Shown here: piece by piece, positions 1 through 64,000 of the stretch
Position numbering within the stretch: the first letter of the stretch is position 1
Layout: each line of letters begins with the position of its first letter
Source of the DNA: Gammaproteobacteria bacterium
GTDB lineage: Bacteria > Pseudomonadota > Gammaproteobacteria > Pseudomonadales > Azotimanducaceae
Direction: 5' to 3'
Length of the DNA stretch: 64,000 bases
Assembly: GCA_026707735.1 (NCBI GenBank)
Contig: JAPOWH010000017.1
Coordinates: 1-64,000, forward strand
Position numbers and translations under genes: made by a program
The notes under the pieces: model-generated
What the model saw: only the letters and a program-made list of their open reading frames with translations
The model's database searches: none
What the model was told of the DNA's origin: nothing

Positions 1-1631
1 TCCTTGGATGCTTCGATAAGTTTTTCTATCTGCTTGGGGTCGACTCGAGTCATCAATCGCTTGAATTTCGCCAATTGATGGTCCAATAGTGGTCTATCCA
101 TGTCGTCCCACTGTAGGGGCCCCGAGTTGAGAAACTCTTCGCTCCGTGCGACCAATTGAGGGACGATGGGTTTGAGATAAACACATAGAACGCGAAACAG
201 GTTTATTGCAACTGTGCAAACCATCTGCACTTCTTGCTCTCTTCCCTCTTGTTTTGCAAGTTCCCACGGCGCATTTGCCGCAATGTATTGATTGGCTCGG
301 TCTGCAAGAGCCATGACTTCTCGTACAACCTGGGCTGTATCCCCCGATTCATACAGATTCCTGATCGTGGACTTCTGCTGTACGAATTCGTCGTAGAGCG
401 TAGTTTCGCTCAGGTTTGCAGAAAGTCTCGAGTCAAATCCCCTGGCTAGGAAATTGGCACAACGCGAAGGGATGTTCACTAACTTTCCGACCAAATCGGA
501 ATTAACCCTTGCCACAAAGTCTGCGAAGGTAAAGTCTATGTCGTTGATCGTTGGGGTAAGCCGCGCGGCGTAGTAATAACGCAATGTCTCCGGTTCGAGA
601 AAGTCGCGGTAGGTGGACGCGTTGATGAAGGTACCCTTGGACTTCGACATTTTCTCGCCATCAATCGTGACGTGTCCGTGAACATGTATTCGAGTTGGGG
701 TGCGAAGACCAGCGCACTCCAATACCGAGGGCCAGAACAAGGCATGGAAGTTAACAATATCTTTGCCTATGAAGTGATGCAATTCGGTGGGTCTGCCTCG
801 CTCCCAGAAGTCATCAAAGTCCACGTTTGAAGTGTGGCACCAATTCTTGAAGCTGGCCATATAGCCGATCGGCGCATCAAGCCAGACATAGAAATATTTG
901 TCCTCGGTAGTAGGAATCTTGAAGCCAAAATAAGGGGCGTCGCGGCTGATGTCCCATGGTTTCAAACCGGCTTCCAACCACTCATTGAGCTTGTTGGCGA
1001 CGTCGATTGGCACTGTGCCGCTACTTGTCCAGTCGCGCAGAAACGACTCGAACTTTGCCAGGTCGAAGAAATAGTGAGTCGACGTTTTGAGTATAGGTGT
1101 GGCGTCGGACAAGACCGACCGGGCATTTTTCAAGTCGGTTGCCGCATAGGTTGCGCCGCAAGCGTCGCAGTTGTCTCCTGGTTGGTTCTCGGCAGAGCAG
1201 CGAGGGCAATGGCCGCGAACGTAGCGGTCCGCTAGGAAAATGTTTTCCTTTGGGTCATACAGCTGCGTGACCTCGTCCGTGAATATTGCATCTCTTTCGT
1301 GCAATTTTCCGTATATATCGTAGACAAGACTCTCGTTTTCGGAGGAATGGGTGGAGTAGTAGTTGTCGTGGTCGACACCGAAGGACGCGAGATCTCGAAT
1401 ATGCTCCGCTCGCAGACGTTCGATCCACTCTTCTGGAGTCACCTCTGCCTCTTTCGCGCTGAGCATCGTAGCTGTGCCATGTGTATCGTCGGCACATACG
1501 TAGTAGCACTCGTTGCCGACGATCTTCTGAAATCGCACCCAAATGTCTGTCTGAATTTGCTCTAGCAGATGGCCAAGATGAATAGCACCATTAGAGTAGG
1601 GCAGTGCAGCTGTAACTAGTATGCGTCGCAT
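1..1631 (-). CDS. metG: Methionyl-tRNA synthetase, 3' end outside the window
   Basis: Charges tRNA-Met with methionine in the cytoplasm. The visible 543 codons read from ATG at 1631 and stay open to the left edge, so the C-terminal part (the family is about 670 residues) is missing. Seen: class I HIGH-type motif HLGH about residues 18-21, the zinc-binding knuckle with paired CPRC and CDAC (encoded near 1205-1155), and the KMSKS loop encoded at 653-639. The last visible stretch, MTRVDPKQIEKLIEASK, matches the linker before the C-terminal tRNA-binding domain of E. coli-type MetRS. Divergent from apbC/mrp, the usual neighbour of metG in gammaproteobacteria. Confidence 0.97.
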   Translation of the reverse strand, partial: MRRILVTAALPYSNGAIHLGHLLEQIQTDIWVRFQKIVGNECYYVCADDTHGTATMLSAKEAEVTPEEWIERLRAEHIRDLASFGVDHDNYYSTHSSENESLVYDIYGKLHERDAIFTDEVTQLYDPKENIFLADRYVRGHCPRCSAENQPGDNCDACGATYAATDLKNARSVLSDATPILKTSTHYFFDLAKFESFLRDWTSSGTVPIDVANKLNEWLEAGLKPWDISRDAPYFGFKIPTTEDKYFYVWLDAPIGYMASFKNWCHTSNVDFDDFWERGRPTELHHFIGKDIVNFHALFWPSVLECAGLRTPTRIHVHGHVTIDGEKMSKSKGTFINASTYRDFLEPETLRYYYAARLTPTINDIDFTFADFVARVNSDLVGKLVNIPSRCANFLARGFDSRLSANLSETTLYDEFVQQKSTIRNLYESGDTAQVVREVMALADRANQYIAANAPWELAKQEGREQEVQMVCTVAINLFRVLCVYLKPIVPQLVARSEEFLNSGPLQWDDMDRPLLDHQLAKFKRLMTRVDPKQIEKLIEASK

Positions 1632-1736
1632 TGTTCGTCGCTCTGTAATACGTAGGTGGGCTGGAGTGACTTGCGGGCGTGGTCGGATTGGACGCACAGA
1701 ATACAATACCTAACCCCCTCACCCGCATTAATCTCC

Positions 1737-2771
1737 ATGGCGCAAGCGTTAGAGCTGTTTCGCGATCCGGTATTGGGAACGTCGTGGGGTGAGCTAGATG
1801 CCATCAAGAATTCCGGTCGATTGGGTGGCAAATTGCACGTCGATGTGGATCTCGGCTACCCGGTTGACGGAGTGGGGGATTCCTACGGTTCTGCGGTTGC
1901 CAACTGGATAGACGAGCCGTCTATTGAGCTTCAATTGAGGTTTCGACCACCCGAAACCACCGCGCTTAGAGGCGTCCGCAATGTTATTGCAGTGGCATCG
2001 GGCAAAGGAGGTGTTGGCAAGTCCACTGTGGCGGTGAATCTTGCGTTGGGCTTAGCCAAGGCTGGAGCCAAGGTAGGTCTGCTGGATGCGGACATCTATG
2101 GTCCAAGTCAGGGCGTTATGCTGGGCATCCCTGCGGGCAAAAGACCGTCTGTAAAGGACGAAAAGTTTTTTGAACCGGTTCGCACTCATGGAATTGAAGC
2201 CATTTCCATGAGCATGCTGGTGACCGAGCGAACGCCAATGGTTTGGCGTGGTCCCATGGCCTCAGGTGCGCTTCAGCAATTGCTCAATCAGACGCTTTGG
2301 GGCGACGTCGATTATTTAGTCGTGGATATGCCTCCAGGAACTGGTGACATTCAGCTGACGCTCTCTCAGCAAGTGACCCTCGGGGGAGCGGTAATTGTGA
2401 CCACACCTCAGGACATTGCGCTGGCCGACGCCAGGAAGGGCATTGAGATGTTCGCCAAGGTAGATGTGCCGATTCTTGGTGTCGTCGAGAATATGAGCTA
2501 CTTCGTTTGCGACGAGTGCGGCAAGAAGCACCAAATCTTTGGCTCCGAAGGAGGAGCTCGGGTTGCGAGCGAATACGACACACAGACTCTAGGTGCATTT
2601 CCGTTGGACTTAAGACTGCGAGAACTAACTGATGCCGGCACGCCACCCACTGCGATCGATCCTTCCGGTGAGATTGGCGGCATGTTCGTAGATTGCGCCC
2701 GCCTCACGGCGGGAGTGCATTGGGCCAAGAGTCGAAAGGCTGCGCCAGCTCCAACAATTTCCATGGACTGA
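1737..2771 (+). CDS. apbC: Mrp/ApbC family Fe-S cluster carrier ATPase
   Basis: P-loop NTPase that carries and transfers Fe-S clusters in the cytosol. The 344-residue product has a short degenerate N-terminal MIP18-like segment (residues 1-65), a deviant Walker [11 protein letters not shown] at about 88-97, the DMPPGTGD switch motif, and the C-terminal CDEC pair that binds the bridging cluster. I chose ATG 1737 because the reading frame upstream (from 1656) has no family similarity and crosses the metG/apbC promoter region. Only two bases separate its stop from the TTG start of dcd, so the two are probably cotranscribed. Confidence 0.93.
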
Positions 2772-2773
2772 AA

Positions 2774-3340
2774 TTGACTATCAAAGCAGATCATTGGATT
2801 CGCCATATGGCGCAGCACCACGGGATGATCGATCCGTACGAACCTGATCAGATTCGTCAAGTGAATTCTCAAAGCGTTGTGTCGTGGGGAACGTCAAGCT
2901 ATGGCTACGATGTTCGTTGCGCCCCTGAATTCAAGGTGTTTACAAACATTTTCTCGGCAACTGTAGATCCCAAGGCGTTCGACGAACGGAGTTTTGTTCC
3001 GACTTCCGGTGACATATGCATCATTCCGCCAAATGCGTTTGTGTTGGCTAGCACGATCGAGTACTTTCGAATACCACGTGATGTCCTGACCATTTGTGTT
3101 GGCAAGTCAACCTACGCTAGGTGCGGCATCATCGTGAACGTGACTCCGCTGGAACCAGAGTGGGAAGGCCACGTGACCCTGGAATTCTCGAATACGACTA
3201 ATCTACCAGCGAAGATCTATGCAAACGAGGGAGTCGCTCAGATGCTGTTTTTTCAAGCTGACTAGCCCTGTGAGGTTTCCTACAGAGACCGAAAGGGCAA
3301 GTATCAGGGGCAACGTGGCGTAACACTGCCCAAGATCTAG
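2774..3340 (+). CDS. dcd: dCTP deaminase, interrupted by an in-frame TAG codon
   Basis: Deaminates dCTP to dUTP for thymidylate synthesis. The TTG at 2774 begins a sequence matching the 188-residue family N-terminus ([18 protein letters not shown]). The core motifs are present: the [10 protein letters not shown] catalytic segment, [17 protein letters not shown], and the nucleotide-binding loop ANEGVAQM. Translation meets TAG at 3263-3265 after residue 163. The same frame then continues with 24 codons (3266-3337) reading [20 protein letters not shown] and so on, exactly the conserved dcd C-terminus, and ends at another TAG (3338-3340). With the amber decoded the product would be 188 residues, the normal length. 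The conserved tail helps close the active site in this family, so a 163-residue product may be inactive. Mutation, sequencing error and readthrough are all possible. Confidence 0.88.
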
Positions 3341-3344
3341 TTTG

Positions 3345-4382
3345 CTAGCCGAATCGGGTACCGTCGCGATCGATCACGACGGAACGTCGGTCAGGCGCTG
3401 AGCCTCGTTCGACAATACACCCAATTTCGAATGGCCGCTCGCCGGCCTCAGCCAGTTTAGCCTTTACAAAGTTCGCGTCGGACGCGCGAACCGCAACGAC
3501 AAACCCGATACCGCAATTGAACGTCCGCAGCAATTCAAACTCCTCCAAGTTTCCAACATCCTTAATCCAATGGAAGCTCTCGTGGCGTTGCCATTCGTTT
3601 AGGTCGAGACGTATAGCTAGGTTATCGTTCAACATGCGGACTGGGTTTTCAATTAACCCGCCGCCTGTAATGTGAGCCATTCCTGTTGCATATTCTGCGA
3701 TGGGTAGTACCGCTTTGACATAGATGCGAGTTGGGGCGAAGAACTCGTTCCAAACGACATCCGATGGCGCAGCCATCGTTCCTGCCTGCTGCAAGAGTCT
3801 TCGAATGAGCGAAAATCCGTTGGAGTGCGGTCCGTCGCTGGCGATTCCGATCAGCGCGTCGCCAGTTGCGGTGGTGTTTCCTTTGCTCACTCGGTTCCGC
3901 TCGACCACTCCAACACAGAATCCTGCAAGATCGTACTTGCTTGGGCCGTACATGCCGGGCATCTCCGCTGTTTCGCCGCCTGGCAATGCACAACCGGCTA
4001 ACGCACATCCATCTGCGATGCCATTTACGACGCGCTCTGCAACGTCGACATCGAGCTTGCCTGTAGCGAAATAGTCAAGGAACAGCAGCGGTTCGGCACC
4101 GTAGACTAAGACATCGTTGACACACATTGCCACCAGATCCTGCCCGATTGTGTCATGTCGATCATGGGCAATGGCGAGCTCGACCTTGGTGCCGGCTCCG
4201 TCTGTCGCACAAACCAAAACGGGATCTTGGTAGTTCTTTGGAATGGAAGAAAACGCAGCAAATCCGCCCAAGTCGTTGAGTATCTCTGGACGCATCGTGC
4301 GCGCAATAGCTGGACGAATACGGTCAACCAACTCATTTCCGGCGTCGATGTCGACGCCAGCGTCACGATAGGTATTGCCCAT
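3345..4382 (-). CDS. purM: Phosphoribosylformylglycinamidine cyclo-ligase (AIR synthetase)
   Basis: Catalyses ATP-dependent ring closure of FGAM to aminoimidazole ribonucleotide in purine synthesis. The 345 residues match the family length. Seen: the N-terminal YRDAGVDIDAGNELV segment, the DGAGTK ATP-site motif near residue 60, GGETAEMPGMY near 136-146, and a C-terminal GIGFVVAV strand. It converges on dcd, with only four bases between the stops, and is divergent from the DUF2066-hda run. No purN follows in this window. Confidence 0.96.
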   Translation of the reverse strand: MGNTYRDAGVDIDAGNELVDRIRPAIARTMRPEILNDLGGFAAFSSIPKNYQDPVLVCATDGAGTKVELAIAHDRHDTIGQDLVAMCVNDVLVYGAEPLLFLDYFATGKLDVDVAERVVNGIADGCALAGCALPGGETAEMPGMYGPSKYDLAGFCVGVVERNRVSKGNTTATGDALIGIASDGPHSNGFSLIRRLLQQAGTMAAPSDVVWNEFFAPTRIYVKAVLPIAEYATGMAHITGGGLIENPVRMLNDNLAIRLDLNEWQRHESFHWIKDVGNLEEFELLRTFNCGIGFVVAVRASDANFVKAKLAEAGERPFEIGCIVERGSAPDRRSVVIDRDGTRFG

Positions 4383-4390
4383 ATGGAAGC

Positions 4391-4419
4391 TTGACTGCGG
4401 GACGGTGCAATTCTAACCA
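4391..4419 (+). promoter_or_regulatory. Possible sigma70 promoter for the DUF2066-hda-murG run
   Basis: TTGACT at 4391-4396 is followed after 17 bases by TAACCA at 4414-4419, in the 68-base divergent gap upstream of the ATG at 4451. The -35 is good and the -10 is weak. Assigned by eye from spacing and position only. Confidence 0.35.
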
Positions 4420-4450
4420 ATCGCTATTTTGCATAAGCCCGATAATAGAC

Positions 4451-5533
4451 ATGGCGATGAGATTGCAGCAGTTAATGGCACGCGGCATTTCCGCTTGTGT
4501 AGTTGTCTTTGCACTGGGGACGTTGTTCCCTTTGAACGCAGAGTCTATTGAGTGGCTATACGACGTCGAAGTTAGTGTGGCTTCCAGAACGCAAGCTAGC
4601 GCGAACGATGCGCTACACAAAGCAATGCAGATTTGTTTGGCACGAGTGACCGGCCGAGTCGCGGTTGCAGAGTCTTCAGTCGTAACAAGAGCCTTGCAGG
4701 ATCCTGCCGCCTATGTTCACCAGTACCGGTTTGCATCTATCTCCGACAGATATGGGGCCGAGAACGACGTCCTCGTAGCTCAATTCGACAAGGAACTAAT
4801 ACAGAGTTTGGCGAAAGAGGCAAGATTGCCGATTTGGCCGGCTGATAGACCAACAATCCTGTTGTGGATGTCGCTTCGTGGCCGCCCCCAGTCGGAAATT
4901 GCGAAAGCTGGCACTCAATTGGAAGAGTTGGCGTTGCAGCGTGCCAGAGACCGAGGGATAAAACTGGTACTTCCCCTTATGGACCTTGCAGATCGTATGC
5001 TGATAAACACATCCTCAGTGGATGGACAATTTTGGCTCGACATTGAACAAGCGTCTAAGCGCTACGCCACTGACTTGGTCGTGGCAGGTTCGGTCAAGAA
5101 AAACGTTTTCGGCGAAGCCCGACTGCACATGACCACTTGGATTGACGGTTCGGCGATTTACAAAGTGCTAGAGGTAGACGACGAGTCCAGCGCTATACAA
5201 CGAGGTGTTGGCTACATTGCAGACCTTCTAGCTGATCGCTACGCTCTGTCAAGAGACGTGCAAAACGTCTTGCGGATGAGGGTCTTTGAGATAAGAACGA
5301 TCAAAGCATATGCGAGACTGCTGAAATACATCGATGAACAGGAATACATCGATAGTGCGGATGTAGTCTCGTACAGTGATGGAGTGCTTGAATTAGATGT
5401 GCACACACCGTCGCCACCAGACCGGATTGTTACCTTGATCAAGCCTGAAGGCAAGCTGGTTCCTAGATTGCCGTCACATGAAGCGTCAGTTAGCCTGGAT
5501 GAACTAATTTTCTCGTGGGACGGCGAGAAGTGA
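4451..5533 (+). CDS. DUF2066 exported protein
   Basis: Function unknown. This 360-residue family is found next to purM and hda in many gammaproteobacteria, as here. A signal peptide is visible (basic MAMRLQQLMARG, then a hydrophobic stretch ending near LNAES), so the mature protein should be periplasmic or membrane-attached. The start YDVEVSVASRTQASANDAL and the segment ARVTGRVAV are typical of the family. ATG 4451 (or ATG 4457) fits the signal peptide, whereas an upstream in-frame start at 4391 would add an unrelated N-terminus. Its TGA overlaps the GTG start of the next gene. Confidence 0.82.
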   Translation: MAMRLQQLMARGISACVVVFALGTLFPLNAESIEWLYDVEVSVASRTQASANDALHKAMQICLARVTGRVAVAESSVVTRALQDPAAYVHQYRFASISDRYGAENDVLVAQFDKELIQSLAKEARLPIWPADRPTILLWMSLRGRPQSEIAKAGTQLEELALQRARDRGIKLVLPLMDLADRMLINTSSVDGQFWLDIEQASKRYATDLVVAGSVKKNVFGEARLHMTTWIDGSAIYKVLEVDDESSAIQRGVGYIADLLADRYALSRDVQNVLRMRVFEIRTIKAYARLLKYIDEQEYIDSADVVSYSDGVLELDVHTPSPPDRIVTLIKPEGKLVPRLPSHEASVSLDELIFSWDGEK

Positions 5534-6126
5534 TCTCTCAATTGCCCAACGCAATCACCATTGGTCGCATCATTCTCATTGTGCCCATCGGCTACTTTAT
5601 AGTTGTCGATAGCTGGGTAATCGTCCTAGTGCTGTTGCTCATTGCAGGCGCGTCAGACTTGCTGGATGGCGCCCTTGCTCGGGCATTCCATTGGGAATCT
5701 CGATTTGGTCAAGTCACTGACCCCATTGCGGACAAACTTACGTTTGGGATTGTTGTCATTCTCCTTGCGTTTAAGCAACTGTATCCGTTGTGGCTTATGT
5801 TGGTCGTCATTGGGCGTGACGTTGGAATATTGATTGGTGCCGGAGTGTACCGGCTGTTGGTGAAACGCCTTGATGTCGAGCCGTCACTACTCAGTAAAGC
5901 GAACACTGCTGTGCAAGTTGCGATTCCGCTCTTGGTTGTCATAGGAACTCAAGAGTGGCTTGTGAGTCAGTACGCGCTACAGTTTCTCAATCCGGCCGGA
6001 TTCTTCATTGCATTGGGATTCGCAGTGCTTTCCGGTTTGGACTACGCCTACGTCTGGGGTCGTCGGGCACTCAAGGAATGGCGGCAATCACGGAATGCTC
6101 GCTCAAGCACAAGTGATATTGCATGA
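5530..6126 (+). CDS. CDP-alcohol phosphatidyltransferase family membrane protein
   Basis: Integral membrane enzyme that transfers a phosphatidyl group from CDP-diacylglycerol to an alcohol acceptor. The class signature D-x2-D-G-x2-A-R-x8-G-x3-D-x3-D is complete at about residues 43-70, SDLLDGALAR followed by GQVTDPIAD. Four to six hydrophobic segments are evident. The acceptor is not predictable from sequence: glycerol-3-phosphate (PgsA-like) or a cardiolipin-type reaction are both possible. GTG 5530 gives a GTGA overlap with the upstream stop; GTG 5515 is an alternative. A copy of this family between DUF2066 and hda is a known gammaproteobacterial arrangement. Confidence 0.85.
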   Translation: MISQLPNAITIGRIILIVPIGYFIVVDSWVIVLVLLLIAGASDLLDGALARAFHWESRFGQVTDPIADKLTFGIVVILLAFKQLYPLWLMLVVIGRDVGILIGAGVYRLLVKRLDVEPSLLSKANTAVQVAIPLLVVIGTQEWLVSQYALQFLNPAGFFIALGFAVLSGLDYAYVWGRRALKEWRQSRNARSSTSDIA

Positions 6127-6764
6127 ATCAAATCACACTGCGGCTACGACCGCATGAGAAGCAGACGTTTGAAAGCTTTCGGATTGGATTGAACGATTCA
6201 TTGCTTGATCGATTGCGTTCAAGCAACAACGTTTGGTTGCACGGTTCCCGATCTGTTGGAAAGTCGCATGTAGTCAACGCTCTTGTCAATGAATCCACCA
6301 ATGCAATACTGGTTAGCGAACCCAGTTACGATCTAAGCGGGCTGGAACAGTTTTCGCTAGTAGTCTTTGACGATATCGAGCAATGGCTTGGGGAAAAGGA
6401 ACGTGAATTGCAGTTTTTGGGGCTCTATGAACGGCTAAGATCGACTACCGGGCGGGTTGTGGCTACGGCATCCAAGCAAGCCGCCAGGCACGAATTCGCG
6501 TTGCGCGACTTGGAATCGAGAATGCGAGCATTTCACGAGGTGCACTTGCTAGCGCTTCCCGAGGAGCAGAGGATTGGATTGCTGGGAGACATGGCCGCAG
6601 ACCGCGGCATAGAGATTTCACAGGAAGTCGCTAATTTCTTGCTAGTTCGAATAGGTCGCTCCCAGCACGAGTTGCTAGACACCTTGGAAAAACTCGACGA
6701 TGCATCTGCAATCGACCAACGTCGCCTCACTATTCCGTTCGTGAAGCGAGCATTGCAGCTTTGA
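6123..6764 (+). CDS. hda: Hda, DnaA regulatory inactivator
   Basis: AAA+ protein related to DnaA domain III. With the DNA-loaded clamp it stimulates ATP hydrolysis by DnaA, limiting re-initiation. The 213 residues carry a Walker A GSRSVGKSH at 41-49, a Walker B VVFDDIEQW near residue 83, sensor 1 TASKQ, and an arginine-finger region near SRMRAFHEV. The start ATG overlaps the upstream stop by four bases, and its TGA overlaps the TTG start of the next gene, indicating translational coupling. The family usually has a clamp-binding motif close to the N-terminus; here QITLRL is the likely equivalent. Confidence 0.9.
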   Translation: MNQITLRLRPHEKQTFESFRIGLNDSLLDRLRSSNNVWLHGSRSVGKSHVVNALVNESTNAILVSEPSYDLSGLEQFSLVVFDDIEQWLGEKERELQFLGLYERLRSTTGRVVATASKQAARHEFALRDLESRMRAFHEVHLLALPEEQRIGLLGDMAADRGIEISQEVANFLLVRIGRSQHELLDTLEKLDDASAIDQRRLTIPFVKRALQL

Positions 6765-7819
6765 CGACTTTCCTGTTCACCGGAGGCGGCACTGCGGGAC
6801 ACGTGATCCCTGCCAAACCTGTAATGCGTCATTTGCTCGAACGTGGCGATGACATCGTGTACGTTGGATCAAAAAGCGGTCTCGAGAGCGATCTGGTTTC
6901 AGATCTGGGCGTTCGCTATTTTGGAATTACGACGGGCAAGCTGCGACGTTACTTGTCGTTTCAAAACCTTTTTGATGCGTTTCGAGTGCCTGTTGGCATT
7001 CTTCAAGCCCTCTGGATCGTGGCACGTGCAAAGCCATCAGTCGTTTTCTCTAAAGGAGGATTCGTTGCGTTTCCAGTCGTTGTGGCAAGCTGGGTTTTGC
7101 GGGTTCCCGTAGTTGCGCACGAATCCGACCTCACTCCCGGATTGGCAACCCGTCTATGCACGCCGTTTGTCAAGTTGCAATGCGTCAACTTCGAAACTAC
7201 TCGAACCCGCGCCAAAAAGGTAGTTGTAAGCGGCACTCCTATTCGAACAGAGCTACTTAATGGCAACGCCTCTAACGCCAGAAAGTGGCTCAAGCTGACA
7301 GAAGGCAAACCCGTAATTGTTGTCGTGGGCGGAAGCTTGGGAGCCGGGGAGATCAATCGGGTTGTTCACAATTGCGCCGAGACTCTTGCAAACAATTACA
7401 TCGTTTTACACGTGTGTGGCCGAGAGCAGATCCATGACGGATTGACGCATCTCGAAGACTACTACCAGTTCGAGTTTATTGACAAAGAGTGGGGAGACGT
7501 ACTCGCGTTGGCAGATGTGGTTGTTTCGCGGTCGGGCGCGAATGCACTCCTAGAACTGTTGACGTTGCGCAAGCCAAACATTCTGATTCCCTTGCCCATT
7601 ACATCGAGCCGTGGGGACCAGATCGAGAACGCTGAGTATTCCGAAGTGAACGGATGGAGCTTGGTAATTCCGCAAGAGAAGCTCACCGAGAACTCACTGC
7701 TGGCTACCCTTGATCTGATCGTGCCGGACACAGAGAGCTGGATTCAGAAAATTGCGGAATTTCCCGTGCGAGATAGCCTAGCGACAATTGTCGAGGAATT
7801 GGACCGCTTTGTTGATTAG
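6761..7819 (+). CDS. MurG-family glycosyltransferase, Gram-positive MurG2-like
   Basis: Predicted to transfer GlcNAc from UDP-GlcNAc to lipid I on the inner face of the membrane, as MurG does. The 352 residues have the N-terminal GGGTAGHVIPAKP loop, GGSLGAGEINR of the second Rossmann fold, and a C-terminal UDP-binding region with SRSGANALLELL. The central FSKGGFVAFPVV and HESDLTPGLATRL segments resemble, from memory, the second MurG of Bacillus-type firmicutes more than the E. coli protein (GMGGYVSGP, HEQN). It lies outside any division/cell-wall cluster, coupled to hda by a TTGA overlap. It may be the only MurG or an extra copy with a different acceptor. Confidence 0.8.
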   Translation: MTTFLFTGGGTAGHVIPAKPVMRHLLERGDDIVYVGSKSGLESDLVSDLGVRYFGITTGKLRRYLSFQNLFDAFRVPVGILQALWIVARAKPSVVFSKGGFVAFPVVVASWVLRVPVVAHESDLTPGLATRLCTPFVKLQCVNFETTRTRAKKVVVSGTPIRTELLNGNASNARKWLKLTEGKPVIVVVGGSLGAGEINRVVHNCAETLANNYIVLHVCGREQIHDGLTHLEDYYQFEFIDKEWGDVLALADVVVSRSGANALLELLTLRKPNILIPLPITSSRGDQIENAEYSEVNGWSLVIPQEKLTENSLLATLDLIVPDTESWIQKIAEFPVRDSLATIVEELDRFVD

Positions 7820-7889
7820 CGTGTCAGTTCTGTAGATTGGTCAAAACTGAAATGCTGGTTGGCGTTGCCATGAGTGGCGCAGCCAATTG

Positions 7890-9218
7890 CTACACGGCAA
7901 CGCTCTCTTGGACCAGTTTACCGCGAAGTGAATTGGGCAACGCTTCGTCGATAGCTATGTCGACTAACGGCTCTTCGACGTCCGTGGCGAGAAAATTCAC
8001 GACTCGATTGTTCTCCGTTCTACCCTGAAGTGCCCCCGGAGTGCGCTTGGATGGGCCAACTACGAGCACACGCTGCACTGTGCCAACCATTTTGCGCGCA
8101 TGGTTTTCCGCCTGGTGGCGTAATCGAGTTTGAAGCCGATTCAGTCGTTCTTTCTTCTCCTCCGTTGGCGTCAAATCCGGCATCGATGCAGCTGGCGTCC
8201 CCGGGCGCGCGCTGTAGATGAAGCTGAAAGAAATGTCGTAGTCGAGCTCTTCAACGAGTTCCATTGTCTGTTCAAAGTCGTGCTCTGACTCGCCAGGAAA
8301 TCCAACTATAAAGTCCGAGGAAAGCGCAACATCGGGGCGACACTCGCGCAACCGACGGATCTTGGATTTGTACTCCAATACTGTATGCCCACGTTTCATA
8401 AGGGCCAAGATGCGATCTGATCCCGATTGAACAGGAAGATGCACGTGACTTACGAGTTCGGGAATAGATCGATAGGCATCGATCAACGAGTTTGAAAACT
8501 CTACAGGATGGGAGGTCGTGTAGCGAATGCGCTCCACGCCATCAATTCTTGACGCATAGAAGATGAGCTCCGCCAAGTCGGCAGTGCCGCCTTGAAACTC
8601 TCCTCGGTACGCGTTGACGTTTTGGCCAAGGAAGTGGACCTCTCGCACTCCTTGTGCAACTAGTGACACGACTTCACGCATTACGTCGGTGACCGGGCGA
8701 CTCACCTCAGGTCCCCGCGTGTAGGGAACGACGCAAAAAGTGCAGTACTTGCTGCATCCTTCCATTACAGATACGTATGCGGAAACCCCGCTTGCATTTG
8801 GCGTTGGTAGGCGATCGAATTTCTCAATTTCTGGAAACTGGATGTCTATCACCGGTTGGCGTGTCCGGCGTGACTGGTCGATCATTTCAGGTAGTCGATG
8901 GAGAGTCTGAGGTCCGAAAACCATGTCTACATAGGAAGCCCGATTGGTGATTGCGCTTCCTTCTTGGGAGGCTACGCATCCGCCCACGCCGATCAGCAAC
9001 TCAGGATTCTGGAGCTTCAGTTGGCGATAGCGACCCAGTTCGTGAAAAACTTTCTCCTGAGCCTTCTCGCGTATCGAGCACGTGTTGATCAAGATAACGT
9101 CGGCGTCCTCAGCAGTGTCCACTGTCACTGCATCATGAGTCGTCTGAAGCAGTTCGGCCATGCGAGACGAGTCGTACTCGTTCATTTGGCAACCGTAGGT
9201 TTTGACGAAGACTTTCAC
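7890..9218 (-). CDS. miaB: tRNA-2-methylthio-N6-dimethylallyladenosine synthase
   Basis: Radical SAM methylthiotransferase that converts i6A37 to ms2i6A37 in tRNAs reading UNN codons. The 442 residues show the N-terminal UPF0004 domain starting [12 protein letters not shown], with further cluster cysteines in NTCSIRE and GGCVA. They also show the radical SAM CxxxCxxC motif in [17 protein letters not shown] near residue 155, and a C-terminal TRAM region ending in SLRGKLV. It converges on the murG-like gene. In E. coli miaB precedes ybeZ; those neighbours are absent here. Confidence 0.96.
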
Positions 9219-9362
9219 GCTAACGCTGATAAATTGAGAGTGGAACTGTCGATCAGATATTCACGAGAACTGGTGCAGGCGTCCACGCTTCCCCGCCCGA
9301 TTCAGACTGCAATTTTAGCTACAGTTGCTCATTGAGCGCACGTATTGTTGGTTCCGTAATCG

Positions 9363-10289
9363 TCACTCGTTTCGCACTCTTGGGTCGACAGCGTCGCGGA
9401 GAGCATCTCCTATGTAGTTGATGCTCAACACGGTCAACGAGATTGCAAGCCCTGGCCACAGTACGCGGACCGGAGTGATCGAAATGAAGTTTGCACCGTC
9501 GAACAATAGCCTTCCCCAAGTGGGAAAATCCGGCGGAAACCCCAACCCAAGGAACGACAGAGTCGATTCGGTGATGATCGCATTGGCAATTCCGAGAGTT
9601 GCAGAAACCATGACAGGACTCAGAATGTTAGGCAGGATATGTCTGAAAACGATGCGCATGCCCGACGTTCCTACGCTAGTGGCCGCGAGCACGAATTCGC
9701 GTTCCTTAACCGCCAGCGTTTCGCCGCGAACTATTCGTGCCGTCTGCATCCAGCTAGTTATTCCGATCACGAAGACAATGAGAAAGAAAATCCCCATTTC
9801 CGGCCCGAATGCCGCTCTGAGCGTGTCTCGAAACAGCATGATGATTACCAAGAGCAAAGGAAGCAAGGGCAGGGCGAGAAACAAGTCCGTCAGTCGCATT
9901 AGCGGACCGTCCAACCACTTGAAATACCCGGCTAGCACTCCGACCGCGGTGCCAACGACCAATGACAGGACCATTGCGGTAAATCCAACCGCAATGGCGA
10001 TTCGGCCTCCCGAGAGCACTTGAGCAAGCATGTCGCGTCCCAAGTTGTCTGTGCCGAACGGGTGGGCCAACGACGGGCTCAAGTTGCGAATCGAGACATC
10101 AGGAACCTGCGGGTCAACGGTATAGAGGATTGGACCAATCGTTACGGCGAGAATGATGAAGGCAAATACGCCAGCACCTACCAAAGCTCCCTTGTGACTG
10201 CGAATTGCAACCCAGACAATCATCCACGGCGACGGATGTATCCGTGCGCTATGGAGGGCTTGTTCGTTGCGTACGTTCAGAGCCAACAC
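9363..10289 (-). CDS. Peptide-type ABC transporter permease (DppC/OppC family)
   Basis: Second inner-membrane permease of an oligopeptide/dipeptide-type importer. The 308 residues have six hydrophobic segments, the conserved GTDNLGRDMLAQVLSGGR segment after the first transmembrane helix, and the EAA-like coupling loop with the order AATSVGTSGMRIVFRHILPN. It starts with GTG five bases after the partner permease. No ATP-binding subunits follow; the next gene leftward is miaB after a 144-base gap, so the transporter must borrow ATPases encoded elsewhere. Confidence 0.92.
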   Translation of the reverse strand: MLALNVRNEQALHSARIHPSPWMIVWVAIRSHKGALVGAGVFAFIILAVTIGPILYTVDPQVPDVSIRNLSPSLAHPFGTDNLGRDMLAQVLSGGRIAIAVGFTAMVLSLVVGTAVGVLAGYFKWLDGPLMRLTDLFLALPLLPLLLVIIMLFRDTLRAAFGPEMGIFFLIVFVIGITSWMQTARIVRGETLAVKEREFVLAATSVGTSGMRIVFRHILPNILSPVMVSATLGIANAIITESTLSFLGLGFPPDFPTWGRLLFDGANFISITPVRVLWPGLAISLTVLSINYIGDALRDAVDPRVRNE

Positions 10290-10294
10290 GCCAC

Positions 10295-11308
10295 CTACGA
10301 GTAACGGATGCGGGGATCAAGAATCCCGTAGAGCACATCGGCAACGAGATTGAAGAGCACTATCAACACCGCGAACACGAAAGTCAGAGTCTGTACTAGG
10401 GGAATGTCAGCCGCTTGGATTCCGTCTATGAGCAGAGCTCCTAGTCCATTGACGCGAAAGATTTGTTCGGTGACGATTGCTCCTCCGAATATAGTGGGTA
10501 CGCCAAGGGCAATCATGGTGACTACGGGAATCATGCTGTTGCGGAGTATGTGTCCGATGAGTATTGCGCGATCCTTCAAGCCCTTCGCTCGCGCTGTTCT
10601 AACGTAGTCGAGATTCAGATTCTCTAGGACGGATGCTCGCATGAACCGGCTGAGTTGCGCAGCGTTGTAGAAAGCCAAGACCAGTACCGGCATTGCCATC
10701 TGTTTGATTTGAAACCACAGGCTAGAAAAATCTGTCACTTCGTGAGTTGTGTCGTAGACAGAAGGAAGCCAGGAGAGGGCAACACTGAAAATCGTGATGG
10801 CGAGTATTCCCGTGAAGAACGTGGGTACGGAAAAGCCCACCATGGATATGAAAGTGCCGATTTGGTCAAACCAACTGTATTGCTTATATGCCGAAATCAC
10901 GCCGATCGGCAGAGCAATGAGAATCCCAACTAGGTATGAAAAACCTACAACCCATAGCGTTTGTGGAATGCGCTCGACTATTAGATCCACCACAGGGCTA
11001 CGCTGTTGCCATGAGAGCACCCTCAATCGTGAACTTGGCGTTGTATCGTTTGGGTCCAGAATTTTGTCGATCAGATTGAGTGGCTCGTTAATGAAGAATT
11101 GATTCATCCACTTCACGTACCGTATGAGAAATGGTTCGTCAAGTCCTAGCGATTCGCGGATTTCCTGACGTACTTCGGGCGGGATAGTTATTGGCAAACT
11201 ACCCGTTGGATCGCTAGGAGCTAAATCAAGAAGCGCAAAGAGGACAAAACTGATCGCAATTAGCGTTGGGATGGCGAATAGTAGTCGCCGGCTCAGATAC
11301 TTCAGCAT
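10295..11308 (-). CDS. Peptide-type ABC transporter permease (DppB/OppB family)
   Basis: First permease of the same importer. The 337-residue protein starts MLKYLSRRLLFAIPTLIAIS, the usual OppB N-terminal helix. It has a large first periplasmic loop (residues 30-110), and the coupling loop YVRTARAKGLKDRAILIGHILRN (split here as YVRTARAKGL then KDRAILIGHILRN). The substrate cannot be told from the permease. It is preceded by the lipoprotein receptor with a 32-base gap, in the order receptor-B-C. Confidence 0.93.
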   Translation of the reverse strand: MLKYLSRRLLFAIPTLIAISFVLFALLDLAPSDPTGSLPITIPPEVRQEIRESLGLDEPFLIRYVKWMNQFFINEPLNLIDKILDPNDTTPSSRLRVLSWQQRSPVVDLIVERIPQTLWVVGFSYLVGILIALPIGVISAYKQYSWFDQIGTFISMVGFSVPTFFTGILAITIFSVALSWLPSVYDTTHEVTDFSSLWFQIKQMAMPVLVLAFYNAAQLSRFMRASVLENLNLDYVRTARAKGLKDRAILIGHILRNSMIPVVTMIALGVPTIFGGAIVTEQIFRVNGLGALLIDGIQAADIPLVQTLTFVFAVLIVLFNLVADVLYGILDPRIRYS

Positions 11309-11340
11309 TAGGGCATTGGGTTGGCTCTACATGCCGTTAC

Positions 11341-13107
11341 TCAGCGATGCCAATTCTCGACGTTCCATAGCTCAGAGTCCCATCCGTTGAGTTCCACACC
11401 CATCAGTGAGTTGGTCGCGGCTGAGACACGTGCACGATGCACTAATGGTATTTCCCAGTAGTTCTGAACTACCATGTCGTTCAATGTTTTGACTATTTCG
11501 ATCCTCTCCTCACGGTCTGCAACCATCGACAGCTTCTCAACTAAGTTGTCATACTCTTCTGAACAGGCACGAGGTATATTTGAACCAACCCAACTCTTGT
11601 CAGGGTTGGGCATCTCGCTACAACGCCACCCGCGCAAATACTGAGTGGGGTCCTCGCCGTCGAAGTTGCTTGTATACATTTGCACGTCCGCAAAGAACTT
11701 GTAATAGGTATCAGGGCTAGCTGCATCGCCGCCAAAAAACACAGAGCCATCAATGTTGCGCAGCTCGGTTTCTACGCCAATCTGATCCCACATCTGTTTA
11801 ATGAAAGCTTGATTCCCCTGGCGTACAGAATTGGTGGACGTCTGGTAGAGGATTGAGAGCCGAATGCCGTCTTTTTCTCGAATGCCGTCTCTTCCTGGTA
11901 CCCAACCCGCGTCGTCCAACAGCTTTTTCGCTCCTTCTATGTCCTGAGTCTTGCATTCCTCGTTGGCGTCTGAATAGTATTCCTCTGGTAGCACAACGAC
12001 GTTGCACGTGGGTCGCCCACCATCACCATAGCCGGTCTCGACCAAGACACTTCGATCAATTGCCAACGATAGGGCTTTGCGGACCGCGAGTTCCGACAAG
12101 AAGGGATGTGGATTTGTGCCGTCCAAGTACTGAGACCGACGGTCGGGTCCCAAGGACGAGTCCGCGTTGGTGAGGTTTACGATTATTCGTTCAACTAGCG
12201 ATCCGAAACCGAAGAGGATTCTTCCTTTACCGGCTTTGGTCATGTTGTCCAGAATCTCGGGTTCGACCTGCAAATTCCATGCATAGTCGAACTCACCAGT
12301 TTCCAACACTGCGCGAGCAGCGGACGTTGCGTCTCCGCCAGCCTTGATCGTAGCTGTTCTGAAGAATGGCTTGCCTTCCTCTCTATAGCTCTCGTTTGCG
12401 ACGTAGTGGACAACGTCATTTGCTCTGAACTCTTTCACTTTGAATGGACCTGTTCCTATAGGTCCAAAGTTCTGCTCAGTGCACTCTTGAGCACGCAACC
12501 CCAAGCAATCCTTGAACTGTTCCTTTTGAATGATTGGTACAAGGGAACCAACAAATGGACCGTAGGGATGGGGTGTTGTGCGAGTGAAGACGATTCGAAC
12601 CGTATGAGGGTCCACAGCAGTGACGCTTTCGACGTCTGTGAAATAATTCGACACGCTGCATCCAAACTCCTCGTGGGTGCAGTATTGCCATGTAAAGACC
12701 ACGTCGTCTGCAGTAAATGGGGTGCCATCCGACCAGACTACGTCAGGTCTCAGCTTCCAAGTAATGCTCGTGTAATCGTCGTTGATGCCTCCATTTTCTT
12801 GAGAGGGAATCTCCACAGCCAGAGTGGGCACCATTTTCGCGTTCTCGTCATAGTTGGCTAGGGGTTCCAAGATCATCGAGGCGGCCTCAATGTCTTTTGT
12901 TCCGCCGGAAAGAAACGGGTTCAGTGTTGACGGTTCCTGCCAATACAGGATGTTGAGATGGGTGTCTAGGTCCTCCACCGTTTCCGTGTCTGTGGCACCG
13001 TTGCCGTGCGTTTGAGCGTCAGTTTCGCTGATCGCTGGCGATTGCGAACAAGCTGCCAAAACCAAACCAATTACTGCAAGAAATACACATCCCAGGAAGT
13101 TCTTCAT
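11341..13107 (-). CDS. Peptide-type ABC transporter substrate-binding lipoprotein
   Basis: Periplasmic receptor of solute-binding family 5. Starting at ATG 13107 the 588 residues open with MKNFLGCVFLAVIGLVLAAC, a lipoprotein signal with the lipobox cysteine at residue 20. An acidic Thr/Glu linker follows, then the SBP_bac_5 core: NILYWQEPSTLNPFL, the TFTADDVVFTW strand, and IGTGPFKV. A longer frame begins at 13218, but that N-terminus has no signal-peptide character. Unlike many peptide receptors it is next to two permeases only. Ligand unknown: peptides, opines or other small solutes. Confidence 0.9.
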   Translation of the reverse strand: MKNFLGCVFLAVIGLVLAACSQSPAISETDAQTHGNGATDTETVEDLDTHLNILYWQEPSTLNPFLSGGTKDIEAASMILEPLANYDENAKMVPTLAVEIPSQENGGINDDYTSITWKLRPDVVWSDGTPFTADDVVFTWQYCTHEEFGCSVSNYFTDVESVTAVDPHTVRIVFTRTTPHPYGPFVGSLVPIIQKEQFKDCLGLRAQECTEQNFGPIGTGPFKVKEFRANDVVHYVANESYREEGKPFFRTATIKAGGDATSAARAVLETGEFDYAWNLQVEPEILDNMTKAGKGRILFGFGSLVERIIVNLTNADSSLGPDRRSQYLDGTNPHPFLSELAVRKALSLAIDRSVLVETGYGDGGRPTCNVVVLPEEYYSDANEECKTQDIEGAKKLLDDAGWVPGRDGIREKDGIRLSILYQTSTNSVRQGNQAFIKQMWDQIGVETELRNIDGSVFFGGDAASPDTYYKFFADVQMYTSNFDGEDPTQYLRGWRCSEMPNPDKSWVGSNIPRACSEEYDNLVEKLSMVADREERIEIVKTLNDMVVQNYWEIPLVHRARVSAATNSLMGVELNGWDSELWNVENWHR

Positions 13108-13255
13108 GGAGGGCGTTCCTAAACTAACGACAAGTCCTTCCGCAATGGTAATCGCTTTGCAGCAACGGAGTCGATGAGGACATGAGTGCGGGCTCAAAAA
13201 ACTGGCGCCTTGGTGCAAATCCTTACGCTTCGCAACGGTTAGTTGCGTGAATGGG

Positions 13256-15070
13256 CTAACGACGAGAAATTGACCCTTTCAGGAACGGGTTGGGTCGTTT
13301 CTCTTGGCGCCTTTCGAATCGCAACGGGGCGATAGCGTCAATGAATGATTGCGGGGCTGGAGTCAATTCGCCCAAGATCAGTGACGCCAATATCTCTCCA
13401 CAATAGGGAGCAGAGGTTGTTCCGCTGCTTCCGTGTCCAATGTTGACCCATAGGTTGGAACCAAGCGGGCCGGCTACGGGCAAGCGGTCGGAAGTGATTG
13501 CGCGCCGCGCGCGAAAGCTGTTCACGTGAATCCAGTTCTCTAGTCCCGATACGTCTACAAGGCGACGCAAATTCGTAGCAGTCGACAATCCATTGGGCCA
13601 AGGCTTGTATTCATATGTTGAGCCAGCCACCAGACCAAGCCGCGACGGCGCGACATATCCGTCAATCAATAGAGCGAGCGTGGGGAGAGCTAGATCTGTT
13701 GACGGTCGAAATTCGTCTACTTGGCCTTCAAGCTCTGCGATTTCCATCGCGGGCGCGTGAGGCTCAAATGGCTTATGTGTGCCTGTTGCAAATACAGTTG
13801 GATTTTCACAGTTAGTTGCTTGAGCAACAGACTTAGCTACCAACTCTATGTTTGGGTGTGAGGAAAGGCTATTGCACAGAGCAGGTCCGCTAGCAATCAA
13901 CGACTTAGGGAAATAGACGCCCTGGAGATCTATGGGAAATCCTGACAGCTCTTTAACTTCACTTTGACTTGGGACTTGCGCCCAGTTAGTTCCCAATGTG
14001 TCAGCAACATCGCTCAATCGTTGCTCAGACATGCGTGAGTTTGGAAACTGCAATGCCCCGCGCTTGCCGTCGTTGGTAAGAGTTTCGATCAATGACTGAG
14101 AATGTGTGTAGGAATGCAATCGAAATCGCGGAGAGGGGTCGTTACTCGCACTGAGACGCGAGTGGACGATTGCTGTCGGGATAGCTGACGTCGCGTCGGC
14201 TACTTGTCCGGAAGGAGTGAGCAATTCGACCTGGACACCTCTCCGAGCTAGCGCGTGCGCTGTCGCACAACCAGCGAAACCACCTCCAATGACCGTTGCG
14301 AAATTGAGGGACTCCGCTAGCGAAATGCCTGTGGCAGCAAGTGTGGCCAAAGTCGTATGCCTCTTATGCGGAAGACTCGAAACCCTTGTTGTTTGGAAGC
14401 CATTCTGCGACAGCGAACGCCTTACGTTCCCCGCTGATGAATAGGTGGTGACTGTCGCCTTTTCCTTGGAGAGTTCAGCAAGGGATCCAAGAAGCTCGGT
14501 CGTCCACATGTCAGGATTGCGATCGGGAGCAAACCCATCGAGTATCCAAGCGTCGACGCCGTGCTTGTCGCGCTCTAGAAAGTCAGTGAGACCAACTATT
14601 GCCGAGGAGTAAATCATCGTCAATTCAACTCGATGCTCTGCGAACAGCCGTCTATGAATTCCTTCGACGGCTGGAGGGTATTGACTCACCCACTCTTCAG
14701 CCAAACAAAGTTGCGAAGCCGTATCCCTTACGACCTGCTCCAAAATACGATAGGGCAATGGATTTGCTTCAGTACTGATGAACCGTAGTCTGGCTCCAGA
14801 TGGTGCGTGCTGTAGGAACACATCAGCTATGGATAGAAAGTTGATTCCCGCACCCAACCCGAATTCGAAAACGGTGAACGTGGTCGTCTGGGCAATGCGT
14901 TCAGCGAGATTGGCGGGGCCTATATGAACACGCTGGCATTCTTCGATCGCGTCTTTCGATGCATAGAAGTCGTTGTAGTCACAAGAGTAAAGTCTGCCGT
15001 CAACAATTTTGGTGGCGGCTTCACGCATACTGGGTTTTTGATCTAGCCGAGCGCATCGGTTATCGCTCAA
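13256..15070 (-). CDS. mnmC: MnmC, bifunctional tRNA mnm5s2U34 biosynthesis protein
   Basis: Two-domain wobble-uridine enzyme. The N-terminal DUF752 methyltransferase (about residues 1-240) has the SAM loop VFEFGLGAGINFLS and converts nm5U to mnm5U. The C-terminal FAD-dependent oxidase opens with the dinucleotide-binding motif VIGGGFAGCATAHALARRG near residue 262 and removes the carboxymethyl group from cmnm5U. Length 604 is slightly short of the usual 620-670. Either ATG 15070 or ATG 15028 could be the start. It is the last gene of the leftward run that begins at phyH, 12 bases after the sulfurtransferase. Confidence 0.92.
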   Translation of the reverse strand: MSDNRCARLDQKPSMREAATKIVDGRLYSCDYNDFYASKDAIEECQRVHIGPANLAERIAQTTTFTVFEFGLGAGINFLSIADVFLQHAPSGARLRFISTEANPLPYRILEQVVRDTASQLCLAEEWVSQYPPAVEGIHRRLFAEHRVELTMIYSSAIVGLTDFLERDKHGVDAWILDGFAPDRNPDMWTTELLGSLAELSKEKATVTTYSSAGNVRRSLSQNGFQTTRVSSLPHKRHTTLATLAATGISLAESLNFATVIGGGFAGCATAHALARRGVQVELLTPSGQVADATSAIPTAIVHSRLSASNDPSPRFRLHSYTHSQSLIETLTNDGKRGALQFPNSRMSEQRLSDVADTLGTNWAQVPSQSEVKELSGFPIDLQGVYFPKSLIASGPALCNSLSSHPNIELVAKSVAQATNCENPTVFATGTHKPFEPHAPAMEIAELEGQVDEFRPSTDLALPTLALLIDGYVAPSRLGLVAGSTYEYKPWPNGLSTATNLRRLVDVSGLENWIHVNSFRARRAITSDRLPVAGPLGSNLWVNIGHGSSGTTSAPYCGEILASLILGELTPAPQSFIDAIAPLRFERRQEKRPNPFLKGSISRR

Positions 15071-15082
15071 CGGCTATCGTTG

Positions 15083-15898
15083 CTAAGTGGCTACTGGCCG
15101 AGAATCGTCCTCAATCCACTCGCTCCACGATCCGGGGTACAAAGTCGGTTCGTCGTAGCCGGCGACCACTAGGGCAAGAATATTGTTTGTAGCAGTTACG
15201 CCGGAGCCGCAGTAGCAAATGACTTCTGCGTCTTTCGAAACGTTTGAAAATTTGGCGGGATCACGGGTGAATTTTCCATCGGGTCCCAAGTTCTCTGGGA
15301 ATGGACTGCAGGTCGCTCCTGGAATGTGTCCCGGCGTATGGTCGATCATTTCGTTCATGCCGTGAAACCGGTCTTCGGTTCGTGCGTCGAGTAGTACTCC
15401 CGAATGATTCGCAACCTCGTCGGCCGTTGCCGTTCGCGTTAGGGACTGTCCTATCGAAAACTCAGTTTGAACAGGAACTGGAATGTCGGTCGAAGTCGGG
15501 TAGCCAGCGTCCACCCAAGCGGCGAACCCTCCATCAAGTACCGACACTCGTTCATGTCCCAGCCAGCGCATCATCCACCACATCCGACAGGAGAACATGG
15601 CGGTTCCCGCGTCATAAACCACTACATGCGAATCGTTTGAGATTCCCCAACCACGTAACGACTCGGCGAATCGCTCTTTGGTTGGGAGAGGGTGCCGCCC
15701 GCGTTTGCCAGGCGGGTCCGAGAGGTCCTTCTCAAGAGATACGAACAATGCTCCAGGTATATGAGAATCTAGGTATTGTCGAAATCCCAGTTCAGGTTCT
15801 ATCAAGTCGGATCGACTGTCGGCGATCTTAAGATTGCCGTCGCCCAATCGCTCGTGAAGAGCGTCCGGGGTGATCAGGTTGTCTTCAGGCTTCCACAT
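15083..15898 (-). CDS. Two-domain rhodanese-type sulfurtransferase
   Basis: Thiosulfate or 3-mercaptopyruvate sulfurtransferase. Two rhodanese domains are visible: an inactive one (residues 8-135, with the CH2-type RQYLDSHIPGA motif) and an active one (150-270). The catalytic Cys230 lies in the loop CGSGVTAT, the loop form common in SseA-like proteins. The gene starts 14 bases inside the end of the Tat-exported protein and is followed by mnmC. It could feed tRNA thiolation or detoxify sulfur species; the neighbouring dioxygenases leave both open. Confidence 0.9.
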   Translation of the reverse strand: MWKPEDNLITPDALHERLGDGNLKIADSRSDLIEPELGFRQYLDSHIPGALFVSLEKDLSDPPGKRGRHPLPTKERFAESLRGWGISNDSHVVVYDAGTAMFSCRMWWMMRWLGHERVSVLDGGFAAWVDAGYPTSTDIPVPVQTEFSIGQSLTRTATADEVANHSGVLLDARTEDRFHGMNEMIDHTPGHIPGATCSPFPENLGPDGKFTRDPAKFSNVSKDAEVICYCGSGVTATNNILALVVAGYDEPTLYPGSWSEWIEDDSRPVAT

Positions 15899-16421
15899 CT
15901 TTTTCGGACTTCTCGGGCGTGTACTTGATCATTACTCTGGTTCCGTCTTCGAGAGCGCTCTTGAATTGAGGTCCCCACCGACCCCATTCGCGGGTGTACT
16001 TCTTGCCCATGACTTCAAGCACTTCGGCATGTACCTCCTCGTCCTCGACGATGCTGCCCGTCGCCATTAGCTCTGGAGCCTCACGGAATTTTTCGTTTGC
16101 CCGTTGCCAATTGCCAAAATCGCCCACCCAAATGCGGGTGCTCGTCAGCTTCTTCCGAATTGCCTCGGATCGCCACGCCGTAGTGGGCGTGACCACAAAT
16201 ATTTCGTTGTTGTGAAAACCAAACCATATCTCGGCTTTGCACTTGCTCTCCTCGCCGTCCGATTTGATCGGCGTTAGCTAAATGAGCTGCGAAGTGTTCA
16301 ATTCATCAGGCAAACCCAATGCCTCTTCTACTTTCTCTTCTTCCCCAAATGCCGATCTGGCAAAAGCTAGCGCTGCAGGCGTAAGCAGCACACCCAAGGT
16401 CAAGTCTCTTCGTGTAATCAT
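15885..16421 (-). CDS. Tat-exported protein, possible flavin split-barrel fold, with an in-frame TAG
   Basis: Function not recognised with certainty. ATG 16421 overlaps the upstream dioxygenase stop as ATGA, and the product begins MITRRDLTLGVLLTPAALAF, a twin-arginine signal. After 47 codons the frame meets TAG at 16278-16280. It then stays open for 130 codons to TGA at 15885, reading LTPIKSDGEESKCKAEIWFG and onward through VVTPTTAWRSEAIRKKL and IWVGDFGNWQRA. The downstream part looks like the strand-rich core of small PPOX/F420-type split-barrel proteins, which is inference. No usable start codon lies between the TAG and GTG 16196, so an internal restart would lose the first strands. Full length with the amber read: 178 residues. 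Confidence 0.7.
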
Positions 16422-17293
16422 GCGTGCGGTCGTTCCTCCCCCACTATCGATACTCGTTCACCATATCTCGATTCAGGGTGGTAGTCCCAAACCGCGTGGT
16501 GTTGAGTACAGCGGTTGTCCCAAAAGGTCAATGTGTTAGGTTTCCATTCCACCCGACACCACAGTCGAGGAGTCGAGTTGATGTGGTTGTAGAGCATTGA
16601 CAGAATAGCTTTGCTCTCGTTGCGTCGCAAACCGACTAGGTGCGATGTGAATCCTTGATTCACATAAAGCAGCTTTTGTCTCGTCTCAGGATGCGTGACG
16701 ACAACAGGGTGGGCGTTTCTTGGGTAGCCACCTTTGGGCTCCTTAGTCTTGTAGCTGCCAACGTACGGAATCTTCCCATCGTGGACGGCTTCCAATTCCC
16801 CAATGAATTTCTTGACCGGATCGGATAGCAACTCGTACGCTAGGTACATATTCGCGAACAAAGTATCGCCGCCGGTCGACGGAGTCTCGGTGACATATAG
16901 CATCGATCCCAAGGGCGGGTATTCCTCGCAAGTCACATCCGTGTGCCATCCGTCCCCTGATGTATAGGCAGAATCCTTGGTTGTCTTCACGATCAGAACC
17001 TCGGGATCACCATCGTAGAGGTGCTGCATAGGATGCACATGCAATTTGCCAAATCTACGTGCGAACGCCTTGTGTTCCTCACGAGAGAGCGCCTGGTCTC
17101 GAAATACCAGCACCTTCCAATCCAACCAAGCGTCACTTACGTCACGTGCTTGTTCGTTGGACAGGGGAGCGGACAAGTTGACGCCGCGGACTTCTGCCCC
17201 AATATGCGGGGTCAATGGCTCGACGTCGATTGAGGCGAAGCGTGTTCGTAGTGAATTACTCTCTACATGCGACTGTCGCGTACTAAATCCCAT
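16418..17293 (-). CDS. TauD/TfdA-family 2-oxoglutarate-dependent dioxygenase
   Basis: Non-heme Fe(II) dioxygenase that couples oxidative decarboxylation of 2-oxoglutarate to hydroxylation of an organic substrate; the family model releases sulfite from taurine. Seen: iron ligands His117 and Asp119 in GDGWHTDVT, the distal histidine in CTQHHAVWDYHP, and the 2-oxoglutarate-binding arginine in SRYGERVS near the C-terminus. 291 residues from ATG 17293. The substrate is not predictable. It lies between a PhyH-type dioxygenase (45-base gap) and the Tat-exported protein (ATGA overlap). Confidence 0.9.
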   Translation of the reverse strand: MGFSTRQSHVESNSLRTRFASIDVEPLTPHIGAEVRGVNLSAPLSNEQARDVSDAWLDWKVLVFRDQALSREEHKAFARRFGKLHVHPMQHLYDGDPEVLIVKTTKDSAYTSGDGWHTDVTCEEYPPLGSMLYVTETPSTGGDTLFANMYLAYELLSDPVKKFIGELEAVHDGKIPYVGSYKTKEPKGGYPRNAHPVVVTHPETRQKLLYVNQGFTSHLVGLRRNESKAILSMLYNHINSTPRLWCRVEWKPNTLTFWDNRCTQHHAVWDYHPESRYGERVSIVGEERPHA

Positions 17294-17338
17294 ACTCACC
17301 AAGTGTATTGATTCCTCTATCCATTATGCCCCCAGTCT

Positions 17339-18175
17339 CTAGTCCTGAAAGAGCGAATCAAAAAACCATTGCGCTCCTGCAGGTTCTTCAAGCAGTCGCT
17401 GTTGCCGTTCGGTTAGTTCTATGCCTTTAGGGGCTGTAACTCGTGTTCTAGACCACGTGAGTTGCGAAGCACAGTATTTATAGAGCAATGATCGTCGTTC
17501 GTGGTCTGCTTTCCATTCCATCGTTCCGTGGGTCGTCGCTTCGGAGAAGAATGTCACACTACCGGCTGGGGCGCGTGGCACCTCAACAACGTCTGTGTAG
17601 GTTCCATCGCGAACGCTGGTGGGAAGTCTTATGTGGCTGTTGTGACTTCCTGGTATGCAGCAAAGCCCTCCCGTTTCGGGTCCGCAGTCTGTTAGGTTGA
17701 ATGCAGCAACGCCGAATCCATGTAGAGCTTGGAAGCCAGGTTGAACATAAGGTTTACCTGGAACGGCTCGAGTAAAGGGTTCAGAAGCGCCATAGTCGGA
17801 ATGCAACACTCCGCTTGGCATGCCTTTCTTCATTCGCATGCCAAAGATTCGGTCGAGTCTAAAGCAGTCTCCCAACTGCATCCTCATGACCTGCATTGTC
17901 TTGGAATGGTCGATTAGGTCACAGAATTCTTTGCCGAAAGCAAGAAAACCAGGACCAGAAGCGTAGGAACCTCCTGCCATACCAAATCGGTAGTTGTCGT
18001 ATAGTGCTCGTGGCTGTTGCTCTCGACGCATTTGCAAATCGTCTGGAAGGCAATCGAGATGCTCGTCAAGAATCGAGTTCAATGTATTGACTTGATCCGG
18101 TGTCAACACATCCTCGATCACTAAGTACCCTTTGAGATCGTACAAATATGTTTCTAATTCTGTGGGGCTCTTCAT
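17339..18175 (-). CDS. Phytanoyl-CoA dioxygenase (PhyH) family protein
   Basis: A second Fe(II)/2-oxoglutarate dioxygenase fold, 278 residues. The facial triad is visible as His125 and Asp127 in GVLHSDYG and the distal His in TTHGTMEW. A double-stranded beta-helix core with GLCCIPGSH lies between them. Members of this family act on very diverse substrates, and this one is closer to the environmental bacterial PhyH group than to the peroxisomal enzyme. It is the first gene of a leftward run and diverges from the desaturase across 280 bases. The substrate is unknown. Confidence 0.88.
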   Translation of the reverse strand: MKSPTELETYLYDLKGYLVIEDVLTPDQVNTLNSILDEHLDCLPDDLQMRREQQPRALYDNYRFGMAGGSYASGPGFLAFGKEFCDLIDHSKTMQVMRMQLGDCFRLDRIFGMRMKKGMPSGVLHSDYGASEPFTRAVPGKPYVQPGFQALHGFGVAAFNLTDCGPETGGLCCIPGSHNSHIRLPTSVRDGTYTDVVEVPRAPAGSVTFFSEATTHGTMEWKADHERRSLLYKYCASQLTWSRTRVTAPKGIELTERQQRLLEEPAGAQWFFDSLFQD

Positions 18176-18455
18176 GACATCCGCGCTCCAGCGGTTGATT
18201 CTCGTGAAGAATATTGGGTGCTTGCTTCAATCATATTCTGTTGAAGAAACCTTGTCCGATCCATTGAAATAGCTAGTGGTCGAACCGAAAATTTGGCATG
18301 CCCACATTCGAGCAATTCGCAGTTTGGGGACATCGTTCAGCTAATTCTCGCCTGCGACTATTACAATAGGAACAAGACTTCATGAATGTGGTTGCACTAG
18401 TTCTGCAGTCACGTCTCATACCAAACAAATAGCAAATCTAAGGGGTCAATATTTC

Positions 18456-19667
18456 GTGAGTTTCTTTGACTGGTGGTACGGTGTCGTAGGTCTGTCCATT
18501 CCATTGGCGGTTCTGTATGTTCTTACCACGACACACATCACATTCATTGCCATCACACTCTATCTTCACAGACATTCAGCCCATCGCTCGCTTGAACTGC
18601 ACCCCGCGCTCTGTCACTTCTTCAGGTTTGTTGTTTGGTTTACCACGGGAATGGTAACAAGGGAATGGACAGCAGTGCATCGCAAGCATCATGCGTCTAC
18701 AGAGACGGAGGAAGATCCGCACAGCCCAGTTATTCACGGCTTAGCAAACATAATCTGGGGAGGATCGGAGTATTACCGCGACGGCATCACCGAGGAGACT
18801 CTTAGGAGGTACGGAAAGGGAACTCCCGACGATTGGATAGAGAGAAATCTTTACTCTCGTTTTCCATGGGTGGGTCTTTCAATTCTTGCGGTGATCGATT
18901 TGCTGCTATTCGGCGTCATTGGAATCATTGTTTGGTCGCTTCAAATGATCTGGACACCCCTTTGGGCTGCAGGGATTGTCAATGGAGTTGGTCATGCATT
19001 CGGCTACCGCAATTTCGAGACTCAGGATGCTTCGAAGAACATCGTTCCGATTGGAATAATGGTGTGTGGAGAGGAGCTCCACAACAATCACCACACATAC
19101 CCCAACTCAGCCCGATTCTCGTTCAAACCTTGGGAGTTTGACCTGGGTTGGCAATATATCCGCCTCCTGAGCTTTCTGAAGTTAGCCAAGCCGCTGCATA
19201 CCGGTCCAGTGGTCGAACGGGTTCGCGACAAGTCCCACATAGACATGGACACCATTTGGGCTGTGGTGAACGATCGTTTCAGGGTAATGGCCAAATATGC
19301 TGACCATGTGGTCAAGCCCATCGTGAAGCGCGAGCAGCTTGTAGCCCAGGGACCACTTCGTCGACTCTTAAGAGGAGCGCGCAAAGTGCTTTGTTCTCAT
19401 CAGCTGGTTCTTAGAGACAGAGAAATAGACAAGATCGACAAGATCACTATGCAGAGCCCTCGTCTGAAGACGATCTACGACCTGCGCCTCGAACTGAACT
19501 CAATTTGGTCGAAGCGTACTGCAAGCGGCGAAGAACTGTTGAGTGCCTTCAAAAAGTGGTGCTCGAGGGCGGAGGCAACCGGAGTCGACGTCCTGCGAAA
19601 CTTTGTCGCGGAGCTCAAGACCTACACGGTCCCACGGATGGCACGGTCGACGTCAACTACATCCTAG
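18456..19667 (+). CDS. Acyl-CoA/acyl-lipid delta-9-type fatty acid desaturase
   Basis: Membrane di-iron desaturase that introduces a double bond into saturated acyl chains. The three histidine boxes are HRHSAHRS (about residue 38), HRKHH (75) and HNNHH (212), with two pairs of hydrophobic segments. Residues 270-403 form a basic, helical C-terminal extension like that of Pseudomonas-type DesA proteins. The GTG start at 18456 follows an AAGGGG-type ribosome-binding site. It diverges from phyH, and its 3' end overlaps the 3' end of argS by 11 bases on the opposite strand. Confidence 0.92.
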   Translation: MSFFDWWYGVVGLSIPLAVLYVLTTTHITFIAITLYLHRHSAHRSLELHPALCHFFRFVVWFTTGMVTREWTAVHRKHHASTETEEDPHSPVIHGLANIIWGGSEYYRDGITEETLRRYGKGTPDDWIERNLYSRFPWVGLSILAVIDLLLFGVIGIIVWSLQMIWTPLWAAGIVNGVGHAFGYRNFETQDASKNIVPIGIMVCGEELHNNHHTYPNSARFSFKPWEFDLGWQYIRLLSFLKLAKPLHTGPVVERVRDKSHIDMDTIWAVVNDRFRVMAKYADHVVKPIVKREQLVAQGPLRRLLRGARKVLCSHQLVLRDREIDKIDKITMQSPRLKTIYDLRLELNSIWSKRTASGEELLSAFKKWCSRAEATGVDVLRNFVAELKTYTVPRMARSTSTTS

Positions 19668-21372
19668 AAGGGGTCGCTATACCTAGGCAGTCGAGTCCAA
19701 TCCGCAGAGTGTTTGCCGTTCGGGCACACAGGGCAAGTCGACTGTCGCGTACTGCGGGAGCAGCATTCAGTACATTGCAGGTTTCGTAGAACCTCGTGAA
19801 GTGAACAGTTAGGTCGTACAAGTAGCTGCACATGTGATGCGCCTTCCGCTCTTCAATTGATTGGTCAACAGCTTCCTGAAACCGCAATAGACGAATTGCG
19901 AGGTCGTGCTCTGCTGGATGTGAGACTGATGCCGATCTCGGGTCGACGTCCTCTTGCTTCACACCGCCTTTGGTGAATATTGCATTTACGCGCGCAAATG
20001 CATACTGAAGATACGGTGCCGTGTTTCCGTCCAAAGCCAGCATGGTGTCCCAATCGAACTTGTAGTCGTGAGTACGATTCTTCGACAGGTCGGCATATTT
20101 GATAGCACCAATTGCGACTTGGTGGGCAATTTCCCGTTTCAAGTCATCGCTCAAGTGGCCACTCTTTTCTTGGACGACTGTTGCAGCACGTGCGATCCCT
20201 TCATCAATAAGATCTGCAAGCAGTATGTTTGCACCTGAACGCGTCTTGAACGGTTCTCCTTTTGAGTTGAGAATGGAGCCAAACACGTGGTGTTCCAATT
20301 TAACTTCAGGTCCAACAAAGCCAGCCTTGCGAGCGACCGCGAAAAGCATTTCAAAGTGCAGGATCTGTCGCGAGTCAGTGAAATAGAGAACCTGATTTGC
20401 TTTCAATTCCTGGGCGCGATATAGCAGCGTCGCCAAGTCGGTAGTGTGGTAGAGATAGCCACCATCAGATTTTTGTACGAGCATTGGTAGCGGGCTTCCG
20501 TCCTTGCGTTTAAATCCCTCCACGAACACGCATTTCGCGCCATCGGATTCGACGAGCATTTCTGCTGATTCAAGCCTCTCTATCACCAGCGACAAATCGT
20601 CGGAATAGGAGCTTTCGCCGCGAATGTCGTCTTCCGTCAGCAGGACGTTGAGCTTTTCGTAAATCTCCTGCATATGAGCCAGCGAGACACTTAGAAACTT
20701 ACGCCAGGTCGCATTTGCTTGTTCGTCCTTGGTCTGAAGTCTCACCACGGCCTCTCTCGCCTTTTCTGCGAAATGCGAGTCTTCGTCGAACCGACGATTT
20801 GCGGCTATGTAGAGCTGTTCAATGTCGGCGAGGGAATTGTCTAGCTGTTCGCTCGAGTCCTGCTCGTCAAGGTATGCAATGAGCTTTCCAAAATTCGTAC
20901 CCCAATCTCCAATGTGATTCTGACGGACAACTTGATACCCTGCGAGCGCAAGCATTCGAGTGATCGAGTCGCCGATTATGGTGCTCCGCAGGTGGCCAAC
21001 GTGTAGCTCTTTCGCGACGTTTGGAGACGAATAGTCCACGACTATTCGTTGAGCGTCTGTATGGGGAGAAGATATTGGTTCTTCTGCGATGCAGCGAGCG
21101 AGGAACTCGTTGCTGAGAGTAATGTTGACGAAACCGGGTCCTGCGACTTGCACATCCTGTGCCACATCGTCGAGCACGCCTGAGGCGACTAAGCGATTGG
21201 CAAGGTTTCGCGGGTTGGTCTTGAGCGTTTTTGCGGCTGACAGCGCAGCATTCGATTGGTAGTCTCCAAACTCTGGTCGCGTTGCCTGTGCAATTAACGC
21301 GCTCGGATCGTCAAGTCCTTCTTGGGCGAGTGCGGACTCGATCCGGAGCGAAATCTCGGTACGGAGATTAAT
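19657..21372 (-). CDS. argS: Arginyl-tRNA synthetase, apparently initiated at ATT
   Basis: Charges tRNA-Arg. The 571-residue frame has the class I HVGH signature (ELHVGHLRSTIIGD), the KMSK-equivalent loop FKTRSGANI and a C-terminal anticodon-binding domain ending GIATPSRM. The ArgS N-terminal Add-1 domain is encoded in 21372-21178 (INLRTEISLRIESAL, RPEFGDYQSNAAL), but no ATG, GTG or TTG is present there. The first such codon, GTG 21177, would delete the domain. The codon aligned with the usual initiator Met is ATT 21372-21370, preceded by AGGA with seven-base spacing and directly by the TAG of the upstream gene in the same frame. Initiation at AUU, or readthrough of that TAG, is implied. Confidence 0.93.
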   Translation of the reverse strand: MNLRTEISLRIESALAQEGLDDPSALIAQATRPEFGDYQSNAALSAAKTLKTNPRNLANRLVASGVLDDVAQDVQVAGPGFVNITLSNEFLARCIAEEPISSPHTDAQRIVVDYSSPNVAKELHVGHLRSTIIGDSITRMLALAGYQVVRQNHIGDWGTNFGKLIAYLDEQDSSEQLDNSLADIEQLYIAANRRFDEDSHFAEKAREAVVRLQTKDEQANATWRKFLSVSLAHMQEIYEKLNVLLTEDDIRGESSYSDDLSLVIERLESAEMLVESDGAKCVFVEGFKRKDGSPLPMLVQKSDGGYLYHTTDLATLLYRAQELKANQVLYFTDSRQILHFEMLFAVARKAGFVGPEVKLEHHVFGSILNSKGEPFKTRSGANILLADLIDEGIARAATVVQEKSGHLSDDLKREIAHQVAIGAIKYADLSKNRTHDYKFDWDTMLALDGNTAPYLQYAFARVNAIFTKGGVKQEDVDPRSASVSHPAEHDLAIRLLRFQEAVDQSIEERKAHHMCSYLYDLTVHFTRFYETCNVLNAAPAVRDSRLALCARTANTLRIGLDCLGIATPSRM

Positions 21373-22017
21373 CTAGGATTCCTGCGCGGCTAGTCGAATC
21401 TTGGTAGCCACTGGTCCACGATCCCCAGATTGAATCTCATAGCTGACCGGCCGTTCCTTTTCAAGCTCTTTGTCGTCTACTCCAGGCTCCAAATTGGTCT
21501 TATGGAAGAATGCCTGTTCCCCTTTTTCGCTCACAACGAATCCATACGATTGGCGGCTGGAATACGATTTGATGCGACCACTAGTACGGTTTGCCGGGCG
21601 GGATTGCGATCTTTGCGAATGCCGTGCGGCTGCTTTAGTTGACCTCGACTGTCGCGAATTCGAGCGAGATGCTGCTCGATCATTTGACGAACCGCGAGGT
21701 TGCGTTCTCTGGTTTGAATTTCTATCTCGCCCGGAGCCTTGCTGAGCTGCTTCAGGCTTGCCTTGCTTTTCCCTACCGGCACGACGGTTTGGCGACTGTG
21801 ACTCGGCGGATGCCGCTCTAGCTGAGTTGGCTCCCTTTGGGACGCGACGGGCGAAGTTGTAGGCAAGTAGGCCTGTCGACAGGCATGCGACGAACACGAG
21901 AATTGCTAAGGAAATGAAGTTGGATGACAGAAATCGGAGTGTGATTTCCGTGATCAATGCGCACCAGAATAGACTAACGCCTGCAAGCGCAGCGAGAAAT
22001 GTAAGTGATCTAGACAT
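21373..22017 (-). CDS. Membrane-anchored cold-shock-domain protein
   Basis: From ATG 22017 the 214 residues hold two hydrophobic segments (about 5-28 and 33-55), a long low-complexity linker rich in Ser, Arg, Gln and Asn (56-145), and a C-terminal OB-fold cold-shock domain. RNP1- and RNP2-like motifs are YGFVVSEKG and QAFFHKTNL. This suggests an RNA-binding domain tethered to the inner membrane. It sits directly upstream of argS, with no bases between its TAG and the argS initiation codon and in the same frame. A TTG at 22035 is an alternative start. Role unknown. Confidence 0.8.
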   Translation of the reverse strand: MSRSLTFLAALAGVSLFWCALITEITLRFLSSNFISLAILVFVACLSTGLLAYNFARRVPKGANSARAASAESQSPNRRAGREKQGKPEAAQQGSGRDRNSNQRTQPRGSSNDRAASRSNSRQSRSTKAAARHSQRSQSRPANRTSGRIKSYSSRQSYGFVVSEKGEQAFFHKTNLEPGVDDKELEKERPVSYEIQSGDRGPVATKIRLAAQES

Positions 22018-22421
22018 GGTAGGCGACTCGAGCAATGGAAAGTTTGCAAGCCAATCCTAGGCTTGCATCAAAATCTAACAGTTATGTGGAGATGGAGCTG
22101 ACAGTGGGGAAATGCTCTTGGAGCTCCCCCCAACAACCAAGCGTCAATCCACATCAGTTCATTAGTCCTTCCTGAGTTCAAAAAGTTGAACCATGCAGGC
22201 GACTTTGCGAAGTATACGTAAGCTCAAGTGCTGTTTGCGAGTCTCCATCTTCGAGAATCGCAAGTGATCCCACCATCTCACAGGAAACGACCAATAGATC
22301 CGGAAAACTGAGGATCGCCAAACCAACTTGATCCCAATTGTTTGGTGATGTCCAATTCGTAGGTCACTAGCTTGTTAGACGCAAACAACCAAGCTGGCAG
22401 GATGTAAGTCTGCCTTCCGAT
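22018..22421. other. 404-base intergenic region between the cyclophilin and cold-shock-domain genes
   Basis: No convincing coding frame on either strand. It contains small inverted repeats: TGCAAGCC/GGCTTGCA at 22045-22052 and 22060-22067 (seven-base loop), GTTCAA-AAAG-TTGAAC at 22176-22191, and GGCAG/CTGCC at 22396-22414. It should hold the promoter of the cold-shock-domain/argS unit. I could not choose a convincing -35/-10 pair. Confidence 0.5.
22396..22414 (-). terminator. Possible terminator after the cyclophilin gene
   Basis: On the minus strand, just after the TGA at 22422, GGCAG pairs with CTGCC around a nine-base loop and is followed by a T-rich stretch rather than a clean T-run. A weak candidate. 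Confidence 0.3.
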
Positions 22422-23051
22422 TCACTTGTCTCGATATCGTTGCGCGCTAATAATCACTACCTTTTCGACGGGAACGTTCTCGAGTTTGACGCCACCTACC
22501 TCTTCGGTCTTCACCTTGAGCTTCTCGATTGCGTGAACAACGTCCATTCCGCGGGTTACCTTGCCAAACACTGCATAGCCGTCTTCACTTTTCGATTTTG
22601 AGTAGTCGAGGAAGCGGTTATCCTTCGTGTTTATGAAGAAATCAGCCGCAGCCGAATCTGGATGGTCGCCGCGAGCCATGGCGACACTGCCCTTAACATT
22701 GCTCAGACCGTTGCTCGCTTCGTTCTTGATTGTGTCCGGAATGTCCCGAGAATTCATGTCTTGATCAAAACTTCCCGCCTGGATGACGAAGTTTCGGTGG
22801 GCGCGATGGAAAATGATTCCGTCGTAGTGGCCGTCGTCCACGAGAGCCAGAAAGTGTTTCACTGTTATGGGAGCGTCCTTCTCGAAGAGCTCCATCATGA
22901 TGGTCCCGTGAGTTGTATCGAACAAGACTTTTGGGTTTTCTTTGGGTTCGTCTGTCACTTCCTCGCCTTCGGTTTCGACATTGTCCTGCGACACGCCAGA
23001 CATTGCCAAAGCAGCGACGATAGCGCAAAGTAGGTTTCGAATCTTTTTCAT
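22422..23051 (-). CDS. Periplasmic cyclophilin-type peptidyl-prolyl isomerase
   Basis: Catalyses proline cis/trans isomerisation during folding. MKKIRNLLCAIVAALAMSGV is a secretion signal, followed by an acidic linker (residues 23-40) and a cyclophilin domain. Typical family segments: TTHGTIMMELFEKDAPITV, the FHRAHRNFVIQAG strand with the catalytic arginine, SVAMAR, and FFINTKDN. 209 residues, PpiA-like. It is divergent from apbE with a 39-base gap. Confidence 0.9.
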   Translation of the reverse strand: MKKIRNLLCAIVAALAMSGVSQDNVETEGEEVTDEPKENPKVLFDTTHGTIMMELFEKDAPITVKHFLALVDDGHYDGIIFHRAHRNFVIQAGSFDQDMNSRDIPDTIKNEASNGLSNVKGSVAMARGDHPDSAAADFFINTKDNRFLDYSKSKSEDGYAVFGKVTRGMDVVHAIEKLKVKTEEVGGVKLENVPVEKVVIISAQRYRDK

Positions 23052-23090
23052 TTTTGAATTGTAGCCCGTTGAGTTATGAGTAATGCATGA

Positions 23091-24194
23091 TTGTCAGCGC
23101 ACAAGTGTGAACCGAGTGAGCCTAAACACGTGCCAGCCCAAACAAGAAAAATAGTCGAGAAGATACCGGTTCAGACAGCACTCTTGGCATCCCTAGGTGT
23201 ATGCATATTGGTCATTGTCCTTGGTTGCCACAATGGCCGCTTCAAGTCGTTCAGCGGCAATACGATGGGAACCTACTATCGCATATCCGTGGTATGTTCA
23301 AGTTTCCCGTCTCGCTCTGTCGTTGAGGACGAATTGCGAAAAGTTGACGAAGTAATGTCAAACTACAGGGATGATTCGCACGTTGCCTCGTTCAACAACT
23401 TTCCTGTTGGCAAGTGGTTTGATGCTCCTCTATCGCTAGTTCATGTCGTGGCAGTAGCTCATCAAGTTAGCGAGATGAGCACTGGGAAGTTTGACATCAC
23501 AGTCGAGCCATTGGTTTCAGCGTGGGGCTTTGGTGCGAAGGATGTAGAGAAACAGCCGACTACGGCAACTGTTGAACGGATAATTGGAAACGTTGACTAT
23601 CGCAAGTTGGAATATCGCACAGAACCGCCTGGATTGCGGAAGTCAAGCCCACTTACGATCGACCTTTCCGGCATTGCTAAAGGATATGGAGTCGATAGGA
23701 TTGCTGATTTGCTCGATGAGTTCGAATGCGGACGTTATCTCGTGGACATTGGTGGGGAAATCCGGGTTAGCGGGCTGAACCAGGCGAACGATGCATGGCA
23801 GATTGGAATTGAAGTGCCGGACGGGTCAGGCAAAGTACACTCAACGATAGAGTTAAGTCACGGAGCAGTTGCGACAACTGGCGACTATAGGAATTTCCGG
23901 GAGTTTGAGGGGCAGAAATATGCACATCTACTCGACCCCACAACTGGTCTGCCGTTAGATCACCGGCTAGCAAGTGTTACCGTCTTCATGCCCACTGCCG
24001 TCGAAGCGGACGCTCTAGCTACAGCACTGTTCGTATTGGGAGAAGAAGCATATGAAGTCGCAGTTGAGAATGAGATCGCGGCAGTGTTCTTGACGTGGAA
24101 CGAGTCGAAACGCGACTACTCTTTGGACAGTACACCGAACATGGACGAACTTAGGCAGACGCGCATAGGCAACCTGCGGGGCCAGGGTAACTGA
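23091..24194 (+). CDS. apbE: ApbE-family FAD:protein FMN transferase lipoprotein
   Basis: Attaches FMN covalently to threonine of periplasmic or membrane flavoproteins. A hydrophobic segment ends in the lipobox VIVLGC, with cysteine 46. The core has GNTMGTYY, GKFDITVEPLVSAWGFG, DLSGIAKGYGVD and HLLDPTTGLP, all diagnostic. The frame opens after a TGA at 23088, so TTG 23091 or GTG 23130 must be the start; the latter gives a more usual signal peptide. The usual partners, nqr or rnf genes, are not in the window. Confidence 0.9.
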   Translation: MSAHKCEPSEPKHVPAQTRKIVEKIPVQTALLASLGVCILVIVLGCHNGRFKSFSGNTMGTYYRISVVCSSFPSRSVVEDELRKVDEVMSNYRDDSHVASFNNFPVGKWFDAPLSLVHVVAVAHQVSEMSTGKFDITVEPLVSAWGFGAKDVEKQPTTATVERIIGNVDYRKLEYRTEPPGLRKSSPLTIDLSGIAKGYGVDRIADLLDEFECGRYLVDIGGEIRVSGLNQANDAWQIGIEVPDGSGKVHSTIELSHGAVATTGDYRNFREFEGQKYAHLLDPTTGLPLDHRLASVTVFMPTAVEADALATALFVLGEEAYEVAVENEIAAVFLTWNESKRDYSLDSTPNMDELRQTRIGNLRGQGN

Positions 24195-24231
24195 AACTGC
24201 TTGGGCTACTAGTACGAATGGGAAATCAATT

Positions 24232-24372
24232 GAGTCGAAGTTGTCGACTCTATCTCACATCGTCGTGGTGTGGTGCAATCCGGGAGGCAGATTGATGCTT
24301 TGGCGAGGTCGCCTTGGCATCATGCAGGAGGAAACCGTAGGAGAAGATTCGGGACCACTACCACGACGATGT
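24232..24372. other. Nested inverted-repeat element, candidate structured RNA or small mobile repeat
   Basis: Three pairings lie between apbE and lolC. GAGTCGA/TCGACTC (24232-24238, 24244-24250) closes a five-base loop. An outer helix of 18 pairs with one bulged base joins 24257-24274 to 24354-24372 (left arm starts ACATCGTCGTGGT). Inside it, TGATGC/GCATCA (24293-24298, 24317-24322) encloses GGCG/CGCC (24302-24305, 24310-24313) with an AGGT tetraloop. No coding frame fits. It could be a 5' leader of lolCDE, a 3' structure of apbE, or a MITE-like repeat. The rest of the 312-base gap shows nothing else I can support. Confidence 0.6.
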
Positions 24373-24506
24373 TCGATCTGCAAGGTCAAAAGAATTGTGG
24401 CAAAACACTCTGTATTAGTAACGGAAGGAAAATGGAGTGATTCACGAGACTAGAGAATCCTTGGCGTCGCAAGCACGTTCACCGTATTGGGATATGTGAG
24501 GATTCA

Positions 24507-25811
24507 GTGAGTCTTCCAATTGCACTGATTATTGGAACGCGCTATGTGCTTTCCCCTCGCGACTTTCTTTCGTCAGTCGCTTCGCTATCTGTTTTAGGCT
24601 TGGCACTGTCGATTGCAGTGCTGCTGGTTGTGCAAGCTGTCCTTTCGGGCTTCGAGTACGAGTTTCGCGAACGAATGCTTGGCACCATGCCGCATGTCGT
24701 CGTGTACGGGACAGGTGCATCGATTGACGAGAAGTACATTCGCGATCAGTCGTCACATATCGAGGGGATTGTCGCTCAGGGCAAGATTATTAGTGGAAAC
24801 GCGCTTGTGGTAGTGCCACCCCGACAAGCTGCCGATGAGTCCAATGGTAACGACCAACTCACACAAAATGATCGAGTCGACAGCTTTGGTAGGGCCCATC
24901 CCGTGGTAGTTGAGGGCATTACACCTGATCCAGACCACTTTGCCCCAAAGTTGCTCAATTACGTATCTGCTAGCCAGGTTGAGAGGCTTCAGTCTGGCGC
25001 ATTCGAAATACTGCTTGGCAAAGCGCTGGGAGAGAAGCTAGGTGTGGGAGCAGGCGACTACGTGACACTCATGCAACCCATCGACCAAATCTCACTGGTT
25101 GGATTCGTGCCAAGACAAAAGCGTGTGCGTGTGGCAGGACTGGTGGAGACCAAAACTTTTATGGATAGGGCCAGTGCATACATGCACATCGAAGATGCCG
25201 CGCGCTTCTTTCGCGGCCGCCAAGCAGTAGTGAGCTATGGAATTACGCTGGATGATCCCTTTCGCGCACGAAGTGTCCATTCGCACTTAGACCGTATCCT
25301 CGCTCGAGGGGATTTCGTAATTCGGAATTGGAGTATAGGCCCGGGCGCTGGTTTTTACGGCGCTATCTTGTCTTCCCGCTATCTGCTTCTTCTTGTTTTT
25401 TCGATGTTGGTAGCTGTCGCTTCGTTCAATTTGGTGTCAACCATTGCAGTCATGGTTTCAGAACGGCGTCGCGACATTGCAGTCTTGAGAACATTGGGTA
25501 GCGAGCGAAAACTGATTTCGATCGCGTTTCTTACTGCTGGATTATCGATATCGATAATCGGCTTGGTGTTGGGTTGCGCGATAGGTGTAGCAATCGGTTG
25601 GCTGCTAGAAATAGGACTTCCGTGGTTTGAGAAACTGACTGGAACCAATCTGCTCTCCCAATACTTCATCCACTCGTTGAAATTGAAGTTTCAGCTATCG
25701 GACTTTATGGTAGTGTTGGCTATAGGATTCAGCTTGTGTTTGCTTGCCGTGGCTATACCAGCAATTCGCGCGACAGCATTGAACCCTACGGAAATCCTGC
25801 GACATGACTGA
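24507..25811 (+). CDS. lolC: Lipoprotein-releasing ABC permease LolC/LolE family, first copy
   Basis: Inner-membrane subunit of the LolCDE machine that extracts outer-membrane lipoproteins and passes them to LolA. The 434 residues show an N-terminal helix, a large periplasmic domain (about 45-265) and three C-terminal helices with the FtsX/MacB core, including SERRRDIAVLRTLGSERKL and a final ATALNPTEILRHD. The start is GTG 24507. It overlaps lolD by eight bases. Confidence 0.93.
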   Translation: MSLPIALIIGTRYVLSPRDFLSSVASLSVLGLALSIAVLLVVQAVLSGFEYEFRERMLGTMPHVVVYGTGASIDEKYIRDQSSHIEGIVAQGKIISGNALVVVPPRQAADESNGNDQLTQNDRVDSFGRAHPVVVEGITPDPDHFAPKLLNYVSASQVERLQSGAFEILLGKALGEKLGVGAGDYVTLMQPIDQISLVGFVPRQKRVRVAGLVETKTFMDRASAYMHIEDAARFFRGRQAVVSYGITLDDPFRARSVHSHLDRILARGDFVIRNWSIGPGAGFYGAILSSRYLLLLVFSMLVAVASFNLVSTIAVMVSERRRDIAVLRTLGSERKLISIAFLTAGLSISIIGLVLGCAIGVAIGWLLEIGLPWFEKLTGTNLLSQYFIHSLKLKFQLSDFMVVLAIGFSLCLLAVAIPAIRATALNPTEILRHD

Positions 25812-26496
25812 AGTTATCGCAGCTCGGAACGTCGAAAAGTCCTACCGCGATGGCGAGAAGACTCTGGCGATACTCCGCGGCGTGAACTTGGTGGTTCACG
25901 AGGGCGAGCAAATTGCAATACTCGGCAGATCGGGCTCTGGCAAGAGCACGCTCCTGCATATATTGGCTGGACTCGACGATCTCGACTCGGGGGAAGTTCT
26001 TGTAGGTTCCGAGTCAATCAGCGCGGCTAACTCCAAGCGTCGCGCAAGGATTCGTGGCGACTTCATGGGTTTCATCTACCAGTTTCACCATCTCTTGCCG
26101 GAGTTCACTGCCGTTGAGAATGTGGCAATGCCTCTATGGCTCAAGGGTGACATTTCGCGTCGCGAAGGCTATCTTCGTGCCGCCGAACTGTTGTCATCAG
26201 TTGGGTTGGGCGACCGATTAAAGCATCTTCCCCACAAACTTTCTGGCGGAGAAAAGCAGCGTGTTGCCGTCGCAAGAGCGCTAGTTGTTGAACCAGCTGT
26301 AGTACTTGGCGACGAAATGACCGGCAATCTTGATTCGGAAAATGCGGAGGGTGTATTGGCACTTATCGAGTCGTTGCGACGAGAGGCTGCCACTGCGTTT
26401 GTGGTGGTCACCCACGATTCTGCAGTGGCAAAACGCATGGAGAGAGTAGTGTTGCTGGAGGACGGTGTTCTACACCCGCATTCAATTGAAGACTAG
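25804..26496 (+). CDS. lolD: Lipoprotein-releasing system ATPase LolD
   Basis: ATP-hydrolysing subunit of LolCDE. The 230 residues have Walker A GRSGSGKST near residue 40, the Q-loop FIYQFHHLLPEF with the LolD-specific FHHLLPEF, signature LSGGEKQR, and Walker B followed by DEMTGNLD. The last motif is usually DEPTGNLD; the Pro-to-Met change is mild. The ATG overlaps lolC, and the end overlaps lolE. Confidence 0.96.
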   Translation: MTEVIAARNVEKSYRDGEKTLAILRGVNLVVHEGEQIAILGRSGSGKSTLLHILAGLDDLDSGEVLVGSESISAANSKRRARIRGDFMGFIYQFHHLLPEFTAVENVAMPLWLKGDISRREGYLRAAELLSSVGLGDRLKHLPHKLSGGEKQRVAVARALVVEPAVVLGDEMTGNLDSENAEGVLALIESLRREAATAFVVVTHDSAVAKRMERVVLLEDGVLHPHSIED

Positions 26497-27676
26497 CATC
26501 AACCTTGCCTTTTGGATAGGGCTGCGCTACTTGCGCACGCGAAACATCGGACGCAGCAGATTGATAAATTGGGTATCGTTTGTCGGCTTGCTGTTGGGCA
26601 TCGCACTACTCATAGTTGTATTGTCGGTCCAGAACGGTCTGCACCGTCAAGCTGAGCAATTGGTTGTTGGGGCAGCTCCTCACGCCGTTCTTCATGCGGA
26701 CTTTGCCACGTCGCCAACCATAGCGGAATTGGAGGGAATGGAAGGAGTCATTGGCGTTGAACCCTTTGTTGAACTGTATGCACTGCTCATGATGCGAGGA
26801 ATCAGCCAGGGGGTTGTTGTATACGGTGTCGATTCTCTTGAACCACACCTTAAATTGCCAATTCCAAATACATCCCGAATGGCCGATGTCGATGGTGACC
26901 GATCATCCTTGGATGCACTAATCCATGGTTCCTGGATGCCGTCGGCGATAGCGCCTTCCACTTTTTCTCTTACCTTCCCCGTTGTGAAAGCGGGCGGTGT
27001 GGTCCCAAAATCTGGTAATTTTCAGTTAGCCGGGTACTCGGACGACTTTGTTCCTGGCGAGCAGCTTCAGCTAGTGACGGTGCGCGTTGCGGATTTGTTG
27101 CAGCTGGGAGTATTGGGGCCCAACCAAATTGCTCAACGAATTACACTCTCGGATCCGTGGCAGGCTGACGCGCTTTTGGCAGGAATCGACGGAGTCAGAA
27201 CTTGGTCGCAGGACTATGCGGAATTCTTTGGCGCGATCAATATGGAAAAGTCGATCCTGTTCGTAATGTTGACGTTCGTAATCGGTCTGGCATCACTCAA
27301 CATCGTGTCTGGTCAAGCGATGCTCATAAACAGCAAGAAATCGGATATTGCCATATTGCGAACCATGGGAGCCGAACCTAGGGTGATCGAATTGGCGTTT
27401 GCCTTGCACGGGTTCTTGATCGCCATTGGCGGTATATTGGTGGGATTAGTACTAGGAATTCTTATCAGCGGCCAAATAATGCACTTCTTGCAGTTACTGA
27501 TTGATTGGCGAGTTATTGGCAGCTTCCAACTGTTCGACATGCATCCATTTCTGCAGCCTTGGGACATTTTCTTGACGCTAGTTGTAGCCTTTGCAATCGT
27601 TTGCATAGGTGTGCTGCGCCCACTTTCTCTTGTATTAAGGACAAATCCGATCGATGCCCTGCACAACCCAACCTAA
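26486..27676 (+). CDS. lolE: Lipoprotein-releasing ABC permease LolC/LolE family, second copy
   Basis: Partner permease of lolC. The N-terminus NLAFWIGLRYLRTRNIGRS is followed by the first membrane helix, a periplasmic domain (about 55-260), three C-terminal helices and the MacB-type end SLVLRTNPIDALHNPT. TTG 26486 overlaps the lolD stop (TTGAAGACTAG) and gives the family-like start; GTG 26465 is an alternative. Ends with TAA. The order lolC-lolD-lolE is the standard gammaproteobacterial one. Confidence 0.92.
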   Translation: MKTSINLAFWIGLRYLRTRNIGRSRLINWVSFVGLLLGIALLIVVLSVQNGLHRQAEQLVVGAAPHAVLHADFATSPTIAELEGMEGVIGVEPFVELYALLMMRGISQGVVVYGVDSLEPHLKLPIPNTSRMADVDGDRSSLDALIHGSWMPSAIAPSTFSLTFPVVKAGGVVPKSGNFQLAGYSDDFVPGEQLQLVTVRVADLLQLGVLGPNQIAQRITLSDPWQADALLAGIDGVRTWSQDYAEFFGAINMEKSILFVMLTFVIGLASLNIVSGQAMLINSKKSDIAILRTMGAEPRVIELAFALHGFLIAIGGILVGLVLGILISGQIMHFLQLLIDWRVIGSFQLFDMHPFLQPWDIFLTLVVAFAIVCIGVLRPLSLVLRTNPIDALHNPT

Positions 27677-27780
27677 GCGACTTGCCATGATTGATGCTCG
27701 TGTCCTCCATTGCTGGACCTGTCAATTGCTGGTTCCATCAATCTAAATTGCCGAATTAGAACCACAGGAGTAATCAGCAA

Positions 27781-28596
27781 GTGGTCAAGAGATGCCTCAT
27801 CTTAGCCGGCGGGTACGGAACGCGCTTTCTTCCCGCCACCAAAGCAGTGCCCAAGGAAATGTTGCCAATTCTCGATAAGCCGCTAATTCAATACAGTGTC
27901 GAGGAGGCCGTAGAGGCCGGAATGGTCGAGATTGGATTTATTACAGGACGCGGCAAACGCGCGATTGAGGATCATTTCGATGCTAACTTGGAGCTTGAGA
28001 ATCGAATCCAAGGCACCGCTCGCGAAGCCGATCTAGCAAGTCTCCAGCGTCTGATCGAAATATGCGGCTTCTCATACACACGACAAGGTGAAACGCTCGG
28101 CACAGGCCACGCGGTTCTTTGTGGACGTCTCATTATGGGAAACCATCCCTTTGCGGTCGTACTTCCGGACGACTTGTGCCTCAATCCAAACCTTGGGGTT
28201 CTTGCACAGCTTTCCAATGTATTTGCCAAGTACCAGTGCTGCGTAGTTGCGGTGGAGAGAGTGCCTCTAGCTAAAACAGATCGCTACGGAATAATCGATG
28301 GCAAAGAGCAGGCAGACGGGACCTTTCTAGTCAACGAACTCATTGAGAAACCTAGTCCCGAGGAAGCGCCGAGCAACTATGGGGTAGTTGGCCGCTACAT
28401 TTTGGTTCCGGAGATTTTCGAGGTGCTTGAGAAAACGGAGCCTGGGCACAGCGGAGAGATCCAATTGACAGATGCATTGAATACGTTAGCCAAGACAGAT
28501 CGCGTGGTGGCATGCGCATTCGAAGGACTGCGATTCGACTGTGGATCAATCGACGGATTTGTGGAAGCCACAAACCACTGCTATAGCCAACAATAA
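27781..28596 (+). CDS. galU: UTP-glucose-1-phosphate uridylyltransferase
   Basis: Makes UDP-glucose for surface polysaccharides and sugar interconversion. The 271 residues open with CLILAGGYGTRFLPATKAVPKEMLP, the nucleotide-binding signature (split here as CLILAGGYGTRFLP and ATKAVPKEMLP). Further motifs are FITGRGKRAIEDHFD, the metal-site VLPDD, and EKPSPEEAPSNYGVVGRY. GTG start, with AGGAG 13 bases upstream. It stands between lolCDE and exbBD, where related genomes usually carry comEC. Confidence 0.95.
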   Translation: MVKRCLILAGGYGTRFLPATKAVPKEMLPILDKPLIQYSVEEAVEAGMVEIGFITGRGKRAIEDHFDANLELENRIQGTAREADLASLQRLIEICGFSYTRQGETLGTGHAVLCGRLIMGNHPFAVVLPDDLCLNPNLGVLAQLSNVFAKYQCCVVAVERVPLAKTDRYGIIDGKEQADGTFLVNELIEKPSPEEAPSNYGVVGRYILVPEIFEVLEKTEPGHSGEIQLTDALNTLAKTDRVVACAFEGLRFDCGSIDGFVEATNHCYSQQ

Positions 28597-28667
28597 CTAA
28601 GTCTAAATGCAGGCAAACCCACTTGTTTGTTTCATGCACGATCGATTTAGTCTCGACTACCCCCACC

Positions 28668-28673
28668 TATAAT
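28668..28673 (+). promoter_or_regulatory. Consensus -10 box upstream of exbB
   Basis: TATAAT lies 35 bases before the ATG at 28703 in the gap after galU. The -35 region (around ATTTAG) is poor, so this rests on the perfect -10 and its position. Confidence 0.4.
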
Positions 28674-28702
28674 GCCGTGAACGCTTCTAGGTGCGAGAAC
28701 AC

Positions 28703-29323
28703 ATGCTGGAACTAGCAAAATCCGGCGGTTGGCTTATGGTGCCAATCTTTGTGTGCAGTCTCGTTGCCGTGGCAATATTCATCGAGCGGAGCTGGGTTTT
28801 ACGCAAGTCAAGAGTCGCGCCCTCCGGTCTAATCGACCAGATTTCAAACAGGCTGCGGCAACACGGGTTCGTCGATAGCCACCTTCTTGAAGAATTGGAC
28901 AGGTGTCCATTGGGTACGATTCTTGCTGCCGGTCTGAGAAAATCGGAATTCGGCGCTGAAGCGGCCAAGTCGGCCATGCAACAGACCGCAAGCCAAGTCA
29001 CCATTGAGTTGGAACGCTTCCTTACTGCTTTGGGCACGGTCGCCTCGATCTCGCCGCTCCTGGGCCTATTGGGTACGGTGATTGGCATGATCCAGGTCTT
29101 CACGACACTGGTTGCATCGGGAGGCGGCGATCCCACGCTACTCGCAGGTGGCATCTCCGAGGCGCTGATAACCACGGCTACAGGAATTTCGGTGGCGATC
29201 GTTGCTCTGGCCTGCCACCGCTACTTTCTGCGTCGCGTGGACAAGCTCGTGGTAGCTATGGAACAACACGCGGGCTCTCTAGTTGATTTGCTGATTCGAG
29301 ACTTCGACATGGAGCAGGATTGA
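28703..29323 (+). CDS. exbB: MotA/TolQ/ExbB proton-channel family protein
   Basis: Inner-membrane stator that, with an ExbD-type partner, uses proton motive force to drive TonB- or Tol-type energy transfer. 206 residues with three hydrophobic helices (about 10-30, 110-133, 150-172) and the conserved ALGTVASISPLLGLLGTVIGM and SEALITTATGISVAI segments (each 20 residues or fewer). It overlaps exbD by TTGA. No tonB, tolA or receptor is adjacent; in this chromosomal position (before msbA/lpxK) the pair is common in Pseudomonas-like genomes. Confidence 0.9.
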   Translation: MLELAKSGGWLMVPIFVCSLVAVAIFIERSWVLRKSRVAPSGLIDQISNRLRQHGFVDSHLLEELDRCPLGTILAAGLRKSEFGAEAAKSAMQQTASQVTIELERFLTALGTVASISPLLGLLGTVIGMIQVFTTLVASGGGDPTLLAGGISEALITTATGISVAIVALACHRYFLRRVDKLVVAMEQHAGSLVDLLIRDFDMEQD

Positions 29324-29739
29324 ATTTTCGAAGACCTCGGCGGGTCAACGTAATGATCGAGCTCACGCCGCTGATCGATGTAGTGTTTTTGCTCCTGATC
29401 TTCTTCATGGTCACCTCGACCGTCGCGCGCGAGACAGTGTTGAGTGTGCTGCTTCCCGAAGCGCATGGCGAAACCATGAGAAGCAGCGAAACCGTGTTGG
29501 AGATTGCTATTACTGATGACGACGAGGTATTCATTGCAGGCGAAAAAATTTCTGTTGTTTCCTATAGTTCCATCCAAACTCGGCTCCGGAGTCTTGAAAC
29601 GGCAAATGCCGATTCCCATGTCATGATTCGTGGTTCTGCAGATGCCCGGCACTCCACAGTAGTGCTCGTGCTAGACGCGCTGGGTGGACTCGGAATGAAC
29701 AACGTAAGGATTTTGGCGACCGACCCCGACGTGCAATGA
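29320..29739 (+). CDS. exbD: ExbD/TolR family biopolymer transport protein
   Basis: Single-pass inner-membrane partner of ExbB. 139 residues: short basic N-terminus, the helix ELTPLIDVVFLLLIFFMV with the proton-carrying aspartate of LIDVVF, and a periplasmic C-terminal domain ending GMNNVRILATDPD. It starts with TTG overlapping the exbB stop. The next gene, msbA, follows after nine bases. Confidence 0.92.
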   Translation: MNFRRPRRVNVMIELTPLIDVVFLLLIFFMVTSTVARETVLSVLLPEAHGETMRSSETVLEIAITDDDEVFIAGEKISVVSYSSIQTRLRSLETANADSHVMIRGSADARHSTVVLVLDALGGLGMNNVRILATDPDVQ

Positions 29740-29748
29740 GAGCAGCTT

Positions 29749-31560
29749 ATGCCGAATCGTAGTCCTTCCGATTGGCAGACATACAAGCGGCTAATTGGCT
29801 ATGTTCGTGGACGTGGCTGGCTTTTTGTTGTTGCCATCGTCGCCTATTGCCTTGCATCTTTGGGCGAGGTGTTCTTCGCCCAGATCCTAGGCTCGGTAGT
29901 CGATACCTTCAAGGAACCTACTGCAGCTGCCGAGCCGGTGTCCGAGAGCAGATTCTGGATTCCAGATCTGTTCCTGCAGTTTCATTGGCCACTGCCATTG
30001 CTGTTTTCCCTAATGATCGGGGTCGCAGCGGTAGTCCGTGCCTTAGGTACGGTTTTCGGCGAGTTCCTGTTGTCACGCGTTTCCTTTCATGTTGTGCATT
30101 CGATTCGATGCGAACTGCACGCTCGCCTGCTCGTGCTACCCAGTTCGTACTTCGACGCGAGCAAGCAAGGTGAGATTTCAAATCGCTTGACAGACACCAC
30201 GTCCAAACTTCGCGATACCGTCACCGATGTCCAGCGCATCCTGTTGCAGGACGGGGCCAAGCTAGTTCTCATGCTTGGGTTCATGATGGTGATCAATGCA
30301 TATTTGACAGGGTTGTTTCTTGTGTTGGCGCCAATTGTTGCCGTAATCGTGCGCGTCGCATCCAAACGATTTCGACAGATTAGCACCAACATTCAGTCGT
30401 CCATGGGAGACGTAACACATGTAGGGCAGGAAACTGTCAATTTCTTCAAGTCCATTCGAGCATATGGTGGACTCCCGCATCAAGATCGGACATTCAGACT
30501 AGCGAGTGAACGGAATCGTAAGCAGCATCTCAAGCTGATTGCAACGAAGGCAGTAAGCGCGCAGTTCATCCAGCTTCTGGCGGCATTTGCCATTGCGGCA
30601 CTCGTGGGAATATTGTTTCTAGAGCAAGTCTCCGGAGGAATGTCCGCAAAACACCTTATTACCTTTGTCGGTTTGGCTGGTGCATTGGCGAGCCCCATCA
30701 AGCGGCTTTCTGACGTTAATGCAAGAATTCAGATGGGACTAGCAGCAGCTACCGAGATATTTGAACAGGTGGATAGAGATGCCGAGGTCGATACCGGTAG
30801 AGTCGTACTTGGTGATGTCGATGGCAAGATCGAGTATCGAAATGTGATGTTTCGGTATTCCACCGGAACTGGCAATGCACTTGATGGCGTTACGCTCAAT
30901 ATAGAAGCAGGTCAGACATTCGCGCTGGTCGGTTCTACGGGAAGTGGGAAAACGACGCTAATTGAGATGTTGCTTCGCTTCTATGAACCAAATTCCGGGG
31001 AGATTTTGCTAGACGGGCAACCGATTCGAGACTTCACCAAGGAGTCTCTGAGACGGCAAATCGCATTGGTAAGTCAGGAGGTGTTTCTATTCAATGACTC
31101 TCTGCGCGCAAATATTGCCTTCGGTGACCTAAGGGAATCACCCGAAGATCGGATATTGGATGCCATCGACCGATCTAGAGTTAGCCAATTTGTTGAAAGG
31201 CTTCCCGATGGCCTCGATACCGTGGTCGGCGACAGGGGATCCAATTTGTCACAAGGAGAGCGACAAAGGGTATTAATTGCACGAGCAATTCTCAAGGACG
31301 CGCCAATACTCATTTTGGATGAGGCGACTTCTGCGTTGGATGCGCAATCCGAGACTCTCATCCAGGCCGCTCTCGAAGAAGTAATGCAGGGTAGAACTAC
31401 ATTGGTTGTGGCGCATCGTCTGTCGACGGTTCAACGCGCCGATGTCATTGCCGTCTTGGAGCAAGGACAAATTGTCGAACAGGGAACGCATTCTGAACTG
31501 CTGGTGGCGAATGGCCGCTATGCAACGCTTCGCGAGTCTCAGTTTGGAGCAGAACGCTAG
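29749..31560 (+). CDS. msbA: Lipid A export ATP-binding/permease protein MsbA
   Basis: Homodimeric ABC flippase that moves lipid A-core across the inner membrane. 603 residues: six membrane helices in residues 20-330, then an ATPase domain with Walker A GSTGSGKTT near 394, signature LSQGERQR, Walker B ILILDEATSALD and the H-loop VVAHRLST. Its place directly before lpxK and kdsB supports lipid A work rather than drug export. Confidence 0.93.
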   Translation: MPNRSPSDWQTYKRLIGYVRGRGWLFVVAIVAYCLASLGEVFFAQILGSVVDTFKEPTAAAEPVSESRFWIPDLFLQFHWPLPLLFSLMIGVAAVVRALGTVFGEFLLSRVSFHVVHSIRCELHARLLVLPSSYFDASKQGEISNRLTDTTSKLRDTVTDVQRILLQDGAKLVLMLGFMMVINAYLTGLFLVLAPIVAVIVRVASKRFRQISTNIQSSMGDVTHVGQETVNFFKSIRAYGGLPHQDRTFRLASERNRKQHLKLIATKAVSAQFIQLLAAFAIAALVGILFLEQVSGGMSAKHLITFVGLAGALASPIKRLSDVNARIQMGLAAATEIFEQVDRDAEVDTGRVVLGDVDGKIEYRNVMFRYSTGTGNALDGVTLNIEAGQTFALVGSTGSGKTTLIEMLLRFYEPNSGEILLDGQPIRDFTKESLRRQIALVSQEVFLFNDSLRANIAFGDLRESPEDRILDAIDRSRVSQFVERLPDGLDTVVGDRGSNLSQGERQRVLIARAILKDAPILILDEATSALDAQSETLIQAALEEVMQGRTTLVVAHRLSTVQRADVIAVLEQGQIVEQGTHSELLVANGRYATLRESQFGAER

Positions 31561-31590
31561 AACCTGTCGCAATCGTGGTTGATCACTGGC

Positions 31591-32634
31591 ATGACAGAAT
31601 CGTTCAGAACCACGTTTGAATCCTACTTGAACAAGCAGTGGTATTCGCAATCTCGCTCGGCAAAGTTGCTCAGCCCCTGTTCGTGGATTTTTGGCCAATT
31701 GGTGCGAAGACGCCGCCGAAAATTCCTGTCCGGCAAGAAGGTGGTTTGGTCCGCTCCTGTTCCCGTGTGTGTCGTGGGAAATCTAACCGTGGGCGGCACC
31801 GGCAAGACTCCTTTGGTCGCGTGGCTGGCGGACTGGCTGACAGCAAGAGGAGCGCGGGTTGGCATTGTCAGCAGGGGCTACGGTGGCTCATCCAGTTACC
31901 CATTGGAAGTTACCGAATCGACGTCGGTACGGGAGGCGGGTGACGAAGCGCTGCTGCTTGCCCGTAGAACCAAATGTCCGGTGGTTGTTGATCCTCGTCG
32001 CGTCGCGGCCACGCAAACACTGTTGAGTAATCATGCAATAGACCTGGTGCTTTCCGACGACGGACTGCAGCACTACGCATTGGGACGAGATATCGAGGTC
32101 TTGGTAATTGATGGAGCCCGCGGCCATGGCAACGGCATGTTGCTGCCTGCAGGTCCGTTGCGCGAACCCATCGATCGCATCGAGTCCGTGGATTGGGTCG
32201 TCGCAAACGGCAAGCCCAGTAGGCTCGTTGATCACGAATGGGTAATGCACTTCGTCGCGAGGGAAATGGTCAATGTTGCAACGGAAACTACTGTTTGCGT
32301 GGACAAGTTTCGCGAAATGCATGGCGCTAAAGTCAGTGCCATGTCAGCAATTGGAAATCCAGCGCGTTTCAAGGAAACATTAGTCGATCTAGGGTTTCGA
32401 CCGTCATTAACTGCGTTCAAAGACCACTACCGATTCAAGGACGATGACTTCAATCATGTTCAGAATGGGGTATTGGTAGTCACAGAGAAGGATGCTCAGA
32501 AGATTCGCGAACTACCTCAAGTTGCGCCGGACACTTGGTTTCCGAGAATCGAGATTCAATTTGACGGAGATGTCGATCGCCACCTTAGTGAGATGTTTGG
32601 CGAGCACGAAATAGAGTTGTCAGACAAACCATGA
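31591..32634 (+). CDS. lpxK: Tetraacyldisaccharide 4'-kinase
   Basis: Phosphorylates the 4' position of the lipid A disaccharide precursor at the inner membrane. 347 residues from ATG 31591 (TTG 31579 is less likely). The Walker A is GNLTVGGTGKTP near residue 59, SRGYGG follows, the DDGLQH motif is near 153, and VVTEKDAQK lies near the C-terminus. The TGA overlaps kdsB as ATGA. Confidence 0.95.
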   Translation: MTESFRTTFESYLNKQWYSQSRSAKLLSPCSWIFGQLVRRRRRKFLSGKKVVWSAPVPVCVVGNLTVGGTGKTPLVAWLADWLTARGARVGIVSRGYGGSSSYPLEVTESTSVREAGDEALLLARRTKCPVVVDPRRVAATQTLLSNHAIDLVLSDDGLQHYALGRDIEVLVIDGARGHGNGMLLPAGPLREPIDRIESVDWVVANGKPSRLVDHEWVMHFVAREMVNVATETTVCVDKFREMHGAKVSAMSAIGNPARFKETLVDLGFRPSLTAFKDHYRFKDDDFNHVQNGVLVVTEKDAQKIRELPQVAPDTWFPRIEIQFDGDVDRHLSEMFGEHEIELSDKP

Positions 32635-33398
32635 AAGACTTCCATGTGGTTGTTCCCGCCAGACTTGGCTCAAAGCGCTTGCCAGGCAAGCCACTGCTTG
32701 ACCTAGGCGGCAAGTCCATGATAGTGCGCGTGGCCGAGCGAGCGTTGCTCTCCAACGCGACCAGCGTAACTGTAGCCACGGACGATCAGCGGATCGTCGA
32801 GGCTGTGGGCGAACTTCCTGTAAAAGCAGTCGTCACCTCGCCAGATCACCCATCCGGTACTGATCGAGTGCACGAAATTGCTGAACTCATGAATTGGGAC
32901 GAACAAACAGTCGTCGTCAACGTGCAGGGAGATGAACCACTCATTCCTCCACGAGTGATCGATCAGGTAGCCAACTTGCTTCTGACTAACCATAAGAGTG
33001 CTGTGAGCACATTGGCAGAACCAATTTCCACTACTGGGGACATTTTCGATCCCAATGTAGTTAAGGTTGTTTCAGACTCAAATGGAATGGCTCTTTACTT
33101 TTCGCGAGCTCCAGTGCCATGGCATCGAGAACGCTTCCCTGCGGGAGTCGAACGGATCGATCCTTCAATGTGGAGTCGGCACGTGGGCATCTACGCCTAT
33201 AGAGTCTGGGCTTTGAATGCGTTCGTGAAATTGCATCGATCGGAGCTTGAACGAACCGAATCACTGGAGCAATTGAGGTTCCTCGAAAATGGCTACTCGA
33301 TCGCCGTTGAGAATGCGTGCGGTGACATTCCGATCGGCGTTGATACCGAATCAGATCTAATCAAAGTGCGGCAATTGCTTGAGAACGACTCCAGCTAA
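32631..33398 (+). CDS. kdsB: 3-deoxy-manno-octulosonate cytidylyltransferase
   Basis: Activates Kdo as CMP-Kdo for the inner core of lipopolysaccharide. 255 residues with the CTP-binding start VVPARLGSKRLPGKPL, TDDQRI, DHPSGTDRVHEIAE, VNVQGDEPLI, and HVGIYAYR near residue 184. It follows lpxK with a four-base overlap. The small Trm112-like gene often found between lpxK and kdsB is absent. Confidence 0.96.
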   Translation: MKDFHVVVPARLGSKRLPGKPLLDLGGKSMIVRVAERALLSNATSVTVATDDQRIVEAVGELPVKAVVTSPDHPSGTDRVHEIAELMNWDEQTVVVNVQGDEPLIPPRVIDQVANLLLTNHKSAVSTLAEPISTTGDIFDPNVVKVVSDSNGMALYFSRAPVPWHRERFPAGVERIDPSMWSRHVGIYAYRVWALNAFVKLHRSELERTESLEQLRFLENGYSIAVENACGDIPIGVDTESDLIKVRQLLENDSS

Positions 33399-33408
33399 GC
33401 GAACGAAG

Positions 33409-34179
33409 CTAGCGGGGCGCCATGCGAATGCCACCATCTAGTCGCAGGGTTTGGCCGTTGAAGTAGGTGTTCTCCACTATTTGCTGAACCAATTGGGCGT
33501 ATTCGGTGGGTTCGCCGAGCCGTTTGGGAAACTGCACGCTCTCGATCAGCGGGAGACGAACACGATCGGGAGCTCCACTCATCATGGGAGTTTCGAATAT
33601 TCCTGGTGCAATCGTGCAGCAACGAATACCGTCTCTAGCCAGGTCGCGAGCGATTGGTAGAGTCATTCCAATAACTCCACCTTTGCTGGCGCTATAGGCG
33701 ACTTGCCCAATTTGCCCCTCGAAGCCAGCTACGGACGCTGTATTTATGATTACACCGCGTTCGCCGTCGTCGCCGATCGGGTCGTTGCCTTGCATCGCGG
33801 CGGCGCACAGCCGCAGTGTGTTGAAAGTTCCAATCAGGTTTACTTGAATGACAAGATTGAAGTTTCGCAACGGCAGCGGCCCGTCTCTACCTACAGTTCG
33901 TGCCGCAGAACCTATCCCTGCGCAATTTACGTTTATGTGTATAGCCGAAAAAGCACTCAATGCGGCTTCAATCGCGGACTCAGCAGATGACTCTTCAGCA
34001 ACATTGCAGGCAAATGCTCGGGCATTCTCGCCCAGTTCTGTGGCGGTTTGTTTTGCGAGATCTTCATTGAGGTCGAGCAGTGCGACTTTGCCCCCATTGG
34101 CGATAATCCTCTCTGCTGTGGCTCTACCAAGTCCAGAAGCCCCTCCTGTAACAACGGCTACTTTGTCTCCTAAATCCAT
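33409..34179 (-). CDS. SDR-type 3-hydroxyacyl-CoA dehydrogenase (HSD10-like)
   Basis: NAD-dependent short-chain dehydrogenase resembling type II 3-hydroxyacyl-CoA dehydrogenase, which oxidises 3-hydroxyacyl-CoA in beta- or branched-chain oxidation. 256 residues: TGGASGLG cofactor loop at 12-19, the aspartate LLDLNED selecting NAD, NCAGIG, catalytic Ser in [10 protein letters not shown], Tyr-Lys in YSASKGG, and the C-terminal [18 protein letters not shown] typical of the group. It is convergent with kdsB and divergent from murB, with no beta-oxidation genes beside it. Confidence 0.88.
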
Positions 34180-34324
34180 GGTCGCACCTCTGTGTAAATT
34201 GATCTTGGTCCTGTGGAACGGGGATTATAGGTTTGCGATGACGCAAAATGACTCGTACTTTCCAGCCACCGCAATTCAATGGAATTGACAACCCAGTCAA
34301 CTGCCGACCAACTTGGGAAACCGT

Positions 34325-35338
34325 GTGAACATTACGATTGAACGACAGGCATCACTGGGCAAATTGAATACGCTCGGCGTAGAGTCAACGGCTGCAGAAC
34401 TCGTAACGGTTACACACGAGGGACAACTGCCAGCTGCCACTTGCACCACGATTCCCCTTGTCTTGCTGGGTGGAGGATCAAACGTTGTACTAAGGAAGTT
34501 TGTGAACGCCCGCGTGGTTCGAATCGCCATTCGAGGGATGAACTTTGAGAAATTGGACGATGGACGAATTAGGGTACGAGCTGGAGCCGGAGAAAATTGG
34601 AATGAATTGGTGCGAGCGACGGTTGGTCGCGGCATAGCTGGTCTCGAGAATCTTGTTCTCATTCCGGGATTGGTGGGTGGTGCACCCTATCAAAACATCG
34701 GCGCCTACGGTCGCGAATTGGCCGAAGTACTCGAGAGCGTGCGAGTATTCGATTTGCAGGAACGCGTTTTCCGCACAATTCCAAACGCAGATTGCACATT
34801 TCGCTACCGCGACAGCTTGTTCAAATCGGATTGCAGGGACAGGTATGCAATTACTTCAGTTCAGTTGCTACTTGGAGATTGCATTTTGGAAGCGAGCTAC
34901 AGGGATGTAAGAACGTCAGTGAAGGATTGGCCTGCCTACGCGATGTCGAGCCGGACAATTGCTGAAACGGTTGCTCGAATACGCCGGCGCAAGTTGCCCG
35001 ACTATCGTACCCATGGGAATATCGGCAGTTTCTTCAAAAACCCCACTTTGACATATGAGGAGTACGATTCACTGCTAGGCAGGCTTGACATTCCTGGTTT
35101 CAAGGAGAATCAAAAGGTACGCGTGCCGGCTGCGCGACTCATAGACGCATGCGGTTGGAAGGGGCGTTCGATAGGCAAGGTAGATGTGTGGCACCGCCAG
35201 CCATTGGTGCTAGTCAATCGTGGAGGCGCTTCTGGCAGCGAGTGCTTGAACGTTTCCAAGCTAATCGCGGACGACGTACATAGCCAATTCGATGTCACGC
35301 TCGAACTTGAACCCATCGTAATGGGGGACGACGCCTAG
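34325..35338 (+). CDS. murB: UDP-N-acetylenolpyruvoylglucosamine reductase
   Basis: FAD enzyme that reduces UDP-GlcNAc-enolpyruvate to UDP-MurNAc in peptidoglycan synthesis. 337 residues, type I (E. coli-like) with the YRDSLFK insertion. Seen: FAD loop LLGGGSNVVL, LENLVLIPGLVGGAPYQNIG (20 residues), catalytic serine in GSFFKNP, and C-terminal Glu in LELEPIV. GTG 34325 with GGGA upstream is preferred; TTG 34313 is possible. It converges on rne. Confidence 0.94.
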   Translation: MNITIERQASLGKLNTLGVESTAAELVTVTHEGQLPAATCTTIPLVLLGGGSNVVLRKFVNARVVRIAIRGMNFEKLDDGRIRVRAGAGENWNELVRATVGRGIAGLENLVLIPGLVGGAPYQNIGAYGRELAEVLESVRVFDLQERVFRTIPNADCTFRYRDSLFKSDCRDRYAITSVQLLLGDCILEASYRDVRTSVKDWPAYAMSSRTIAETVARIRRRKLPDYRTHGNIGSFFKNPTLTYEEYDSLLGRLDIPGFKENQKVRVPAARLIDACGWKGRSIGKVDVWHRQPLVLVNRGGASGSECLNVSKLIADDVHSQFDVTLELEPIVMGDDA

Positions 35339-35358
35339 CTTTTTGCCCCGTTCGAGGC

Positions 35359-38049
35359 TCAAGTCAGGTCGATTGCGCTTGGCTTGCTATCCGTTGCTGA
35401 TTCTCTCGCGCGATTTCTCGGATCGTTGCTTGCACGACTTTGGTCGTCCTGATCGTCTCCATTTCCATCTACTATTTCTTGAGTTAGCGATTCAGAACCT
35501 TCTTGAGAGTCATCTAAGTGAACAGCCTCCAGTTGCTCGCTTGCTTCGTCGATCAAGCTAGACTCAATTTTTTGTTGACTAGAGATTTCGAAGATGTCCT
35601 CGCTTTGCTCGCTTGTAGCAGGAGTTTCGGCAGCTTCCACATCTGCACTCGTCGATGGTTCAACGTGATCTGAAGTTGGTGCGACATCCTGCACGATAGG
35701 AACTGACTCGTCAGAATGCTCATGAGCTTTGGTCGCGGATTGCGTCATCGAATCTGACTGATCTGACGCGTTTGAGACCTGCGACACACTTTGACTGTCA
35801 GCGTTCTTTACCTCGCCGAGACCATCTGGTGTTGCGATCTTGCTCTCGGTAGGCACTTCGCTGCGCGCAGGGCCTTTTTCTTCCCTGACAGTCTGTGGCG
35901 CACGTTGTTGCTTCGCTCGCTGCTCACTTTCCTGATTCTTTGACTGATCCCTGGAGGGAGTACGAGCTTCTTGCTTCACTCTGTCTTGGCGTTGAGGTCG
36001 TGCCCTGTTCGTTGGCCTGCCATTGCTCGATTTCGACTCGCTGGTCTCATTCTGTGTAGCTGATTGCCTAGATCTTCCCGATGCCGAACGCCTACGAGAA
36101 TCAGCTTGGTCTCTTCTTGAATCTGACTCTCTTTGCGATTTGCGGCGTGTTCGTTGTGTCGGTTCCGGCGATGCCCCTGCCCGCGTGGTCCCTTGTTCCG
36201 ATTTCGATCGGTGGCGCACTTTCCTGGTTGAGCGTTCGGTCTGTGGGATTGGTTGGACAGAGAACAATCGTTGGTAGATGCGATTCAGGAATTTTCCTAA
36301 GAATTTGAGTGCGTCGGCGGGCCACGACATCGGCTTCGACGCGCCGGCGGGTCGACCTGCGCGGTTTGCTCGCCGATTGGTCACTTGGTTGCGTTGTCTC
36401 TGCACTCCCTTGCGGGATCTTCCCAAATCTGCTCGCGTTACCGCAGCTTCTTGAACCGATTCGGCAGGCTTTGTTCGATTTCCGTTGTGTTTGCGGTCCT
36501 TTTGCGAGTTCTGTTTGCCCTGCGTATAGGTATCTGTCTGCCGCGGCTTGTTGCTATATGGACTACGATACGAATGAGTAACGTAGGTGCCATTGTCGTC
36601 GTCCAGGTCGGGAATTATTTCAATGGTCGTCTTGGACTGCAGCTCCAGCACACTGAGGTGTGATCTCATTTCATTGGTGAGAAACGCAGCCACTTCTGGG
36701 GTTACGTGAGTGCGAATCTTGGTGACCTTGCGGTCATAGCACTTGGCTTCGGTCTCACGGAAAATGTGATGGGCAATCGACGAAACCGTTCGAATGTGTC
36801 CATATCCATCACAGTTGGCGCACCGCTCGAATGCAGTGTCATAGATGGACGATTTAGTGCGTCGGCGTTGCAACTGCATCAATCCGAAGCTCGATATTGG
36901 TTCGCTCTTGGTTCTATGGCGATCCTGGTGGCACGCGCGCTCAACCCTCGACTCGACTTTCTTGATGTCTTCCTCGGAGCTCATGTCGATGAAATCAATT
37001 ACTACTAGACCGCCTATGTCTCGAAGGCACATTTGTCTGAACAGCTCGTCGACCGCTTCGAGATTTGTGTTCAAGACCATGTCGTCGAAGTTGTTCTTGT
37101 ATTTGGATCGAGCGGAATTCACGTCGACTGCCAAGAACGCTTCAGTGGGATCAAGCACGATTTGACCGCCTGAGGGAAGTGAAATTTCTCGGTCGAACAC
37201 GCGATTCGATTGCTTCTCTATTTTGAACTTCGTGAAGAGTGGCAATGCATCTTCGTAGAGCGAGATCTTGCCCTCGAAATCTGGCATGAAATCTCTGACA
37301 TAGGCTAAGATCTGATGGTGGACATCTGTGTCGTCCACCAGAATTTCCTCTACGTTCGTGTGGAGATTGTCGCGAAGCACCGTGTTAACCAAGCTGTTTT
37401 CTTCATAAAGCAATCGTGGGGACTCAGATTGCTCATATGCTTGGTTGATCAATTCGAGAAGTCGGGCACATTCGCCTATGTCTTGCTGCATAGTCTTCAA
37501 GTCTTTGCCAGAAGACGAAGTGCGTGCTACTACTCCTGCACCCTTTGGAAGCTTGATTTTGGCCAAGTGTTCCATCAGCTTCTCGCGACTCTTACCAGTA
37601 ATCATGCGCGAGATGCGAGTCTTGGGTCGATTCGTTGTAAGGATCACGTGCTGCCCATGCAGTTGGATACGAGTAGTAAGTGCAGCACCTTTGTCGGCGC
37701 GAGGATCCTTGTCTACTTGCACTAGCACGTCGTCGCCAGCCTTCAAGTAGTCGGAAATCTTAGCCTTGCCGTTTGAGTCGCCTGATGATCTCGCTTGAGG
37801 TGGAAGGGATTCGACTCTCGAAAGTGCAAGCAGCCCTTGCTTTACTTCTCCATAATCGACAAACGCAGCGTCGAGTTCGTCTTTTACCGCGGAAACTCGT
37901 GCCTTGTAAATGTTGCCTTGGAGGGGCCGATTGTTGCTTTGCTCCGTGTGTAGGTCGTGGAGCGTTGGCGTCGAGCCATTGCTGCCAATACTGACTACGG
38001 CGACGCGCACTTCCCTGGCGGGAAGCACATTGATAAGAATCTTTTTCAT
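35359..38049 (-). CDS. rne: Ribonuclease E
   Basis: Essential endoribonuclease for mRNA decay and rRNA/tRNA processing, and the scaffold of the degradosome. 896 residues: N-terminal S1 domain (about 35-120), 5' sensor/RNase H region, DNase I-like domain with catalytic aspartates in FLAVDVNSARS and VVIDFIDMSSEEDIKK, and Zn-link CANC near residue 407. From about 520 the protein becomes disordered: basic Arg/Gln/Ser-rich to about 740, then acidic Ser/Glu/Asp-rich to the end. That two-part tail fits RNA binding followed by partner binding. It is divergent from rluC, as in E. coli. Confidence 0.96.
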   Translation of the reverse strand: MKKILINVLPAREVRVAVVSIGSNGSTPTLHDLHTEQSNNRPLQGNIYKARVSAVKDELDAAFVDYGEVKQGLLALSRVESLPPQARSSGDSNGKAKISDYLKAGDDVLVQVDKDPRADKGAALTTRIQLHGQHVILTTNRPKTRISRMITGKSREKLMEHLAKIKLPKGAGVVARTSSSGKDLKTMQQDIGECARLLELINQAYEQSESPRLLYEENSLVNTVLRDNLHTNVEEILVDDTDVHHQILAYVRDFMPDFEGKISLYEDALPLFTKFKIEKQSNRVFDREISLPSGGQIVLDPTEAFLAVDVNSARSKYKNNFDDMVLNTNLEAVDELFRQMCLRDIGGLVVIDFIDMSSEEDIKKVESRVERACHQDRHRTKSEPISSFGLMQLQRRRTKSSIYDTAFERCANCDGYGHIRTVSSIAHHIFRETEAKCYDRKVTKIRTHVTPEVAAFLTNEMRSHLSVLELQSKTTIEIIPDLDDDNGTYVTHSYRSPYSNKPRQTDTYTQGKQNSQKDRKHNGNRTKPAESVQEAAVTRADLGRSRKGVQRQRNQVTNRRANRAGRPAGASKPMSWPADALKFLGKFLNRIYQRLFSVQPIPQTERSTRKVRHRSKSEQGTTRAGASPEPTQRTRRKSQRESDSRRDQADSRRRSASGRSRQSATQNETSESKSSNGRPTNRARPQRQDRVKQEARTPSRDQSKNQESEQRAKQQRAPQTVREEKGPARSEVPTESKIATPDGLGEVKNADSQSVSQVSNASDQSDSMTQSATKAHEHSDESVPIVQDVAPTSDHVEPSTSADVEAAETPATSEQSEDIFEISSQQKIESSLIDEASEQLEAVHLDDSQEGSESLTQEIVDGNGDDQDDQSRASNDPRNRARESATDSKPSAIDLT

Positions 38050-38081
38050 GGTTTCGAAATTCCCTATGTGGGATCGAAACC
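38050..38081 (-). promoter_or_regulatory. Hairpin covering the rne ribosome-binding region
   Basis: In the rne mRNA, GGUUUCGA pairs with UCGAAACC (38081-38074 with 38057-38050), and an inner UCCC/GGGA stem closes an ACAUA loop. The AUG follows the helix directly. The only purine-rich ribosome-binding sequence, AGGGA, is buried in the stem and loop. RNase E of E. coli autoregulates through hairpins in its 5' leader, so a similar control is plausible here. Confidence 0.65.
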
Positions 38082-38267
38082 TATTCGCTATGAACGGAAA
38101 GTTGCTACATTGAGTTCGACCTGAAGACGAGCATTATCCGCTAGCTGCCTGAAAATACAAGACAACAATGATCGTGCCAAACACGTCGAATGTATACGAG
38201 CGTGAACGACCAAACTCTTGCTTTGAGCTTGATCAATTCGTCCACCATTTTTGTGGAGGAATTAGGT

Positions 38268-38351
38268 ATGGTAAATTCACCATATGCCTTTGCACTTGAT
38301 CAGTCTTCGGTTGATTTATCGGACGAACAACTAAGTTCTGGCGAAATATAG
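38268..38351 (+). CDS. Candidate small ORF with strong Shine-Dalgarno, 27 codons
   Basis: Unrecognised. GGAGG ends eight bases before the ATG, one of the best ribosome-binding sites in the window. The peptide starts MVNSPYAFALDQSSVDLSDE and ends QLSSGEI before TAG. The LSDEQL segment recalls leader peptides of some ribosomally made peptide products, but that similarity is short. The frame after the TAG continues 33 codons to TAA at 38451, encoding a Cys/Ser/Thr-bearing stretch (LQLCSLTLNCVKCMLGTSG). The start region lies in two hairpins. It may be a leader peptide, an unrelated small protein, or chance. Confidence 0.35.
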   Translation: MVNSPYAFALDQSSVDLSDEQLSSGEI

Positions 38352-38593
38352 GTTTCGAAAATAAAACTTCAGTTATGTTCACTAACGCTAAATTGCGTCA
38401 AATGCATGCTTGGCACTAGTGGCCAATCTCATGCTCGAGCCGGCCGCACCTAAGGTTCTTCTTCAATCGATATCCAACGGGCCGAATTTGGCAATAATTT
38501 TCTGTTGCCATGCAACCCACCATCGACGTCACCTTATGTTGGTACCCGTCGCTCTCCAACGAATAATACAACATTTTGGCAAAAATTGGTAGT

Positions 38594-38623
38594 CCCCTTG
38601 AGCGGTCCGGAATGGGGTTTTTT
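38594..38623 (+). terminator. Possible Rho-independent terminator in the rne-rluC gap
   Basis: CCCC at 38594-38597 can pair with GGGG at 38614-38617 and is followed by TTTTTT. The stem is short and the loop long, so this is only suggestive. It would end a transcript that includes the small ORF at 38268. Confidence 0.3.
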
Positions 38624-38838
38624 GCGATCGAATCTACTCAAGACAGAGTTAGCTACTTCACGCGGGTGTTTTGAACTCTAGACATCCTCAGATGAATGTA
38701 GTCATAATGGTGGTTTAGCGAGTGAAGTGAGGAACGTGCACCCGATTGCGGCAGTTAGAAATTATTACTTAATTCAACGATTTACCATGATTCCTCATGT
38801 CCAAAGTGGTGCTTGAACCGAGTGACGGCTAGCTAGGC

Positions 38839-39735
38839 ATGCAAGTCCGGTACATCATCGTGAAGGACCACGAGGGTCAACGGCTCGATAACTTTCTGCT
38901 GCGAGAACTGAGGCCGGTTCCGAAGAGCCGAATCATGCAAATGATTCGTCGTGGCGAGGTTCGTGTAAATTCGAAGAGAGCGCGCGTTGGATTGCGTTTG
39001 AACGTGGGTGATCGAATTAGAGTGCCACCCCTGAGGCTCGACCCAACCCCTCCGAAGTCCATTCCAAAATGGTTGAGAGAGCTTACGCAACAATCTGTCA
39101 TTTACGAAGACGAAAAGCTCATAGTCCTGAATAAAGCAACGGGAATCGCCGTCCATGCCGGTGGCTCGATTGAGGTTGGGTTAATCGACGTGCTTCGTGA
39201 ACTTTACGGAGACGAGAGAATTGATCTTGTTCACCGCATCGACAAAGACACGTCGGGTTGCGTGTTGGTGGCCCGCTCTCGTGTGGCAATGTTGGAAATG
39301 CACTACGCATTCCAGCAGCGCAAGGTAGCGAAGCACTACGATGCAATTGTGAAAGGGGCTTGGCCAGAGAGTCTCAAATCGGTCAATCGACCCATTGAAC
39401 GCTATGTCCTTCCCAACGGCGAGCGACGAGCAAGAGTGAGCGAGTCGGGACCGGAAGCCATCACTGCTGTCTCAGTAAGAGAACAGTGCAGTAACGCTTC
39501 ATGGATCACCGCAAACCCTATCACTGGACGGACGCATCAAATTCGCGTACACACTGCAAGTGTTGGCCACTTCATTTTGGGCGACGCAAAGTACAGCGAG
39601 CCCACGCCGCTGCCACAACCGCCACGGCTCATGTTGCACGCGTCCAAGATTTCGGTAGGCGATGAATTGGCTTTTGAGGCACCGTTGGATGGGGCATTTA
39701 CCGATTATTGGAATCTAGTGGGGCAAGCGGATTAA
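38839..39735 (+). CDS. rluC: Ribosomal large subunit pseudouridine synthase RluC
   Basis: Makes pseudouridines 955, 2504 and 2580 (E. coli numbering) in 23S rRNA. 298 residues: N-terminal S4 RNA-binding domain (about 8-70) and an RsuA/RluA catalytic domain with the active-site aspartate in HRIDKDTSGCVLVAR near 140 and GRTHQIRVH near 235. Its position opposite rne is the standard arrangement. The 3' end overlaps the end of maf on the other strand by 38 bases. Confidence 0.94.
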   Translation: MQVRYIIVKDHEGQRLDNFLLRELRPVPKSRIMQMIRRGEVRVNSKRARVGLRLNVGDRIRVPPLRLDPTPPKSIPKWLRELTQQSVIYEDEKLIVLNKATGIAVHAGGSIEVGLIDVLRELYGDERIDLVHRIDKDTSGCVLVARSRVAMLEMHYAFQQRKVAKHYDAIVKGAWPESLKSVNRPIERYVLPNGERRARVSESGPEAITAVSVREQCSNASWITANPITGRTHQIRVHTASVGHFILGDAKYSEPTPLPQPPRLMLHASKISVGDELAFEAPLDGAFTDYWNLVGQAD

Positions 39736-40294
39736 TTCCCAATTCCCGAAGGAAATCCGATGTTCTAATTAGGGGCAGTCCGACTAGGGCCGACGGGTCG
39801 TCAGACCGTACCCATTCAAACAATAGCGGTCCGTGCATTTCGGATTTGAAAGCTCCTACACAATCGAAAGGCTCGTCCAAGCCTACATATGTCTCCGCTT
39901 CACCACGCGTAAAGTTTCGAAAACCAATCGTGGTGGTGATTGTGTCAAAGAACTCGCGTTCGGTGGGGCTCCTTACAACCAAGGCAGTCTCGAACGTAAC
40001 TACCTGTCCCGCCAACCGGCTGATTTGATCTACGGCTCTCTCATTGTTTCCCGGCTTTTCAAGAATTCCACGGTCATTGAAGCCAACCTGATCGCTTCCG
40101 ATGACCGTCGCCTCTGGGTTCTCAAGGCTTACCTTGCGCGCTTTCTCACGTGCAAGTCGCAACGCCAACTGGCGAGGAGCTTCGCCTCGCAACCGCGATT
40201 CGTCAATGTTCGCGGGAACAACAGTAAACGAGTAGCCCAGACTCTGCAATTGGTGTTTGCGATATGGAGACTTGGACGCGAGAATCAAGTTCAT
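39698..40294 (-). CDS. Maf family nucleotide pyrophosphatase (YceF-like)
   Basis: House-cleaning pyrophosphatase that hydrolyses non-canonical nucleotides; the YceF subgroup prefers m7GTP. From ATG 40294 the 198 residues start MNLILASKSPYRKHQL, with the substrate loop ASKSPYR, catalytic aspartate in VIGSDQVG, KPGNNERA and the DCVGAFKSE motif of the YceF group. The longer frame from 40327 lacks family similarity. It is divergent from yceD, as is common for maf-yceD-rpmF. Confidence 0.92.
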   Translation of the reverse strand: MNLILASKSPYRKHQLQSLGYSFTVVPANIDESRLRGEAPRQLALRLAREKARKVSLENPEATVIGSDQVGFNDRGILEKPGNNERAVDQISRLAGQVVTFETALVVRSPTEREFFDTITTTIGFRNFTRGEAETYVGLDEPFDCVGAFKSEMHGPLLFEWVRSDDPSALVGLPLIRTSDFLRELGINPLAPLDSNNR

Positions 40295-40368
40295 AGATAT
40301 TGAGCAGGTTGGCAGAACCCGAGGCAATTATCTATGTTTGAATTTGAGCATCGAGCATTTCAAATGAT

Positions 40369-40397
40369 TTGACTCTACTACACATAGCTATTAATAT
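40369..40397 (+). promoter_or_regulatory. Sigma70-type promoter for yceD-rpmF-plsX
   Basis: TTGACT at 40369-40374, a 17-base spacer, then TAATAT at 40392-40397, with the yceD ATG 31 bases beyond the -10. Both hexamers match the consensus at five of six positions. The best promoter I found by eye in the window. Confidence 0.6.
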
Positions 40398-40427
40398 CCG
40401 CGACGAAAACGGTCCTGCGCTGTTGAA

Positions 40428-40937
40428 ATGGTCGCGCTTGTAGCAAGTGAATATGCCCGTTCCAATAGGATTTGGCAAGGAAAATTACGGATATCGTCGT
40501 TTGCGAGGCTACCGGAATCTCTCGGTCGAACGGACGGGTTCGTCGAGGTACAGTTGGAGTTCACTTTTGACGCCAACGGGCGAGTTCACGTCGTGGGAAA
40601 CGCGGTTGCACCGGCAGAACTCATGTGCTATGCCTGCATGAAGGCACGAAGGTGTGAAGTAACGGCACACATTGATTTGCGCGTCGTTCGCACCGAGGAC
40701 GAGGCTAAGGAGATCTTTGCAGACTTCGACTCTATCGTTCTTGGCGATGGGCCCACGACTATACAAGATCTGATTGAGGATGACATACTCTTGAGCATAC
40801 CCCCAAGTGTCTGTATGGACACTGAAAAATGTGGAAATCGCCCACAGGAACTGCCGAATGAAAAGGGTAAATCCTACAGACCGTTTCAACGCATTGGGCT
40901 CGTTGCCAAAGCGGTGGACAAGAGCCAAACGAGCTAG
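40428..40937 (+). CDS. yceD: YceD family protein (DUF177), 23S rRNA accumulation protein
   Basis: Needed for normal 23S rRNA levels in some bacteria and plants; its biochemical role is not settled. 169 residues with the conserved LECYACMKARRCEV-type cysteine motif (here MCYACMKARRCEV at about 66-78), the D-x-I-V-L-G-D segment DFDSIVLGD, and a C-terminal LLSIPPSVCMDTEKCG segment. It precedes rpmF by 18 bases, the typical pairing. Confidence 0.9.
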   Translation: MVALVASEYARSNRIWQGKLRISSFARLPESLGRTDGFVEVQLEFTFDANGRVHVVGNAVAPAELMCYACMKARRCEVTAHIDLRVVRTEDEAKEIFADFDSIVLGDGPTTIQDLIEDDILLSIPPSVCMDTEKCGNRPQELPNEKGKSYRPFQRIGLVAKAVDKSQTS

Positions 40938-40955
40938 GTAAACTAAGAAGGGACT

Positions 40956-41150
40956 ATGGCAGTACAGCAAAACCGCAAGACTCGATCCAAACGCAATCAA
41001 CGCCGGTCGCATGATCGAATTCCCAGACCCACTCTTTCCGAAGATCAGGTCTCGGGTGAAGTGCATCGACGGCACCACATTACGAAAGACGGCTACTACC
41101 GGGGGCGCGAAGTCGTCGATACGGTTGGCGTAGATTCTGCCGACGAATAG
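40956..41150 (+). CDS. rpmF: 50S ribosomal protein L32
   Basis: Small basic protein of the large ribosomal subunit. 64 residues starting [20 protein letters not shown], with [17 protein letters not shown] at the end, as in gammaproteobacterial L32. It lacks the zinc-cysteine version of the fold. Preceded by AAGGGA at suitable spacing and followed after 27 bases by plsX. Confidence 0.97.
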
Positions 41151-41177
41151 TCGACTCCCGAATCTGCAGTTGGGGCC

Positions 41178-42158
41178 ATGGCAGACCTCTGTCGCATTGG
41201 CATAGACACGCTAGGGTCTGAAACGCCAACATCCGAAATAGTTCAAGGTGCGTTGGATTTCGCCAGGGGGCACGAAGAATGCCAGCTCGTATTCGTCGGG
41301 AGGGAAGATGAGCTGCGTTGCGTGCGAGAGTTTGGCCACTCGGTTGTCCCGTGCGAAGAATCCATCAGCCAATACGAATCATTGATCGGAATATTGCGCC
41401 ACAAGCGAAACTCATCAATGAAAGTGGGATTGCAGTTGGTTGCGGCGAGCAAGATCGATGCAGTTGTTAGTACAGGAGACACTGGTGCGCTAATGGCACT
41501 GAGCCGACAGGTGATACCGATGTTGCCGCAATTCGACAGACCTTCGATCATCAAGAGATTTGATGGCAAGCGTGGGCCCGTGTGGATGCTGGATCTTGGA
41601 GCGAATATCATCCGAAAACTGTCTTTGCTCGTGCAGTTCGCACAAATGGGAAGTGCGTATGCAAAGGCTATTGGTAGGTTGGAACGTCCTAGGATTTCCC
41701 TTCTGAACATTGGGTCCGAAGCTCGGAAGGGACCCCAGGTCTTGCGAGAAGTCGCTAGTATGCTATCGAGGACCGCAAGTTTGAATTTCGTTGGCTATAC
41801 CGAGGCGGACCAGCTATTTGACGGCACTACCGATGTCGTAGTGGCTGATGGATTTTCAGGAAATGTAGCCTTGAAGTCGATAGAAGGTGCTATTGGAATA
41901 TCACACTACTTCATCGAAGGCGAACTTCGAGCCGCCGGTCTCGATGACAGTGAATTGGCTATTTCTGTTGCCCAACGGGTTCGTGACAAACTAAGCGCTC
42001 AAGCGTACAACGGCGCAAGCCTAATCGGGTTGAACGGAATCGTTGTAAAGAGTCACGGGAGAACTGATCGAGTTGGGATTGGATCAGCACTTCGTTTAGC
42101 CAAGGAAGAAATAAAGGCTGGCGTGCCGTCGTTCCTTAAATCGTTCCAATTCAGTTAG
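41178..42158 (+). CDS. plsX: Phosphate acyltransferase PlsX
   Basis: Converts acyl-ACP to acyl-phosphate for phosphatidic acid synthesis. 326 residues. Recognisable motifs: VSTGDTGALMAL near 96, LRHKRNSSMKVGLQL near 74, DLGAN near 138, LLNIGSEARKG, GFSGNVALKSIEG and the GLNGIVVKSHG segment near the end. Several usually invariant positions differ: the N-terminal DAMGGD is DTLGSE, and the residues after DLGAN are II. The context between rpmF and fabD supports the assignment, but the protein is a divergent member. Confidence 0.92.
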   Translation: MADLCRIGIDTLGSETPTSEIVQGALDFARGHEECQLVFVGREDELRCVREFGHSVVPCEESISQYESLIGILRHKRNSSMKVGLQLVAASKIDAVVSTGDTGALMALSRQVIPMLPQFDRPSIIKRFDGKRGPVWMLDLGANIIRKLSLLVQFAQMGSAYAKAIGRLERPRISLLNIGSEARKGPQVLREVASMLSRTASLNFVGYTEADQLFDGTTDVVVADGFSGNVALKSIEGAIGISHYFIEGELRAAGLDDSELAISVAQRVRDKLSAQAYNGASLIGLNGIVVKSHGRTDRVGIGSALRLAKEEIKAGVPSFLKSFQFS

Positions 42159-42167
42159 ACCATCAGT

Positions 42168-43088
42168 ATGGCAATAGCATTCGTTTTTCCGGGACAAGGC
42201 TCACAGTCAGTCGGGATGCTCGCCGAGCTGGCGTCCGAGGGTGCTCAAATCAACGATCGTCTGCGCCAGGCCTCCCAAATCATCGATGAAAATCTTGTAG
42301 AGTTGGTGAGCAATGGACCTCCTGCAAGACTTAACCAGACTGAAATCACGCAACCAGCGATTCTCGCCTCCTCGATAGGGCTCTTTGATTTGTTCCTCGA
42401 ACGTGGCGGTGAGGCACCGACATGCATGGCCGGACACAGTGTGGGTGAATACTCTGCTCTGGTTGCAGCCGGCGCGCTAGGATTCGAAGACGGTGTTCGA
42501 ATTGTGCACGAGCGAGGTCGGCTAATGCAGCTCGCCGTTCCCATGGGCCAGGGGTCTATGTCGGCAGTTCTTGGATTGGACGACGAAAGGGTCGGAGAGA
42601 TTTGCGCGGAGACTCAAGGAACGGTAGCGCCAGCAAACTTCAACGCGCCCGGTCAGGTGGTCATTGCGGGGCAGACCGAATCAGTAGCTGCCGCAGGCGA
42701 AGCTTGCAAAGCGGCCGGAGCCCGTCGAGTGTTGCCTTTGGATGTAAGCGTTCCTAGCCATTGCTTATTGATGGAGCCTGCAGCTGTAGGACTGGCAGGC
42801 CTGCTGGAGACAATTGCCATCAAGAGACCGACTGTTCCCGTATATCAGAATGTGGATGGTGCTCCCTCAATCGAACCAGCACAAATTCGAGAAAACTTGA
42901 TCGCTCAGGTGAAAGTTCCGGTGCTATGGACGCATTGCATATTGACCATGATTCAGGATGGTGCCACTGACTTCTACGAGTGCGGACCGGGCAAGGTTCT
43001 TGCTGGCCTCATGCGCAGAATCGATCGATCTGCAAGTGTTGTTGCGCTGTCGGATTTTGTAGCCTTCAATGCCGCATTGAGTAAGTAG
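42168..43088 (+). CDS. fabD: Malonyl-CoA:ACP transacylase
   Basis: Loads malonyl groups onto ACP for fatty acid elongation. 306 residues with FPGQGSQSVGM at the N-terminus, nucleophile Ser91 in GHSVGEYSAL, arginine in HERGRLMQ near residue 115, and catalytic histidine in VPSHCLLM near 200. It follows plsX by nine bases and precedes fabG by two. Confidence 0.96.
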   Translation: MAIAFVFPGQGSQSVGMLAELASEGAQINDRLRQASQIIDENLVELVSNGPPARLNQTEITQPAILASSIGLFDLFLERGGEAPTCMAGHSVGEYSALVAAGALGFEDGVRIVHERGRLMQLAVPMGQGSMSAVLGLDDERVGEICAETQGTVAPANFNAPGQVVIAGQTESVAAAGEACKAAGARRVLPLDVSVPSHCLLMEPAAVGLAGLLETIAIKRPTVPVYQNVDGAPSIEPAQIRENLIAQVKVPVLWTHCILTMIQDGATDFYECGPGKVLAGLMRRIDRSASVVALSDFVAFNAALSK

Positions 43089-43090
43089 AG

Positions 43091-43822
43091 ATGACCCAAC
43101 AACGAAACGCACTTGTAACGGGAGCTAGCCGAGGAATCGGTGCTGCAATCGCCCAGCGCCTTGCTGAGGATGGGATATTTGTCTTTGGCACTGCGACAAC
43201 GCCGGAAGGGGCTGCTCAAGTCTCCGACAGTTTGGGAGATTGCGGCTCGGGCATATTGCTCCAGTTGCCTGAAGAAAATTCAATTCGAAGCGCTTTAGAC
43301 GCAGTCGAAGCAACAGATCGAACCATAGACATTCTTGTTAACAACGCTGGCATCACGCGCGACAACATATTCTTGCGCATGTCGGGAGATGCCTGGAACG
43401 ATGTTATTGAGACCAATCTTACAGGGTTGTTCCGCATTACAAAGCCTTTGCTGCGCAGCATGATGCGCAACCGCTGGGGCAGAATTGTGAATATGGGGTC
43501 CGTTGTAGCAAGCACGGGAAATCCCGGACAGGTCAACTATTCAGCGGCAAAGGCAGGAATCGAAGGGTTCACTCGCTCGCTGGCTATAGAGGTCGCATCG
43601 CGGGGAATTACCGTTAATTGCGTGGCTCCAGGAATGATCGCTACCGACATGACCGCGGACTTGCCGGATTCGGTGACCTCCGATCTCTTGTCCCGAATTC
43701 CTCTCGGCCGCTTGGGTCAAGCTTGGGATGTAGCATGTGCGGTATCGTTTCTCGTAAGCGACCAGGCAAGCTACATCACAGCGCAAACCATGCATGTCAA
43801 TGGGGGAATGCTGGCAACGTGA
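43091..43822 (+). CDS. fabG: 3-oxoacyl-ACP reductase
   Basis: NADPH-dependent reduction of 3-oxoacyl-ACP. 243-residue SDR: TGASRGIGAAIAQRLAEDG at about 10-28, NNAGITRDN, catalytic Ser in MGSVVASTGNPGQ, Tyr and Lys in YSAAKAG, and VAPGMIATDMT. The fit to housekeeping FabG (ITRDNIFLRM, GNPGQVNYSA) is clear, unlike the two other SDRs in the window. Confidence 0.96.
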   Translation: MTQQRNALVTGASRGIGAAIAQRLAEDGIFVFGTATTPEGAAQVSDSLGDCGSGILLQLPEENSIRSALDAVEATDRTIDILVNNAGITRDNIFLRMSGDAWNDVIETNLTGLFRITKPLLRSMMRNRWGRIVNMGSVVASTGNPGQVNYSAAKAGIEGFTRSLAIEVASRGITVNCVAPGMIATDMTADLPDSVTSDLLSRIPLGRLGQAWDVACAVSFLVSDQASYITAQTMHVNGGMLAT

Positions 43823-43898
43823 AATGGTGCATTCCGTTTCACTAAAATACACCTCCCCGTAAACCCAAACTCAACCAATCACGGAGAAACACAAGCGT

Positions 43899-44144
43899 AT
43901 GAGTTCAATAGAGGAACGCGTAAGGCGACTAATAGCTGAACAGCTGAAGAGCGACGTGAGTGAAGTCAAGGATGAAGCATCGTTTGTGGATGATCTCGGT
44001 GCAGACTCCCTCGATACCGTTGAGCTGGTGATGGCGCTCGAAGAAGAATTCGAGACTGAAATTCCCGATGAGGATGCAGAGAACATCACGACAGTTCGCG
44101 AGGCAATCGAGTACATCAAGAATCAAGTGGGGGATGACTCGTAG
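43899..44144 (+). CDS. acpP: Acyl carrier protein
   Basis: Carries growing acyl chains on a 4'-phosphopantetheine arm. 81 acidic residues, with the attachment serine Ser37 in [18 protein letters not shown]. Preceded by a 76-base gap that contains an A/T-rich TAAAAT and a GGAG ribosome-binding site. Separation from fabG and a hairpin before fabF suggest it can be expressed on its own, as usual for acpP. Confidence 0.98.
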
Positions 44145-44162
44145 ATCGTGGTCTGTCAGCAT

Positions 44163-44182
44163 AGTGCGGTCGAGCCGCATTT
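44163..44182 (+). terminator. Possible attenuator hairpin between acpP and fabF
   Basis: TGCGG (44165-44169) pairs with CCGCA (44175-44179) around a TCGAG loop, extendable by one GU and one AU pair, followed by a short T-rich stretch. Weak as a full terminator. Partial termination would give more acpP than fabF mRNA. Confidence 0.35.
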
Positions 44183-44245
44183 ATGCGAAATCTATATCGT
44201 TCGTAATGCTCTCATTTAGCAGGAGATCAAGACCAGGCATCGCCC

Positions 44246-45478
44246 ATGAGTAGACGGCGGGTAGTCGTTACTGGGCTTGGCGTCATTACGCCCCTGGGCA
44301 ATGCTGTCGAGGAACTGTGGTCCAACGCGTTAGCCGGCAAAAGCGGTGTGGCGCGGATTGACTCTTTCGATACTACAAACCACAGGGTCCTCATTGGAGC
44401 CGGCATAAAGGACTTCGATCCAGCCGAGTACATGGAAGCCCGAGAGGCTCGACGCTACGACCCTTTCATTCAAATTGGCTTCGCGGCCGCCGTACAAGCC
44501 ATCGAGCAAGCGGGACTTGCCGATAGCATGGACAAGGATCGCATTGGTGTGGCAATTGGTTCTGGCATTGGGGGCATCCGGACTATTTCGGCCCAACACG
44601 AGGTTGTCATTACACGTGGTCCGAGGCGTGTTACTCCCTTCTTTGTGCCATCCAGCATTGTGAACCTAATAGCTGGCAAGGTCTCAATTCAATATGGGTT
44701 TGCGGGTCCCAATGTCGCTATCGTTACTGCCTGCACAACTGGGACGCACAATATCGGGTTTGGCGTGCGGACTATCCAACATGGGGAAGCTGACGCAATG
44801 GTTGTCGGTGGCGCGGAGTGGTCGACATCCCCTTTGACAATGGCTGGATTCGCTGCAATGAAAGCGCTCTCAACGCGCAATGACGATCCGGAACGGGCAA
44901 GCCGACCGTGGGACAAGGGACGCGACGGGTTTGTACTTGGAGACGGCGCAGGCGTTTTGGTTCTCGAGTCCTATGATCGGGCAGAGGCGCGCGGGGCCAA
45001 CATTCTGGCTGAAGTAAGTGGTTTCGGGATGAGTGCCGATGCGTACCACATTACTAGTCCACCCGACGACGGAAAGGGAGCTATCACGTCTATGAAGCTT
45101 GCGTTAGAAGATGCAGAGCTTAACCCTGACCAAATCCAGTACATCAACGCCCATGGAACATCGACCCCCCAAGGCGATATCGCTGAGACCAAGTCGGTAA
45201 AAGCGGTTTTTGGACACGACACTCGAGTGGCAGTAAGTTCGACGAAATCCATGTTTGGACACCTGCTCGGAGCAGCTGGCTCGGTAGAAGCCGTTATCTC
45301 TATTCTTGCCTTGCGCGACCAAGTGGCGCCCCCTACGATCAACCTTGACGATCCGGACGACGAGTGCGACCTGGACTATGTGCCTCACGAGGCACGGCCG
45401 ATGAAGATGGATGCCGTTTTGAGCAACTCTTTCGGGTTTGGCGGAACTAACGGGACACTGATCTTCGGCAAGGTCTGA
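44246..45478 (+). CDS. fabF: Beta-ketoacyl-ACP synthase II
   Basis: Condenses malonyl-ACP with acyl-ACP. 410 residues: catalytic Cys163 in VTACTTGTHNIG, histidines in NAHGTSTPQGD and KSMFGHLLGAAGSVEA, and the C-terminal SNSFGFGGTN loop. The 101-base gap to acpP holds a small hairpin. The aminodeoxychorismate lyase gene (pabC) often found after fabF is missing; mltG follows after nine bases. Confidence 0.97.
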   Translation: MSRRRVVVTGLGVITPLGNAVEELWSNALAGKSGVARIDSFDTTNHRVLIGAGIKDFDPAEYMEAREARRYDPFIQIGFAAAVQAIEQAGLADSMDKDRIGVAIGSGIGGIRTISAQHEVVITRGPRRVTPFFVPSSIVNLIAGKVSIQYGFAGPNVAIVTACTTGTHNIGFGVRTIQHGEADAMVVGGAEWSTSPLTMAGFAAMKALSTRNDDPERASRPWDKGRDGFVLGDGAGVLVLESYDRAEARGANILAEVSGFGMSADAYHITSPPDDGKGAITSMKLALEDAELNPDQIQYINAHGTSTPQGDIAETKSVKAVFGHDTRVAVSSTKSMFGHLLGAAGSVEAVISILALRDQVAPPTINLDDPDDECDLDYVPHEARPMKMDAVLSNSFGFGGTNGTLIFGKV

Positions 45479-45487
45479 TGATCGCGC

Positions 45488-46519
45488 ATGGTGCGTAAGC
45501 TAGTCATAGCACTATGCGTGGTCGTTGTGATTGCACTGATTGCTTCATTTGGTGCAATCAGTTTCTTCGACCAATGGAAACACCGGAAAGTCGTGCCAAC
45601 CGCCGAGGTTGCGTTCACGATTGAACGTGGCGAATCTTTCCGGCAGATCGCCGAAAACCTTGAGCGAAGTGGACTCATTGATCGTCGGCACATGTTTCAT
45701 TTGCTTGGATGGCTTGAAGGCGAGTTGTCCTCGATTCAAGCCGGCGAGTATCTCTTTAGTCGACCTCAATCTCCAATTTCAATACTCGACAAGCTGACCA
45801 CGGGACAGGTTGCACAATTTCGCATTAGGCTTCCTGAAGGGGGCACATTTCGAAAATTTAAGGAGCTTCTCTCGGTCGCCGAAAAGCTCTCGTTCGATTT
45901 GCACGAATCCACTGCGGCCACCGTTTTGGTTGAAATCGGAATGGCCGATGAAATCACCGACTATGGAAACGCTCATGCTGAAGGTTGGTTCTTTCCAGAT
46001 ACCTATGCCTACAGTTCGGGTGAACTAGCCTCCGATGTGCTCAAGCGATCGTTGGATCGCATGACCGATGAACTAAATGCCATATGGAAGGATGCGGAGC
46101 CATCCAAAGCAATCGCGAATCGCTACGAACTGCTCATTCTTGCATCAATCGTAGAGAAGGAGACATCGATTGCAGAAGACAGATTTCGTGTCAGTGGCGT
46201 GTTTACTCGTCGTCTCGAGAAAGGCATGAAATTGCAGGCGGACCCAACCGTTATATACGGATTGGGCGAGAGATTCGATGGCAACCTGAAGCGATCAGAT
46301 TTGCGTTTGGATACGCCCTATAACACGTACCTGCACGTAGGATTGCCGCCGACCCCGATTGCATCGCCGTCGGCAGACGCGCTTTATGCCGCCGCAAATC
46401 CCGCGTCTGGTGATGAACTTTTTTTTGTCGGTAGAGGTGATGGTACAACTCAATTTTCGAAAACATTGAGCGAACACAACCGGGCAGTGGAGCGGTATCA
46501 GTTAGGCGATGGAGACTGA
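45488..46519 (+). CDS. mltG: Endolytic murein transglycosylase MltG
   Basis: Membrane-bound lytic transglycosylase that cleaves nascent glycan strands and helps set their length. 343 residues: N-terminal membrane anchor (about 4-25), LysM-like region (ERGESFRQIAENLERSGLI), and the YceG domain with catalytic glutamate in LASIVEKETSI, then MKLQADPTVIYG and TPYNTYLHVGLPPTPIASPS. Its TGA is three bases before tmk. Confidence 0.95.
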   Translation: MVRKLVIALCVVVVIALIASFGAISFFDQWKHRKVVPTAEVAFTIERGESFRQIAENLERSGLIDRRHMFHLLGWLEGELSSIQAGEYLFSRPQSPISILDKLTTGQVAQFRIRLPEGGTFRKFKELLSVAEKLSFDLHESTAATVLVEIGMADEITDYGNAHAEGWFFPDTYAYSSGELASDVLKRSLDRMTDELNAIWKDAEPSKAIANRYELLILASIVEKETSIAEDRFRVSGVFTRRLEKGMKLQADPTVIYGLGERFDGNLKRSDLRLDTPYNTYLHVGLPPTPIASPSADALYAAANPASGDELFFVGRGDGTTQFSKTLSEHNRAVERYQLGDGD

Positions 46520-46522
46520 GAG

Positions 46523-47137
46523 GTGAGGGGCAAGTTCATTACCGTGGAGGGCATCGAGGGCGTTGGCAAGTCCACAGTAGTACCTTACATCAAGTCGTTG
46601 ATTGAAGACGCGGGATTCCCTGTGTACTTGACCCGAGAACCCGGCGGTACCGAACTTGCGGAAGCCATACGGCAGATACTGCTTTCTGAGTGGAAGGAAG
46701 AATTGTTGCCGCAAACTGAACTGCTGCTGATGTTTGCTTCGCGATCTCAACACACCCGTGTCGTGATTGAGCCGAATTTGAAGGCAGGAAATTGGGTGGT
46801 TTGTGAGCGGTTTACTGATGCTTCAATGGCATATCAAGGTGGAGGGCGAAACATACCTTCCGATTACATCGAATCGCTGGCGAAACTGGTACATGAGGAA
46901 ACTTGGCCAGACTTGACGCTCTATCTTGATTTGGATGTAAAGGGATCTGTTAGCCGAACACGAGAGCGGGTAAAGGACAGGATTGAGCAAGAAGGCTGGG
47001 AGTTTTTCAATCGAGTACGCAGCGTCTATCTTGATCTTGCATCGCAAGAGTCGCGCATTGTTGCAATTGATGCGAGTCAATCTCTTGAGAACGTGCAAGC
47101 GGCTATCGCTTCGACCGTTTCGCCATTTCTTCAGTAG
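46523..47137 (+). CDS. tmk: Thymidylate kinase
   Basis: Phosphorylates dTMP to dTDP. 204 residues with a P-loop GIEGVGKST at about 9-17, the TREPGGT motif near 37, and the DR(Y/F)-equivalent CERFTDASMAYQGGGR near 93. GTG start directly after mltG. It functions downstream of the dCTP-deaminase route whose dcd gene is damaged elsewhere in this window. Confidence 0.95.
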   Translation: MRGKFITVEGIEGVGKSTVVPYIKSLIEDAGFPVYLTREPGGTELAEAIRQILLSEWKEELLPQTELLLMFASRSQHTRVVIEPNLKAGNWVVCERFTDASMAYQGGGRNIPSDYIESLAKLVHEETWPDLTLYLDLDVKGSVSRTRERVKDRIEQEGWEFFNRVRSVYLDLASQESRIVAIDASQSLENVQAAIASTVSPFLQ

Positions 47138-47139
47138 GC

Positions 47140-47991
47140 ATGGAATCCTTAGCACCTTGGCTTGATCGCTCGCTAAAGCAAGCATGGCTAGCTTGTGATG
47201 AGTCTCGCTTGCACCACGCTTTCCTCGTCGACTCGCGACCCGGCTGGGGTGCTGACAACTTTGCAGCCGCGTGGGCAGCTCAGTTAGTTGGAATCGAGGG
47301 CGATCCACGTGAGACTGCTCATCCGGATGTTCTCTGGATCGAGCCAGATGGCTCTTCGCTCAAAATTGACCAGATGCGCGAAATAATTGAGTTTGTTGGG
47401 CGTTCGGTTCAGATTGGGGCGCGCAAAGTCGTGGTTGTCGATTGTGTGGAGACAGCTACGATTGGCGCGTCAAATGCGATTCTCAAATCACTGGAAGAAC
47501 CCGCGCCAAATGCGCATTTGATCTTGGTGACCAATGCCATAGATCAGCTGCTGCCGACAATTCGAAGCCGTTGCCAACGAATCGCCCTTGACTCAGCTAC
47601 TGAGGAAGAATGTCGAGATTGGCTACTTGGCAACGGAATGAACGAAGATGAGATTGAGTCTCTTTTGATTGAGTATGGGAATGCGCCCTACAGCATTTTC
47701 GACGCGTGGCAACAGAAAGTCGCTTCGCTTCGCACTCGACTGCTGGAAGTGTGGAATCAACCCCAGCGCACGGTTCATCTTGCGGGAGAGCTGAGGAACG
47801 CGGAAATCGACGATCTGTTGGTTAGATGGATGAGACTCACTGAAAGGTTTGCCAAATCCGGCCAAAACCATCAAGTGCACCTGTTCTGGGATGATCTCGT
47901 AGCCGCTCGCAGATCCTTCTACAACGTCGGTTCACTCAACAAGCAGTTGCAAATCGAGAGATTGTTGATCCGCTGGTCGCAACTCAGGTAG
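47140..47991 (+). CDS. holB: DNA polymerase III subunit delta'
   Basis: Clamp-loader subunit. 283 residues, shorter than the 330 of E. coli. AAA+ features: N-terminal HHAFLVDSRPGWGADNFA in the P-loop position (degenerate, as expected for delta'), KVVVVDCVE, NAILKSLEEPAPNAHLILVT, and the SRC motif TIRSRCQRI. Two bases separate it from tmk. It converges on the Xaa-Pro dipeptidase gene. Confidence 0.93.
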   Translation: MESLAPWLDRSLKQAWLACDESRLHHAFLVDSRPGWGADNFAAAWAAQLVGIEGDPRETAHPDVLWIEPDGSSLKIDQMREIIEFVGRSVQIGARKVVVVDCVETATIGASNAILKSLEEPAPNAHLILVTNAIDQLLPTIRSRCQRIALDSATEEECRDWLLGNGMNEDEIESLLIEYGNAPYSIFDAWQQKVASLRTRLLEVWNQPQRTVHLAGELRNAEIDDLLVRWMRLTERFAKSGQNHQVHLFWDDLVAARRSFYNVGSLNKQLQIERLLIRWSQLR

Positions 47992-47995
47992 AAAG

Positions 47996-49318
47996 CTACG
48001 ACAATTCGAACTGGAACGCCTCGCGAGTCAAGTTCCTTACCCCCTCACTCTCGACTAGTACATTGTCCTCGATGCGAACGCCTCCATAGGGCAAGAACTG
48101 CTCGACCTTGGACCAGTTAATGTCTTTATGCCCAGCAGCTTCGCGTAGCAGTATTGGTATGAAGTAGATTCCTGGTTCAACGGTGAACACCATGGATGGC
48201 TCGATTCTTCGAGTAAGCCGAAGAGATGGGAACCTTTCAGGCGGATTTGCGACAGTTCCGTCTCTGTCACTCAAGTGTCCACCAACATCGTGGGTCTGCA
48301 AGCCCAGCAAATGTCCCGTGCCATGGGGGTAGAAAATATCAGTCAACTCTTGCTCGTACGCGGATGATGGACTGCAGAGTACGAGCTTGTGATCGACAAG
48401 TGTTTCTGCCACCAATTGATGTGTCCTCTCGTGCAATTCAACGAAACTTTGAAATTCGGGAATTTCGGAAACGAGCTGTTGCTGTAGCTCCTCTACCCTG
48501 CGAACAAATCTGCTGAAGTCGAGGTCGGCATCCAAGCTGTAGGTGCGAGTAATGTCTGAGTGGTAGCAGTTGTACTTTCCACCTGCATCGATGAGCAAGC
48601 TGCGGTGTTGCGCCGGCGGTTCAGTATCGTAGTGCTGGTAGTGCAAAGTGCTCGCATGTTCATTTATTCCAACGATGCTGGGATAGGGCAGCTCATGGTA
48701 GCTTTGTCTGCTAGCCGAAAGGTACGCAGCATGAATGTCAAATTCGCTGGCACCGTCAAAGAAGGCATCTCTTGCTGCAATGTGTCCCCTGACTCCGACG
48801 CCAGAGGCATTGGACATGCATTCGATCTCGAATGGCGTCTTGTAGGCTCGACCGTAGTCAAGCTGGCTTGAGAGTTTCGCACTTGCCGAATGTATGTTTT
48901 GGTGGGTCAGGTGCGCTGAGGGTTCCTGTCCTATATATGCTGTCCGGTGACTCCCTGCAAGTGATTCGGCACACGCCTTGTGCAGACGGTCTACCGTCGT
49001 GTGAACTTGACAATCGAAATTGGAGGCCACCCATTTCGGAGTAGAGGACGGCAAGTACCAATAGTCCGGAGGAGTGAACCAATGTACATGAGGTTTTTCG
49101 CCAATCTTGAGTGTCAATATGCAGTGTTCGCACTTTTCCTCGATGATCCAACGAAGAATGTGTGGATTCGCATGAAACGTTGGTTCTTGGTCGTCCGCGT
49201 AGTAGTACGAGTTCTTGCCTGCGGCGACTAAAACAGAATCGAAATCGTTTTCTTCTAGAACGTCCGACCACTCTGCAGTAAGTGCGTCCAAATGGGCTTG
49301 ATAGCTCTCTTCATTCAT
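47996..49318 (-). CDS. pepQ: Xaa-Pro dipeptidase (M24 family)
   Basis: Dinuclear metallopeptidase that splits dipeptides with C-terminal proline, in the cytoplasm. 440 residues, the PepQ length. Metal ligands are visible as DAGGKYNCYHSDITRTY (two Asp), HGTGHLLGLQTHDVGG (His), VFTVEPGIYF (Glu) and GGVRIEDNVLV (Glu). The N-terminal half (1-150) is the creatinase-type prolidase domain. It diverges from the molybdenum hydroxylase run, with no metabolic link evident. Confidence 0.92.
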   Translation of the reverse strand: MNEESYQAHLDALTAEWSDVLEENDFDSVLVAAGKNSYYYADDQEPTFHANPHILRWIIEEKCEHCILTLKIGEKPHVHWFTPPDYWYLPSSTPKWVASNFDCQVHTTVDRLHKACAESLAGSHRTAYIGQEPSAHLTHQNIHSASAKLSSQLDYGRAYKTPFEIECMSNASGVGVRGHIAARDAFFDGASEFDIHAAYLSASRQSYHELPYPSIVGINEHASTLHYQHYDTEPPAQHRSLLIDAGGKYNCYHSDITRTYSLDADLDFSRFVRRVEELQQQLVSEIPEFQSFVELHERTHQLVAETLVDHKLVLCSPSSAYEQELTDIFYPHGTGHLLGLQTHDVGGHLSDRDGTVANPPERFPSLRLTRRIEPSMVFTVEPGIYFIPILLREAAGHKDINWSKVEQFLPYGGVRIEDNVLVESEGVRNLTREAFQFELS

Positions 49319-49451
49319 GCAGGTATGGTGGAAGCGATGGGTGTGTTGCGCATTTGATTTTACTTTGGGGTCATTCCATGGCGTTTCCGAGCCGTGATTG
49401 ACTCATGTGTAAAATTCGGGACAGGGATCAGCGGCCACCGACGGAGCACCA

Positions 49452-50327
49452 ATGAGCACTTACGCATATGTTGCGCCTACGTCTATTGACGAAGTTCTGT
49501 CCGTGTTAGCCAATGCGGCTGGCAACGGGGAACGCACCCAGTTATTGGCTGGGGGAACGGATGTCATTGTGCAAATGAGATCGTTCGACAATGAGCCTAG
49601 GTTGCTCGTCGACGTCAAACATCTTGCAGAGACCAACGAGGTCAACATTGGCGACGAAGAGATTTTCATTGGAGCCGCTATTCCGTCTGGGGTCTTGAAC
49701 GAGAGCGACGAATTGAAATCACTGCTGCCGGGACTACTGGAATCTGCGGATCTAATTGGGTCAACACAGATCCAGGGACGCGCAAGCATAGGGGGAAATC
49801 TCTGCAACTCTTCACCGGCCGGAGACACCATTCCAGCTTTGATTGCCAACTCCGCCGTCTGCGTAATAGCTACGCGATCTGGTAATCGTGAAGTACCAGT
49901 CGAGGACTTCCTGACGGGTGTGGGAACCAATTGCATGAGCGCTGAGGAGTTTCTCGTGGGAATGAAAATCCGGCGCCCGCCGCCACGTACTGGCGATGCC
50001 TACTTGCGCTTCATACCTAGGACGGAAATGGACATAGCGGTGGCCGGTGCAGGCGTGTCCGTTACATTTGATGGAGATGGTGTATGCACACGCGCTCGCG
50101 TGAGTATCGGTGCCGTAGCGCCGACAGCGTTGCTGGTTCCAGAAGCCGCTCAAGCGCTAGTCGGGACCAAAGTCGACGACGGCGATTTGCGTGCCGCGGA
50201 AGCAGCTTGTAGTGAGGCTGCGTCTCCCATTACGGACAAGCGTGGAACCGTGGAATATCGACGGCATGTGGTTGGTGTGCTTTGCAGGCGTGCGGGAGCA
50301 ATTGCCAAAGAACGCGCCTTGTCATGA
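49452..50327 (+). CDS. Molybdenum hydroxylase FAD-binding subunit (CoxM type)
   Basis: FAD subunit of a xanthine dehydrogenase/CO dehydrogenase-family enzyme. It passes electrons from the 2Fe-2S subunit to an acceptor. 291 residues with the FAD pyrophosphate loop LLAGGTDVIVQMR near residue 34, GRASIGGNLCNSSPAGDTIP near 114, and a CO_deh_flav_C domain from about 175. It is the first gene of a rightward run in the coxM-S-L order. The physiological substrate cannot be read from this subunit. Confidence 0.92.
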   Translation: MSTYAYVAPTSIDEVLSVLANAAGNGERTQLLAGGTDVIVQMRSFDNEPRLLVDVKHLAETNEVNIGDEEIFIGAAIPSGVLNESDELKSLLPGLLESADLIGSTQIQGRASIGGNLCNSSPAGDTIPALIANSAVCVIATRSGNREVPVEDFLTGVGTNCMSAEEFLVGMKIRRPPPRTGDAYLRFIPRTEMDIAVAGAGVSVTFDGDGVCTRARVSIGAVAPTALLVPEAAQALVGTKVDDGDLRAAEAACSEAASPITDKRGTVEYRRHVVGVLCRRAGAIAKERALS

Positions 50328-50364
50328 ATAGTAAAGACAGAGTGGTATCAAGAGTAGGGAAAGA

Positions 50365-50847
50365 ATGATGAGCAAGATTCATGTTTCGACGACAGTCAAT
50401 GGTCAACCCGAAGAGGCTCTATGCGAAGCCCAGCAATCGTTGTTGGACCTGCTACGCGATGAGCTGGGGTTGACCGGCACCAAAGAAGGGTGTGGCACGG
50501 GGGATTGTGGCGCTTGCACCGTGCTGCTCGATGGCAGGCTTGTTTGCTCGTGCTTGGTTCTCGGTGCCGAAGCGCAGGGCAAGGAAGTAACGACCATCGA
50601 AGGTATCGCTGATGCTGATGGACTACATGTTGTGCAGCAAAAGTTCCTCGAACACGCAGCACTTCAATGTGGCATTTGCACCCCTGGGTTCATCGTTGCT
50701 GCGAAAGCGCTTCTTGACAAGAACCCAGATCCCGATGAGACAACGATTCGTTACTGGCTGGCGGGGAATCTGTGCCGATGCACTGGATACGACAAGATCG
50801 TGCGTGCAGTGCAAGATGCAGCGCAAGAACTTGCCCATAGTAGCTAG
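50365..50847 (+). CDS. Molybdenum hydroxylase 2Fe-2S subunit (CoxS type)
   Basis: Small electron-transfer subunit with two [2Fe-2S] clusters. 160 residues: plant-ferredoxin cluster CGTGDCGACTVLLDGR near 48 (with the next Cys in VCSC), and a C-terminal four-helix domain with CGICTPGF and CRCTGYDKIV. ATG 50365 or ATG 50368; a purine-rich AGGGAAAG precedes both. Confidence 0.94.
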   Translation: MMSKIHVSTTVNGQPEEALCEAQQSLLDLLRDELGLTGTKEGCGTGDCGACTVLLDGRLVCSCLVLGAEAQGKEVTTIEGIADADGLHVVQQKFLEHAALQCGICTPGFIVAAKALLDKNPDPDETTIRYWLAGNLCRCTGYDKIVRAVQDAAQELAHSS

Positions 50848-50861
50848 GAAGGAGGATATTC

Positions 50862-53084
50862 GTGGCTGAAGCTGTTGAATTGAAAGCAATCGGAACCCGT
50901 CCCGTACGTCCGGACGGAGTAGACAAAGTAACAGGTCGCGCCAACTTTGGCGCAGACATGGCTTTGCCCGGCATGGTGCATGCAAAGATTCTCAGAAGTC
51001 CTCATGCACATGCGCGCATCAAGACCGTTGACGTTTCCAAAGCGCTGCAGTTGGATGGAGTACACGCGGCAATTAGTGGAAAAGATCTTCCCCAAGAGGG
51101 AGCCAATGACTTAAGCGTGAATATTCTGGCTCGCGACAAAGCTCTGTACCACGGGCATGCTGTTGCAGCTGTAGCCGCACGCACGCCGGACATTGCGGAA
51201 CGCGCATTGGAACTTATACATGTGGAATACGAGCCATTGAGCCCGGTTCTCTCCATCGATGACGCAATCGCGGACGGCGCAACCCTAGTAAACGAAAACA
51301 TGTACACCAATGGCGACCGTTCACTTGCTCCGAGCAACGTAGCAGCGAAACAGTCCTTCGAACGTGGAGACGTGGAAAAGGGATTTGCAGAGGCGGATGT
51401 AATTGTCGAAAACGCCTACAGGGTGCCCACTGCACATCAGGGATATATCGAGCCACACGCTTGCGTAGCGACCATCAATGAAGGTGGTCGAGCGACCGTT
51501 TGGTGCTCCACTCAGGGCCAGTTTGACGTGAGAAGCATGACGGCGGGCGTTCTCAACAAAAAGGTTTCGGACATCAAAGTGATTCCCTCCGAGATTGGCG
51601 GGGGATTCGGCGGTAAGACCACCATTTATCTGGAGCCAATCGCAGTCAAACTGTCCGAAATTTCAGGCAGACCCGTAAAGATGGTCATGAATCGCGAGGA
51701 AGTGTTCCGAGCTACAGGGCCGACATCGGCAACGTTATGTCGAATAAGGGTTGGCGCGAAGAACGATGGAACAATTACTGCTGCTACTGCCTGGCTCGCC
51801 TACGAAGCAGGGGCATTTGCTGGCGCTCCTGTTGGACCTGGATGTATGTCTGTTTTGGCGCCCTACAACTTGGAGAATTTCCGCATCGAGGGTCTCGACG
51901 TTCTTGTCAACAAGCCTAAAGTTGCAGCGTATCGTGCACCTGGAGCACCTCAATCTATGCACGCCATGGAATGCACCGTAGACGAAGTAGCACGCAAGAT
52001 CGGCATGGATCCCATCGACTTGCGTCTCAAGAACGCGGCGGATGAAGGAACAGTGGCTCCCTATGGCCCACGTTTTCCAGCAATCGGTCTTGTAGAGTGC
52101 CTCAAGGCCGCCAAGAAGCATCCCAATTACGTCAACAAACCTGACGATGGTGTCGGGCGGGGCGTTGCGGTTGGGTTTTGGTTCAACATTGGAATGCAAT
52201 CGAGCGCTGAAGTGCGAATCGCCGAGAATGGTGGCGTGACCATCATGGAAGGCAATCCCGATATTGGTGGTTCTCGGGCGTCTATGTGCCTGATGGCTGC
52301 GGAGACGCTAGGCGTTCCCTACGAGACTATCAATGCGCATGTTGGCGACACCGAAGCAACAGGCTTCTGCAATGTCACCGGTGGCAGCAGAACGACATTT
52401 GCCACTGGTTTAGCCGTTGTGCAGGCTTGCGAGGACATTATTGCGCAGTGCAAGGAACGCGCCGCTTTGACGTGGGACCTGGACGTTGAACAGGTGGATT
52501 GGCAGGACGGGCGTGCAGTTCCGAAGCCGGGTGTCAATGCTGATGTGCAGCCATTGTCCTTGGCAGACATTGCTCGCTCTGCGGGTCGGACAGGCGGTCC
52601 TCTCCTGGGTCGTGCGAGCCTCAATGCTCAGGGTCCCGGTGCTTCCTTCTCCGTGAATTGGACCGATGTAGTGCTAGACAGAGACACAGGTAAAGTCGAC
52701 GTCTTGGCGTTTACTGCCGTGCAGGACGCTGGACGAGCCATTCATCCAGCCTACGTAGAGGGCCAAATGCAGGGAGGTGCTGTTCAGGGACTCGGATGGG
52801 CACTTAACGAGGAGTACATCTACGATCAACAAGGTGTCATGGAAAATGCGGGCTTTCTCGACTATCGAGTTCCGGTTGCATCAGACATGCCAATGATCGA
52901 ATGCCAGATTGTTGAAGTGCCGAATCCTTCGCATCCCTATGGAGTACGCGGAGTTGGAGAGACGCCGATCGTTGCACCTTTGGCTGCGACCTCGAACGCG
53001 GTTCGCGACCTTCTGGGCTTTCGAATCAACGATTTGCCGCTTTCGCCACCGCGAGTGTTGGAAGCAATTGAAGAGAATGCCTAG
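50862..53084 (+). CDS. Molybdenum hydroxylase molybdopterin subunit (CoxL/XdhA type)
   Basis: Catalytic Mo-cytosine/pyranopterin-binding subunit. 740 residues: N-terminal aldehyde-oxidase a/b hammerhead (about 15-125), GEIGGGFGGKT-type loop (here EIGGGFGGKTT) near 246, AAYRAPGAPQSMHAME near 350, QGGAVQGLGWALNEEY, and the catalytic glutamate in YGVRGVGETPIV. The active-site loop reads AYRAPG. It lacks the CSFR cysteine motif of true aerobic CO dehydrogenase, so CO is unlikely to be the substrate. GTG start with AGGAGG-type site nearby. Confidence 0.92.
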   Translation: MAEAVELKAIGTRPVRPDGVDKVTGRANFGADMALPGMVHAKILRSPHAHARIKTVDVSKALQLDGVHAAISGKDLPQEGANDLSVNILARDKALYHGHAVAAVAARTPDIAERALELIHVEYEPLSPVLSIDDAIADGATLVNENMYTNGDRSLAPSNVAAKQSFERGDVEKGFAEADVIVENAYRVPTAHQGYIEPHACVATINEGGRATVWCSTQGQFDVRSMTAGVLNKKVSDIKVIPSEIGGGFGGKTTIYLEPIAVKLSEISGRPVKMVMNREEVFRATGPTSATLCRIRVGAKNDGTITAATAWLAYEAGAFAGAPVGPGCMSVLAPYNLENFRIEGLDVLVNKPKVAAYRAPGAPQSMHAMECTVDEVARKIGMDPIDLRLKNAADEGTVAPYGPRFPAIGLVECLKAAKKHPNYVNKPDDGVGRGVAVGFWFNIGMQSSAEVRIAENGGVTIMEGNPDIGGSRASMCLMAAETLGVPYETINAHVGDTEATGFCNVTGGSRTTFATGLAVVQACEDIIAQCKERAALTWDLDVEQVDWQDGRAVPKPGVNADVQPLSLADIARSAGRTGGPLLGRASLNAQGPGASFSVNWTDVVLDRDTGKVDVLAFTAVQDAGRAIHPAYVEGQMQGGAVQGLGWALNEEYIYDQQGVMENAGFLDYRVPVASDMPMIECQIVEVPNPSHPYGVRGVGETPIVAPLAATSNAVRDLLGFRINDLPLSPPRVLEAIEENA

Positions 53085-53163
53085 CGACGTATCGACTATA
53101 GAGGTTCAATCAGGAAGCAATTCAAGAGATTTGACCAGAGTCTGACATGATCGGCTTGCAGTT

Positions 53164-53406
53164 TTGGCCAAGGTAGTATTCCCCGACCACTTGCTTTCGC
53201 ATACCAACGGCGAGCGCGAGCTCGAAGTGGACTGCAATTCGTTTCGCAGTTTGGTCCAAGCGCTGAATCGGCGTTGGCCAGGAATTGACGAGGTTCTGGA
53301 AAAGACGGCAGTTGCGATTGACGGTCAAATCTATCAGGATGCCTGGCTGGAGAAAATAGGTCCGCAAAGCGAGGTCTTCTTCATGCAGCGTATCGAAGGA
53401 GGCTGA
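53164..53406 (+). CDS. MoaD/ThiS-like ubiquitin-fold sulfur carrier
   Basis: 80-residue protein, TTG start, ending RIEGG, the C-terminal Gly-Gly that is adenylated and thiocarboxylated in this family. The body (LEVDCNSFRSLVQALNRRWPG) follows the beta-grasp pattern. Its place 79 bases after the molybdenum hydroxylase subunit suggests a role in molybdopterin assembly, or a dedicated sulfur donation such as to the cofactor. No matching E1-like activator is in the window. A chance Gly-Gly end is unlikely given the fold pattern but not excluded. Confidence 0.75.
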   Translation: MAKVVFPDHLLSHTNGERELEVDCNSFRSLVQALNRRWPGIDEVLEKTAVAIDGQIYQDAWLEKIGPQSEVFFMQRIEGG

Positions 53407-53421
53407 CCCTAGTCTAGACAC

Positions 53422-54315
53422 ATGCCCAAGCTTGTAAATTTGGGTTCCTTGTGCGTCGACAACGTCTACCACGTTCAGAACATAGCTCGCGCTGGAGAGA
53501 CTGTAACCAGCTTCGGACACGAGATACATCCTGGAGGCAAGGGATTGAACCAGTCACTTGCTGCCGCGCGCGCCGGAGCCGACGTAATCCATGTTGGGTG
53601 CGTGGGCAGCGATGGAGGCAGTCTCGTCGATGTACTTAGCGGCTCCGGCGTGGACGTTTCGTACATTCGCACCATCGAATCGTCTTCTGGCTCCGCAGTT
53701 ATTCAAGTCGATGCACAGGGTCGCAACGCAATTTTCATAACCGGTGGCGCAAACCGACTTGTCAGTACGGAACAGGTTGAAGCTGCCGTCAGCTTGTTGG
53801 GAAACGACGACTGGTTGCTGTTACAAAATGAGATAAACGATTTGGATTTCGTGCTGAAATCGGCAGCTTCAAGTGACGTGAACATTGCCTTCAACGTTGC
53901 TCCAGTCGACGGTCGCGAGTGCGCATACGTGTACGACCATGTGTCGTTGCTGATCGTCAATGAGATTGAGTCTATGGCGGTTGCGCAAACGGACGATCAC
54001 ATGCTGGCGTTCGACCATATTCGAAGACAGTATCCCAATACACAAGTGATTCTGACATTGGGAAGGCTGGGCTTGCATTACGGTTTCGGCGACGATCAGT
54101 TACACATTCCAGCGTTTGATGTTGAAGTTGTCGACGAAACCGCTGCCGGCGACGCGTTCATAGGATTCTTCATGGCGGCATTGTTGAGATCGGCCCCCCG
54201 TGAAGCTGCTCTTAGGGAAGCGTCCGCGGCTGGCGCTCTCGCCGTGACCAAGACCGGTGCAGCGACATCGATTCCACAACGAGAGGAAGTCGACGCGTTT
54301 CTCTCTGCTACGTAG
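53422..54315 (+). CDS. PfkB-family carbohydrate/nucleoside kinase (ribokinase-like)
   Basis: Phosphorylates a sugar or nucleoside with ATP. 297 residues: N-terminal GSLCVDNVYHV, the PfkB signature 1 HPGGKGLNQSLAAARAG near 35, and signature 2 DETAAGDAFIGFFMAALL near 241 with the catalytic aspartate in AAGDAF. The substrate loop is not diagnostic, so ribokinase, another pentose kinase or a nucleoside kinase are possible. It follows the MoaD-like gene by 15 bases, an unusual association with a molybdenum hydroxylase. Confidence 0.87.
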   Translation: MPKLVNLGSLCVDNVYHVQNIARAGETVTSFGHEIHPGGKGLNQSLAAARAGADVIHVGCVGSDGGSLVDVLSGSGVDVSYIRTIESSSGSAVIQVDAQGRNAIFITGGANRLVSTEQVEAAVSLLGNDDWLLLQNEINDLDFVLKSAASSDVNIAFNVAPVDGRECAYVYDHVSLLIVNEIESMAVAQTDDHMLAFDHIRRQYPNTQVILTLGRLGLHYGFGDDQLHIPAFDVEVVDETAAGDAFIGFFMAALLRSAPREAALREASAAGALAVTKTGAATSIPQREEVDAFLSAT

Positions 54316-54353
54316 CCCTAGAACAACTCCTCATGGAGCTGCCCGCTTCAAAC

Positions 54354-55001
54354 CTATGGAAAGACAAGACCCGTGGCGTCTGCTAGCTGCTCTATCGCTA
54401 CATTTGGATCCATCACCTTGATCGTAATCATTCCCATGGCCCGGGCGGGCTTTAGGTTTATGCCGAGGTCATCCAAATAGACACATTGGTCGGGGCTACA
54501 GCCAAGTCTTTCGCAAGCAATGTTGTAAATGCGCGGGTCGGGTTTTCGTACGCCTTCGACGCTAGACTCGACTATCGTGTCGAACAACTGCATTATTTTT
54601 GCCGTCTCGGACGGTGGCCATGACACGCGCTCATCACTAGTTTCAGCTGGCTTCATGTTGTTGGTGATGCAACCGACAGAATAGTGCTTCTTACATTCCA
54701 TGAGAGCTTGAACCATACGGGGTCTCACTTGGCCTGAGAGAAGCAAGAGCACGTCCGATCCCTTAACGGGATGGCCTAGTTCGCGACTCTCCTGTTCGAA
54801 CATTTGGTCGAATTGCTCGTGCGAGATCTTGCCCGACTCAAACTGTGCCCATGCATTTGTTTCGTGATTTGTCGAATTGACTCTTCGAATGAAATTCTCT
54901 GGAAGACCCCGTTCCTTTTCGAATCGAGCAAAGGCTTCAAACGGACTTGTCGTGAAGACTCCACCAAAGTCCCACAGAATGGCTTTGAGTTGTGTGTTCA
55001 T
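54354..55001 (-). CDS. HAD-superfamily hydrolase (subfamily IA)
   Basis: Phosphatase-type HAD fold, 215 residues: nucleophile Asp in ILWDFGGVFTTSP near 10 (the usual second Asp of DxD is Gly, as in soluble epoxide hydrolase N-terminal-type HADs), GCITNNMKP as motif II, KPDPRIYNIA with the motif III lysine, and VYLDDLGINLKPARAMGM as motif IV. Substrate unknown. It converges on the PfkB kinase gene and is divergent from the SDR gene. Confidence 0.85.
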   Translation of the reverse strand: MNTQLKAILWDFGGVFTTSPFEAFARFEKERGLPENFIRRVNSTNHETNAWAQFESGKISHEQFDQMFEQESRELGHPVKGSDVLLLLSGQVRPRMVQALMECKKHYSVGCITNNMKPAETSDERVSWPPSETAKIMQLFDTIVESSVEGVRKPDPRIYNIACERLGCSPDQCVYLDDLGINLKPARAMGMITIKVMDPNVAIEQLADATGLVFP

Positions 55002-55172
55002 CGAATTGCCTCGAAATGTTCCACGTTGCAGCTGTCTTTGCCTGAATCTATTTCAAAGAACTACAGACTTCAAGGCGGGCAGCGGCGAGGAACACAACAC
55101 GCGCGTAATGAAGTTCTGCATTACTCTACATTGAATAGGAATTCGGGTTGCAGGATTGTAGGAGAAATCAAG

Positions 55173-55958
55173 ATGGACATGCAGAATGGCGTAGCGATTG
55201 TTACTGGGTCGTCGTCTGGAGTTGGCGCGGCATGCGCCCGCCAGCTGGCGGAGTTGGGAAGTCATGTGGCCATCAACTACTCGCGCAACGAAACCGGTGC
55301 AAAAGCCACGCAGGAGGAATGCGAGTCGCTGGGCGTCGAGACTCTGGTCGTTCAAGCGGACGTTGCTGATGACACCCAATGCAGAGCTTTGGTAGATGCG
55401 ACGTTGGAGAAGTGGGGTCGCATTGATGCTTTGATAAACAATGCCGGAACCACGAAATTCAATCCACATGGCAATCTCGACGGTCTATCGAAACAGGATT
55501 TTCTAGACATCTATTCGGTCAATACGGTGGGACCCTACCAAATGACCAGAGCGGTCGTTCCCGCTATGCGTCGAGGCGGGAATGGGAGCATTGTCAACGT
55601 GTCTTCCGTAGCAGGCGTCATGGGAGTGGGCAGTTCGATCGCCTATGCTGCCTCCAAGGGAGCATTGATAACCATGACGTTATCTCTGGCCCGGGCTTTG
55701 GGTCCGCAAATCCGCGTAAATTGCATATGCCCTGGATTCATTCAAGGAGATTGGTTAGAGCAGGGATTGGGGAGCGAGGCGTACGCAGCTGCCAAGCAAC
55801 GTATCGAATCTACATCTCCTCTAAGAATTGCCTCGACCCCGGACCAGATCGCTCAGGGAATACTGTTCTTCGTTACGGGTGCCGATGTGGTAACTGGTGA
55901 ATGCCTAATCATGGATGGAGGCACTCACCTAGCTCAAGCAGGTACTGTGAAGCGCTGA
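55173..55958 (+). CDS. Short-chain dehydrogenase/reductase
   Basis: 261-residue SDR from ATG 55173, with GGAG eight bases upstream. NADP(H) loop TGSSSGVGAACARQLAELG, NNAGTT, catalytic Ser in VNVSSVAGVMGVG, Tyr-Lys in YAASKGALITM, and CPGFIQGDW after the active site. The frame is open to 54804, but that upstream part is not similar to SDRs. Redox partner unknown. It converges on phoU. Confidence 0.85.
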   Translation: MDMQNGVAIVTGSSSGVGAACARQLAELGSHVAINYSRNETGAKATQEECESLGVETLVVQADVADDTQCRALVDATLEKWGRIDALINNAGTTKFNPHGNLDGLSKQDFLDIYSVNTVGPYQMTRAVVPAMRRGGNGSIVNVSSVAGVMGVGSSIAYAASKGALITMTLSLARALGPQIRVNCICPGFIQGDWLEQGLGSEAYAAAKQRIESTSPLRIASTPDQIAQGILFFVTGADVVTGECLIMDGGTHLAQAGTVKR

Positions 55959-56002
55959 ACAAGTAGATTCCACTGACCCAAAGGATTTGCCCGCAACGGC
56001 AG

Positions 56003-56674
56003 TCACTGAACGTTGTGGATTATGGTTTGGCCGTGCACCAAATAGACTACGTTTTCGCAAATGTTCTTTGCGTGGTCGCTGATTCGCTCCAAGGAACGCG
56101 CCACCCAAATTATCGACAGGTCGTCTGTGAGCGTTGAGTGATTCTTGGACATTTCATCAATTGCAAGTTTGACAACCGTGTCGTACAACTCGTCGATTTC
56201 GCGATCGGCGGCAATTGTCTTGAGAGCGTTTTCCACATCGAGACGCGCATAGACATCGAGGGAATTTCGAAGGGCGACCGATGATTTAGCATGCATTTCT
56301 GTCAAATCACTATGGTAGGAGCGACTGGAGTCGTAGGGACTTACCTGGTCTGACAGCTTTGCAATTCTTTCGGCCTCGTCTCCAACTCTTTCTATATCAG
56401 TGCTGTTCTTTAGGAGTCCCACCACGAGCCGCAGGTCGGCCGCAGCAGGTTGCCGGCGCGCGATAACGAAAGTGGCGTTCCGGTCTAATTCAACGGCGTG
56501 TCGATTGATTTGCAGCTCAGTTGCCCGAACTTCGGCTGCGAGGTTGGAGTCATTGGTGAGAAACGCTCGCATGGCTTTGTCCAGTTGCTGTTCAGCCAAG
56601 CCACCAAGCATTGTGAATGTTGATTGAAGCGAGTCTAGTTCCTTGTCGTACTCGCCGGAAATGTGTCGAGACAT
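56003..56674 (-). CDS. phoU: Phosphate transport regulator PhoU
   Basis: Peripheral protein that couples the Pst transporter to the PhoR kinase and keeps the Pho regulon off when phosphate is sufficient. 223 residues with the two PhoU helical repeats (about 12-110 and 120-210), each with an acidic metal-binding motif: RVGDEAERIAKL near 96-107 and RISDHAKNICENVVYL near 195-210. Last gene of the operon, 20 bases after pstB. Confidence 0.96.
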   Translation of the reverse strand: MSRHISGEYDKELDSLQSTFTMLGGLAEQQLDKAMRAFLTNDSNLAAEVRATELQINRHAVELDRNATFVIARRQPAAADLRLVVGLLKNSTDIERVGDEAERIAKLSDQVSPYDSSRSYHSDLTEMHAKSSVALRNSLDVYARLDVENALKTIAADREIDELYDTVVKLAIDEMSKNHSTLTDDLSIIWVARSLERISDHAKNICENVVYLVHGQTIIHNVQ

Positions 56675-56694
56675 GTCAAACCTATATTAACGCC

Positions 56695-57552
56695 CTAACC
56701 ATACCTTCCCGTAATGTAGTCTTCCGTCTGTTGTTTGCTCGGGTTGAGAAATATGTTTGCAGTGCTGTCAAATTCGATCAGCTCGCCAAGATACAGGAAG
56801 CTTGTATAGTCTGAGACGCGTGCGGCTTGCTGCATGTTGTGCGTGACAATCACGATCGTGTAATCGGACTTCAGCTGTGCGATCAACTCTTCGATCTTCA
56901 AAGTTGACAGGGGATCCAGTGCCGATGCAGGTTCGTCTAACAATAGCACGCTCGGCTTGACCGCGACAGCTCGGGCGATTACAAGTCGCTGTTGCTGCCC
57001 CCCGGACAAGCCCAACGCCGACTCTTTCAAGCGCCCCTCCATCTCCTCCCAAAGGGCTGCGCTCTTGAGCGCCCACTCCACACGGTCGTCGAGTTCCGAC
57101 TTTGGCAGGTTTTCCGTAAGCCGTAGTCCGTAGGCGACATTCTCATACACCGATTTCGGGAACGGATTGGGACGCTGGAAGACCATGCCTACTTGGCGTC
57201 TCAGCTGGGCCACGTCGACGTTGCGGTCGTGAATCTCCGTGCCGTCGAGCTCGATGCGTCCGTGAATTCGCACGCCGTCGATCAAGTCGTTCATCCGATT
57301 GAAGCATCGAATGAGTGTGGATTTTCCGCAGCCTGACGGACCAATCAGTGCTGTAACCCGTTGCCGAGGAATCTTCATGCTTATGTCCTTCAGCGCTAAC
57401 GCTTCGCCATAGTGGAGCGATAGGCTAGAGACGTTCAAACAAATTTCTTCATCTGGCAATTCATTCGGATCCAGCGTTTCGGACGATTCAACTAGGGTTG
57501 TATCGAGGTTTACTCGGCGCAGATCGCGCGACTCCTGGTCGTTTTGGTTCAT
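56695..57552 (-). CDS. pstB: Phosphate ABC transporter ATPase PstB
   Basis: ATP-hydrolysing subunit of the PstSCAB phosphate importer. 285 residues: Walker [10 protein letters not shown] at 71-79, [17 protein letters not shown] of the PstB group, signature LSGGQQQR, Walker [14 protein letters not shown] and [13 protein letters not shown]. An N-terminal extension of about 38 residues is not conserved. The ATG shares one base with the pstA stop region. Confidence 0.97.
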
Positions 57553-59333
57553 CAGATCAATGCGCCTCGGTAACGTGCCTCAAGCCGATTTCGCAAGGTG
57601 ATGGCGGTTAGGTTTAATGCGATGATGATCAGTACGAGCAGCAGTGCGGTAGCAAACACTAGCGGTCTAGCGGCGTCGACATTGGGGCTTTGAAATCCAA
57701 CGTCGTAGATGTGGAATCCTAGGTGCATGAATTTGCGGTCCAGGTGTAGGAAAGGAAAGTTCCCGTCGATCGGCAAAGTTGGTGCCAATTTGACCACGCC
57801 TACCAACATTAGCGGAGCAACCTCTCCCGCTGCCCTGGCTATTGCCAGGATTACGCCAGTGAGAATCGATGGGCTTGCCATGGGCAATACGATACGAAAC
57901 AATGTCTCAGCCTTGGTTGCGCCCAAGGCTAAGCTGCCCTCGCGAAGGGCGTTAGGGATCCGCGTAAGTCCCTCCTCGGTGGAAACAATCACCACGGGGA
58001 CGGTCAGGAGCGCCAACGTCAAGGATGCCCACATGAGCCCTGGCGTGCCAAATGTAGGTGCAGGTTGCGCCGCTTTGAAGAATAGATCGTCGATTGAGCC
58101 TCCCACCAAGTAGATGAAGAATCCCAGGCCAAACACTCCATACACAATTGAAGGCACCCCTGCGAGATTGTTGACAGCAATGCGTATCAATTGAACAAAG
58201 GGTCCTTGTTTCGCGTATTCCCGTAGGTAGAGCGCCGCAATGACTCCGAAGGGCGTTACCAAGACCGACATTAGCAACACCATGAGAACAGTGCCGAAGA
58301 GAGCTGGAAACACGCCGCCTTCGGTGTTGGCTTCGCGCGAGTCCTGAGAAAGGAAAACCCAAATGCTAGAGAAGTAGTGGGCTATTTTCTGTCCAATGGA
58401 CATTTTGTTGGGTTGCCACGCTCTAATGATGTCTCTCAACCCAATGGAGATTGTCCGACCATCGGCGATTTTGATCTCTATTTCATCTCTATCGAGCTGT
58501 CCATGAATGTTCCTCAAGCGTAGCTCCTCAAGACCATACTCGTCATTGAGTTTGCGTCGCCGTTCTTCCAAGTCAGCAGTCTCGATATTGAAGGTGAGAA
58601 GTCTGCTTCTCTCCGCGTCGGACAATTGGGAAAGCCGCTCTTGATTGCGCTCTAGCTTCGCGATTCTCTCCTCCTCTCTGAGGTTGCGTCGTTGTTCTTC
58701 GAGTCGGAGCTGTTCAAGTTTGTAATTGATTCGATTGATTGAACCCTTTTGGATCTTGCGTGCCTGGTTGCGAAGCTGCTCGACGCGTCCAATGCGATCT
58801 TGTAGTTCATCCCATGAGTAGGAAGACGCAATCTCCGCTCCGCGTTCCCTGATGGCTACAAGGGTGCCGTAAGCATTGCCCCATTCCGCGCGCTCGAAAA
58901 CGATCATCTCTTCGTTCTTTTGCTGTTCAACGACTTCATGTTCGAAAATCCAACGAAAATCCGGAGGGTCGAATTTTCGATTGCCGGACTTGATCATCCA
59001 GCGTTCGAATTCGGCACCATCTACGTTGCCCCGGTTAGGACTCGCCTCGAGAAACTGATCTCTGCTAATCGTCTCGCGTTGCACGACTTCGCCCGCAAGT
59101 ATAAACTCGCCGAGGTCGTTCTTGTATCGTAGTGAGACCACGTCTGCCGGCCAAAAGTGGGCTAATCCGTTTACGGCGATTAGCCCCAAGAGTCCCAGAA
59201 CAGCGACAATGCACGCACCCACTGCAGAAGCGGTCATCCATATCCAAGGGTCCCCGGACTTAATCCAGCTGCCCAACGACATGCGTCGAAGCCGAAAGCC
59301 TGGAGGTTGACGAGACCTGTTAGAGGTTTCCAT
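57552..59333 (-). CDS. pstA: Phosphate ABC transporter permease PstA, large form
   Basis: Inner-membrane permease, 593 residues against about 300 in E. coli. The extra part (about 50-325) is periplasmic and contains a charged coiled coil (about 170-275), as in the large DUF3333-type PstA proteins of Pseudomonas. The normal permease core follows: [20 protein letters not shown], the [20 protein letters not shown] coupling loop (20 residues), and [16 protein letters not shown]. It overlaps the end of pstC by 14 bases. Confidence 0.94.
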
Positions 59334-61527
59334 AGCGCTTTCTTAGTCGATGCCGCACGACTTCGGCAATGGTGTTGAAGAGAAAAGTGAGAACGAACAA
59401 GACGAACGCAGTAAGAAAGAGGATTCGAAAGTGCGTCGAGCCAACTTCGGACTCGGGCATCTCAACTGCAATGTTCGCTGCAAACGTGCGCATTCCTTGG
59501 AAAATATTGAAATCCATGATCGGCGTGTTTCCGGTTGCCATGAGCACGATCATGGTCTCGCCAACCGCGCGACCTAAACCAATCATGACTGCGGAGAAGA
59601 TGCCAGGGCTCGCCGTTAGCAACACGACACGAATCAAGGTTTGCCACTGGGTAGCTCCAAGCGCAAGCGATCCTTCGACTAGATGCTGGGGAACCCCGTA
59701 GATCGCGTCTTCTGAAATCGAGAAGATTGTGGGTATGACTGCCAATCCCATGGCCAACCCGATTATCAGTGCGTTGCGTTGGTCGTAGTCAATTCCCGCC
59801 TTTTCGTAGAACCACAGCTTTGCATCCATCCCAAATATGAGGTTTGAGATCCAAGCATCGTTATTGATAGTCACATAGGCCAGAAGAACCAACACGGGAA
59901 TTGTTAGCGCTGCGAGCCATCCGTCGAAGCGTTTGCTGATTGTGCGTGGGAGAAGCTGGACGACGAGTGCAAACAGAAACACACCAATTGGCAGAACAAT
60001 GAACAGCAGCAGCACCGAGGTCAGGTGCTTCTCCACGATCGGTGCTAACCACAGCCCCGCAAGAAACCCAAGTATTACCGTTGGCAGCGCTGCCATGATC
60101 TCTATGCCGGGTTTGATCCAATTGCGCATTCCAGGTGACATGAAGACCGCTGTGTAAATGGCGCCCATAATCGCAAGCGGCGTGGCGATCAGCATTGCAT
60201 AGAAAGCCGCCTTTATGGTCCCGAATAGAAGCGGCTGTAGCGAGAATTTGGACTCGAAGTCGGTGTCCGCAGATGAACTCTGCCAGCTAAATACAGGATC
60301 TTCATAGCCTTCATACCAAACCTTGCCCCAAAGTGTCGACCAAGATATCTCCGGGTGTTTGTTAGAGACTTTGTATACATTGGTTGCCTCCGATCCAATC
60401 GCGAGCAGTCTGTCTCCTCTAGGAGAAAAATCGACAATTCTTGGAATTTCGCCGAGGGATGCGGAAGCCAGTAACCTTCGCGACGTGGTAAAGCCAAGAT
60501 GGGCACCTCCTGTGCGATCAATCGCTAGGAATCCCTTTCTTCTGTGCTCGGCTACCACCTTTCCTATAGGTGAGGCAAAATAGAATTCGCGAATCTTGCG
60601 AAAATCCGATCCACTAGGCGTTGGTCCAAGACTCCAGTGGTCGAGACGGCCAGACTCCGTCGCCACAAGGAAGGAATAGCGTCCGAGTATTGGTGCTAGC
60701 AACAAGAATTTGTCGTTCTGGCCAACAAGTGAACCTTCGGCCGCGATGTGGAAACGACGAATGGTGGCTATGTCTATGAGTCTGTAGTCGCCCGTAGACT
60801 CGTCTACTTCATAGAGCCAACGTCCTCTGGGGCCCAGCAGAATTTGTAGATCTTTGGTGTTTCGTCCCCATGGCTCGATCTCGAGTTTCCTTGGTTCGTC
60901 CAATTCGTAACTGTCCTCGACATCTTCATACTCATGAATCGTGATCGTGCCGTCGCTAGCCAGGGCGGCAACACGCAGCTCCGCGCTGCCGCGGAATACA
61001 TCGTGATCCAAGACGTCCATAAGAGGTACGGCTGACGACTCGAACAGAACCTCAGCCCGGTTTTCTATGCGTCGCCTATCGCCTCCATCGAAACGAATCG
61101 TGTGAGTGACCTTAAAGAAGACCAGATCGTTCTCTTCGGTAAGCGCGGCGTAGGTATCGGCAGTTGGGAAGACAGGTTTTGCTGACTTAAGGACCGCTTC
61201 GATTAGATTGACCTCATCGACCAAGTCGAAGCTTGTTGAGTCTCGAAACTCCACGCGTCCGTCGGAGTGGATGATCGTGACCGTTTCGAACCGATCGTCG
61301 CTGGCGACCTGCAATGCCGTCTCCAAGCTAAGGTCATGACTTGAATGCAACTTGATGCTTGCGGGCGCCAACATCGGTAGCACAACCCACAACAGGTAGC
61401 CGATGATTAGCGCTATCGCGCAAATCACCGCGATTCCTCCGGCGGCAACTATACGCTTGGTAGCAGTGTTGACCCACACTCGTCGACGCGAAACACCCGG
61501 CAACGCGTTTGCGGGCATTTCTGTCAA
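59320..61527 (-). CDS. pstC: Phosphate ABC transporter permease PstC, large form
   Basis: Partner permease, 735 residues. One N-terminal helix (about 25-55) is followed by a roughly 350-residue periplasmic region with repeated short strands (SDGRVEFRD, ASDGTITIHE, VATESGRLDHW) that look like a beta-propeller-type domain, which is inference. The permease core starts near 415 and has [20 protein letters not shown] as the ATPase-coupling loop. The position between pstS and pstA fixes the role. Confidence 0.93.
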   Translation of the reverse strand: MTEMPANALPGVSRRRVWVNTATKRIVAAGGIAVICAIALIIGYLLWVVLPMLAPASIKLHSSHDLSLETALQVASDDRFETVTIIHSDGRVEFRDSTSFDLVDEVNLIEAVLKSAKPVFPTADTYAALTEENDLVFFKVTHTIRFDGGDRRRIENRAEVLFESSAVPLMDVLDHDVFRGSAELRVAALASDGTITIHEYEDVEDSYELDEPRKLEIEPWGRNTKDLQILLGPRGRWLYEVDESTGDYRLIDIATIRRFHIAAEGSLVGQNDKFLLLAPILGRYSFLVATESGRLDHWSLGPTPSGSDFRKIREFYFASPIGKVVAEHRRKGFLAIDRTGGAHLGFTTSRRLLASASLGEIPRIVDFSPRGDRLLAIGSEATNVYKVSNKHPEISWSTLWGKVWYEGYEDPVFSWQSSSADTDFESKFSLQPLLFGTIKAAFYAMLIATPLAIMGAIYTAVFMSPGMRNWIKPGIEIMAALPTVILGFLAGLWLAPIVEKHLTSVLLLFIVLPIGVFLFALVVQLLPRTISKRFDGWLAALTIPVLVLLAYVTINNDAWISNLIFGMDAKLWFYEKAGIDYDQRNALIIGLAMGLAVIPTIFSISEDAIYGVPQHLVEGSLALGATQWQTLIRVVLLTASPGIFSAVMIGLGRAVGETMIVLMATGNTPIMDFNIFQGMRTFAANIAVEMPESEVGSTHFRILFLTAFVLFVLTFLFNTIAEVVRHRLRKRYGNL

Positions 61528-61554
61528 CTGACTTTCCGCGGATGCAAGAAGTGC

Positions 61555-62523
61555 TTACTCATTAGTAATGCGTTGAAGCTCCCGATCCGCTATCTTGGGC
61601 GAAAGCGGGACATATCCGTCTTTCTCAACAATTTCCTGACCGGGTTCCGAAAGAACCATCTTTAGAAACTCTCTTTCCATGGGCGGCAGCGGCGTATCTG
61701 GTTTCTTGTTCACATACAGGTATAAGTAGCGCGTAAATGGGTAGGAGCCATCAGATGCGGTTGCCACATTGGCTTCTACTGGTGTATCTCCTTCAACTTC
61801 AGCGATGGGTACCGCCCTGACGCCAGAGGTTACATAGCCAACACCCGAATATCCGATGCCGTTGAGAGATGCTGTGACCGCCTGCACGACCGACGCGGAA
61901 CCCGGTTGCTCGTTTACCGTGTTCTTGAAGTCTCCTGAACACAGGGCAGCTTGCTTAAAGTACCCGTAGGTGCCTGATACGGAGTTTCTGCCATAAAGCT
62001 GAAGAGGGCGTCTTTCCCATGATCCCTCGAGTCCCAATTCGCCCCAGATCCGTATGTCGCGAGGATAGCCGCACCTTCGTGTCGAAGAGAAAATTGCATC
62101 CACTTGGTCCACCGTCAATGACTGTATTGGATTGTCCTTATTGACGTAAACGGCTAGCGCGTCGATTGCAACACGTATCGGCAAGGGCTTGTATCCAAAA
62201 CGGGCCTCGAATGCTTCAATTTCCTTGTCTTTCATGCGTCGACTCATAGGTCCAAAGTTGGCGACTCCCTCTGTCAAGGCAGTTGGCGCTGTTGCCGAGC
62301 CCGCCGCTTGCACCTGTATGTTCACATTGGGATAGAAGTTCTCGAATGCCTCGGTCCATAGAGTCATTAAGTTTGCAAGCGTGTCTGACCCGACGCTAGA
62401 GAGACTTCCGGATACGCCGCTAACTCGTTCGTAGTTGCTTAATTTTTGTTCATCTTCGCAATTCGCCGGCAAAGCCGCTAGCAAACTCATAGCAACAAAC
62501 CCCATTGAAAGGAACCATTTCAC
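61555..62523 (-). CDS. pstS: Phosphate-binding protein PstS
   Basis: Periplasmic phosphate receptor. 322 residues: signal peptide [22 protein letters not shown] with cleavage near residue 22, then [19 protein letters not shown], the phosphate-contact loop [10 protein letters not shown] near 76, ANFGPMSRR near 92, and [14 protein letters not shown] near 175. It is one base after phoR, so the receptor is made from the same transcript as the sensor kinase unless an internal promoter exists. Confidence 0.94.
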
Positions 62524-62524
62524 A

Positions 62525-63817
62525 CTAGCACTCCCCCGTATCTACACTGGGCAGGTCGAAGTGGAAGGTACTCCCCGCTCCAGGCTTGCTTTCGACTTGC
62601 AGCGATGACTGATGCCGCCGCAACACATGCTTCACGATCGCTAGTCCCAACCCTGTTCCGCCTTTTGTGCGGGAGCTTGCCGGGTCCACTCGGTAGAACC
62701 GTTCGGTAATTCGCGGGATGTGCTCGGCTGCAATTCCAACTCCTTCGTCACTAACCTCAAATCTTGCACCTTGGTTCACTCTACGCCAGTTGACGTGAAT
62801 TGATCCACCGTCAGGGCTGTAGCGGATGGCATTGGTGAGCAGGTTCATGATCGCGCTATGCAGTTCATCGCCAACTGCCGTTACATGCAAGTCAGGTTCC
62901 AAATGAAGAACCAACTCGTGATTTTCACCCTTCAAGGTTTCGGCCTCTTGGGCGATTCCAAGTATTAGGTTGGCACCATCAATGCGTGCCAGTGCTTCCA
63001 GCTCAGGCTCGGGCGACGACTCCAATCGAGTCAGCATTAGTAGATCGTCAACCAACGATTTCATTCGTTGGGCTGGCGAATTGAGTCGAACAATAATGTC
63101 TCGCAATGTCGCCTGATCGAGGTCACCCTCGTATATGGACTCAATGTAGCCAATTAGCACAGTCAAGGGAGAACGAAGTTCGTGGGAGACGTTCGCGATG
63201 AAGTCTTGGCGCATCGAGAGAAGCCGGTTCAGCTCGCTCACATCTCTTGCTATAAGAATGTTCTGATTTGGACTAACCCGAATTAGCCGTAACTCAAGCC
63301 GAACATGCTCTTCGGTCGGTGCAGGGATCTCAACAACGTTGACCTGATTGTCGTTCTCGTCAAGCAATTGTTGAATCTCAGGGTTACGTATCAGTGCGAA
63401 GATAGGACGTCCCACGTCGGTGTGGGTAAGGCCGAGCAACGGGCTGGCGGCATGATTCACGGCTTCAATGATCATTTGTTGGTTGAGAACAACCCAAGCA
63501 TCGGGGATCGAGTCAGAGGAGTTTCGGTACTTGCGTGCAAGATCCACTAACCTACGATTGCGAAATCGCGAGCGGGTCAGTTTGTCATGAATCTCCCGAG
63601 CCGGTTCGTACCACTTTCCCAGGGCTTCGCCCGGAGCACGTATTGGCTTTTCAGCCCATACTCGGAACCGTCTCGATTCGTGCAGACTCCAGAGATACGA
63701 CGTAAAGACGACGGAAATCGCTACGGTTGCCATCAATCCCCAGATTTGAAATAGCCCTCCAATAACAAGAAGGCAACCTACAACAACAGCAGTTGCAACT
63801 GGGGATATAAGGTTCAC
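62525..63817 (-). CDS. phoR: Phosphate regulon sensor histidine kinase PhoR
   Basis: Senses Pst/PhoU state and phosphorylates PhoB. 430 residues: two hydrophobic segments (4-22, 24-42), charged linker, PAS domain (about 100-195), HisKA with the phospho-acceptor His212 in [16 protein letters not shown], and an ATPase domain with [14 protein letters not shown] and [17 protein letters not shown] start overlaps the phoB stop as GTGA. Confidence 0.95.
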
Positions 63818-64000
63818 GTGTCCATACTTTCACTGTCAATTCGATAGCCAACACCTCGGATTGTCTTTATCAAGTTGTGTCGATTGAATGGCTTTAGTGC
63901 GTGGCGCAAGCGCAGCACGTGGACATCTACAGTTCGCTCGTCGACGTACACGCTTCTACCCCACACTTGATCCAGAAGCTGGCTTCGTTGAAAGGCGCGA
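63814..64000 (-). CDS. phoB: Phosphate regulon response regulator PhoB, C-terminal end only
   Basis: Only the last 61 codons are in the window. They encode the winged-helix DNA-binding domain: RSQLLDQVWGRSVYVDERTV, then DVHVLRLRHALKP and IKTIRGVGYRID, the standard OmpR/PhoB recognition helix and wing. The receiver domain lies beyond the right edge. PhoB activates pst genes, so this operon is probably self-activated; the expected Pho boxes would be upstream of phoB and are not visible. Confidence 0.93.
   Translation of the reverse strand, partial: RAFQRSQLLDQVWGRSVYVDERTVDVHVLRLRHALKPFNRHNLIKTIRGVGYRIDSESMDT

Follow-up and report, generated by a model that had tools for sequence, protein, structure and literature searches.

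The window, by which we mean the whole 64,000-nucleotide stretch of DNA analysed here, carries on its minus strand an argS gene (19657..21372) whose product matches class I arginyl-tRNA synthetases in its N-terminal (Arg_tRNA_synt_N, PF03485), catalytic (tRNA-synt_1d, PF00750) and DALR (DALR_1, PF05746) Pfam domains. Directly upstream on the same strand lies a gene (21373..22017) for what appears by eye to be a membrane protein with a C-terminal cold-shock domain (PF00313; residues 152-214, numbered from an in-frame TTG at 22035). The ATG at 22017 was picked by eye as its start. The next gene upstream (22422..23051, minus strand) encodes a cyclophilin-type peptidyl-prolyl isomerase (PF00160), and a cyclophilin gene is likewise found upstream of argS in a relative, G014 (L235:4064-4741). 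At its 3' end, argS overlaps by 11 bases (19657-19667) a convergent ORF on the plus strand (18456-19667) that looks desaturase-like by eye.

Across the end of the upstream gene and the start of argS, the minus strand reads ...GCC GCG CAG GAA TCC TAG ATT AAT CTC CGT ACC GAG ATT... The TAG stop of the cold-shock-domain gene (21373..21375) abuts an ATT (21370..21372) in the same frame and with zero spacing, and a Shine-Dalgarno-like AGGA (21380..21383, minus strand) lies 7 nt upstream of the ATT, both as an earlier note on this DNA had described. Translation from the ATT starts INLRTEISLRIESALAQEG... and gives 571 residues, with the stop at 19657. The same note had claimed that the N-terminal domain is devoid of ATG, GTG and TTG; this holds for codons 1-65 of the argS frame in the window but not for the whole domain, which Pfam matches at residues 6-86, as a GTG occurs at codon 66 (21175..21177, minus strand). 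Being the first canonical triplet in frame, this GTG might be taken as the start of a truncated ArgS. We consider that very unlikely and rejected the GTG because most of the N-terminal domain would be lost, though the residues before codon 66 are conserved across the genus; moreover, the first canonical triplet falls at a different place in relatives. Like genes of the class with IF3-sensitive starts, argS combines a non-canonical start with the lack of a fitting canonical alternative, and the ATT is almost certainly its start codon in the window.

The argS start codon in the genus and the family

We searched 18 genomes of the window's genus and found argS in 17 (G012 gave no match). The match in G001 begins at residue 148, and 16 N-termini were compared, window included, from 16 species-level genomes. 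Codon 1 is ATT in nine of these (G000, G002, G003, G004, G005, G007, G009, G010 and G015) and ATC in seven (G006, G008, G011, G013, G014, G016 and G017). The alignment of relatives' N-termini that the earlier note had proposed as a check on its ATT start therefore bears the start out, a non-canonical codon being kept in 16 of 16 genomes and ATG never being found. In G006, where two codons appear to have been inserted, a Ser codon aligns with codon 1 and the ATC is found two codons above it, with an Asn codon next to it as elsewhere; what has been kept is therefore the start triplet and not an Ile at the aligned position. Within the genus, ArgS proteins are as little as 52% identical to that of the window, indicating that the genus is old.

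A search of the family found argS in 196 of 206 genomes, or in 179 from other genera once the 17 of the genus are subtracted. The argS start was read in 53 loci representing 32 of the 36 other genera. The exact aligned codon is ATG in 36 loci and GTG in nine (45 of 53), and the remaining eight have ATG or GTG either one codon off (four loci) or three or four codons upstream (four loci). Among the 80 titled loci, 30 were read; the eight from the genus have ATT or ATC, whereas ATG or GTG occupies the start, or a place near it, in the other 22. All eight titled genus records are metagenome assemblies (Gammaproteobacteria or Pseudomonadales), which would be the ground for suspecting that a real ATG had been miscalled in sequencing or assembly. 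We give that explanation a negligible chance, as 16 species-level genomes agree, T and C alternate at the third base and the eight titled records span several accession series (e.g. JAPOXO, VXNM, JAJECH and JAGWBO). From these comparisons we have little doubt that argS initiation would occur at AUY. The gene for an essential enzyme thus apparently begins with the very rare start codons AUU or AUC instead of AUG throughout a genus known from environmental DNA, and start-site annotation limited to ATG, GTG and TTG would truncate its product.

ATG is one substitution away from either ATT or ATC. On an ArgS tree of the 16 genomes, in which good support is limited to 5 of 13 inner branches, we counted by hand at least two T/C third-base changes at the start codon, with no G and no A. 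As a control, conserved fourfold codons were taken from the argS alignment. Seven of 56 such columns lack G, all of them Gly, and G is missing from none of the 37 non-glycine columns. Third positions by this control show a good mix of bases, from which the start codon departs. Because only one of the 56 columns is restricted to C and T in all 16 genomes, a figure that serves as a yardstick and not an exact probability (neither columns nor genomes are independent draws), the argS start codon appears to be under selection and is probably held at AUY. We lean, with some reserve, towards AUY being kept for its regulatory effect. The alternative is that IF3 in this genus lost part of its discrimination and AUY starts drifted in and were tolerated, with argS one of several such genes and its codon not regulatory; we regard this as possible rather than likely. 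Neutral drift of this kind should let ATG return, one substitution being sufficient, yet ATG is absent from all 16 genomes, and this lack of return favours a regulatory device over a tolerated consequence of altered IF3.

The upstream gene and its distance to argS

The ORF before argS ends in a cold-shock sequence like that of the window in ten genomes, which form clade A (judged by eye, with a Pfam scan for the window alone). Clade B, with six genomes, has at this place a membrane-type ORF of 75-81 codons with no cold-shock part, again by eye. The distance from the upstream stop to the ATY is 0 nt in the window, 9 nt in nine genomes and 17-23 nt in six, so that in all 16 the start lies within 0-23 nt of the stop, as in translationally coupled pairs. 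Judging from this spacing, argS is likely to be translationally coupled to the gene before it. Of the earlier note's proposal that argS is AUU-initiated and coupled, the codon is strongly supported by the genus-wide ATT or ATC, whereas for the coupling the gaps are simply what one would expect. For the remaining nine genomes of clade A, the stop is part of TGAGGG (two genomes), TGAGAG (five), TGAGCG (one) or TGAGCT (one), some of which look Shine-Dalgarno-like by eye. No Shine-Dalgarno sequence was evident by eye before the six clade B argS genes, which makes AUC initiation harder to picture there and counts against AUY initiation.

Readthrough of the stop codon, or frameshifting from the upstream gene, would offer another way to translate the argS N-terminus, as an extended protein. 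The upstream gene does share the argS frame in 12 genomes out of 16, where the gap is 0, 9 or 18 nt. However, the upstream gene is out of frame in four clade B genomes (gaps of 17, 19 or 23 nt), its C-terminus differs between the clades, its stop varies (TAG in the window, TGA in nine genomes, TAA in six) and G004 has two stops ahead of the ATT, an in-frame TGA and then a TAG at the place of the window's TAG. We judge such a product extremely unlikely. Amber readthrough to a fusion of the cold-shock protein with ArgS, which the earlier note had entertained, does not agree with TGA or TAA in the other 15 genomes, the varying gap and frame or the absence of a cold-shock part from clade B. A programmed readthrough fusion was also considered and rejected, the stop (TAG, TGA or TAA) not being conserved and the frame not being continuous over gaps of 0, 9, 17, 18, 19 and 23 nt. 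To judge from the two stops of G004, the abutting TAG of the window is probably a remnant left after the loss of an earlier stop.

Initiator tRNA, IF3 and the proposed limit on argS initiation

An altered initiator tRNA that decodes AUY was considered and rejected. The normal initiator-tRNA anticodon arm, GGGCTCATAACCC (CAU), occurs once in each of 17 of the 18 genomes (G001 has no exact match), and tRNA-Met(cat) was called in all four of these loci that were scanned. IF3 was found in all 18 genomes of the genus, cut short in G012. Among the 17 genomes with an infC N-terminus, 11 apparently start the gene with ATT, ATC or ATA, and the six of clade B probably with GTG; in the window genome (L160), an in-frame ATG also precedes the ATT of infC by 12 codons. 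Since infC probably begins with GTG in clade B, the usual IF3 autoregulatory start would be absent there, while argS keeps ATC.

Where both proteins were available, in 17 genus and 26 outgroup genomes, IF3 was compared with the bL20 encoded close by (G074 was dropped for IF3, and G062, G186 and G051 for bL20). Mean IF3 identity to outgroups is 53.9-61.2% for the genus versus 65.0-71.6% for outgroup members, with each of the 17 genus proteins below any of the 26 from outgroups; for bL20 the ranges are 67.1-73.6% and 69.3-79.8%. In the genus, 7-16 of 75 near-invariant IF3 columns are changed versus 1-4 of 49 in bL20. By alignment (E. coli numbering), R168 is changed in 16 of the 17 genus IF3 proteins, R131 in nine, R116 in eight, R112 in seven and R129 in three, and R116 and R131 are each also changed in one outgroup. 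We take these five arginines to act in 30S binding or in fidelity. Missing from the IF3 of the genus (L153-L169) are several residues of the C-terminal domain that hardly vary across the family.

Both the changed columns and the lost arginines speak for drift under a less discriminating IF3, as does the rejection of non-canonical ligands by the isolated IF3 C-terminal domain, described in a review (PMC4611024). Against it, G000, G004 and G015 retain both R112 and R116, and some of the IF3 signal reflects a fast lineage, as bL20 too is somewhat diverged in the genus.

The best reading of the locus, and from sequence comparison a quite likely one, is that argS is AUY-initiated, coupled to the upstream gene and throttled by IF3. 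In such an arrangement, the AUU or AUC would be decoded by the ordinary fMet-tRNA with its CAU anticodon, on ribosomes that had only just terminated at the stop of the preceding gene, 0-23 nt away. Discrimination by IF3 against AUY would make initiation at argS weak and inverse to IF3 activity, and ArgS would be made at a low rate linked to IF3, as for infC and sigR. Given initiation at AUY, known systems lead us to expect with good confidence that argS would be IF3-sensitive. The arrangement suggests that start-codon proofreading limits the amount of ArgS made. If this is true, a core translation enzyme can be governed through initiation that IF3 limits, and the divergence of IF3 in these genomes would provide a natural system for learning how IF3 reads the third base.

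We know of no reason for argS, an aminoacyl-tRNA synthetase gene, to answer to IF3. The pcnB gene of E. coli reportedly has an AUU start (Binns and Masters, 2002, are said to have described it); there, as is proposed for argS, AUU limits the translation of a single gene, although the gene is a different one and does not encode an aminoacyl-tRNA synthetase. According to PMC5472188 and PMC13009471, infC starts with AUU in E. coli, AUC in Streptomyces and AUA in S. aureus. Both infC and argS are translation genes that keep a non-canonical AUH start within a clade, and IF3 represses infC as it would argS; unlike argS, infC encodes IF3 itself and is autoregulated. The closest parallel is Streptomyces sigR, with GTC in 32 of the 34 species, GTT in the other two and repression by IF3; the authors of that study saw no sign of such a sigR start in other actinobacterial genera (PMC5472188). 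It shares with argS a genus-level conservation with third-base variation, and its IF3 repression has been shown; it differs from argS in using GUC rather than AUY, in encoding a sigma factor, for which the balance with the anti-sigma factor is important, and in having been tested experimentally. In S. aureus, cvfC1 (AUU) and ccpN (AUA) have starts that are conserved in staphylococci and lower the yield (PMC13009471). They resemble argS in their conserved non-canonical starts, the reduction in yield being a staphylococcal result, and are directed by an extended Shine-Dalgarno sequence, whereas that of argS is short in clade A and not evident in clade B.

In vitro, more IF3 cut the share of full-length product from an AUU read by a CAU anticodon to 31.1% (PMC10158994). 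One reconstruction (PMC5622118) counts a single AUG-to-AUU switch among 61,358 ancestral AUG starts; against so very low a frequency of switches from canonical starts to AUU, AUY on the argS of a whole genus is notable. A literature search on argS or aminoacyl-tRNA synthetases and AUU/ATT starts, conducted mostly at title level, found no bacterial argS with an AUU or AUC start.

Other genes with apparent non-canonical start codons

A survey of other genes of the genus drew on approximately 554 kb from G000, 814 kb from G004, 420 kb from G014 and, for each of 13 relatives, 17-20 kb. A first pass covered 479 ORFs in 162 ortholog groups, and a larger pass covered 886 ORFs of at least 150 codons, with pairs 40-86% identical, in 364 groups, a number that is not a clean gene count and from which no rate was derived, many rows resembling antisense or wrong-frame ORFs. 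The larger pass left out repeat candidates from genomes other than G000 and G004. A looser screen gave 97 candidates among 695 ORFs tested, mostly short or wrong-frame ORFs. By eye, the clear cases are argS, infC, a class III CoA-transferase and a PfkB-family sugar kinase, and an ABC-F type ATPase and a PEP carboxykinase are possible ones. An outgroup pair, two genomes of genus g36, proved too alike and too rich in GC (67.6%) for the same survey, and the 28 groups kept from it resemble wrong-frame ORFs.

The class III CoA-transferase gene (L274:3477-4688, minus strand; relatives in L278-L284 and L286) could be read in nine genus orthologues but not in the tenth, of G016; the first codon is ATC in eight of the nine and ATT in the other. 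By eye, each of the nine has GGAG 7-9 nt upstream; in G013 and G017, canonical triplets also occur further upstream in frame. At this position or close to it, 14 of 16 outgroup loci carry ATG or GTG, and the other two, both from genus g27 (G080 and G086), have ATY. The IF3 of G080 carries the family's usual residues in the region compared. The PfkB-family sugar kinase (L259:10990-11943, minus strand; also L308 and L309) has ATC or ATT at its conserved first codon in G000, G004 and G015 only; all six genomes of clade B have ATG there, and G001 has GTG. Alternatives to the ATC or ATT include a TTG four codons in (G004) and an in-frame GTG about 20 codons upstream (G004 and G015); only G000 has none.

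That the CoA-transferase, the PfkB kinase and perhaps the ABC-F gene also lack a canonical start at a conserved N-terminus again favours drift of tolerated AUY starts. On the other side, the ATY start of the CoA-transferase in g27, together with the usual IF3 of G080, tells against a simple rule by which a diverged IF3 permits AUY, and the AUY-start cases come from a survey within the genus. A more speculative reading, which we find doubtful, is that an IF3 without the family-conserved C-terminal arginines co-evolved with a small AUY regulon. Start-codon proofreading would then be rewired, initiation fidelity would set the capacity for charging arginine-tRNA, and the regulon would comprise argS, the class III CoA-transferase, the PfkB kinase (in one subclade) and infC where AUH is kept.

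The ABC-F type ATPase gene (L357:625-2484, plus strand; also L375) has CTG at the place of the Met in G000 and G004, with no in-frame canonical start upstream, and is perhaps a gene with a CTG start in two genomes. In a likely ATP-type PEP carboxykinase, so labelled by eye (L356, ORF from 16234, plus strand; also L375), an ATC or ATA lies near the N-terminus; G000 has no canonical codon upstream of it, and G004 has an ATG a few codons in.
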